Virus record (IMG/VR): IMGVR_UViG_3300006916_000242 | Span: 1-29,884 of that record | DNA from: a virus | Reading direction: 5' to 3' (one strand) | Length of the DNA stretch: 29,884 nucleotides | Part shown: piece after piece, positions 1-29,884 of the stretch | Numbering within the stretch: the stretch's first letter is position 1 | How the letters are laid out: every line of letters starts with the position of its first letter | Made by a program: the position numbers and the translations under genes | Notes under the pieces: generated by a model | The model's input: only the letters and a program-made list of their open reading frames with translations | The model's database searches: none | What the model was told of the DNA's origin: nothing

Positions 1-285
1 CAGACCAAAGCCAAAGACGGTCGTGGCAACAGTCACCCACCCGACAAACCGCAGGACAGCGCGCAAGGCGACCGGCCATTCCCGCATGTAGACGCCGAGC
101 AAAACCGCGAAAGCGCCCACGCAGGGCGGCCCTACCCATTGCTCCGCACGTAGCGCCATGATTACCGGGCCGAATGCGTCGTCAACCGGCGGGCTGTCCA
201 ACACCACCGCCGCCAGCCACATGAGCGTCAGCGGCACGAAATGCACCAAGGCCAGCAGCGCCTGTTCCCCCGCCCGATCAACCAT
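1..285 (-). CDS. Partial small membrane protein, C-terminus beyond window
   Basis: This reading frame opens with ATG at 285 and runs without a stop for 95 codons off the left edge. The visible part begins MVDRAGEQALLALVHFVPL and has three hydrophobic stretches (about residues 8-30, 54-69 and 77-95), so it is probably an integral inner-membrane protein. It overlaps the last 8 bases of the upstream membrane protein gene, which suggests the two are translated together. I do not recognise the family. A holin or other lysis role is possible because it lies at the end of the late operon, but that is inference only. Confidence 0.6.
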   Translation of the reverse strand, partial: MVDRAGEQALLALVHFVPLTLMWLAAVVLDSPPVDDAFGPVIMALRAEQWVGPPCVGAFAVLLGVYMREWPVALRAVLRFVGWVTVATTVFGFGL

Positions 286-586
286 CAACCCGCCTCAGAT
301 AGCCCGCGCCGAGATACCCGGCCATAGGCACCAGCAGCCACAGGTTCGCCGCTGCAAAGGCCCCTAGACAGACGAAAGCCCAATCCTGCAGCCCATCCCA
401 GTCATGGCCCCCAAACCGCCGCCACTGGACAACTTCCCAAACCGCGTATCCGATAGCCACCGGCCACCACGCGCCAAGCGCCCAGGCTAACAGCATCCCG
501 ACGCCCGCATGACCGGCCTGATTGAAAGCGAACCTGCCCGGCTGGCCCTCGAATGAGGACGGAGTGCGGAGAAGGTCGAACAGCAT
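278..586 (-). CDS. Small membrane protein, possible holin or lysis accessory
   Basis: The protein is 102 residues, beginning MLFDLLRTPSSFEG. Two hydrophobic regions are visible, roughly residues 24-50 (containing GVGMLLAWALGAWWPVAIGY) and 69-95 (AFVCLGAFAAANLWLLVPM). The start chosen is the ATG at 586, which forms a TGATG overlap with the tailspike stop. An in-frame ATG at 598 would add MGRV. No catalytic motif is seen. Position at the end of the virion genes, followed by a second membrane protein, fits a lysis cassette, but I cannot assign a holin family. The membrane call is firm and the function is not. Confidence 0.65.
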   Translation of the reverse strand: MLFDLLRTPSSFEGQPGRFAFNQAGHAGVGMLLAWALGAWWPVAIGYAVWEVVQWRRFGGHDWDGLQDWAFVCLGAFAAANLWLLVPMAGYLGAGYLRRVDG

Positions 587-2811
587 CACACGTCCCATTC
601 GAAATAGAACTCGCGGATGCTGGCACCGCTGAAATTGCTCACCGTCAGGTTCGGCGCGGTCCCGGACGCATCAACCAGCCGGAACGTGACATAGCCAGCC
701 GACAAAGTGGCGACGATCTGGATCTGGTCAATCGTTCCAGCCCCGCCGGTCGGCGCGCTGCTGAGACTGCCCAAAACCGCTTGCCCGGTCGCAAAGACAG
801 ACCCAATCGCGCGGGGCAATGGAATGCGCGCAACATCGGCCCCGGTCAGGCCGGTGACGTCGATGCTGTTCAGATCGCGCGCCACCATATACATCCGATC
901 GCCGCGCCGCCAAACTTTGGCGTTGACGCTGGTCGCTGACACGTTTGGCGTAGCTTGAGCGTCCGTCAGGGCAAAGGAATATGTGGTCGTGTCGTCTGAC
1001 GTGACCTCAGTCGGGAACCCGGTATCATCCTCCAGGCGATATTCCCCGGTCGGCAACGTGCCAACCTGCGCCCGGTCCGACACCTTCAAGCGGCCCCGGA
1101 AGTCGCCAATATTCAGGCCCGACGTGTTGACGTAACCAGTTTCCGCAACATCCCTGTTGCCCAAGGCAATGCTGCCCGTAACAAGGCCGAGTTTCGCGCG
1201 GCTGGTCGTGTCGCCAAAGAATTGCATGTAGCCGGATGCGTTCGAAGATGCCGCGCCGGGAAAGATATTTGGGATGCGCACATCAAGATCAATCAGCTTT
1301 GTTTGACCATTTGTCAGCGCGGAATCAGCATTAAACACACGCTGGCAGAACAGCCGGTCAAGACGGATTTCAACGTCACGATGCACCCCGCCATCGTCGC
1401 CGGTCAGATATACCAACGCTGTTGAACTATCCGTTTCGGCGCGCAGGTCCATAAATAGATCATAAGTCCCGCGTTCACCCGAAACATGGTGAATAACAAT
1501 CGTCGGCGCTATCCTGACTTGCGTCAGACAGGTGTGGTAGCTGTGCCCCTCGACGCGGCTCATGAAGATTGCAGGCCCGGACACACCAGACCCATTCACG
1601 GCTGTGCGCCAGAACGAACAGTTCTCAAAGCGGTTGTGCGCAAAGCCGGTGTAAGCGCCGAAGCCCATCGTGTAGTAATCAGAAGTCGGGGTAAACTCGC
1701 CAGACTGCCCGTCCATGACAAGGCAATACCGATCCATGCCGGGGCTTTGGTTCCGCAGTTGCAACCCAAGGAAATAGTTTGCCTCAGACGCATAGTTGTA
1801 AATGCAACCAGTGGTCCAATGTCCGTCGATGGTCAGGTTTTGCACAAAGTGATGGTGGGAGGACGGGTTTTCCGATCCATTTTTGAACCGCGCGAATTGC
1901 AAGCCAACCGCAGGCGTGTCGGTGTCATCGCCAATGATCTGCCCGCCGCGCCAGTTGATCAAGTTGCTGTGCGTCGTGTCAAAAATGACATTCCCCGCAC
2001 CAACGCCCCGGAACACCGCGCCGAAAGCCTCGATGTTGTTCATGTAGCCGCGAATGCCGGTCAGGTTCACAGATCCGTCGATCACATATTCGCCATCGGC
2101 AACACCGTTTGGCGGGAAATACAAAAGGCCGGTTGTCTCGCTGCCCGCATCCACAAGGGTGCGCCATTCCGTCACCGCGTTCTGAATGGCCGTCAGCGAC
2201 GAACTGGCTCCGGTCGGGTCAATTCCGCTGAAATCGCGCACGTCCACCACGTCGCCGAATTTCTCTTCGAGCCTGCGCACGTTCTCGCGCCCCGGCAGGC
2301 GCAGAAAGCCTTTGCCGACTTCCTGTTCCTCCCACCCGGTTGTGTCAGCGGATGCGATGTAGGATTCCGCCGCCGCGACCGTGGGGAAGTGACCCGACTG
2401 GATAACCCCGGCGGGCTTCCACCCGGCAAGGTCAGAGAGCATCGTTGCCGCGCTGTCACGCTCGTATTCCAGCCCGTCAGCCGTCCAGATGGTGCCGTCA
2501 GGCACCGAGCGCCCCGCCGCGACGTTTCGGGCGTGAGCGGCCAGCATACGGGCGCGGGTGGAGAAGTTAGGCCCATTCTCATACCACTTCACGCCGCCCG
2601 ATCCGGAATAGTCGTAATGCTCGTCAGACGCCGCGTCAGCCGCGCGCTCGAACGCGGCGGAAGTTCCAGCGACAAACGCAATTTCGCCAACCGCAACGCC
2701 GCTGGTGGACGTAATGGACGCCAGATCCCCGAACCGTTCCAAGACTTTTGACGGAACGCCGGGATCGCCCTTGTAGAACGGCTTGAGAATCGCAACGATT
2801 TGATCGGTCAT
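586..2811 (-). CDS. Tailspike with predicted beta-helix domain
   Basis: The protein is 741 residues. The N-terminal 180 or so residues look like a particle-binding or neck segment. Around residues 185-250 is the typical opening of a right-handed beta-helix tailspike: VVDVRDFSGIDPTGASSS, then AIQNAV and LYFPPNGVADGEY, as in pectate-lyase-like phage depolymerases. The middle is rich in N, G and aromatic residues in short strands, and the C-terminal part resembles a trimerisation and receptor-binding tail ending FYFEWDV. It probably binds or cleaves host surface polysaccharide, the role of P22 gp9, although the sequence is unlike gp9. It starts with an ATGA overlap to the preceding gene. Catalytic residues cannot be named by eye. 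Confidence 0.75.
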   Translation of the reverse strand: MTDQIVAILKPFYKGDPGVPSKVLERFGDLASITSTSGVAVGEIAFVAGTSAAFERAADAASDEHYDYSGSGGVKWYENGPNFSTRARMLAAHARNVAAGRSVPDGTIWTADGLEYERDSAATMLSDLAGWKPAGVIQSGHFPTVAAAESYIASADTTGWEEQEVGKGFLRLPGRENVRRLEEKFGDVVDVRDFSGIDPTGASSSLTAIQNAVTEWRTLVDAGSETTGLLYFPPNGVADGEYVIDGSVNLTGIRGYMNNIEAFGAVFRGVGAGNVIFDTTHSNLINWRGGQIIGDDTDTPAVGLQFARFKNGSENPSSHHHFVQNLTIDGHWTTGCIYNYASEANYFLGLQLRNQSPGMDRYCLVMDGQSGEFTPTSDYYTMGFGAYTGFAHNRFENCSFWRTAVNGSGVSGPAIFMSRVEGHSYHTCLTQVRIAPTIVIHHVSGERGTYDLFMDLRAETDSSTALVYLTGDDGGVHRDVEIRLDRLFCQRVFNADSALTNGQTKLIDLDVRIPNIFPGAASSNASGYMQFFGDTTSRAKLGLVTGSIALGNRDVAETGYVNTSGLNIGDFRGRLKVSDRAQVGTLPTGEYRLEDDTGFPTEVTSDDTTTYSFALTDAQATPNVSATSVNAKVWRRGDRMYMVARDLNSIDVTGLTGADVARIPLPRAIGSVFATGQAVLGSLSSAPTGGAGTIDQIQIVATLSAGYVTFRLVDASGTAPNLTVSNFSGASIREFYFEWDV

Positions 2812-3131
2812 CGGGTCACGTCTCCCAGAATGTCGATGTAGATTGTTTCGCTGGAAATGATTTCCCCGGCAGGCGTGGTTAGCTGCACGTCAAGCACCGC
2901 ATCGCCCAAAGGCCAGCCGGTCGTGCTGGCCGCATAAAGCCGCCCCGCCGCCGTTGAAGCGTCATCCCATGAAAAGGTCAGGTCCGCGATTTTGGCGTCG
3001 TTCATTTGGCGGATCTGGCTTATGCCGGTCCACCCCGTCAGATCGGTTTGAACAGCGCCGTTGACGGTTGCCTTCACGTAAAGACCGAAGTTGAACGTGT
3101 CGCCGCGCTTGTGAGTGTATGGAGCGCTCAT
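2808..3131 (-). CDS. Small tail or baseplate-type protein (beta-rich)
   Basis: The protein is 107 residues, beginning MSAPYTHKRGDTFNFGLYV and ending IDILGDVTR. The pattern RGDTF, DLTGWTGISQIR, TGWPLGDAVLDVQLT and SSETIYIDI is shared with many short phage proteins next to tail fibre genes that adopt a beta-sandwich resembling the N-terminal part of BppU-type baseplate proteins. The start at 3131 overlaps the stop of a 42-residue ORF (ATGA), and its own stop overlaps the tailspike start the same way. It probably connects or supports the tail tip, but this rests on general likeness and position. Confidence 0.55.
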   Translation of the reverse strand: MSAPYTHKRGDTFNFGLYVKATVNGAVQTDLTGWTGISQIRQMNDAKIADLTFSWDDASTAAGRLYAASTTGWPLGDAVLDVQLTTPAGEIISSETIYIDILGDVTR

Positions 3132-3256
3132 GCCCAGGCCCTCACCACAATGCGCCAATTGGAATTTGTCAAAGCAGACGCGGCCCCGGTAGATTTGTTC
3201 GCCACATGGACGCCGCTAGGACAGGTCACAACCATTCCGTTGCAAAGTGTAGCCAT
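3128..3256 (-). CDS. 42-residue microprotein coupled to tail genes
   Basis: A short frame beginning MATLCNGMVVTCPSGVHVAN and ending VVRAWA fills the gap between the tail fibre and the next tail gene. Its stop overlaps the next ATG (ATGA), the same junction used by undoubted genes here. A G-rich stretch (GGGGG) lies about 7-11 bases upstream of the start. It has two cysteines (residues 5 and 12) and no membrane segment. Many phage fibre loci carry similar short proteins of unknown role. The coupling argues that it is translated, and no function can be given. Confidence 0.5.
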   Translation of the reverse strand: MATLCNGMVVTCPSGVHVANKSTGAASALTNSNWRIVVRAWA

Positions 3257-3291
3257 TCTAGGCCCCCATTTTTTGGTGGGATTGATGAAGG

Positions 3292-4356
3292 TCATTGCGT
3301 AATTGTTACGTGAATTTCATCAGCGTCGTAGGGCGCTGGAACCGCATTTTCGCCAGATGTGTTTGACTTCGTAAGAACTTGAACGCTCCCCGTCGCCCGC
3401 GTTCCAACATGTGCAAATGTAGAATTTCCGGTGCCATTCTGTTTTACCGTGAGTTGAACGCAGTAATTGCCGCTGGCCAGCGCATTGGTGAAGTTGACCG
3501 TATAATCCCCAACGCCGTTATCTGTAATGCTGGCAATATTGAATCCTCCGGTCAAACTTGGCGTTCCCGTTCCATTGAATAGCGCCCATGCGCGAATGCC
3601 CTGAGAAATAGCCAATGCCGTCCCGTCCGCGCGGGTGTAAGACACGCAGCGCCAATCGCCGCTTGCGTATTCGTAAAACACCGCGATATCACCCGCCGCC
3701 GTGGTGATGTTTGCGCCGGTCGGCAAAATCAGGTCGGTTGCGTGATGGGTCAGGGTCAACACATCGTCAAAGTGCAACGTGACCATCGTGCCAACGCCCT
3801 TTGTGGCAATGGACGTTATCGACGTGGTGCCGGTGATATCGAAACTGTTGCCGTCATTCCCAAGCGTCAGGGCAGCAGCCGATGCAACATCAACGCCCTT
3901 GGCTGCGCGAACCTGATTGCTGTTTGCATCCAGTGGCCCGCCAAGCTGCGGCGCGGTGTCCTCGACCACGTTTTGCAGGCTGTCCGTGTAAACCTCTTCA
4001 ATAGCGTCCTGCACGTTGGTTTGCGCAATGCCAGCCGTGGGCGTGAACGGAATTGATCCGGCAGTAGATGTTGAAATGGTCGAAGTCGGCACCGGGTCGA
4101 TTGTGCCTTCCGGCAATGCGACCTCTGCCGCGTTCGTCAGGACAACTTTCAGCGCCGTTGCCCCAACCCCGAACACCTGCGGAAACACGCCGTTGCTGTC
4201 TGCCACAACCGGCTGCGTGTGTGCCGTTGACAAAGCCGTGTCGCTGTAGACCGTCTGCGCCGTGGTGGTTCCGGTATTGTAGAACCACGCCTTCGCGCCC
4301 GGTGCGGGGTTGCCGTTCGCGTCCAGAGCGCGCGGCAGGATTGCTTGAATTGACAT
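3292..4356 (-). CDS. Tail fibre / needle-like protein
   Basis: The protein is 354 residues starting MSIQAILPRALDANGNPAPG. The N-terminal domain (residues 1-90: KAWFYNTGTTTAQTVYSD, then VVADSNGVFPQVF) matches the conserved head-binding start of many phage fibres and needle-like proteins. The middle has the INVQDAI-type repeat feature (TNVQDAIEEVYTD), and the C-terminal half is threonine, asparagine and glycine rich with strand-like alternation. It lies beside the tailspike. I chose the ATG at 4356 because that start gives the family-like N-terminus; the longer frame from 4386 would read through a hairpin. The exact place in the virion is inference. Confidence 0.65.
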   Translation of the reverse strand: MSIQAILPRALDANGNPAPGAKAWFYNTGTTTAQTVYSDTALSTAHTQPVVADSNGVFPQVFGVGATALKVVLTNAAEVALPEGTIDPVPTSTISTSTAGSIPFTPTAGIAQTNVQDAIEEVYTDSLQNVVEDTAPQLGGPLDANSNQVRAAKGVDVASAAALTLGNDGNSFDITGTTSITSIATKGVGTMVTLHFDDVLTLTHHATDLILPTGANITTAAGDIAVFYEYASGDWRCVSYTRADGTALAISQGIRAWALFNGTGTPSLTGGFNIASITDNGVGDYTVNFTNALASGNYCVQLTVKQNGTGNSTFAHVGTRATGSVQVLTKSNTSGENAVPAPYDADEIHVTITQ

Positions 4357-4377
4357 GCTGATTTCCCATGTGGAAAG

Positions 4378-4396
4378 ACCCCGCAAGCGGCGGGGT
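4378..4396 (-). terminator. GC hairpin, possible weak terminator before tail fibre
   Basis: A perfect 7-bp stem (ACCCCGC / GCGGGGT) with a 5-base loop lies between the ejection genes and the tail fibre gene. Read on the minus strand it is followed by CTTTCC, a weak U-tract; read on the plus strand no U-tract follows. It could partly terminate or pause late transcription, or protect a processed 3' end. It could also merely be a structured leader of the fibre mRNA. Confidence 0.4.
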
Positions 4397-4430
4397 TGTA
4401 GGTGGAGGCGGTCGGGGTTATCTTGTTGGG

Positions 4431-4616
4431 ATGGCCGAACTGGATTATCTCAAGATCGCAGCCGCTGTGCTTGCGGCGAACATCGCAACGGTTGCGTTGG
4501 TTTACTGCCTCTTGCAGATCAGCAAGAGTGAGAAGGTGGAGTTGTTCGCGCGACCTGCGTTCTACTTTTTGGCTGCTGGTATCGTTGCTTGGGCGGCGAC
4601 AAAACTCTACATTTAG
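4431..4616 (+). CDS. Small membrane protein on the opposite strand (candidate moron)
   Basis: The protein is 61 residues, starting MAELDYLKIAAAVLAANIAT. Two membrane spans are visible: about residues 9-27 and 43-60 (FYFLAAGIVAWAATKLYI), joined by a short charged loop, SKSEKVELFAR. It is the only clear plus-strand gene inside the virion operon and its stop overlaps the end of the convergent ejection gene at 4613. The ribosome site is weak (GTTGGG). P22 has sieA, an inner-membrane superinfection-exclusion gene, in the equivalent place. The sequence is not recognisably SieA, so a lysogenic conversion or exclusion role is inference from position and topology. Confidence 0.6.
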   Translation: MAELDYLKIAAAVLAANIATVALVYCLLQISKSEKVELFARPAFYFLAAGIVAWAATKLYI

Positions 4617-6169
4617 TTAGAAGCCACCGCGCCGCCCCGGCGCAATATGGCCTCAAGTGCGTTTCTCGGGGCCGGTGAAACCACGGGGAGATTTTGAACA
4701 CCGCCAGCCGCCACCACGTTGCGCGCCAGTTGAGCCGCGTTTGTGGTGGCGCGTTCTGACGCCAGCCGCGCCGCTGTCGCCGCAGCCGGAACTGCGATAG
4801 CCCCAATAGGCCCTCCCGCGATGCCGCCCGCTCCCGCGCCCAAAGCAGCCCCCAACCCGCTTGACCCGCCATTTAATGCAAGCCCAAACCGCCCCAATTG
4901 GCGCAGAATGGTATTGAAGTCTCGTGAATTGACGACACGGCGCATCGCTGCAACTTCTGCCTCGGAAAACCCGCGCATCAGCCTTCGATTGTTCAGCAGG
5001 CTTTGGAAGCCAGCGCGCAAGCCTGCCTCCGGCCCGGATCGGTAATTTTGCGCCCTGTCGATGACTTCTTCCAGCAACTCGCTACGCCGCAGCCGCGCCC
5101 AGACATCCCGCGCTTGCGAAAGTGCCGCAGAAGCCGCCTCGCCGTTGCCCATCGAAACCTGATCAGGGGAGAGGTTTTCCATGAAGTCGTCAAGAGCCGC
5201 CACCGCCCGCGACCCAAGCGCAGCCTCTGTCCGGTTCGCAATGTCGCCAGCAGGGATTTGCGCTTGTTGGCGCAGCCTTTGAACCGTTGATAGGGGGATG
5301 CCGTCACCTTGCTGCGCCGCTTCGTCAAGAAGCTGTGCCAATCGCGCGGAATTTGGAGTGAGTCCGAGACGCCCCTGCGTCGCGTCAAGGCCACCATCCA
5401 GCATTTCGGCAGTGAGGCGCGCAGACATGCTCCTGAATGCCTCGGGGGCAACAGCGACACCAGCGTCATCGGCTCGCTGATAAAGGGCATTGCCCGCCGC
5501 GCGCAACTCCGCGCGCGGCAGCGCCTGAGAGGCTGCATTGCGCAGCGCTGTGGTCCCTGCGCGCCTGTTGAGATACGCCTCAAGGCCGCGCCCGATTAAA
5601 GGCGCGGTCGCGCCGAAAAGCGCACCGAACGGCGCGGCATCCGCCGCCCCCTCAGCACGATTTGACACCCCCCCTTCACCCTCGTTGAAACCATAAATCC
5701 CGGCCATCGCCCCGCCTGCTGCCGCACCTGTCGCCATACGTGCGGGCGTGGACCCCATCCGGGTTGCTGCACCGATTTGCCCCGCCGGGACAAGCGCCGT
5801 GGAAAGAGCCCCGGTCAACTCTGCCGTCAGCGCACGACCGGGGTTTTCATCAGAATACGCGCGCTGTTCAGCCCTGATTTGGTTCAGCGCGGTTTCGTAG
5901 CGCTCAGCTATCGGCAGATCGTATTGGAACCACCGCGCGCCGCCTTGCCCGTCAGGCTGAACGCCGAACGCAGCCGCGAGGCCTGCTAGATATTCGTCCC
6001 CGCCACCGAAAAGAACGCCGTCCAAGGCCGCGCCGGACATACCGCCAGTATGCCGCACTTGGCCCGTTTGGCCTGCTGGCTCAGCACCACCGGCAAGCGC
6101 TGCTTCGGCCTGCCTGCGAAACGCTTCTGCCTGGAATCGTTCAGCCGCTGCTCTTAGGTTCTCAGTCAT
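4613..6169 (-). CDS. DNA ejection protein, P22 gp16-like position
   Basis: The protein is 518 residues. It begins with an alanine/glutamine/arginine-rich helix (MTENLRAAAERFQAEAFRRQ), followed by small-residue-rich segments (about 125-200, including ARMATGAAAGGAMAGIYGF). Near residues 440-475 is a glycine-zipper stretch (SGLGAALGAGAGGIAGGPIG) typical of virion proteins that insert into membranes during DNA delivery. P22 gp16 has the same position, as the last of three ejection proteins. It overlaps the upstream gene by 8 bases. The name rests on composition, size and gene order rather than on clear sequence identity. Confidence 0.6.
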   Translation of the reverse strand: MTENLRAAAERFQAEAFRRQAEAALAGGAEPAGQTGQVRHTGGMSGAALDGVLFGGGDEYLAGLAAAFGVQPDGQGGARWFQYDLPIAERYETALNQIRAEQRAYSDENPGRALTAELTGALSTALVPAGQIGAATRMGSTPARMATGAAAGGAMAGIYGFNEGEGGVSNRAEGAADAAPFGALFGATAPLIGRGLEAYLNRRAGTTALRNAASQALPRAELRAAGNALYQRADDAGVAVAPEAFRSMSARLTAEMLDGGLDATQGRLGLTPNSARLAQLLDEAAQQGDGIPLSTVQRLRQQAQIPAGDIANRTEAALGSRAVAALDDFMENLSPDQVSMGNGEAASAALSQARDVWARLRRSELLEEVIDRAQNYRSGPEAGLRAGFQSLLNNRRLMRGFSEAEVAAMRRVVNSRDFNTILRQLGRFGLALNGGSSGLGAALGAGAGGIAGGPIGAIAVPAAATAARLASERATTNAAQLARNVVAAGGVQNLPVVSPAPRNALEAILRRGGAVASN

Positions 6170-7547
6170 TCAGAAGTTCCCGCATTCTGGCGTTGTATTG
6201 GACGATTTCAGAGTCAGAAAGGTCATCAAGGTTCAGGCCCAAAAGCCCGGCAATGTCCAAGTTTTCAATGTTGCTCTCTGCGCCGCCCGCTATAAGTTGC
6301 CGTGCTTCCGCTTCCGGGATTCCCTCATGAACAACGCGAGTGTAGATGCTTTCAATCCGCTCTAGGTTGTACAAAAGTTCTTCTGCGCTCTGCGCCTGCT
6401 CCAAACTGCCGTAAACGGACTGCAAGAGCCTGTTTTCCATTTCCGATACCTGGCCGAGAGCGCCCCCGGTCGGGGAAGCGTCACGCATCTGCTGCAATCG
6501 CTCGAATCCGATATTCGCGCGGATCGTTTGAAGCCGCTGCGAAAGCGCACCGGCAGGGGTATTCGGCAACGCACCACCGACAAGAGCGCCAATCGGCCCG
6601 GTCGTTGGAACAACGCCTTGATTTTCGATCAAGTCACGGGCGCGAGAAATTTCATCCATGACGATATCTGTTTGATTCCCACGCACTTCTGCGGCAGTCG
6701 CATCCGCTTGCGACGTGTCCTCAGGCCCGCCGGGGATAGGAACCATCCGATAACCTGCGGGGCTGCTGGGGTCTTGAACAACTGAATATCCTTGCGGGAC
6801 CGTCCCAATGCTAGGAACGCCGGTCCCCCCGTCCAAGTCAACAGTTGTTCCATCCGGCAAGCGAATCGAAGACCCGGCCTGCTGTTGCGGCCCCGGATAG
6901 AAGCGCCCGGTTTGCGTGTCGATCTGCCCGCTTGCCGCGCCATATGCCTGCAACTCGCCCGGCGTCGCGGGGCGGAATGTCGGGGCTTCCGGCGTTCCTT
7001 CAATTTCCGGAACAAGGCCATCAGGGGTTTCACGATATAGGGTTCCGCCGTGTTCCCGGTAAGACGGGGCCTGCGGCGCGGTGTAGCCCTCATAGTACGC
7101 GATAACCGCATCCCGCTGGCCAAACTGCCCGATAAGGTCTTCTGCCCCAAACTGAGCCGCCAGAGCGTCCCATTCTTCCGGGGTTTGTGCAGTCCGCGCC
7201 GCGTCCAGCCCGCGCCTGATCTGTTCTTCTTGCGCTGCCCGCTCTGCCGCCGATTGCGAAGCCGCGGCCGCCGCCGCAGCCCGTGCGCCCGCCGCCTGCG
7301 CCAGTTGCAAGCGCTCCTGATCCGCGCGAAGCCCGAAGGCCGCTTCCGGGTTCAGACGTGACAGTGCATTCAACGCATTCGCGTCGCCCGCCATGAGGCC
7401 CGGCCCCTGCGTCCGGTAAAGGTCCGTAAGGGCGTTCTCATGGCGCACTTGGTTCGTATTCCGTGCCGCCGTGGTTCCCGCGTTCAGCGCGGCCAGCGTG
7501 TTGAGCGGCTGGCCCGCCAGAATAATCCCTGCGTTCATGCTGGCCAT
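6162..7547 (-). CDS. DNA ejection protein, P22 gp20-like position
   Basis: The protein is 461 residues. The N-terminal 125 residues are alanine-rich and helical (ARAAAAAAASQSAAERAAQ, then EEQIRRGLDAARTA). A proline/glycine-rich middle (about 160-280) follows, then a helical C-terminal part with QLQTIRANIGFERLQQMRD-type sequence, where GFERLQQMRDASPTGGALG is a pattern I know from many phage internal virion proteins. Two starts are possible: ATG at 7547, behind a G-rich stretch, or ATG at 7538, which would form an ATGA overlap with the peptidase gene. Order and composition point to the second injected protein. Confidence 0.6.
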   Translation of the reverse strand: MASMNAGIILAGQPLNTLAALNAGTTAARNTNQVRHENALTDLYRTQGPGLMAGDANALNALSRLNPEAAFGLRADQERLQLAQAAGARAAAAAAASQSAAERAAQEEQIRRGLDAARTAQTPEEWDALAAQFGAEDLIGQFGQRDAVIAYYEGYTAPQAPSYREHGGTLYRETPDGLVPEIEGTPEAPTFRPATPGELQAYGAASGQIDTQTGRFYPGPQQQAGSSIRLPDGTTVDLDGGTGVPSIGTVPQGYSVVQDPSSPAGYRMVPIPGGPEDTSQADATAAEVRGNQTDIVMDEISRARDLIENQGVVPTTGPIGALVGGALPNTPAGALSQRLQTIRANIGFERLQQMRDASPTGGALGQVSEMENRLLQSVYGSLEQAQSAEELLYNLERIESIYTRVVHEGIPEAEARQLIAGGAESNIENLDIAGLLGLNLDDLSDSEIVQYNARMRELLND

Positions 7548-8143
7548 TGGTTCGCCCCCGGCATCATGCTCAAAAGTTGGTTCTGCGAACGGGGTGCATT
7601 CATGAATGCCGCCGCGTCCAAGTTGTTCGCCCGATATTGCGGCATTCGCGTCAGGGCGTTCTGCTGTTCCGGCGCAACCCCGGCCAAGGCGTTTTGCCCA
7701 GAAGGCGGAATGAACGTCCCGTCAATCGCAATCCGCCCGCCATCAGCGCCGATTGGCTCGATATGCCAATCCTCATTGCTCAAGGGGAAATGCAGGCCAT
7801 ACCGGTCCGCGTTTTCGTGTGCATACTGCCGCGCCGCGTCGCCAAGGAAAGACAGGTCGGCAGCATGGCCGTGATTGTGCCGACTGTTTCCCGGCGGCGC
7901 GACCCATTGGCGCGCTTCCGCCTCAGACCCGTAACGCTGCAAGGCGTCCTCATACAGTTGCGCCTGAATTTCCGGCGAACGATAGGCCGACAAGATCCGC
8001 AATTCGGCTTGGATTTCCGGCGGGGCTTCCGCGAACATCCGTTGCAACGCGCCCGCGAAATTCGCATCAAGCCCGCTGATCGCGTCCGCGCGTGTGCCGC
8101 CGCCTGTCAGGTAAGGCGACCAATCCCAAGCCGATCCGGTCAT
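7535..8143 (-). CDS. M15 (VanY-type) peptidoglycan peptidase
   Basis: The protein is 202 residues. It carries the full metallopeptidase signature: SAYRSPEIQAQLY at residues 52-64, the SxHxxGxAxD motif (S87, H89, G92, A94, D96) and EDWHIEP at 124-130. Zinc ligands are expected to be H89, D96 and H127, with E124 as catalytic base. Enzymes of this family cut peptide cross-links or stems of murein. The gene sits between two ejection-type proteins, so it may be packaged to open the wall during DNA entry, or act as endolysin. The C-terminal 70 residues (MMPGANQWPA end) are disordered-looking and could be a particle-binding tail. Confidence 0.85.
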   Translation of the reverse strand: MTGSAWDWSPYLTGGGTRADAISGLDANFAGALQRMFAEAPPEIQAELRILSAYRSPEIQAQLYEDALQRYGSEAEARQWVAPPGNSRHNHGHAADLSFLGDAARQYAHENADRYGLHFPLSNEDWHIEPIGADGGRIAIDGTFIPPSGQNALAGVAPEQQNALTRMPQYRANNLDAAAFMNAPRSQNQLLSMMPGANQWPA

Positions 8144-8147
8144 ATCG

Positions 8148-9092
8148 TCAGCCCCACGAATTGCCGCCAAACAGGTTTCCAGACCCGAACAGCGCATTTC
8201 CAAACGCGCCACCGGAATTGCCGCCGGTGTTGGCAAGGCTGTTCTGATACTGCCACATGCCGATGCCGTTCCCGATTGCGTTGTTCCAGGCGTTCGCCTG
8301 CCCGATAGCCCCCGCCGCCTGCGCGTTGCCGATGTTGTCCAGCGCATTGGATGCGCCCTGCGCGTAGTTCGCACCCGCCGCCGCGCCCTGCCCCGCCGCG
8401 TTCTGCCCGCTTGATGCAAGCCCGGTCAGCCGGTTCAGGAAATTGTCATAGCCTAGCTGTGCATATTCCTGCCCGCCCCGCTCAAGCGCCTGCAACGTCG
8501 CGCCACTGTAAAGCCCGCCGCGCGCCGCCGCGCTGGCGTCAATTGCATTCAGCCCCTCACGGGTCCGCAACTGGTGCCCCTGCGTGGCTTCATAGCCGCC
8601 GTAGGCCGTCCCACCGGCTGGATTTGCGTCAGCATATGCCTGCGCCTGTTCCCGCGTGTCAAAAATCTGCCCACCGACCGAATAGCGCGCGGGCGTGGTC
8701 GTGCTGGTCATTGGGTTGCGAGACACCTCATCCTCATAAGCCTGCGACCCGAAGTAAAGCGTCCGTCCCCCTGGGATTTGAATGGAACTTCCCGGCCCGC
8801 CGTAGCTGTAACCGCCGGTCTGCGTGGTCGCGCCGGGAATTTCCGTGATCTGTTGCGCCGATCCGCCGAATGTCGGTTGCGCCCCCAGGCCCAATTCATA
8901 CATCAACGCTGAAAGCGCGTTCTGACCGCTAGCCTCATATGGCTGGAACCGATCAACGTTTTCCTCATAGATCCGCTCTTGCAGATCAAGTTGACGGTTT
9001 GCCGCCGCTGTCTGCGCTGCTGCTGCGCGGCTTGCGCCACGGCTGGAAAGCAAGCCACCCGCGACGCTTGCAACTGCTCCACCAATACCCAT
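8148..9092 (-). CDS. DNA ejection protein, P22 gp7-like position
   Basis: The protein is 314 residues, starting MGIGGAVASVAGGLLSSRG. This N-terminal glycine zipper and the following helix (AAAAQTAAANRQLDLQERIY, EENVDRF) are typical of phage 'DNA transfer' or internal virion proteins. The middle is rich in G, S, Q and Y. The C-terminal part is alanine/glycine/asparagine rich and ends SGNLFGGNSWG. The start at 9092 forms a TAATG junction with the upstream gene and has AGGATGGG about 10 bases ahead; an ATG at 9104 would add MGEI. It is the first of three ejection-type genes, as in P22. Confidence 0.65.
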   Translation of the reverse strand: MGIGGAVASVAGGLLSSRGASRAAAAQTAAANRQLDLQERIYEENVDRFQPYEASGQNALSALMYELGLGAQPTFGGSAQQITEIPGATTQTGGYSYGGPGSSIQIPGGRTLYFGSQAYEDEVSRNPMTSTTTPARYSVGGQIFDTREQAQAYADANPAGGTAYGGYEATQGHQLRTREGLNAIDASAAARGGLYSGATLQALERGGQEYAQLGYDNFLNRLTGLASSGQNAAGQGAAAGANYAQGASNALDNIGNAQAAGAIGQANAWNNAIGNGIGMWQYQNSLANTGGNSGGAFGNALFGSGNLFGGNSWG

Positions 9093-9475
9093 TATTTCGC
9101 CCATCCTTGCATGATGATTTTGCCGTTAGGCAGGTTCATTTCGCCATCGACGACGAAGCCAAGACGCTTTGAGAACGCCAATGCTGCCCGGTTACTCGCC
9201 GGGGTCCACCCGATGATACGTTCTGGCTGCTCAGTGTCCCAAAACTCGTTCAAAACCCGCTTTGCAGGGGTAACAAGCTGGCCCCAGCCTTCCGGCTTGA
9301 CCGCATAGTGTGCCATCCAGACGCCCGGCCAGAACGCCGGATGGAACATGCCACACACCGGCCCCGCCGCGTAATATTCGACGCCAGCTTCGGGCAGGAC
9401 TTCCGGCTTGGCGTCGTAAATCTGCTGCGACTTGTGCGTCAGATATTCCCGCGCCTCGCCAACTGTAATCCTCAC
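9092..9475 (-). CDS. GNAT-like protein, P22 gp14 / DUF2824-like
   Basis: The protein is 127 residues. The region RIIGWTPASNRAALAFSKRLGFVVDGEMNL (split about residues 87-116) matches the end of a GNAT acetyltransferase fold, with N94 and the KRLGF segment at the usual acetyl-CoA-binding helix and final strand. P22-like phages carry a protein of this type (gp14, DUF2824) at this location. The start is GTG at 9475, overlapping the previous stop (GTGA). Whether it acetylates anything is unknown; in P22 gp14 is linked to head or infection efficiency. The fold call is fairly good and the role is uncertain. Confidence 0.65.
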   Translation of the reverse strand: MRITVGEAREYLTHKSQQIYDAKPEVLPEAGVEYYAAGPVCGMFHPAFWPGVWMAHYAVKPEGWGQLVTPAKRVLNEFWDTEQPERIIGWTPASNRAALAFSKRLGFVVDGEMNLPNGKIIMQGWAK

Positions 9476-9642
9476 GGCTCAAGCGCCACAATTCGCGTCT
9501 CATGGTCATCGGTCGTCGCCTGCTGTTCCTGCACCGCCAAAACAAGCCGCTCGATCAATTCCAAGCCGTCCATCGTCAGCGCCCCGGTTTGCGGATCAAT
9601 GATTTTCTGCCCCGCAAGGGCGCGCTTTACCTCGACCGTCAT
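9472..9642 (-). CDS. 56-residue helical protein between gp10-like and gp14-like genes
   Basis: A short frame MTVEVKRALAGQKIIDPQTG, then MDGLELIERLVLAVQEQQA and TRIVALEP, fits exactly between two longer genes. Its ATG overlaps the gp10-like stop (ATGA), and its stop overlaps the next GTG (GTGA). The C-terminal half is a predicted amphipathic helix or short coiled coil. Double coupling and lack of other sequence between the neighbours make it very likely real. Small proteins with a QTGALT-like start and a coiled-coil end are common next to phage tail genes, but I cannot name this one. Confidence 0.65.
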   Translation of the reverse strand: MTVEVKRALAGQKIIDPQTGALTMDGLELIERLVLAVQEQQATTDDHETRIVALEP

Positions 9643-11012
9643 GCGATTTCCGCCCGTACAAGGTTGTTCAGCGTCAGGTCAGCCGGTTCCGCTATGGAAA
9701 GCTGCATTGTCGCTTGGCGAAACTGGCCCAGCCCGTGCAACCGCACCCGCCGCCCATATTCGCCCTGAAAGCCCATGCCCCGGCGATGCTCATTGCCCCA
9801 GGTCAATCCCCCGTCACGGCTGAACCGGACGGAAACCGTAGGCTCTACCGCCGGATAGTCCGACTGGCTGACAACCCCGACACGGCCCGAGATTTCGACC
9901 TCTGACAGCGTGAACGGGTCGCCCCCGTTGTAGAGGGTATTGGAGACGACAACCCGCCGTAGGGCGCTGTCTGCGTCCGTGTTCGTGCGTTCCAGCTTGT
10001 AGACCTTGCCAAGAGTGTCGCCGACAAACCAACTATCCCAAGCCCTGGCGGAGACTTCCGCCGACCATTCGCTGTTTTCCTCGCCGTTCGCCCGCTCATG
10101 CCATTCGCCCGTTGCAATGTCGAAACACCACGCCGGGCGGTCGCTGAACCGAATAACGAAAAACTCGTGCCCCTCGTCAAAGTAGCTGAAGCAGTCTGTC
10201 GGGGTGCTTTGCGCAATTGCGGTTTCGACGGCGGGGCTGGCAATCGGTTGCGGTGCGCTACCGCCCGTCAGATATGCTCGACCATCGTCACCGACAAAGA
10301 AGATCCCGGCCTTACCCTCGACCAGCAGACCCCGCGCTTTCAGCCCGAAATTCGCACCCGCCCCAGGCAGTCTGGCAAAGGCGTTCGCCCCCGCTTGACC
10401 GGTCGCATACCATATTTCAATTGCGTCCTCTTTGAACAGCCACAGCCGATCACCAAATGACGCCGCCCGCAGAATGTCGCTGTCTGTCCCTTCCGCCGTG
10501 GCGAAGTTCAGCGCAGGCATTGACGAGGCGTCGGCCAAGTCAGACCACATGAAGCGCCGCCCGCCGTTCTCTGTCAGAACCACATAGTTGCCGAGAAACA
10601 CCCCGGAACCAACAGACGTGAACGCCGACAGGGTAGGCTCTGACATGGCCGATCCATTCCAGAGGAAATAGCGGCCACCGGAAACCGTGCAGACGTTCGT
10701 GCTGTCCCCGAAGATCATGGCCCCGGCTGCGCTGGCGGTCGCCCCCAAGCGCGTTGCCGTGCCGCCCTGCGTAACGCTGTAGAGATCGCCACCGGCCATG
10801 ACGTAGAACACCCCGCCGATATAGGCCATGTCGCGGATGAACAATTCGCCAATGTCCACGAAATTGCTCATGCCCAGAACGGACTTGATCGAGTGCGTGG
10901 ACTTGCCGCCCGCCGCGATTGGTTCGCGATAGCAGTTCACCAGCCGCCCGGAGTTGGCCTGCCGGTTGTCGTCGTCCCGGCTGGATTGCCCGACAAGTGA
11001 CAGCATCGCCAT
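9639..11012 (-). CDS. Packaged DNA stabilization protein, P22 gp10-like
   Basis: The protein is 457 residues, starting MAMLSLVGQSSRDDDNRQAN. The N-terminal pattern RLVNCYREPI followed by a beta-propeller-like series of strands (DLYSVTQGGTATRLG, GRYFLWNG, DRLWLFKEDAIEIWY, FFVIRFSDRPAWCFD, EWHERANG) is that of the phage stabilisation family of P22 gp10, the tail hub that closes the portal. The C-terminus contains VSVRFSRDGGLTW and RVRLHGLGQFRQATMQL, which are common in this family. The ATG at 11012 is chosen because it gives the family N-terminus, although no strong ribosome site is seen. Confidence 0.85.
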   Translation of the reverse strand: MAMLSLVGQSSRDDDNRQANSGRLVNCYREPIAAGGKSTHSIKSVLGMSNFVDIGELFIRDMAYIGGVFYVMAGGDLYSVTQGGTATRLGATASAAGAMIFGDSTNVCTVSGGRYFLWNGSAMSEPTLSAFTSVGSGVFLGNYVVLTENGGRRFMWSDLADASSMPALNFATAEGTDSDILRAASFGDRLWLFKEDAIEIWYATGQAGANAFARLPGAGANFGLKARGLLVEGKAGIFFVGDDGRAYLTGGSAPQPIASPAVETAIAQSTPTDCFSYFDEGHEFFVIRFSDRPAWCFDIATGEWHERANGEENSEWSAEVSARAWDSWFVGDTLGKVYKLERTNTDADSALRRVVVSNTLYNGGDPFTLSEVEISGRVGVVSQSDYPAVEPTVSVRFSRDGGLTWGNEHRRGMGFQGEYGRRVRLHGLGQFRQATMQLSIAEPADLTLNNLVRAEIA

Positions 11013-11075
11013 GCTACAACCACACCCGCTGTGGGCTGGCAATCGTATCCGGGTCGATAAGCGACACACCCTGCA

Positions 11076-11309
11076 TTATACGAACCACCCATTTGCCAGA
11101 GCTTCGCCGTCGCCACCTGCCTCGCTGACAATGCGCACAAAGGTCTCGCGGTCTGCGTCCAGAGGCACCACGGCTTCCTGCGCTGCCCGGATATCATGGG
11201 GGCCTTGGGACTCATCCTCGCCCGTGGTGTGGGCATAATCCCAGTGGACCCGGATGACGGGACCAATCACTTGGTATACGGGAAACTCCCAATTTGCTTC
11301 TACTTGCAT
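11076..11309 (-). CDS. 77-residue protein of unknown function
   Basis: The protein begins MQVEANWEFPVYQVIGPVIR and ends VRIVSEAGGDGEALANGWFV. The ATG at 11309 has AAAGGA about 10 bases upstream. An earlier in-frame ATG at 11330 (MMKGTTT) would contain that ribosome site and is less likely. The sequence is acidic and soluble-looking without membrane segments. It follows the C-type-lectin-like protein directly. DGR loci often carry a small accessory protein at this place, but this one lacks the helical look of Avd, so I do not assign it. Confidence 0.6.
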   Translation of the reverse strand: MQVEANWEFPVYQVIGPVIRVHWDYAHTTGEDESQGPHDIRAAQEAVVPLDADRETFVRIVSEAGGDGEALANGWFV

Positions 11310-11326
11310 GGTTGTTGTTCCTTTCA

Positions 11327-12445
11327 TCAAAACGCGAGCCGCGCGGAGAAACCCCGACCCGCATAGCCCGCGCCATCAGTCGAATCCAAGCAGAACCCGC
11401 CCGCACCCGCGCCATTAAACGCGCTACCGCCGACCAGCACCACCCGCGAAGCCCCCGCTCCAGCGTAATGATAATCAGTTAGATATGTCGAAGACGTACC
11501 CCCCGTGTTGTTGCCGCTCAAAAAATACGCACCTGTATTCAGTATGTTGCGGATATATCCAGAGGACGTAGGGAATGCAGAACTCAACAGCGTATAGCCA
11601 GTCGTAGTTCCATCAGCAAAGTCAGTATAGTCGTTAGTCACGTGGACGTTGCCAGCCGTACCCTCGTTGACATTTATACCGTCTGCCCAAGTCCAGCAGT
11701 TGCCATACCAGTTTTCTATTCCTCGGTATGACATAAACGCAGTGTCGCGTGTGGCGCTGGATGCGCCCGATGTGGCGTCAGTTGAGGCGTTACCAAGCGA
11801 GTTCGATTTCCCGGCCACAGAATGAGGACTATCGGTCTGACTGGAAGACGACGTAACGTAAGAAGCACCCGTATTCCCGGCCCCAAGGTTTGTCTGTGTA
11901 TCAAAGTCAGCGTATTCTGTCAGATATAGCATCTGGACAGCCGACCATAGCGCGAAATCCAGTTGATGCCAACCCGCGCCATTGTTCTCGGCCAGTGTTC
12001 TACACTCGTCCCGCGTGACGCCCACTAGAGGATACACACCAGAAACCGAAGCCAACTTATCATTGACGAGGTCTAGGTTGCCAGTCATGTCGTCGAGGTT
12101 CAGGCCCGATTTGTAAGTGCTGTCTGTTGCGTCCAGATAGCAGGCGTCATAGGCACTGATGTAGCGGTAATCAACCTCAACACCCGCTTTGGTGAAGGCG
12201 GGGTGTAACTGATAGCCAGTCAGCGGGAGCGTCCTGATTTTCCAAGTATTTTGAGTTCCGACCAAAATGTGCCGGAAGTAGAACTTCGGGATTTCGACCA
12301 TGACGTTTCCGTCAGTGCCGTCAATGTTGGCCGCTGATCCGTCAGCTTTTTGCGTGCTGTCGGAAGGATTGAGGTAATAATTGACAGACCCGTCAGCGTT
12401 TAGAACGCATCGCTTCATGTCTTCCCAAGGTGTATGCAGTCCCAT
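11327..12445 (-). CDS. C-type-lectin-like tail or decoration protein, DGR-target-like C-terminus
   Basis: The protein is 372 residues, starting MGLHTPWEDMKRCVLNADG. Residues about 90-260 have the look of a formylglycine-generating-enzyme / C-type lectin fold (CYLDATDS, GWHQLDFALWSAVQMLY, SYRGIENWYGNCWTWADG). The last 40 residues include SRVVLVGGSAFNGAGAGGFC and end GRGFSARLAF. That is the layout of the variable C-terminus of diversity-generating retroelement targets (usually LRGGSW to GFR). No reverse transcriptase or template repeat was found in this window. The start has CGGAG 7 bases upstream, 2 bases after the previous stop. It probably displays on the virion and binds ligand; this is inference. 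Confidence 0.6.
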   Translation of the reverse strand: MGLHTPWEDMKRCVLNADGSVNYYLNPSDSTQKADGSAANIDGTDGNVMVEIPKFYFRHILVGTQNTWKIRTLPLTGYQLHPAFTKAGVEVDYRYISAYDACYLDATDSTYKSGLNLDDMTGNLDLVNDKLASVSGVYPLVGVTRDECRTLAENNGAGWHQLDFALWSAVQMLYLTEYADFDTQTNLGAGNTGASYVTSSSSQTDSPHSVAGKSNSLGNASTDATSGASSATRDTAFMSYRGIENWYGNCWTWADGINVNEGTAGNVHVTNDYTDFADGTTTGYTLLSSAFPTSSGYIRNILNTGAYFLSGNNTGGTSSTYLTDYHYAGAGASRVVLVGGSAFNGAGAGGFCLDSTDGAGYAGRGFSARLAF

Positions 12446-12447
12446 GT

Positions 12448-12648
12448 TCAGGCTCCGTATGTGCTTTGCGTGTAGGTATCTGCGCTGCTGTCCCAAGTGA
12501 CGATAGAGGCATCTTCCGTGAAAATCGCCTGCGTGTAGGTATCTGCGCTGCTGTCCCAAGTGACAACAGATGCGTCTTCGGCGGCAACCGCACGACGCTG
12601 CCCAAAGGGGCTGCGGATGCCGCTCAGGGGCGAAACGATCTCACGCAT
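12448..12648 (-). CDS. Small repeat-containing protein
   Basis: The protein is 66 residues. After MREIVSPLSGIRSPFGQRRA it carries two near-identical 21-residue units, each EDAS(V/I)VTWDSSADTYTQ plus 4 linker residues. It overlaps the preceding gene by 8 bases and ends 2 bases before the lectin-like gene, so it belongs to the virion operon. The WDSSADTYTQ unit looks like short beta strands, perhaps a fibre- or spike-like module. The repeat is also conserved at DNA level (34 identical bases), pointing to recent duplication. Function unknown. Confidence 0.6.
   Translation of the reverse strand: MREIVSPLSGIRSPFGQRRAVAAEDASVVTWDSSADTYTQAIFTEDASIVTWDSSADTYTQSTYGA
12468..12564. repeat. Direct repeat, 34 bp identical, 63-bp period
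   Basis: The same 34 bases occur at 12468-12501 and 12531-12564, inside the small repeat protein gene. The period of 63 bases keeps the reading frame and gives two 21-residue protein units. The flanking bases also remain similar. Such an exact in-frame copy could expand or contract by slippage or recombination. Confidence 0.9.
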
Positions 12649-12922
12649 GGGAAACCATCACCGGAACCCCGCCGGGGGAATAGGCATAGACCCGAACCGC
12701 CGAAATGCCAGGGAATAGATCGGAAAGCGCCGTGTTCAATTCACCTTGGCCGGGGTTGTATCGAATGCAGCCGGTAAAATTCGTCGGGGTTGCCGCGCTT
12801 GCAGCGCCTTTCACTAGCATGTGCGAACCGCCGATGTTCTGAAACGTCATGGACGTAACATCCGCATCGGTCAATTGCACCCACTCATTCGCGGGGAGGG
12901 TGACTGTCGTATTCTGTGCCAT
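12641..12922 (-). CDS. Head decoration-like small protein
   Basis: The protein is 93 residues, starting MAQNTTVTLPANEWVQLTDA and ending RVYAYSPGGVPVMVSHA. The pattern TLPANEW.QLTDADVT, FQNIGG and RYNPGQGELN..LSDLFPG resembles short proteins often found downstream of phage coat genes that make a single beta-sandwich. The ATG at 12922 is preferred since GGAGG sits 8 bases upstream; that sequence lies inside the codons that an ATG at 12937 would use. Likely a capsid or neck decoration protein, from general likeness and position. Confidence 0.6.
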   Translation of the reverse strand: MAQNTTVTLPANEWVQLTDADVTSMTFQNIGGSHMLVKGAASAATPTNFTGCIRYNPGQGELNTALSDLFPGISAVRVYAYSPGGVPVMVSHA

Positions 12923-12950
12923 TGTATCGGCCTCCATTCATTGGGAGTGG

Positions 12951-13337
12951 TTATCTGCGTCCGGTGTTGCGGAAACGCTGCGACGGCATGTTCAGCAGCC
13001 CCGGCGCGATGGTCGCGCGGTTCGGCCTGCGAAACGCGGCCTGCAAAGTGCGGAACCAGTCGTCAGCATCAAAGTTTAGCGGGCGCTGAAAGTCAGGCGA
13101 AAGACGGGACGCCAACACATACATAGCCCCTTCTTCAAATTCCTGACCAAGCGGGAAATCGGCAGAAAGCGCAACATCGGTGTGACCGATATTGACGCCG
13201 CGCAGCTTCCAAGCCGCAGCCATCATGTTGAAAGCGTCCAGCGCGTGTGCCGTCAAATCCGGGTCGCCGCTTTCCGCAATGCCTTGGACGGTCAGCTTTT
13301 TCAGCGTCCGTCCAATGAAATCGTTCATTGTTGTCAT
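12951..13337 (-). CDS. Tail accessory / head completion protein, P22 gp4-like
   Basis: The protein is 128 residues. It begins MTTMNDFIGRTLKKLTVQGI and continues AHALDAFNMMAAAWKLRGVN, the helical opening seen in P22 gp4-type tail accessory factors and gp6-like connectors. Further on is EEGAMYVLASRLSPDFQRPL, and it ends SQRFRNTGRR. It follows the coat gene, and in P22 gp4 is encoded in the corresponding place and forms the first ring below the portal. The muramidase activity reported for P22 gp4 cannot be judged here. An ATG at 13328 is an alternative start. Confidence 0.65.
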   Translation of the reverse strand: MTTMNDFIGRTLKKLTVQGIAESGDPDLTAHALDAFNMMAAAWKLRGVNIGHTDVALSADFPLGQEFEEGAMYVLASRLSPDFQRPLNFDADDWFRTLQAAFRRPNRATIAPGLLNMPSQRFRNTGRR

Positions 13338-13362
13338 TGGGCTTCATCCCTGCGAGGGGTTA

Positions 13363-13384
13363 GGCGGGGCCGCGAAGCCCCGCC
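13363..13384 (-). other. Strong GC hairpin after coat gene
   Basis: A perfect 8-bp stem (GGCGGGGC / GCCCCGCC) with a 6-base loop lies in the gap downstream of the coat gene. On the minus strand the loop reads TTCGCG, and no U-tract follows, so it is unlikely to be a full intrinsic terminator. A stem directly behind the most abundant virion gene commonly protects or partly limits the transcript. Confidence 0.6.
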
Positions 13385-13392
13385 CTGTTGCC

Positions 13393-14625
13393 TTATGCGG
13401 TGAGACGCATACCGCGCCGGGGGTCCAGAACCTCACGGCCCCACAGCACGTCAAAACGCATGTTGTGCGCCAGCGTGTTCCCATCGGTCCATTCGGATAC
13501 CGAAACCGTCACCTTGTTCCCCGACTGGGTCGAGGTTTTCAGGCCAGCATCGCCGGGAATATCCAGCGGGCGCGACACGAGGGTCACGCAGCCGGGGTCC
13601 AGCAGAAGCGACTGACGGTAGGCGGTGCCGCCGGTGCCGGTCTTCACGGTGATAGCGGCGTTGTCTGCCGGTGCCGCGCTGACGGTCTGGAATGCGCCCG
13701 AAGTGATGATCGGGGGCGAGACAGTCAATGCAGCCGGGCCGGTCGAAGCGCCGGAATCAGCATCAGCAAGAACGCTGAATGTCTGCAAACGTGCGGTGCT
13801 GGTCTTGGTGCCGGGGTGGACCGAATAGACGCCTGCAATGGTGAACGTGTCGCCCGCTTTCAGAATGCCGGTGGTGGAGTTGGTCCAGCCATCGGTGTTC
13901 AGGGTCTGCGACCACGAATCCTTTGCGGTTGCATAGGTCACGTTTTGCGATGCGCCATTGACGAGCGGGGTGCCCGTCGCCACGCCGACCGTGTGGGTCG
14001 GAACATACGCGGTTTCGTAGTTGTCGAAGCCGCCAGCGGTGCCGATCATCGCCTTTTCCAGCGCAGACTTGTTGCGGCCTTGGATGTTCGAACCGGCAAT
14101 CGCGGTCGAAATCTTCGCGCCGACAACAGGCGAGTGGAAACCGACACGCCCGGAAACCGGAATGCCCACGTCCGTCATGTAAGCGCCGGTGTTGGCAAGA
14201 TCGCCAATTGCAGAAATCGCGGTGCCGGGGGTGCCGTCGAAGTGGTAAAACTTCGTATAGAGCGACGCCAGCGACGTTTCGATTTTCTCAGCAGCGCGAC
14301 GCGCCATCGGCAGGACCACCTGATCCGACCAGCGGTCGAAATTCAAGGTGCGGTCGGTTGCGCCGATGCTGACCTTGTTGGACCACGTCTTGTTCATCTG
14401 AACAGGCACGGTGCCCTCGATCACGTCTTCGGAGAAGGAAGACAGGTCGATGTTGTCATCCTGGCCGAGGTACTGCATTTGACGACGCGCATAGACCGTG
14501 TCGCCGTTTTTCTTGAACTCGTTGGACATGTCCACGCCAACCATTGCGCCGAGGACGAGTTCCTGTTCCAGCAGTCGCACAAATTCCTTTGCGACCACCG
14601 TTGGGGTGTAAAATGCGTTAGCCAT
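13393..14625 (-). CDS. Major coat protein, P22 gp5-like
   Basis: The protein is 410 residues. The N-terminus MANAFYTPTVVAKEFVRLLE and following KKNGDTVYARR, QMNKTWSNKVSIGATDRTLN and LPMARRAAEKIETSLASLYT match the P22 coat protein family (HK97 fold with inserted domain). An Ig-like or inserted beta region spans roughly residues 190-330, and the C-terminus ends REVLDPRRGMRLTA, typical of the family. AAGGGCC lies ahead of the ATG. It follows the scaffold gene directly, as expected, and P22 coats are about 430 residues, so length agrees. Confidence 0.9.
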   Translation of the reverse strand: MANAFYTPTVVAKEFVRLLEQELVLGAMVGVDMSNEFKKNGDTVYARRQMQYLGQDDNIDLSSFSEDVIEGTVPVQMNKTWSNKVSIGATDRTLNFDRWSDQVVLPMARRAAEKIETSLASLYTKFYHFDGTPGTAISAIGDLANTGAYMTDVGIPVSGRVGFHSPVVGAKISTAIAGSNIQGRNKSALEKAMIGTAGGFDNYETAYVPTHTVGVATGTPLVNGASQNVTYATAKDSWSQTLNTDGWTNSTTGILKAGDTFTIAGVYSVHPGTKTSTARLQTFSVLADADSGASTGPAALTVSPPIITSGAFQTVSAAPADNAAITVKTGTGGTAYRQSLLLDPGCVTLVSRPLDIPGDAGLKTSTQSGNKVTVSVSEWTDGNTLAHNMRFDVLWGREVLDPRRGMRLTA

Positions 14626-14639
14626 TGCTCAGGCCCTTT

Positions 14640-15494
14640 TCAGAGTTTGACGACCCCACCGGACGCGCGCCATTTGGCGAACTCCGCGTGTGTCATGTCC
14701 TCCGGGCGCTTTTGTGCGGTGCCTTTCGGGCGCACGGGCGTGACCGGATCGGGGGTTGTCGATTGGGTTTTGACCTGCGGCATTGACAGCCGGGCTTCGA
14801 TAGCCCCGATGCTTCTTGCCGCGTCCAGGTCGCTCATCTGCGCAATTCGCGCCGCTTCCGCTTTGTTCGTCCCAAGGTAATAGGCAACGTCCGCGCCAGC
14901 ATCCGATGCCGTAATCATTCGCGCCATTGTGGGCGAGATTGACACGTCCGGGGCAGATACAACCTTGTCAAAATCAACGTATTTCGCCCGTGCGTCTTCA
15001 GCTTGGTCAGCCCAATTCTGAGCCATTTCCTGCTGTTCACGCTGGCTGATACCCTGAATCGTCTGGGTCTGCCGCTCCACTTCCTTTTCCAGTTCCGCCT
15101 TTTGGCGGGAATCGAGCGCGGCAAGGCTGGTGTGAGCCATTTTTGCCGCTAGGAAGTCATCGTAGTTGGGGTAGTCCTCTTGCTTGGGGGGCTGCGATGT
15201 TTGCGCCAATTCTTCCAAGCGCTTGAGCCTAGACCGGGTGTCTTCCAAGTCCTTTTTGGCCTGCGCTTCGCTTTCCTTCAGCCGCTGAACCTCGGCCTTG
15301 CGCCGTTCCCGGCGGGCCTTGCTTGGGCTGGTCTGTTCCCCTTCACCTTCCGGCTCAAAGGCGGGCGGGCTGTCGTCCTGCCCTTCTGTGTTTTCAGCCG
15401 CTTCCGGCTCTTGGTCTTCGGTAGGCGCAACGGGCTGTTCCGTCACGACTTCATCACCCGCCACGTCAAGGGCGGGGGTTTGCTCTTCTTCCAT
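14640..15494 (-). CDS. Scaffolding protein
   Basis: The protein is 284 residues with a very acidic, low-complexity first 60 residues (MEEEQTPALDVAGDEVVTEQ, then EAAENTEGQDDSPP). A long coiled coil follows (about 60-110 and 125-175, e.g. KAEVQRLKESEAQAKKDLED). The C-terminus is basic and short (MTHAEFAKWRASGGVVKL). Acidic N-terminus, helical centre and a basic C-terminal helix that binds coat is the design of P22 gp8-type scaffolds, and it lies between portal and coat, the standard place. No protease motif is visible. Confidence 0.8.
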   Translation of the reverse strand: MEEEQTPALDVAGDEVVTEQPVAPTEDQEPEAAENTEGQDDSPPAFEPEGEGEQTSPSKARRERRKAEVQRLKESEAQAKKDLEDTRSRLKRLEELAQTSQPPKQEDYPNYDDFLAAKMAHTSLAALDSRQKAELEKEVERQTQTIQGISQREQQEMAQNWADQAEDARAKYVDFDKVVSAPDVSISPTMARMITASDAGADVAYYLGTNKAEAARIAQMSDLDAARSIGAIEARLSMPQVKTQSTTPDPVTPVRPKGTAQKRPEDMTHAEFAKWRASGGVVKL

Positions 15495-15506
15495 GGTTCT
15501 GCCTGT

Positions 15507-17486
15507 TTAGAAGCCCCGCATCTGGGGCGGTTGGGGTGCCTGCTGCACCATCACGCTTTGCAGCGCACGGGCGACTTCTTGTTGCACAAGCTGTGCAATC
15601 GCCGCGTTCATCTGGCCGTTCTTAGCGGCCAATTCCATTGACTGTTCGGCAACCTCAAGGCGGGCCTTCTCAGCGTCTGCCTGCGCTTCTGCCGCGCCTG
15701 CAACCTCCTGATCGGTCTTCGCCTTGGCCATCGCCATTTGCATTTGCTGTTGCGCCTGCTGCATCTGCGCTTGTTGCTGCATCTGCTGCATTTGCTCCGG
15801 TGACGGCGGTTCGTTGCTGTCCGCAACACCCGGCGGCAACAGCTTTTTCAGCCGCTCCGCGAATTGATCCGCGCCCGGCCAGTCCATGTTTTGCGCGACA
15901 AGATCGGCGGTCACACCAGCGGCGGGCGGGAAAGCCCGCACAAAGTCGATCATACTTTCGGCGGTTTCCTGACGCCGCGTCGTGTAATTCGGCCCCACCG
16001 ACACGCGCACATCATAGCGGCCCACGCGGATATCATTGACCGGCACGACGCCATCCTGCGAAATCTGCATCCCGTTGATTTCAACAGGTTCAGGCGTGTT
16101 GTCCTTGCCGAGAATTTGCACCACGCGGCGCGTGTCGTATACCGCCGGAATCATGGAAACGATCACCCGCCCACCTTGCGCAATGGCCTTGGCCATGTTG
16201 TCGCTGTAGATCGACGTCGAAATGTCGCTTTCGATCTGGCGACGCTGAATTGCAATGCCAGACTTTTCGTTGCCCGCGTTGCCCAAACCAGCATCATAGA
16301 TCCCGGTCGTGCCCTTCATGTCCTCTGCGGCGGTCATGACCTCCTGCATCATGCCAGAAGACGCAACAGGGGGTTGCGCGCGCTGCGGCACACCGGCCTT
16401 TTCATCCGGGTTGTAGACTAGATAAGGCTCGTTGCTGTTGTTCGCATCTGCCCACATACCCTCATAGCCAGCGACTTGCTTGGCCGAGACGATATAGGGC
16501 GCTTTCGGTTGCAGCGCGACAAGTTCAGTTTGTGCAGACCGCCAATAGTTATACAGGCGCTGCGGGTCTTTGGCGTATCGGATCACCGACGACCGGCGCA
16601 CCTCGCGCCCGGTGTTGATTTCCTCGCCCATAACAGCGATGACCGGCAAGCCCTTGCCCGGAAGTTCAATCGGCCCTTCAAGCACTTCCTTGCCGGTGAC
16701 TTTGCACCACATCAGCTTTTCGGCCTGGACCTTGCGCTTGCGCACGATGGGCATGGGCGCGACCGGATTTTCAACAGTGCTGCCATCGGCAAGCAAGCCA
16801 ATGGTTTTTTCCTCATATTCCCGATAGATGTATTCAGCGACGACGACGCCAGCGCTTTCGCGCCAATCCTCGATCCCGTCCAGATCGCCATCCGCTTCGA
16901 CGCTGACAAGCGACGCCTTCGGATAGGCTTCCTCAAACTCCTTCTCGTCCATCACTTCTGTGATGAAAACGTATTGCGCGTCCTTGCGTGTCGGATCTTT
17001 CGCAGCCGGGTCGAAATACACCGAAAACGGGTTGTCGATCCGTTCAATGAGGATTTCCTGATTAAAGCTGTCGTCGGCTTCCCAATCGGCGCGGATTCGG
17101 AAATAGCCCATTCCGCATTGAGCTGCGCTTTCCGCTGCCGCTTCATAGACCGACGAGGCGTCCGATTTGTATTCGATTTGCCGGATTAGACCTTCGATGA
17201 TTTCAGCGACGTCATTGCTTGCGCCGGTATCGCCGGGGGTGATGTTGATCGCCGGGTTCATGCGGCGAATGTCGCCCGTGACCTGACGCACAAACTGCGG
17301 AAGCCGGTTGATCGTCAAGCATGGGCGACCTTCCGCCTCGCGTTCTGCCCGGACTTCTTCCGGCCATTGCCCATCGCCGATGAGGTTTTCCAGATCGTCT
17401 TCGGCATTCTCGCGGTTCGTCAGTTCCGCGTCACGGGCCTGCCGCAGCCGCTTACGGGCGCGTTCTATCAATGCGTCGTGCTTCAT
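15507..17486 (-). CDS. Portal protein, P22 gp1-like
   Basis: The protein is 659 residues. The N-terminal region (ENAEDDLENLIGDGQWPEEV, RPCLTINRLPQFVRQVTGD) and the internal segments GYFRIRADWE, DNPFSVYFDP and GREVRRSSVIRYAKDPQRLY are characteristic of P22-type portals. The C-terminal 110 residues form a Q/M/A-rich coiled coil (EQMQQMQQQAQMQQAQQQ), the likely barrel region. P22 gp1 is 725 residues. The ATG at 17486 overlaps the terminase stop (ATGA); a TTG at 17498 would add four residues. It forms the DNA entry channel together with the terminase. Confidence 0.9.
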   Translation of the reverse strand: MKHDALIERARKRLRQARDAELTNRENAEDDLENLIGDGQWPEEVRAEREAEGRPCLTINRLPQFVRQVTGDIRRMNPAINITPGDTGASNDVAEIIEGLIRQIEYKSDASSVYEAAAESAAQCGMGYFRIRADWEADDSFNQEILIERIDNPFSVYFDPAAKDPTRKDAQYVFITEVMDEKEFEEAYPKASLVSVEADGDLDGIEDWRESAGVVVAEYIYREYEEKTIGLLADGSTVENPVAPMPIVRKRKVQAEKLMWCKVTGKEVLEGPIELPGKGLPVIAVMGEEINTGREVRRSSVIRYAKDPQRLYNYWRSAQTELVALQPKAPYIVSAKQVAGYEGMWADANNSNEPYLVYNPDEKAGVPQRAQPPVASSGMMQEVMTAAEDMKGTTGIYDAGLGNAGNEKSGIAIQRRQIESDISTSIYSDNMAKAIAQGGRVIVSMIPAVYDTRRVVQILGKDNTPEPVEINGMQISQDGVVPVNDIRVGRYDVRVSVGPNYTTRRQETAESMIDFVRAFPPAAGVTADLVAQNMDWPGADQFAERLKKLLPPGVADSNEPPSPEQMQQMQQQAQMQQAQQQMQMAMAKAKTDQEVAGAAEAQADAEKARLEVAEQSMELAAKNGQMNAAIAQLVQQEVARALQSVMVQQAPQPPQMRGF

Positions 17487-18820
17487 GCGCCTAACCAACC
17501 CCCGCGCCGTGCGCGCCTATGGTGGATCGACGCATCAGGCACCGGCTCCACCATGTCTGAAAACAATTCGCTCAAGGCCCATACCAAGGCGTCAACACGG
17601 TCGGGGCTTCCATCGCCCTCGAAACCGCTCGTCGTCATCTGCGTCATTTGGCTTTCCAACTCTGGAAACTGCCCGACATGCCGAATCCGGCCTTGCTCAT
17701 ACAGAGACGCGATAGGCTCCGCCCTGACGTGCTTGCCGCGCGTCGCCCTGACTTCGATGATGTTCAGCGCCGGGGCGATGGTGCGCAGAACGTGGGCAAC
17801 CATGTCGCCGCCCTGGTTCACTTCGACCACCACGCCATCAGCGCCGTATTCCTTGGCCTTCTTGATTGCCTCTGTCGCCCATTCATGCGGGCTTCCACTC
17901 ATGCTGGCGTCTTCCAAAACAAACCCGGCCTGCTCCGGCCCGATGCCAGCGACGCAAATTCCGTGTTCGTCGCTGTCTTCCGTGTTTGTTATCGCCGGGT
18001 CCACCGCGATAACCACGCGCCCCATTTCTGGGGCTTCCGACACGCGGTAGGTGTCCAATGTCGATTGCCGCCACAGCGCGCCGGGCAGATCGCCAAGGAT
18101 TTCCGCGTTTAGTTCCTGCCGCCCTAAGCGGGTGCCTGCGTATTTGCGCTGAATGCGTTCCATGAACGACGCGGCCAGGTTGGCCCGGTTGTCCATGGTG
18201 CTACCGCGCGTAACATGCACCTTCCCCTCACCGCCGCCCACAATCGACTTGATTAGTTCAATCGGGCGCGGCGTTGTCGTGACGATCTGCCGGGGATGCC
18301 GACCGAGACGCAAACCGAATTGCGCCTGGTCCCACGTCTCTCGGGCGTATTTCCACTTCGCAAGTTCATCGTGCCAGATGAAATCATGTTGCGGGCCGCG
18401 CAACTGGTCTGGCTCAACCGCGTTGTAGGTGAACGCCTTAGCCCCGTTTTCGAACGTCACGCAACGGTTTGACTTGGTGTATGTCGGGCGCGTTTCTTTG
18501 GGAAATATCCGCAACAACTCCGAAACCATCACATCGCGGGCGTCTGCTGCCGTTTCCGCAATCAGGGCAATGCGCTCAGACCTGCCTTGGTCTACTTCCT
18601 CTTTTACCGCTTCCGCGCCCGTCCTGGTCTTACCAAACCCCCGCCCCGCCAGGACACACCAGATATCCCAATCACCCTCCGGCATGATCTGGTCTGGTCG
18701 TGCCAAAAAGCCGCGCCAATCGTAAAGAAGGGACGCGGCCTCAGCATCGGTAAACTGCGAGAGGATCTTGGCCCTCTCATGTTCAGGCAGATTCGCCAGA
18801 GTTTCCGCTGCGCTCTGCAA
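17483..18820 (-). CDS. Terminase large subunit
   Basis: The protein is 445 residues. Its ATPase part shows Walker A GRGFGKT at 59-65, Walker B FIWHDE at 147-152 and the coupling motif TTTPRP at 181-186. The nuclease part shows VDPAIT (D274), an acidic strand DGVVVEV near 329-335, and DRVDALVWAL (D407, D410). This is the Terminase_6 type and is close in look to gene transfer agent terminases of Rhodobacterales. It starts with TTG at 18820, behind GCAGGC, overlapping TerS by 38 bases, since no ATG fits in frame before residue 46. Confidence 0.92.
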   Translation of the reverse strand: MQSAAETLANLPEHERAKILSQFTDAEAASLLYDWRGFLARPDQIMPEGDWDIWCVLAGRGFGKTRTGAEAVKEEVDQGRSERIALIAETAADARDVMVSELLRIFPKETRPTYTKSNRCVTFENGAKAFTYNAVEPDQLRGPQHDFIWHDELAKWKYARETWDQAQFGLRLGRHPRQIVTTTPRPIELIKSIVGGGEGKVHVTRGSTMDNRANLAASFMERIQRKYAGTRLGRQELNAEILGDLPGALWRQSTLDTYRVSEAPEMGRVVIAVDPAITNTEDSDEHGICVAGIGPEQAGFVLEDASMSGSPHEWATEAIKKAKEYGADGVVVEVNQGGDMVAHVLRTIAPALNIIEVRATRGKHVRAEPIASLYEQGRIRHVGQFPELESQMTQMTTSGFEGDGSPDRVDALVWALSELFSDMVEPVPDASIHHRRARRGGWLGA

Positions 18821-19205
18821 TGCCTGCCAAGAGTGACGCCAGCTTTTCAGCCGCGCCGCCCGTTTCCTCTGTTTTGATTGCCCCGCCGTCAGCGCCGGTC
18901 AGTTCGCGCCGTTCGGTGTACTCATCGCGGTGCCGTGCGCTCATCTGCTTTGCCCATAGAGCGCTGTTGAACCTTTCCGCAGTCAGCCCGGTACGCCCTA
19001 CACTCTCAAACCATGCTTGGGCTTTTTGCTTGGCGCGCGCTAACGCTTCGGAAAATTCTGGGTGGACTGACGCCCATTCGTCCATTGACGAGCGGTGAAC
19101 GTCGCAGGCTTCCGCCATTTCCGACAACCAGCCGCCATAACTTCCGACTTCCTCGACCACCTCGCAAAACTTGGGATCGTATTTTGTTGGCCGTCCTGCT
19201 GGCAT
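18783..19205 (-). CDS. Terminase small subunit, P22 gp3-like
   Basis: The protein is 140 residues starting MPAGRPTKYDPKFCEVVEEV. The GRPTKYDP opening, the HTH-like LSEMAEACDVHRSSMDEWAS, HPEFSEALARAKQKAQAWFE and the FNSALWAKQMSARHRDEYTE segment are those of P22-like small terminase subunits that bind the packaging site and assemble as a ring. The last 35 residues are low-complexity and probably contact TerL. The ATG at 19205 gives the family start, although its ribosome site is poor. A pac site could lie inside this gene, as in P22, but none was identified. Confidence 0.85.
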   Translation of the reverse strand: MPAGRPTKYDPKFCEVVEEVGSYGGWLSEMAEACDVHRSSMDEWASVHPEFSEALARAKQKAQAWFESVGRTGLTAERFNSALWAKQMSARHRDEYTERRELTGADGGAIKTEETGGAAEKLASLLAGIAERSGNSGESA

Positions 19206-19262
19206 AGCGATTAACGCCACTCTTGGGGCGTCCCTCTGTCTGATGATTTGTGAATAGCAAAG

Positions 19263-19301
19263 CACACGCCCTTTCCTCGGTTCCGTTTCCGGGGGCGTGT
19301 G
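19263..19301 (-). other. Hairpin in late-operon leader
   Basis: A perfect 9-bp stem (CACACGCCC / GGGCGTGTG) with a 21-base loop lies in the untranslated leader between the late promoter candidate and TerS. No U-tract follows on the minus strand. It is positioned so that RNA polymerase starting at the late promoter would transcribe it at once. This is where a pause or loading site for an RfaH/NusG-like factor would be expected; that link is inference. Confidence 0.5.
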
Positions 19302-19358
19302 GCTTGGGAATTACGTGGCGCTCCGCTATTGTGTCGGCTGTCCATCACCCTATGGCGC

Positions 19359-19386
19359 ATGATACCAGATGTTGCATGATATGCAA
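19359..19386 (-). promoter_or_regulatory. Candidate late promoter with overlapping palindrome
   Basis: On the minus strand, TTGCAT and TATCAT (5 of 6 to the -10 consensus) are 16 bases apart, pointing into the TerS leader. The -35 hexamer is one arm of a perfect palindrome, TTGCAT-GAT-ATGCAA, at 19372-19386, which would make a good operator for the XRE-type regulator encoded just upstream. Promoter strength cannot be judged by eye, as the -35 element matches only 3 of 6. Confidence 0.45.
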
Positions 19387-19389
19387 GTG

Positions 19390-19983
19390 CTAGGGTTCAA
19401 CGCGCCTGAGACTGCCATGGCTGGCCTCGCCCTTGATCCCGCCGCCTACCGGCATCCACCAGATGCGCTTGCCCTGAACGGCTGATATCTCGACCACCAG
19501 ACCGGCAAGCGGGCCTTCTAGAATTTCCGCCTTGTCGCCCGGCTCGACACGATACAGCGCTTCTTGCATTTGCCTCTTTGCCTCTGCAATCCGTTCGGCC
19601 TCCGTTGGCAGGCCCTGCACCTGGCGGATGATATCCGGGTGGATGTTGACCGGGCGGGCGTTGTGGCAGATCACGCCCGTGATGATGCGGCGATCTTTCA
19701 TCACGTCCCACTGCGGCTCATGTGTAAAGCGGGCGTAGATCAGCTGCGTGACTGTGGCGTGTTCCGTGACGATCTTCTTGCCGTTCTTGAACCGCGTTCG
19801 CTCTTCCTTGGGGAACATGGCGAAAACGCCCGCGCTGCGAAGCATGGCCGTCTTTGCGGCCTCTTGCCCCGGCGGCACCCGTAGCGCGTTCCAGCGTGGC
19901 GCGCATGGGATGTCAGAGACAACGCCGCGAGGCTTGTGATACGGCACAACCTGCCCGATGGTGTAGCTTGCTTGCGTGTTCAC
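19390..19983 (-). CDS. NusG/RfaH-like transcription elongation factor
   Basis: The protein is 197 residues. Residues 30-125 look like a NusG N-terminal domain: RWNALRVPPGQEAAKTAMLR, VFAMFPKEERTRFKNGKK, IYARFTHEPQWDVMK, then RIITGVICHNARPVNI. Residues 145-197 carry a KOW segment (VEPGDKAEILEGPLAGLVVE and SLRRVE). Such proteins bind RNA polymerase and reduce pausing or termination. Lying directly upstream of the virion operon, it is the natural candidate for the late gene antiterminator, doing the job Q does in lambda. It starts with GTG at 19983, overlapping the XRE gene stop (GTGA). Confidence 0.75.
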   Translation of the reverse strand: MNTQASYTIGQVVPYHKPRGVVSDIPCAPRWNALRVPPGQEAAKTAMLRSAGVFAMFPKEERTRFKNGKKIVTEHATVTQLIYARFTHEPQWDVMKDRRIITGVICHNARPVNIHPDIIRQVQGLPTEAERIAEAKRQMQEALYRVEPGDKAEILEGPLAGLVVEISAVQGKRIWWMPVGGGIKGEASHGSLRRVEP

Positions 19984-20297
19984 CACACATCCCCCCTCAG
20001 TTCCAAGTCCACCATTGCGCGCGTTCCGGCTTCGTCCTCTTCGTCGGTCAGCAGCGGGCGGGCTGCTGCGCGCAGGGCGATGGTTTCCTCGACAAGTCGC
20101 GCGTTGGCGCGTTCCAGCGCGGCCACGTCGATCATGCCTTGAATGGCAAACGCGGCCACCGGATTGAGCGGGCGTTCGCCGTTTTCCCAACGGCGGATTG
20201 TGCGTCCACCGTTGTCTCCCATACCCCAGACCCTAGCCAGATCGTTCTGACTGAGGCCGAGGGTCTTGCGGGCTGCGAGGAATTGAAGCGGGGTCAT
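19980..20297 (-). CDS. XRE-family HTH regulator with helical tail
   Basis: The protein is 105 residues. Residues 1-55 (MTPLQFLAARKTLGLSQNDL, then GGRTIRRWENGERPLNP) form a lambda-repressor-type HTH, with the recognition helix around GGRTIRRWE. The remaining residues (AALERANARLVEETIALRAA) form a helix or coiled coil, perhaps for dimerisation. GAGGAAC precedes the ATG. It is coupled to the NusG-like gene and lies between two promoter candidates that both overlap TTGCA-containing palindromes, so it may control early/late switching. It lacks a LexA-like autoproteolysis domain, so it is not a classical CI. Confidence 0.8.
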   Translation of the reverse strand: MTPLQFLAARKTLGLSQNDLARVWGMGDNGGRTIRRWENGERPLNPVAAFAIQGMIDVAALERANARLVEETIALRAAARPLLTDEEDEAGTRAMVDLELRGDVW

Positions 20298-20318
20298 GGT
20301 CGTGTTCCTCTCTTACTA

Positions 20319-20543
20319 TTATTTGACGAGCTGAGGATAGTACGATTTCCAGTCGTCAAGGCACATCTCGGCGGTCGCAAGAGCTGCCGCATAAAAGTCT
20401 TCGTTCCCCTCTGCCATCATGTCGCCCGCGTTTGCTTCGGCGCTGCAAGCAACGTGCCAGCGCAAGTCACCGTATTCGTCCGACCCTGCAATGCTTGTGT
20501 CGATGGCAGCGATAAATGCCTCATATTGTGCTTGGCTAGTCAT
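20319..20543 (-). CDS. 74-residue acidic protein of unknown function
   Basis: The protein begins MTSQAQYEAFIAAIDTSIAG and ends EMCLDDWKSYYPQLVK. It is acidic and probably all-helical, with two cysteines (residues 33 and 61). AGGAAC lies about 6-11 bases ahead of the ATG. It is the first gene behind the promoter candidate at 20586-20614 and is followed by the XRE and NusG-like genes. Nothing in the sequence gives a function. Confidence 0.6.
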   Translation of the reverse strand: MTSQAQYEAFIAAIDTSIAGSDEYGDLRWHVACSAEANAGDMMAEGNEDFYAAALATAEMCLDDWKSYYPQLVK

Positions 20544-20585
20544 CTTGTGTTCCTATCTAGGCGGGCTTCATTGCCCTATGCACTC

Positions 20586-20614
20586 AATATAGGGCCAGCG
20601 GCCCGCAATTGCAA
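20586..20614 (-). promoter_or_regulatory. Promoter for the late-control cassette
   Basis: On the minus strand, TTGCAA and TATATT (5 of 6 to the -10 consensus) are separated by exactly 17 bases, and the first gene starts about 43 bases downstream of the -10 element. The -35 hexamer overlaps the palindrome GCAATTGC (20605-20612). It would drive the 74-residue protein, the XRE regulator and the NusG-like factor as a unit. Confidence 0.55.
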
Positions 20615-20617
20615 CAG

Positions 20618-20812
20618 CTAATTCGCGCTTTGGCGAAGTTTTCCCAGTTCTTTTTCCATGGCCCGCAACTGCCTGTCCTGCCGCTTGATGATGCTGCCGC
20701 GCTCCTGCACCTTGCGGTTTAGCGCTGTGATGGTTTCGGCCTGCCGTGCGTTGCGGCTTTTCAGGTCTGCGATTTCCCGTTTCAGGCGGGCGAGGTTGTC
20801 TCCGAAGGTCAT
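20618..20812 (-). CDS. 64-residue coiled-coil protein
   Basis: Almost the whole sequence is a heptad-type helix (LARLKREIADLKSRNARQAE, then TITALNRKVQERGSIIKRQD and LRAMEKELGKLRQSAN). It is basic and highly charged. Its start overlaps the DUF2493 gene (ATGA), and its end touches the promoter of the next cassette. Many phages encode such short coiled coils that act as adaptors or inhibitors, but I cannot name a partner. Confidence 0.65.
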   Translation of the reverse strand: MTFGDNLARLKREIADLKSRNARQAETITALNRKVQERGSIIKRQDRQLRAMEKELGKLRQSAN

Positions 20813-21174
20813 GCCCCGCCCTCCGTGACTTTGGTTGCGATCTGCACCCTCACGCCAGCGGCCCTTGCTTTTGAAATCATGTCTGACGTGCCTTCCCCGC
20901 CTTCAAATGCGACGACAAGGTCTGGCTTTCCAAACTTTATCATTTGCGCGTTCCTGATCGGACCTGCCGCACGTCCATGCGCGGCCCAATCAGCCGGATA
21001 AACCTTGACGCGTATTCCATGCAACTTGGCGAACTCCCCCGCCATGTGGTCAGCACCTCTTGCACCGCCATGGATCAGCGTTGTGATCCCGGCTTGCTTG
21101 TGGATGCCGCCTAGCCATGAACCGAGCGTCAAGGCGTCGTCAAAATCCCTGCCACCGCAAACAAGAACCCTCAT
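20809..21174 (-). CDS. DUF2493 / SLOG-type nucleotide-binding protein
   Basis: The protein is 121 residues, starting MRVLVCGGRDFDDALTLGSW. The Rossmann-like opening VCGGRDFDD, the central LIHGGARGADHMAGEFAK, and PIRNAQMIKFGKPDLVVAFE are the signature of the DUF2493 (YspA-like) family in the SLOG superfamily, relatives of DprA and TIR-linked nucleotide sensors. The biochemical role in phages is unknown; binding of a nucleotide or nucleotide-derived ligand is suggested by the fold. The ATG at 21174 overlaps the preceding gene (ATGA). Confidence 0.8.
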   Translation of the reverse strand: MRVLVCGGRDFDDALTLGSWLGGIHKQAGITTLIHGGARGADHMAGEFAKLHGIRVKVYPADWAAHGRAAGPIRNAQMIKFGKPDLVVAFEGGEGTSDMISKARAAGVRVQIATKVTEGGA

Positions 21175-21356
21175 GCCCCGCCCTCCTTGCGCTTCCACAG
21201 GTGCGTTCCCCGGCCCTTGGCCCCCGGCGACCATTCCCGCGCGACCTTGCCTTGCTCGAACCATTCGCCAAGCATGTAAGACACACGCTGCGGCGATAGC
21301 CCGGCAAACTTCGCCAGATCCCCGATTGTTCGCGGTTCGGACAGGTGCGCCAGCAT
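21171..21356 (-). CDS. Small winged-helix DNA-binding protein
   Basis: The protein is 61 residues: MLAHLSEPRTIGDLAKFAGL, then SPQRVSYMLGEWFEQGKVAR and THLWKRKEGGA. This is a compact winged helix, with SPQRVSYML as recognition helix and KGRGTHLWKRK as wing. The frame stays open upstream to a stop, but ATG at 21356 is the first reasonable start. It overlaps the next gene by ATGA. Probably a DNA-binding regulator; target unknown. Confidence 0.65.
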   Translation of the reverse strand: MLAHLSEPRTIGDLAKFAGLSPQRVSYMLGEWFEQGKVAREWSPGAKGRGTHLWKRKEGGA

Positions 21357-21363
21357 AGCGGCG

Positions 21364-21789
21364 TCACGTTCCTGCCGATCTGCTGATTTTGCGTTGGCGA
21401 TAGTAAGTCAGGTTTTTCTTGCCGCTGGCTTCCCGCACGATGCGGCGATCCACTTCGCGGGCCGTGACCAGCCGGTCTAGGGCATTGTGGGCGCGGTTGT
21501 ATTCAAACCCGGTTGCGTCACGGACGTTTATGACTGTTTTCCATTCGGTTTTGCTGAGAACGGCAAGCACCTGCTCGTTAATGCTTCCACCGGGCCTTGC
21601 GCCCCCGATCTTGCGGCCTGTTGCGGGGTGGGTATTTGACACCTTGTCACGGTATGCCTTGGCGTCGTCTGGCCAGTATTTTGCAAGTATGTCCTCGCTC
21701 ATAATTTGGCGCGGTTCTTTCGTGCGAATGCGCGTTGCGGCATATGTCGGGATATTGCGGGCGGAAAGTGTGATTTGGCTGTTAAGCAT
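21364..21789 (-). CDS. Winged-helix-type putative regulator
   Basis: The protein is 141 residues. The C-terminal half (NEQVLAVLSKTEWKTVINVR, DATGFEYNRAHNALDRLVTA, REVDRRIVREASGKKNLTYY) has the helix-turn-helix plus wing pattern of small phage regulators. The N-terminal part contains EDILAKYWPDDAKAYRD and a basic linker. The ATG at 21789 has a perfect AGGAGG 9 bases upstream and overlaps the previous gene by 8 bases. An internal ATG at 21702 (MSEDILAKYW) lacks a good site. Function beyond DNA binding cannot be given. Confidence 0.6.
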   Translation of the reverse strand: MLNSQITLSARNIPTYAATRIRTKEPRQIMSEDILAKYWPDDAKAYRDKVSNTHPATGRKIGGARPGGSINEQVLAVLSKTEWKTVINVRDATGFEYNRAHNALDRLVTAREVDRRIVREASGKKNLTYYRQRKISRSAGT

Positions 21790-21967
21790 CAGACGCGACC
21801 TCCTCATAAGAAACAATATCTCCGCCCCATGGCTTGCCGTTATGATCCAGTCTGTGAACCCAGTTAAATTCGCGCGCTTCTGCTTTGTCGTATGATCCGT
21901 TCCTCTGCAAAACACGAACTGTCTTATCAGCCTTTACAGGCATGTTTTTCCCGTGGTGATTAAGCAT
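21782..21967 (-). CDS. 61-residue protein of unknown function
   Basis: The sequence begins [20 protein letters not shown] and continues QRNGSYDKAEAREFNWVHRL to VSYEEVASDA. It is short, soluble and charged. The ATG at 21967 shares a base with the SSB stop (TGATG), and GGAGG lies 10 bases upstream. An internal ATG at 21943 (MPVKADKTV) is also possible. The first bases of this gene and of the next (ATGCTTAA) are the same. I do not recognise it. Confidence 0.5.
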   Translation of the reverse strand: MLNHHGKNMPVKADKTVRVLQRNGSYDKAEAREFNWVHRLDHNGKPWGGDIVSYEEVASDA

Positions 21968-22446
21968 CAGACCCGGCCCTCCCAAGTGAATGGGATCTCA
22001 TCGTCAATGTCGCCGCCGGGTCTGCCGCCCGCGCCATAGCCGCCTTGGTCGCGCTGGTCGTATCCGCCGCTGTCACGGTTGCCCCCGCCCTCGCTTGGCC
22101 CGTCCAACATCACCAGCTTGGCGTCGAAACCCTGCAAAACGATTTCCGTGCTGTAACGATCCGCGCCTGACTGGTCCTGCCATTTGCGGGTTTGCAGCTG
22201 GCCTTCGATATAGACCTTGGACCCTTTGCGCAGATACTGTTCTGCAACCCTGACAAGCCCTTCGCTGAAAATTGCGACGCTGTGCCATTCGGTGCGCTCT
22301 TTGCGTTCGCCGCTGTTCTTGTCTTTCCAGGTTTCGCTTGTGGCAATGCGCAGGTTGCAAACCTTGCCGCCGTTCTGGAATGATCTGACTTCGGGGTCGC
22401 GCCCGAGATTGCCTAAAATGATTACCTTGTTTACCGATCCGGCCAT
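21967..22446 (-). CDS. ssb: Single-stranded DNA-binding protein
   Basis: The protein is 159 residues. The OB fold covers residues 1-113 with classic segments: [49 protein letters not shown] and [21 protein letters not shown] Gly/Arg/Asp-rich linker follows. The acidic tip DIDDEIPF is present but is followed by six more residues, TWEGRV, so the final phenylalanine is not the C-terminus as in cellular SSB. It covers ssDNA during phage replication and recombination and works beside Erf and RusA. Confidence 0.92.
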
Positions 22447-22449
22447 GTG

Positions 22450-22686
22450 TCAGCCCTCCAACGCGGTTTCATACATTTCAATGATGGCTTCTTCTTCGGC
22501 CAGGTCATCGCGGTCGCGCTTGCGGCGGGCGACGATTTTGCGCATGGCCTTTGTGTCATAGCCATGGCCTTTTGCTTGCGCGTAAACTTCTTTGGCGTGG
22601 TCTGCGGCCTCCTGCTTTTCCGCGTTCAAGCGCTCAATCCGCTCAATGAACTGGCGCAGTTCCTCGCCATTGGCACGTTCCGTCAT
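22450..22686 (-). CDS. gapR: GapR-like nucleoid protein (DUF2312)
   Basis: The protein is 78 residues: NGEELRQFIERIERLNAEKQ, then ADHAKEVYAQAKGHGYDTKA, MRKIVARRKRDRDDLAEEEA and IIEMYETALEG. Nearly every stretch matches the DUF2312 family, whose Caulobacter member GapR (about 90 residues) binds overtwisted DNA ahead of replication forks and RNA polymerase. It is almost full length. The ATG at 22686 overlaps the DnaA-like gene stop (ATGA), and SSB follows 3 bases later. It probably manages DNA torsion or competes with host GapR at forks; direction of effect is unknown. Confidence 0.88.
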   Translation of the reverse strand: MTERANGEELRQFIERIERLNAEKQEAADHAKEVYAQAKGHGYDTKAMRKIVARRKRDRDDLAEEEAIIEMYETALEG

Positions 22687-22910
22687 TTTTTGGTCCTTTC
22701 GTTGAAACGCCGCACCCCGTGCATGACGCTGGTATGATCCCGGCCAGTGGCGCGGGCTATTGCTGCGAATGCGTGGCCCGCCGCGTGGGCATTGGCCCAA
22801 CCCTCCCACCGGGCAGCGACAAGATCAGGGTAGCGCGCGGTGCAAAGCACGTCTTGCAGATCAAGCCCATGCCGGTTAGCAGCCGCTTCCATTGCCTGCA
22901 TAATGGTCAT
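22683..22910 (-). CDS. Stand-alone DnaA domain IV-like protein
   Basis: The protein is 75 residues. The end, IARATGRDHTSVMHGVRRFN (residues 51-70), carries GRDHTSV at 56-62, the DnaA-box-recognition signature of DnaA domain IV (GRDHTTVxHA). The preceding helices DLQDVLCTARYPDLVAARWE and ANAHAAGHAFAAI align in pattern with that domain. The AAA+ ATPase part is absent, so it can bind DnaA boxes but not open DNA. It overlaps the replisome-organizer-like gene and gapR by ATGA at both ends. A DnaA box lies at 25827-25835. A role in phage origin marking or in titrating host sites is inference. Confidence 0.8.
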   Translation of the reverse strand: MTIMQAMEAAANRHGLDLQDVLCTARYPDLVAARWEGWANAHAAGHAFAAIARATGRDHTSVMHGVRRFNERTKK

Positions 22911-23353
22911 GTCAAACCCCGCTTCCTCATTTCGTCATGCGGAACAAGGTTTCGCGCGCATATCTCATTCCACACCGCGCTGCTGGCATAGGAGCGGGCA
23001 ACCGTTTTCCCCTCTTTGATCTGCTTTGCCCAATAAGCCGCCCGGTCAACCGGCTTGTCAGATCGCAAGGAAGGCCGCAGCGCCTCGTCCTGCCAGCGTT
23101 TGTTGTTCAAGTACGTTGACGGGTGAAGCGGTGAAGCTGTCGGAAATGTCTTGGCGAACCATGCATAGAACGCCTTGACGTGCCTGTGAGCCTCTTGCAT
23201 GTCTGCGGTCGTTAACTTGTTCCACGCCTTCCTAGACTGCTCCTTGCCGATCTTGTGCGGCACGTCCGCCCAGAACTCGTCAAAGCCCGTTGTTTGCTTT
23301 TCGACTATAGGCTGTCCGCAATGCGGGCAGTTGCATCCAAAAAGATCACTCAT
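22907..23353 (-). CDS. Replisome organizer / helicase-loader-like C-terminal domain
   Basis: The protein is 148 residues. At the N-terminus is a CNCPHCG cluster (zinc-ribbon half). The region GFDEFWADVPHKIGKEQSRK, AWNKLTTADMQEAHRHVKAF and SPLHPSTYLNNKRWQDE is the domain commonly found at the C-end of phage replication proteins (FWxxYPRKVGKxxAxKAW ... HPxTWLNxxRWxDE). A DNA-binding N-terminal domain, usual in full-length organizers, is missing here. The neighbouring DnaA-IV protein may supply that function. It is coupled by ATGA on both sides. Confidence 0.65.
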   Translation of the reverse strand: MSDLFGCNCPHCGQPIVEKQTTGFDEFWADVPHKIGKEQSRKAWNKLTTADMQEAHRHVKAFYAWFAKTFPTASPLHPSTYLNNKRWQDEALRPSLRSDKPVDRAAYWAKQIKEGKTVARSYASSAVWNEICARNLVPHDEMRKRGLT

Positions 23354-24339
23354 GCCACACCTGCGAACAGATCACCATTGATGCGGGATGCTTCCTGCAA
23401 GTTCGCATTCGCCTGCGCGGCATATTCAGGCTTCAATTCAAACCCGAGATAGCGCCGCCCCATTTTGACAGCCTCATAACCAGTTGATCCGATCCCGTTG
23501 AAAGGGTCCATGACCACATCGCCGGGGCGCGTGTATAAGCGCAGGCATCGCGCGATAACGTCCAACTGCAATGGGCATACATGCTTCTCGTCATTCACCG
23601 CCTTGACGCGGCGCAGGACGTTGCCCTGATTGATATCCATCCAGACAGGGCTTGCCAGCTTCTGCCACTCGTACACGTCGAACCGTGCATCATCCATCAG
23701 GCGGGCCAATGCGGCGTCGTCAGGCACGTCTTGGCACAAACCATTGCGCCGCAAATCATCCAGCCATTCGCGGGCGATTTTCAGAGCGGTCTTTTCGTCT
23801 TCCGGCGCGGCATGAGAAACCGCCCGATCATTCGGCGCATCCTTGCGGAAAAACAGCATATAGTCAGGCATCCCGACGCGGTTCATCACGCTGTCTTTGC
23901 GGATCGTCTTGTAAAGCAACCCAAGAGCCTTGGTGCGCTGCATTTCGACTACCGGGTCTTTCCAGATCGTCGCGCGTCCATGATAGATCAATCCTGCGTC
24001 AGTGTGGGCGCGGATCAGATCGCCCGAAAAATCCTGCAATCCGACTGCCCCATGCTTTCCTTTTCGCATAGGCAAATCTGTGCAGTGAACGCATACAATC
24101 CGACCAGGACGTAATACACGGGTCAAAGCTTCCGCGAAAAACTGATATTGCTCCATGAACGCTTGACCTTCGCCAGCGTTGCCAAGATCTCGCTCGCTGT
24201 CAGAGTAGACAAAAAGATCGCCAAACGGCGGCGAGAAAATCGCGCAATCTACGCTGTTTTCAGGCATAGCGTGCATACCTTCGATGCAATCACTGTTGTG
24301 GACGGCCCACCACTCGCCGCTGTATTCAGGTTGTTTCAT
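23350..24339 (-). CDS. Beta-class DNA methyltransferase
   Basis: The protein is 329 residues. The catalytic motif SPPF is at residues 36-39, and the AdoMet motif DPFNGIGSTGYEAVKMGRRY begins near residue 278, followed by FEL. Motif IV before motif I defines the beta group, whose members methylate N6 of adenine or N4 of cytosine; SPPF does not settle which. A long middle part (about 100-250, with WKDPVVEMQRTKALGLLYKT) may bind the target. No cognate endonuclease is present, so it is likely a protective or regulatory solitary enzyme. It overlaps the helicase by ATGA. Confidence 0.9.
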   Translation of the reverse strand: MKQPEYSGEWWAVHNSDCIEGMHAMPENSVDCAIFSPPFGDLFVYSDSERDLGNAGEGQAFMEQYQFFAEALTRVLRPGRIVCVHCTDLPMRKGKHGAVGLQDFSGDLIRAHTDAGLIYHGRATIWKDPVVEMQRTKALGLLYKTIRKDSVMNRVGMPDYMLFFRKDAPNDRAVSHAAPEDEKTALKIAREWLDDLRRNGLCQDVPDDAALARLMDDARFDVYEWQKLASPVWMDINQGNVLRRVKAVNDEKHVCPLQLDVIARCLRLYTRPGDVVMDPFNGIGSTGYEAVKMGRRYLGFELKPEYAAQANANLQEASRINGDLFAGVA

Positions 24340-25724
24340 GCCACTTCCTCCGATTTAATCCATGCCGGGAATGCTAGATCAAGCGGTCTGTTGTAAACCG
24401 TCCTGACCTTACCGCCGTTCTGCGCCTTCATCATCGCTTCCGACATACGGCGCTTCATTTCGTCGTGCTTTTTGCCCTTGACGTTGATTGCCTGCCAAAT
24501 GGCGTTTTCCGTGTCTGCAATCACGATATCGTTGCGAACCCTCTCCGTCTGGCCAAAACGATGTGACCTTCGAACAGCCTGATAGTGCTGTTCATACGAA
24601 AACGAGATTGATGCGAATACGGCATGGGCGCAATGCTGCCAGTTAACGCCAAACCCCGCCAATTTAGGCTTTGTGACAATAGCGCGGAAATCACCATCAG
24701 CAAAACCCAGCAGCCGCCGCTCTTTTTCCTCCGGCGTCATATCGCCCCGAACCTCAACAGCGCCTTCAACCATCTTGGCCAGCATCGCGCTTTCTTCGTT
24801 GCTCTCGCACCACACAGTCACGGGATTGTCATGGTTTGCCAATTGCGCAGCCATTTCGCATCGGTCTTGCGCTGTCAAACGCTTCTCTTTGTGAAAGCTT
24901 GTCGCGCTCATTTCGGGAATGCGAAAAAGCATTCCTTGGTCAACATCCTGTTGCCGATCAGCCTCGACGACATGAATGCGCCGTTCAATCTCTGGCAGGA
25001 TATATCCGGTATCGTCACCACCGAGATCGGATGGCAAAGTTGCGCAACGCGACCACGACGCGACCCATTGCCAGAAATCCTCGACAGCGTGGCCCTTTAG
25101 CCGCCACTCTTGGGATGCTGTTGATGTATCGTTGATGAACCATTGAGACAGCATTTCCTGCTGACGCATGACACCAAGAAACTCAGCATGGTTTCCAAGT
25201 TCCATGTGATCGTTTGGTGACGGCGTTGCTGTTGCCGCCAGCTTAAACCGGCAGTCAGAAAATGCTGCCATAAGACGATTGCGGGTTTGCCCTGCAAATG
25301 ATTTGAGAATGCTGCTTTCATCAAGCACCACGCCACCAAACGCGCTCGGGTCCAGCTTAGAAATCCGCTCATAGTTTGCCACCATGATGCCTTCGCCAAC
25401 ATCTTCTGCTTCCTTGACCTGGCGCGCGTCAATCCCGAATTTTTGCCCTTCGCGGATCATCTGACCAGCAACTGCAAGAGGGGTCAAAATCAAAACAGGC
25501 TTGCGTGTTTCTTCTGAAACTTGTCTTGCCCATTCCAGCTCGGACAAAGATTTGCCCAACCCAGTATCTAGGAACAGCGCCGCCGAACCGCGAGACAAAG
25601 CAAAATCCACAGAAACTATCTGATGCTTCTTCATGGCATCATTCATCGCCTTTGGGTCAAAACCGTTCATCTGCGCGGCAACGGCCCGAGCCGCTATGAA
25701 TTCTCTGTACGCTTCCAATCCCAT
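24336..25724 (-). CDS. SF2 (SNF2-like) helicase
   Basis: The protein is 462 residues. Walker A DTGLGKS is at 53-59, the DExx box LDES at 134-137, motif III ATATPSPND at 164-172, and motif VI RRSHRFGQ at 385-392. The RxxRxGQ arginine finger is as in SNF2-type enzymes. A further conserved stretch AIVTKPKLAGFGVNWQHCAH precedes motif VI. Such phage helicases work in replication fork or recombination intermediate handling. ATG at 25724 has a perfect AGGAGG 4 bases upstream, better than the ATG at 25763. The gene is paired with the methyltransferase. Its ribosome site matches the loop of the candidate RNA at 26249. Confidence 0.9.
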   Translation of the reverse strand: MGLEAYREFIAARAVAAQMNGFDPKAMNDAMKKHQIVSVDFALSRGSAALFLDTGLGKSLSELEWARQVSEETRKPVLILTPLAVAGQMIREGQKFGIDARQVKEAEDVGEGIMVANYERISKLDPSAFGGVVLDESSILKSFAGQTRNRLMAAFSDCRFKLAATATPSPNDHMELGNHAEFLGVMRQQEMLSQWFINDTSTASQEWRLKGHAVEDFWQWVASWSRCATLPSDLGGDDTGYILPEIERRIHVVEADRQQDVDQGMLFRIPEMSATSFHKEKRLTAQDRCEMAAQLANHDNPVTVWCESNEESAMLAKMVEGAVEVRGDMTPEEKERRLLGFADGDFRAIVTKPKLAGFGVNWQHCAHAVFASISFSYEQHYQAVRRSHRFGQTERVRNDIVIADTENAIWQAINVKGKKHDEMKRRMSEAMMKAQNGGKVRTVYNRPLDLAFPAWIKSEEVA

Positions 25725-25826
25725 ATTTCCTCCTAACCGCAAGTTGTGGCGCTGGCCGGACATTGAACGGGTCTATCCGGCTTTTCAAAACACTTGCGCT
25801 GTTGCAATTGGCCCCGCAGCGTCCAC

Positions 25827-25835
25827 TTATCCACA
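25827..25835 (+). other. Perfect DnaA box (TTATCCACA)
   Basis: The nine bases match the DnaA box consensus TTATNCACA exactly. Next to it, on the right, is an AT-rich run. It is the only perfect copy I found in the window, and it lies in the non-coding region ahead of the replication genes. One box alone could arise by chance, but the adjacent module encodes a DnaA domain IV. Confidence 0.6.
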
Positions 25836-26072
25836 TTCCTACCTTTGCGAGAATATGTCTAATCACGTTTTTTGTTTCACTTTCATTCACTTAGGCATAG
25901 TTCCGCTTTCCGCTCAGGCTGACCCTGTAAGGATCAAAGCGGCCTGCCTGCCCACATGCTTTGTATCGACGCGCTACCCGTTTCACTGGTGGGTCAGTCC
26001 ATTGACCGCGACAATGAGAGATTGCCGCCACTCGTCAGCCTATATGCGCGCTTCTGTCTGGGAACGTAGGCG

Positions 26073-26177
26073 TTACACCAGATCGGCCCGGAAATCCTTT
26101 AGCGCCCCGTAGGTCGCACAGGCAAAGAGGCCCAAAGCATCTGGATTATTCGGGAAATCCAGCAAATCCGCACCCAT
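26073..26177 (-). CDS. Possible 34-residue peptide
   Basis: The frame reads MGADLLDFPNNPDALGLFAC, then ATYGALKDFRADLV. The composition looks protein-like (acidic, helical) and third-position bases are moderately GC-rich, but there is no ribosome site ahead of the ATG. A TTG 6 codons upstream would extend it to 40 residues. Low confidence; it may be a chance frame in a regulatory region. Confidence 0.25.
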   Translation of the reverse strand: MGADLLDFPNNPDALGLFACATYGALKDFRADLV

Positions 26178-26213
26178 TTTATTAAAAACGGTCAAAAATC
26201 AGCAGGGATTTTC

Positions 26214-26242
26214 TTGAAGCTCGCCCGCGTCTGCGGTATATC
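26214..26242 (+). promoter_or_regulatory. Promoter for rightward small RNA
   Basis: TTGAAG and TATATC (each 4 of 6 to consensus) are separated by exactly 17 bases on the plus strand. The start point predicted 7 bases after the -10 element is 26249, which is the first base of the first hairpin. The direction opposes all neighbouring genes. Confidence 0.5.
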
Positions 26243-26248
26243 TTCGTC

Positions 26249-26330
26249 GTGACGCGCTGAAACCCTGCGAAAGTTTCGCGTCACCAGGCGGCGTTGACCC
26301 TTCCTCCGGGTCCGCCGCCGCTTTCTTTCT
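26249..26330 (+). ncRNA. Candidate ~80-nt antisense-oriented small RNA
   Basis: Two hairpins follow the promoter. The first pairs GTGACGCG (26249-26256) with CGCGTCAC (26277-26284) and extends inside with AAAC/GTTT (26260-26263 / 26273-26276). The second, 2 bases later, is a 12-bp stem with a TT bulge and the loop TTCCTCC, ending in a U-rich tail. No reading frame of note lies within it. The loop is complementary to GGAGGAA, the exact ribosome site core of the SF2 helicase gene (25724) and of the erf gene (28502). Position and orientation recall the lambda OOP RNA, which is transcribed against the early operon beside the replication genes. Expression is not proven. Confidence 0.5.
26287..26330 (+). 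terminator. Intrinsic-type terminator, plus strand
   Basis: The stem is GGCGGCG-TT-GACCC paired with GGGTC-CGCCGCC, with loop TTCCTCC, followed on the plus strand by GCTTTCTTTCT. On the minus strand no U-tract follows. The tail is interrupted by Cs, so efficiency is uncertain, but the stem is very stable. Confidence 0.6.
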
Positions 26331-26364
26331 ATCAAAGCACAGCACCACTTTTCAAGCTATGCTT

Positions 26365-26394
26365 TTTGCAAATGTGTAAAGTCATGTTTGCAAA
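26365..26394. promoter_or_regulatory. Paired TTTGCAAA palindromes
   Basis: The palindrome TTTGCAAA occurs at 26365-26372 and 26387-26394, starts 22 bases apart, about two helical turns. The second copy lies across the end of the HNH nuclease gene. Spacing by full turns suggests a protein binding site, perhaps for one of the phage HTH proteins, but no promoter of good quality overlaps. Confidence 0.35.
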
Positions 26395-26714
26395 CCCCGC
26401 GCCACACTTGGCAGAAACCCATGATCCGGCCCATTCTCGGCCTCCCATGTCCGTTTCGCCGCGTGATACCCGCGCGGCCCACGGTGACACGCCACGCAAA
26501 GCGGGATCGTTTTCATATCATCCCGCGCCATGCCGCCAGACCGGCAGTGGTGCGCCTCAGACGGTGGCGCAGCGCCGCAGACGCAGCACGGCAGGCCCTT
26601 GATTGCCAGCATGTGCGCTAGCCCGGCCATGCCAGCCTCTGACGCCCTGTAAGCGATTTTCTTGTCACTGCGGGGCTTGATAGGCTTCCCGCGATTTATG
26701 GGGCTGCGTTTCAT
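26382..26714 (-). CDS. HNH-type nuclease, Ref/YbcO-like
   Basis: The protein is 110 residues. A basic N-terminus (MKRSPINRGKPIKPRSDKK) is followed by GLPCCVCGAAPPSEAHHCRS and TIPLCVACHRGPRGYHAAKR. Two CxxC pairs and the SEAHH and CHRG-GYH motifs give the beta-beta-alpha metal fold seen in the RecA-dependent nuclease Ref of P1 and the YbcO/DUF968 proteins of lambdoid nin regions. It would nick or cut DNA in recombination. It is coupled to the NinB-like gene (ATGA), which supports the recombination assignment. Whether it depends on RecA cannot be told from sequence. Confidence 0.7.
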   Translation of the reverse strand: MKRSPINRGKPIKPRSDKKIAYRASEAGMAGLAHMLAIKGLPCCVCGAAPPSEAHHCRSGGMARDDMKTIPLCVACHRGPRGYHAAKRTWEAENGPDHGFLPSVARGLQT

Positions 26715-27166
26715 GCTTGCGCCCCGTATTTCAGCGCCTCGGGATCGGTCAGGCGAAAGCCCATACCGCGATATTCCCGCGCGATGATGTCCATAAATTC
26801 CTTCTGCTGCTTGGTGGTCATGTGCCTTGTGACCGGCAGGTCAACAAACTGCACAAGGCGCAGTTTGGTCGCGTAGTCGAGCGGCTTTAGAAGGTCGTCA
26901 TATTCAGCGCACCAAGCGTCATTTTCCCGGCGCAGGATCGGAACGCCAAAGCGCAACTTGCATTCCGCTTTGACTTCTTCCGGGTCAGTATCCCCGCGCT
27001 GGTCGCTGATTTCCTTGTACCAGCGATGGGCAAGGGCGTTCTGCGGGTTTGTCCGCTTTTTGCCCTTGGTCCACGCCACTGTGACGGGAAACTCAGCCAA
27101 GCCGCCCGCAAAAAAGCGGGCCAGCTTTGCCGCGTCTTCGTGGGTTTCGAGAACGCGGGAAGGCAT
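26711..27166 (-). CDS. NinB-like recombination mediator
   Basis: The protein is 151 residues. KRTNPQNALAHRWYKEISDQ is the typical start of a NinB/Orf-like domain (RTxxQNxxxxxWxxDI), followed by EECKLRFGVPILRRE-like sequence (actual AECKLRFGVPILRREND) and TTKQQKEFMDIIAREYRGMG near the end, where the family has a conserved helix. Lambda Orf (NinB) binds ssDNA and helps load recombinases. The neighbours Erf, RusA and an HNH nuclease fit. Start and previous stop overlap by one base (TGATG). The family call is by motif and context. Confidence 0.55.
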   Translation of the reverse strand: MPSRVLETHEDAAKLARFFAGGLAEFPVTVAWTKGKKRTNPQNALAHRWYKEISDQRGDTDPEEVKAECKLRFGVPILRRENDAWCAEYDDLLKPLDYATKLRLVQFVDLPVTRHMTTKQQKEFMDIIAREYRGMGFRLTDPEALKYGAQA

Positions 27167-27846
27167 CAGAATGCCTCTTTTTCTTGCCAGACTTTGACAC
27201 CATCAATCTGTGCTGACTTGTGGTTCCGCCGCACATACTCGTCAATAAATGCAGTGATAGCGTCACGGTCGTTCCCGGCAATCCAATGCAGAGCCGCGCG
27301 GTGATCTTCGATGGCATACCGGGTGACAGTGCGCAGGCCCTTCACAGTGTCCTTGTTGGCTGCGCTTGCCGCCTTCTTAGCCTCAATGGCTTCCGCTTGC
27401 AGTCGAGCGGCTTCCGTCGCGGCTTCATAGTCGGACGCATTAGCTTTCCGCGCCGCCTCTTCCGCCTCGCGCTCTTTGCGCCGTGCTTCCTCGTATGCCG
27501 CGCGCTTGGCGGCTTCCTTTTCTTCTGCCAGCTTGCGCTTGAAAGGATCGACCACGGCGGCAAGGCCCTTTAGCCGACGCTCAATATCATCCTCAGTCGG
27601 CTTCCACCTTGCAATTTCAGCCTTCCAGATATCGTGCAGCGGTGCGGTTGCCGACTTCTTTGCCTTGGCAAGATCAGACTTCGCAGACCGAATTTCCTTG
27701 ATGATAGCGTCAACCGCCTTCATCTGGTCTTCGGTTTCGACCGGCGAACCATCCAGCCAGTTTTCGGCCTCGCTGATAGCGTCTCCATACGGGGCAAGCG
27801 CTTCGTCAATGGGGTCAGGCGGGTTGTTGTGGCCCATTCCGTCCAT
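27166..27846 (-). CDS. Coiled-coil protein downstream of erf
   Basis: The protein is 226 residues, starting MDGMGHNNPPDPIDEALAPY. The opening MGHNNPPD is common to many alphaproteobacterial phage proteins. Residues about 50-175 form long charged helices (LAEEKEAAKRAAYEEARRKE, REAEEAARKANASDYEAATE), a clear coiled coil. The C-terminal part (TRYAIEDHRAALHWIAGNDR, DAITAFIDEYVRRNHKS) is globular. The ATG at 27846 has GGAG 8 bases ahead; a TTG at 27864 would give an overlap with erf but no better site. Its place between Erf and NinB-like genes suggests a recombination accessory role. Confidence 0.6.
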   Translation of the reverse strand: MDGMGHNNPPDPIDEALAPYGDAISEAENWLDGSPVETEDQMKAVDAIIKEIRSAKSDLAKAKKSATAPLHDIWKAEIARWKPTEDDIERRLKGLAAVVDPFKRKLAEEKEAAKRAAYEEARRKEREAEEAARKANASDYEAATEAARLQAEAIEAKKAASAANKDTVKGLRTVTRYAIEDHRAALHWIAGNDRDAITAFIDEYVRRNHKSAQIDGVKVWQEKEAF

Positions 27847-27860
27847 GTCATTTACTCCGA

Positions 27861-28502
27861 TCAATAGGGAATTTCGTCAGCAAGGTCCGAGTTGTCTGGC
27901 CTTGCGGGCTGGTCCAGTTCCGCCTTGCGGGCGTCCTTGGCTTGGATGATTGCGGGAACCGTCTGCACAGGCTTGGGAAGGTCCGACCAAATGGCCTTGA
28001 GTTGGTCCAGGCTATCCGCCCCCGCCAAGCTGTCCTTTGCGGCGTCCAGCGCCTCCTGCGGCGGTCCAGCGGGCTTGCGGTCCTCGCCCTTTGGCGCGGC
28101 CTTTGCAGCGGCGTTCCCGTCATCATCTTCCGGCGCAATTCCTGCCATGCTCATGAGGCCGTAGCGCCGCGCGTAAGTCACGGCAGAGCCATACCCCTGC
28201 ATGTCGTTTTTCTGGACAATCAGCGGGACGCGGCATTTCAGTTCGGTGCCGGTTTCGCCGTGGAGCAGGATAGTTTCCACGTAGCGCCCGCTTTCATCGT
28301 CAACGGTCGGCTGCACCACGGCGATACCGTTGGCATTCAGCGCCGGAAGGCAAGCATCCATGACGCTGGCAAGGTCTGCATACTTGCTGCGAAAATGTGG
28401 GTTGTTTGCGGATTTCAGCGCCTTGCCCATTTGGGCCTGAGCCATTGCCAAAGCGGCGGCAACGCTCTTGTGCGAAACTGTAATCACCTCTTGCTTGCTC
28501 AT
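27861..28502 (-). CDS. erf: Erf-family single-strand annealing protein
   Basis: The protein is 213 residues. NPHFRSKYADLASVMDA (34-50), ALNANGIAVVQ (54-64) and GYGSAVTYARRYGLMSMAGI (103-122) followed by EDDDGN are the hallmark of Erf/Sak-type annealing proteins. They pair complementary single strands during phage recombination and genome circularisation. The C-terminal 80 residues are a low-complexity linker plus a short acidic end (DNSDLADEIPY) that resembles an SSB-type tip. A perfect AGGAGGAAAG site inside the end of the RusA gene precedes the ATG, and the two genes overlap by ATGA. Confidence 0.9.
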   Translation of the reverse strand: MSKQEVITVSHKSVAAALAMAQAQMGKALKSANNPHFRSKYADLASVMDACLPALNANGIAVVQPTVDDESGRYVETILLHGETGTELKCRVPLIVQKNDMQGYGSAVTYARRYGLMSMAGIAPEDDDGNAAAKAAPKGEDRKPAGPPQEALDAAKDSLAGADSLDQLKAIWSDLPKPVQTVPAIIQAKDARKAELDQPARPDNSDLADEIPY

Positions 28503-28864
28503 TCTCTTTCCTCCTTCGGTTTAATGTGAACCAGAACCGCGCCGCCTTTGACCGGCTCGGAAAACTGGCTTGGGAAAACGCAACGGAACCCGTGGTCATC
28601 GCAGCCCATTGCATCGGCTATCCCGTCAATCGCGGCTTTCAGCATGTGCGGCATGTTCTGCGCGTCACGCCTGCGCCGATCCGGCGGGGCATAGGTAAAA
28701 TCCAAAACCGCACCCGGCATAGGCGGCACCCCATGGTGCTGACACATAGCCCAAGCCTCGCGGCGATACGCCTTTGTAGCCCGTGACCGGCTGGACCAAT
28801 GGCCCCGCGCGTTGCTGCTTAAATCGCGGCTAGGCCACGACAGGCGGATAAGGTACTCCTTCAC
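28499..28864 (-). CDS. rusA: RusA-family Holliday junction resolvase
   Basis: The protein is 121 residues. The active region PPDRRRRDAQNMPHMLKAAI and DGIADAMGCDDHGF (residues 60-93) matches RusA, with D67, N70, D80 and D89/D90 at the acidic metal-binding positions (RusA pattern DxDN...K...D...DD). RusA is a dimer that cuts four-way junctions symmetrically; E. coli RusA is 120 residues, the same length. It is coupled to the HTH gene and to erf by ATGA overlaps. The family call is secure. Confidence 0.88.
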   Translation of the reverse strand: MKEYLIRLSWPSRDLSSNARGHWSSRSRATKAYRREAWAMCQHHGVPPMPGAVLDFTYAPPDRRRRDAQNMPHMLKAAIDGIADAMGCDDHGFRCVFPSQFSEPVKGGAVLVHIKPKEERE

Positions 28865-29082
28865 GCCTCAGACCCCTTGCGCCACTCCTTGACCCGCGCA
28901 ACATCGCCGTTGGCCTTCTGCACACGCACCCACCGATTGGCCAAAGGATAGCCGCCCTCCTTGATATCCAAGATGCGGCGCGGCAAATGGCTGACGCCAT
29001 ACAGGCGAAGAGCCTCAAGCCCGGTGATCGTGCGGCCTTCCTCAAAGTGCTGACGAAGCAGCGCATTTTGCGTCTCAATCAT
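28861..29082 (-). CDS. Small HTH protein (HTH_39-like)
   Basis: The protein is 73 residues: MIETQNALLRQHFEEGRTIT, then GLEALRLYGVSHLPRRILDI and KEGGYPLANRWVRVQ. The pattern TQN..LL.H...G.TIT.LEAL..YG...L..RI.DI...GY is that of the common phage helix-turn-helix domain HTH_39. AAGGAAAAGAG lies ahead of the ATG. It is the first gene of the block leading to RusA and is separated from the RHH gene block by a hairpin. It probably binds DNA as regulator or excision-type factor; target unknown. Confidence 0.75.
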   Translation of the reverse strand: MIETQNALLRQHFEEGRTITGLEALRLYGVSHLPRRILDIKEGGYPLANRWVRVQKANGDVARVKEWRKGSEA

Positions 29083-29090
29083 GCTCTTTT

Positions 29091-29131
29091 CCTTTTCGAA
29101 AAGGCCGGGGGCGTCTTGGGTTGCCCCCGGC
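29091..29131 (-). terminator. Hairpin with short U-tract, plus adjacent palindrome
   Basis: A perfect 9-bp stem, GCCGGGGGC (29104-29112) and GCCCCCGGC (29123-29131), with a 10-base loop is followed on the minus strand by TTTTCG. It lies between the RHH block and the HTH/RusA block, so it may attenuate early transcription. The bases right after it form a 14-bp palindrome CCTTTTCGAAAAGG (29091-29104) that directly precedes the ribosome site of the HTH gene. The short U-tract makes a full terminator doubtful. Confidence 0.45.
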
Positions 29132-29170
29132 TAGTTTCCCGCGACAGGGAGGAAAACGCGGGTCGTTCGT

Positions 29171-29254
29171 TTAGGACTGGCGCGCTTCCTTCGCGGCCAG
29201 AAGCGCGGCGATCAGCGGCGCATTCGGCTTCTGGATGGGGTGCGCCGGGTTCAT
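29171..29254 (-). CDS. 27-residue microprotein coupled to RHH gene
   Basis: The frame reads MNPAHPIQKPNAPLIAALLA, then AKEARQS. Its ATG overlaps the RHH gene stop (ATGA) and GGGAGG lies 8 bases ahead, both features of genuine genes here. The C-terminal half is a short amphipathic helix. Too short to assign; it could be a modulator peptide or a leader. Confidence 0.45.
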   Translation of the reverse strand: MNPAHPIQKPNAPLIAALLAAKEARQS

Positions 29255-29403
29255 TCCGCCGCCTCCCGTTCCTTGCGCTTGGCGATACGCTCAAGCGCAG
29301 CGCGGCACACTTCGGACAATGTGCGACCGTCGCGCGACAAGGCGTCTTGCCAGCGGTCACGCTCGTCTTTGCTTGCCCGGATTTTGATAAATGTGTCTCT
29401 CAT
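29251..29403 (-). CDS. Ribbon-helix-helix DNA-binding protein
   Basis: The protein is 50 residues: MRDTFIKIRASKDERDRWQD, then ALSRDGRTLSEVCRAALERI and AKRKEREAAE. Strand DTFIKIRA, helix SKDERDRWQDALSRDG and helix LSEVCRAALERIAK make a minimal ribbon-helix-helix of the Arc/CopG/MobC kind, which binds operators as dimers. The ATG at 29403 is only 8 bases from the -10 element of its promoter, so the mRNA is nearly leaderless, and no ribosome site is seen. A TTG at 29439 would lie inside the -35 element and is not credible. It likely represses its own promoter and the divergent one. Confidence 0.75.
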   Translation of the reverse strand: MRDTFIKIRASKDERDRWQDALSRDGRTLSEVCRAALERIAKRKEREAAE

Positions 29404-29410
29404 GCGCTCA

Positions 29411-29439
29411 CTTGTAAGCGCCCCCCGTGGCCACGTCAA
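29411..29439 (-). promoter_or_regulatory. Leftward early promoter
   Basis: On the minus strand, TTGACG (5 of 6 to consensus) and TACAAG (4 of 6) are spaced by 17 bases. The spacer carries one GTGGCCAC palindrome. Transcription would begin at about 29404, practically at the ATG of the RHH gene. Confidence 0.6.
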
Positions 29440-29468
29440 GCAATCTTTTCGCTTGACCGCGTGGCCAC
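29427..29468. promoter_or_regulatory. Paired GTGGCCAC operators in inverted repeat
   Basis: GTGGCCAC occurs at 29427-29434 and 29461-29468, and between them TCAAGC (29436-29441) faces GCTTGA (29451-29456). The whole forms a large near-perfect inverted repeat centred at about 29446-29447. Each palindrome falls in the spacer of one divergent promoter. This is the expected layout for an Arc-type dimer-of-dimers repressor, most likely the adjacent ribbon-helix-helix protein. Confidence 0.65.
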
Positions 29469-29481
29469 ATTAAATTAGGTT
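29453..29481 (+). promoter_or_regulatory. Rightward promoter candidate
   Basis: TTGACC (5 of 6) is followed after 17 bases by TAGGTT (3 of 6). The spacer holds the second GTGGCCAC. The -35 element is strong and the -10 weak, so activity is less certain than for the leftward promoter. It would serve the gene at 29541. Confidence 0.4.
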
Positions 29482-29540
29482 CACCCTATCACCGCAGCGC
29501 ACGCCACCCGGCAGGCCGCGCACAGATGGAGGATTAGAAG

Positions 29541-29884
29541 ATGGCAAATTGGAAGAAAGTTGAGAAAGCAGGGCCGGGAGGGCCGGGTAGCAGACGGCAG
29601 TGCCCGGCTGTTGGGCGCACAGGAAAAGCGGCAATCCTTGTTCTGCCAGGGGAAATGGTGCCTGCGGCTCGGGCTGATGTTTACGCGGATGGTGATTTGC
29701 TTGCGTTCCATATCCACGATGGCGGGAGCAGGTCTGTAACTAAGTCGGGCCGTGGTAGACATGCGTCAATGAAAATCTCCATTCCCGTGCAGTTCATTCC
29801 CCGCATTCCCTTCGGCACAACTGACGTCGAGTTGGCCGAAGATGATGGCATGTTGATTTTGGATTTGAATGCAATCCCTCGCTG
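29541..29884 (+). CDS. Partial unknown protein at right edge
   Basis: A plus-strand frame begins with ATG behind GGAGG (8-base spacing) and stays open for 114 codons to the window end. It reads MANWKKVEKAGPGGPGSRRQ, continues AAILVLPGEMVPAARADVYA and VTKSGRGRHASMKISIPVQF, and reaches LAEDDGMLILDLNAIPR. The strand-rich pattern hints at a small beta protein, but I do not recognise it. It is divergent from the whole early operon and shares its control region, so a regulator or immunity function would be no surprise; this is inference. Confidence 0.65.
   Translation, partial: MANWKKVEKAGPGGPGSRRQCPAVGRTGKAAILVLPGEMVPAARADVYADGDLLAFHIHDGGSRSVTKSGRGRHASMKISIPVQFIPRIPFGTTDVELAEDDGMLILDLNAIPR

Follow-up and report, generated by a model that had tools for sequence, protein, structure and literature searches.

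What does a phage encode in the only long gene-free gap of its early region, and on what would the product act? The window, the whole stretch analysed here, comprises 29,884 bases of a virus record from a marine bacterial virus and carries phage genes. These include structural and packaging genes (terminase, portal, major head protein) and leftward early genes (primosomal-type protein, DNA methyltransferase, SF2 helicase, HNH, NinB, exonuclease-family protein, Erf and RusA). Positions 25725–26381 hold no genes, and the genes on both flanks run leftward. This agrees with the preliminary description, which had placed a short rightward RNA gene in this gap, pointing against the early operon. The parts of the short RNA gene are as follows.

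26213–26242, + strand: promoter CTTGAAG-N17-TATATC, with TTG and TA invariant in 33 homologues
26249–26284, + strand: hairpin 1, which starts at the predicted start point; 9 of 9 pairs with double-sided changes
26287–26331, + strand: hairpin 2 and U-rich tail, an intrinsic terminator; GGCGGCG/CGCCGCC paired in 100% of cells, inner stem covarying

By direct reading, the promoter hexamers were TTGAAG (26214–26219) and TATATC (26237–26242), separated by a 17 nt spacer. Read as CTTGAA-N17-GTATAT, the site matched the alphaproteobacterial sigma70 consensus, CTTGAC-N17-CTATAT (PMC2873474), at 5/6 and 5/6 positions. The best promoter score was 9.65, compared with 7.79 (sd 1.0) in shuffles, and a generic E. 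coli-type promoter scan missed the site at 26213–26242. Hairpin 2 itself covered 26287–26319, with the loop TTCCTCC at 26301–26307, and was followed by GCTTTCTTTCT. The RNA would end at about 26331, leaving a gap of about 50 nt to the nearest gene, HNH, which ends at 26382. The segment 26244–26331 folded at −37.0 kcal/mol, compared with −25.4 ± 3.0 for shuffles (z −3.9; 0 of 200 shuffles as stable); folded separately, hairpin 2 had a z of −4.8 and hairpin 1 a z of −2.7.

Relatives were collected by several routes. A search with the helicase gene led to 54 loci, and the hairpin core led to a further contig, L002, with a different gene order. Searches with a 16-mer from the left end of the conserved region described below, a mid-element motif and the terminator core brought the collection to approximately 35 members. 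Most helicase loci lacked the element, so the element moves independently of the helicase gene. A covariance model (R1) recovered 34 of the 34 alpha-group loci given to it, most of these sequences being part of its training set. On the R1 alignment of the 34 loci, six helices were paired in 91.8% of cells and showed double-sided changes in 29 of 36 pairs; these counts lean toward the modelled helices, most of which were in R1 or came from its consensus, while the U–L helix introduced below was not in the model. The covariation score was 0.607, compared with 0.182 ± 0.012 after shuffling (0 of 500 shuffles reached 0.607), and slid versions of the helices scored at most 0.121. The only invariant columns in 33 aligned members were the TTG, the TA of the −10 hexamer and positions of hairpin 2.

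The strand on which hairpin 1 folds could be read from its mismatches. It contained 23 G-U but 4 A-C cells (p 0.0003; 12 versus 2 distinct events); since G-U was tolerated and A-C hardly, hairpin 1 folds as a rightward (+ strand) RNA. The locus had what is expected of a sigma70-dependent, intrinsically terminated small RNA gene, namely a conserved promoter, a structured body and a terminator with a U tract. Comparison among relatives shows a host-type sigma70 promoter predicted to drive a rightward RNA of about 80–90 nt, in which a covarying hairpin precedes an intrinsic terminator; we are close to certain that this putative gene is real and conserved. The promoter, the two hairpins and the U-rich end lay where the preliminary description had put them and were confirmed by stem-preserving changes in the 34 loci. 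That description had named stems without compensating changes in related phages as grounds for abandoning the RNA; in the relatives, such changes kept the stems, and the proposal of a short rightward RNA was borne out, as were its promoter, its two hairpins and its terminator.

The function first proposed for the RNA fared less well. The suggestion was an OOP-like antisense RNA, an anti-Shine-Dalgarno RNA, or both, which would block ribosome binding to the helicase and erf messages. The loop TTCCTCC is indeed the exact complement of GGAGGAA before the genes at 25724 and 28502, and the RNA opposes the operon in the window. The match alone is weak, as TTCCTCC occurred 7 times in the window where 3.1 ± 1.9 were expected; GGAGGAA also preceded gene 24339, making three genes complementary to the loop, and occurred at three other places. 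Among the 34 members, the TTCCTCC loop was confined to 2, the window and its closest relative, L002; the remaining 32 had other loops, which argues against an anti-Shine-Dalgarno loop. The likeness to OOP was not sustained either: the short RNA has no overlap with any gene, and four relatives (L062, L071, L072 and L118) have an upstream gene of the same orientation. Nor was a likeness to the CcsR/cuckoo RNAs, since the match to RF02791, at 18.8 bits, fell short of the gathering score of 65.3 and the CCUCC loop was not conserved. An RNA of the OOP type, of the anti-Shine-Dalgarno type or of both is extremely improbable here. As an observation on the operon itself, the strong ribosome site core GGAGGAA was common to three early genes (24345–24351, 25727–25733 and 28508–28514).

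The conserved stretch in L002, L004 and L005 extended over about 450 bp, not 85. The short RNA gene is very probably part of a larger element, a non-coding stretch of about 440 bp at 25896–26331 of which it forms only the 3' part. The site originally given, 26214–26330, was real, but the feature reaches left to about 25896. Its 5' part, module A, contained the following features.

25896–26199, listed on the + strand: module A, a conserved 5' module of about 300 bp, aligned in 19 class I relatives, with covarying helices
25899–25914, + strand: the 16-mer AGTTCCGCTTTCCGCT, which marks the left end of the element in class I and is nearly invariant there
25903–25942, + strand: helix P1, pairing 25903–25908 with 25937–25942 around a small hairpin; 95.6% of cells paired
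25915–25918 with 25947–25950, + strand: pseudoknot-type helix, CAGG with CCTG; 93.4% of cells paired, 2 of 4 pairs changing on both sides

In the alignment of the 19 relatives, the mean column identity of module A was 67%. Its 40 pairs were paired in 93.0% of cells, and 22 of them showed double-sided changes. The covariation score was 0.339, compared with 0.126 ± 0.011 after shuffling, the helices having been picked on the same alignment, so that the count is not independent. The structure comprised P1, the pseudoknot-type helix and seven further helices. The pairs of P1 were mostly invariant while the hairpin enclosed by it covaried, and the pseudoknot-type helix took other forms in other members (CGGG/CCCG, AGGG/CCCT, ATGG/CCAG). 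In single-sequence RNA folding of module A (17 results), z was approximately 0 on either strand, no more stable than shuffles, and most module A helices showed no clear strand preference. No conserved sigma70 promoter was found at the left end of module A; scores there were no higher than in shuffles, and a promoter of its own was rejected.

In other members, the 3' part was kept while the class of module A differed. The comparison among relatives shows an upstream module of about 300 bp that is of swappable class and has covarying helices of its own. The divergent copy in L061 carried an HNH gene (L061:6715-7737) between its first 33 nt and its promoter and hairpins, and a module A of another class, as in Sulfitobacter phage phiGT1, L177 and L179, and yet kept the promoter, the U–L pair and the hairpins. 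A conserved 3' part with differing 5' classes, together with the pseudoknot-type helices of module A, would suit one long structured RNA of about 440 nt in which an internal promoter gives a second, short form. GOLLD RNA offers a comparison, being phage-encoded with a conserved 3' region, a less conserved 5' region and pseudoknots (PMC12286853). But the GOLLD and ROOL covariance models, run on 20 element-sized loci, matched none of them even at E 10, module A folded no better than shuffles and its left end had no promoter, which makes the long RNA a clearly improbable account of the whole.

The element came up repeatedly, with exchanged 5' modules, in phage contigs from the environment; where a record was scanned from end to end with the model or the 16-mer, a single copy was found. 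The sole relative in isolate phage collections was in the cultured phage phiGT1 (34445–34903; 81.5% identity over 97% of the L179 query). BLASTN searches of isolate phages with the copies from the window and L072, and of plasmids with the copy from the window, gave nothing; other classes led to phiGT1. There, the copy sits in a stretch without annotated features, and the words noncoding, intergenic, promoter and terminator were all absent from the main phiGT1 paper. A search of 385 alphaproteobacterial genomes with R1 returned nothing, although it used a strict filter and had no positive control, so it is not evidence of absence. In Rfam 15 there was no gathering-level match over the element, the only matches in relatives being int-alpA and tRNA elsewhere; 20 element-sized loci gave no consistent match to known Rfam families, and no tRNA or tmRNA lay over the element. 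No description of the element was found in the literature. With its shapes kept by matched mutations in more than thirty related viruses, it is a real and apparently undescribed non-coding locus of (mostly) alphaproteobacterial phages. Structured RNAs of alphaproteobacterial marine phages have been little explored, and this element was missed by both Rfam and the phiGT1 annotation.

Several related sequences were noted along the way. The 16-mer was also present in other phage groups and in two Bradyrhizobium genomes, and opened other structured-looking stretches (L077:1493-2100, L080:1560-2160; Bradyrhizobium). The same start was seen in the L088/L090/L092/L102/L105/L108 group and in L060, L065, L067 and L107. 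These stretches often had a CGGAAAGTCC-like box; in most of the phage ones, a TTG-17-TAT promoter and a terminator hairpin came next. Together with the element, the 16-mer stretches probably constitute a wider family. Some genomic 16-mer matches (L111, L112, L114) were discarded as chance coding matches. In L156 (7731–7813, + strand), a terminator very similar to hairpin 2 followed a hairpin (GCGCCAAG..TTGGCG) and a promoter-like stretch that both differ from those of the element, with a model score of 41 bits. L146, L068 and L178 had a long inverted repeat with a T run (GCGCCGCG...CGCGGCGCTTTTTT) upstream of the element, overlapping a leftward TTGACA-17-GATAGT promoter-like site about 60 nt to its left.

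The gene neighbourhood was inspected as well. The right-hand neighbour of the element was often a nuclease gene whose family was read from the sequence: RusA-like (L169, L002, L059, L157, L158), VRR-NUC-like (L005, L075, L139, L141, and annotated so in phiGT1) or HNH. A role as the leader of the left-hand gene was rejected, the identity and direction of that gene varying among relatives. The replication and recombination genes around the element (helicase, methyltransferase, HNH, NinB, Erf, RusA), and the frequency of junction-resolvase-like or other nuclease genes (RusA, VRR-NUC-like, HNH) to its right, would fit a replication origin or single-strand initiation site, with repeats folding as DNA and the short RNA serving as a primer or regulator. 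Such genes are common in early operons, however, and a GC-skew turn at the element was absent in nine phages; an origin is very improbable.

On what, then, would the short RNA act? Three further features surround its start.

26202–26211, + strand: segment U (GCAGGGATTT), upstream of the promoter and complementary to the hairpin-1 loop segment L
26263–26268, + strand: loop segment L (CCCTGC), the partner of U, in the loop of hairpin 1
26216–26245, no strand assigned: symmetric palindrome GAAG-N5-CCGC-N4-GCGG-N5-CTTC, on the promoter and centred on the −35/−10 spacer

The consensus of U, which lies upstream of the −35 hexamer and outside the short transcript, was GGnnGGTTC, and that of L was GAACCnnCC. 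The letters differed by phage: GCAGGG/CCCTGC in the window, GTGGGAA/TTCCCAC in L073, GCAGGTTG/CAACCTGC in L005, GACAGGTTA/TAACCTGTC in L059 and GAACGGTTC/GAACCGTTC in L158. Complementarity was nevertheless present in all alpha-group members tested. Double-sided changes occurred in 8 of the 9 U–L pairs and 82.6% of cells were paired, with one or two central positions unpaired in many members. The palindrome, of the general form GNAA-N5-CCGC-N4-GCGG-N5-TTNC, consisted of two helices with 93.4% and 95.5% of cells paired and double-sided changes in 7 of 8 pairs, its arms covarying while TTG and TA stayed fixed. Among the phages examined, a search for other targets of L gave no further conserved one, and a 14-nt match of the loop in one phage, antisense to a coding region, was judged to be chance.

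We favour the explanation that L and U evolve jointly because of an RNA–RNA contact, in cis or in trans; its regulatory role is inferred. U would be part of any transcript that runs in from module A but absent from the short RNA. In the long form, U would pair with L in cis, competing with the upper part of hairpin 1, and the short RNA would present L, through which it would act, to U in trans. The short RNA would then most likely control the long RNA, or early or replication-region processes that use it, by a phage-specific RNA–RNA contact. This is our preferred explanation of the whole locus, with a likelihood just short of even; the U–L mechanism taken by itself is held with low confidence and is rather doubtful. 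The position of L in the hairpin-1 loop, the covariation of module A and the retention of promoter, U–L pair and hairpins in the divergent L061 count in its favour. Against it count the lack of both a promoter and excess stability in module A, the unpaired central U–L positions and the lack of a second target of L. The neutral strand bias of U–L, the palindrome and most module A helices, unlike that of hairpin 1, is also odd if they fold in a + strand RNA.

For the U–L, flank and spacer helices, the strand test gave 32 G-U versus 22 A-C cells (approximately 12 versus 13 distinct events), without a clear preference. U–L and the palindrome may function at the DNA level, or in transcripts of both strands. 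If they are DNA sites, U, L and the palindrome would be operators for a phage regulator whose specificity differs by phage, or a cruciform-forming promoter, with the short RNA as the regulated product; the two arms of an inverted repeat would change together since a single dimeric protein, or extrusion of the DNA, requires both. Repeats without an excess of G-U over A-C, a palindrome whose two sides match (N5 each) and whose centre falls on the −35/−10 spacer, and a module A without excess RNA stability are all consistent with this. But in every member L coincides with the apical loop of an RNA hairpin, a placement unnecessary for DNA binding. The repeat sequences vary in nearly every phage, so that each would need its own specificity, and the centres of U–L and the palindrome differ (26235 versus 26230.5 in the window). 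Such operators or a cruciform are unlikely, yet close behind the RNA–RNA contact because the strand test was neutral for exactly these repeats.

A broader reading is a fainter prospect still: the loop of the short RNA would match a segment of a longer RNA of the same sense (or DNA) just outside its own transcript, and so form a phage-specific self-recognition code with interchangeable upstream modules. If so, the code would control early expression, replication or a co-infecting relative. Should U and L make functional contact in trans, related phages would have a code for recognising one another's RNA. The locus has strong covariation and a clearly defined promoter, and a sharp experimental prediction follows from its loop, whose changes are matched by those of a partner that the short transcript does not contain. 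To our knowledge, control by loop–partner RNA recognition is known from plasmids and hardly known in phages.

The short RNA would work in the manner of other small terminated phage RNAs and, as regards its loop–partner code, of plasmid copy-control RNAs. The latter (ColE1 RNA I/II, IncB/I-alpha Inc RNA) are short terminated RNAs whose loop pairs with a segment of the same locus. As in these, loop and same-locus partner change together here. Unlike these, the short RNA has the same sense as its partner segment, rather than being antisense, and controls no rep gene as far as is known. Lambda OOP RNA, about 77 nt long, is likewise a short phage RNA with its own promoter and terminator hairpin beside replication genes, and the short RNA resembles it, in the window, also in opposing the operon. 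OOP shares 52 bases with the 3' end of cII (PMC5869508), in contrast to the RNA described here, which has no gene overlap, a covarying first hairpin whose loop is phage-specific and a varying orientation to the upstream gene. CcsR1/cuckoo RNA (RF02791) shares two hairpins, a terminator and, in this one phage, CCUCC in a loop, but differs by its sub-threshold score and by the restriction of that loop to the window and L002. GOLLD and ROOL resemble the element in being phage-encoded with a conserved 3' and a variable 5' region; the element is shorter, matches neither family, has a predicted internal promoter for a separate short RNA and lies in loci nearly all of which lack tRNA genes. The int-alpA RNA (RF02996) is also a phage-associated structured RNA of alphaproteobacteria and occupies the same gene gap in four relatives (L005:4749-4817, +; L061:6586-6650, −; L073:10611-10676, −; L075:5924-5986, +), with no match at the corresponding place in the window. 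It is a separate element, located about 65–150 nt to the left on the opposite strand, so that one gene gap holds two structured RNAs. We rate the element as neither a lambda-OOP-like nor a ribosome-site-blocking RNA, but as a structured phage RNA locus with an unusual loop–partner arrangement across its own promoter.
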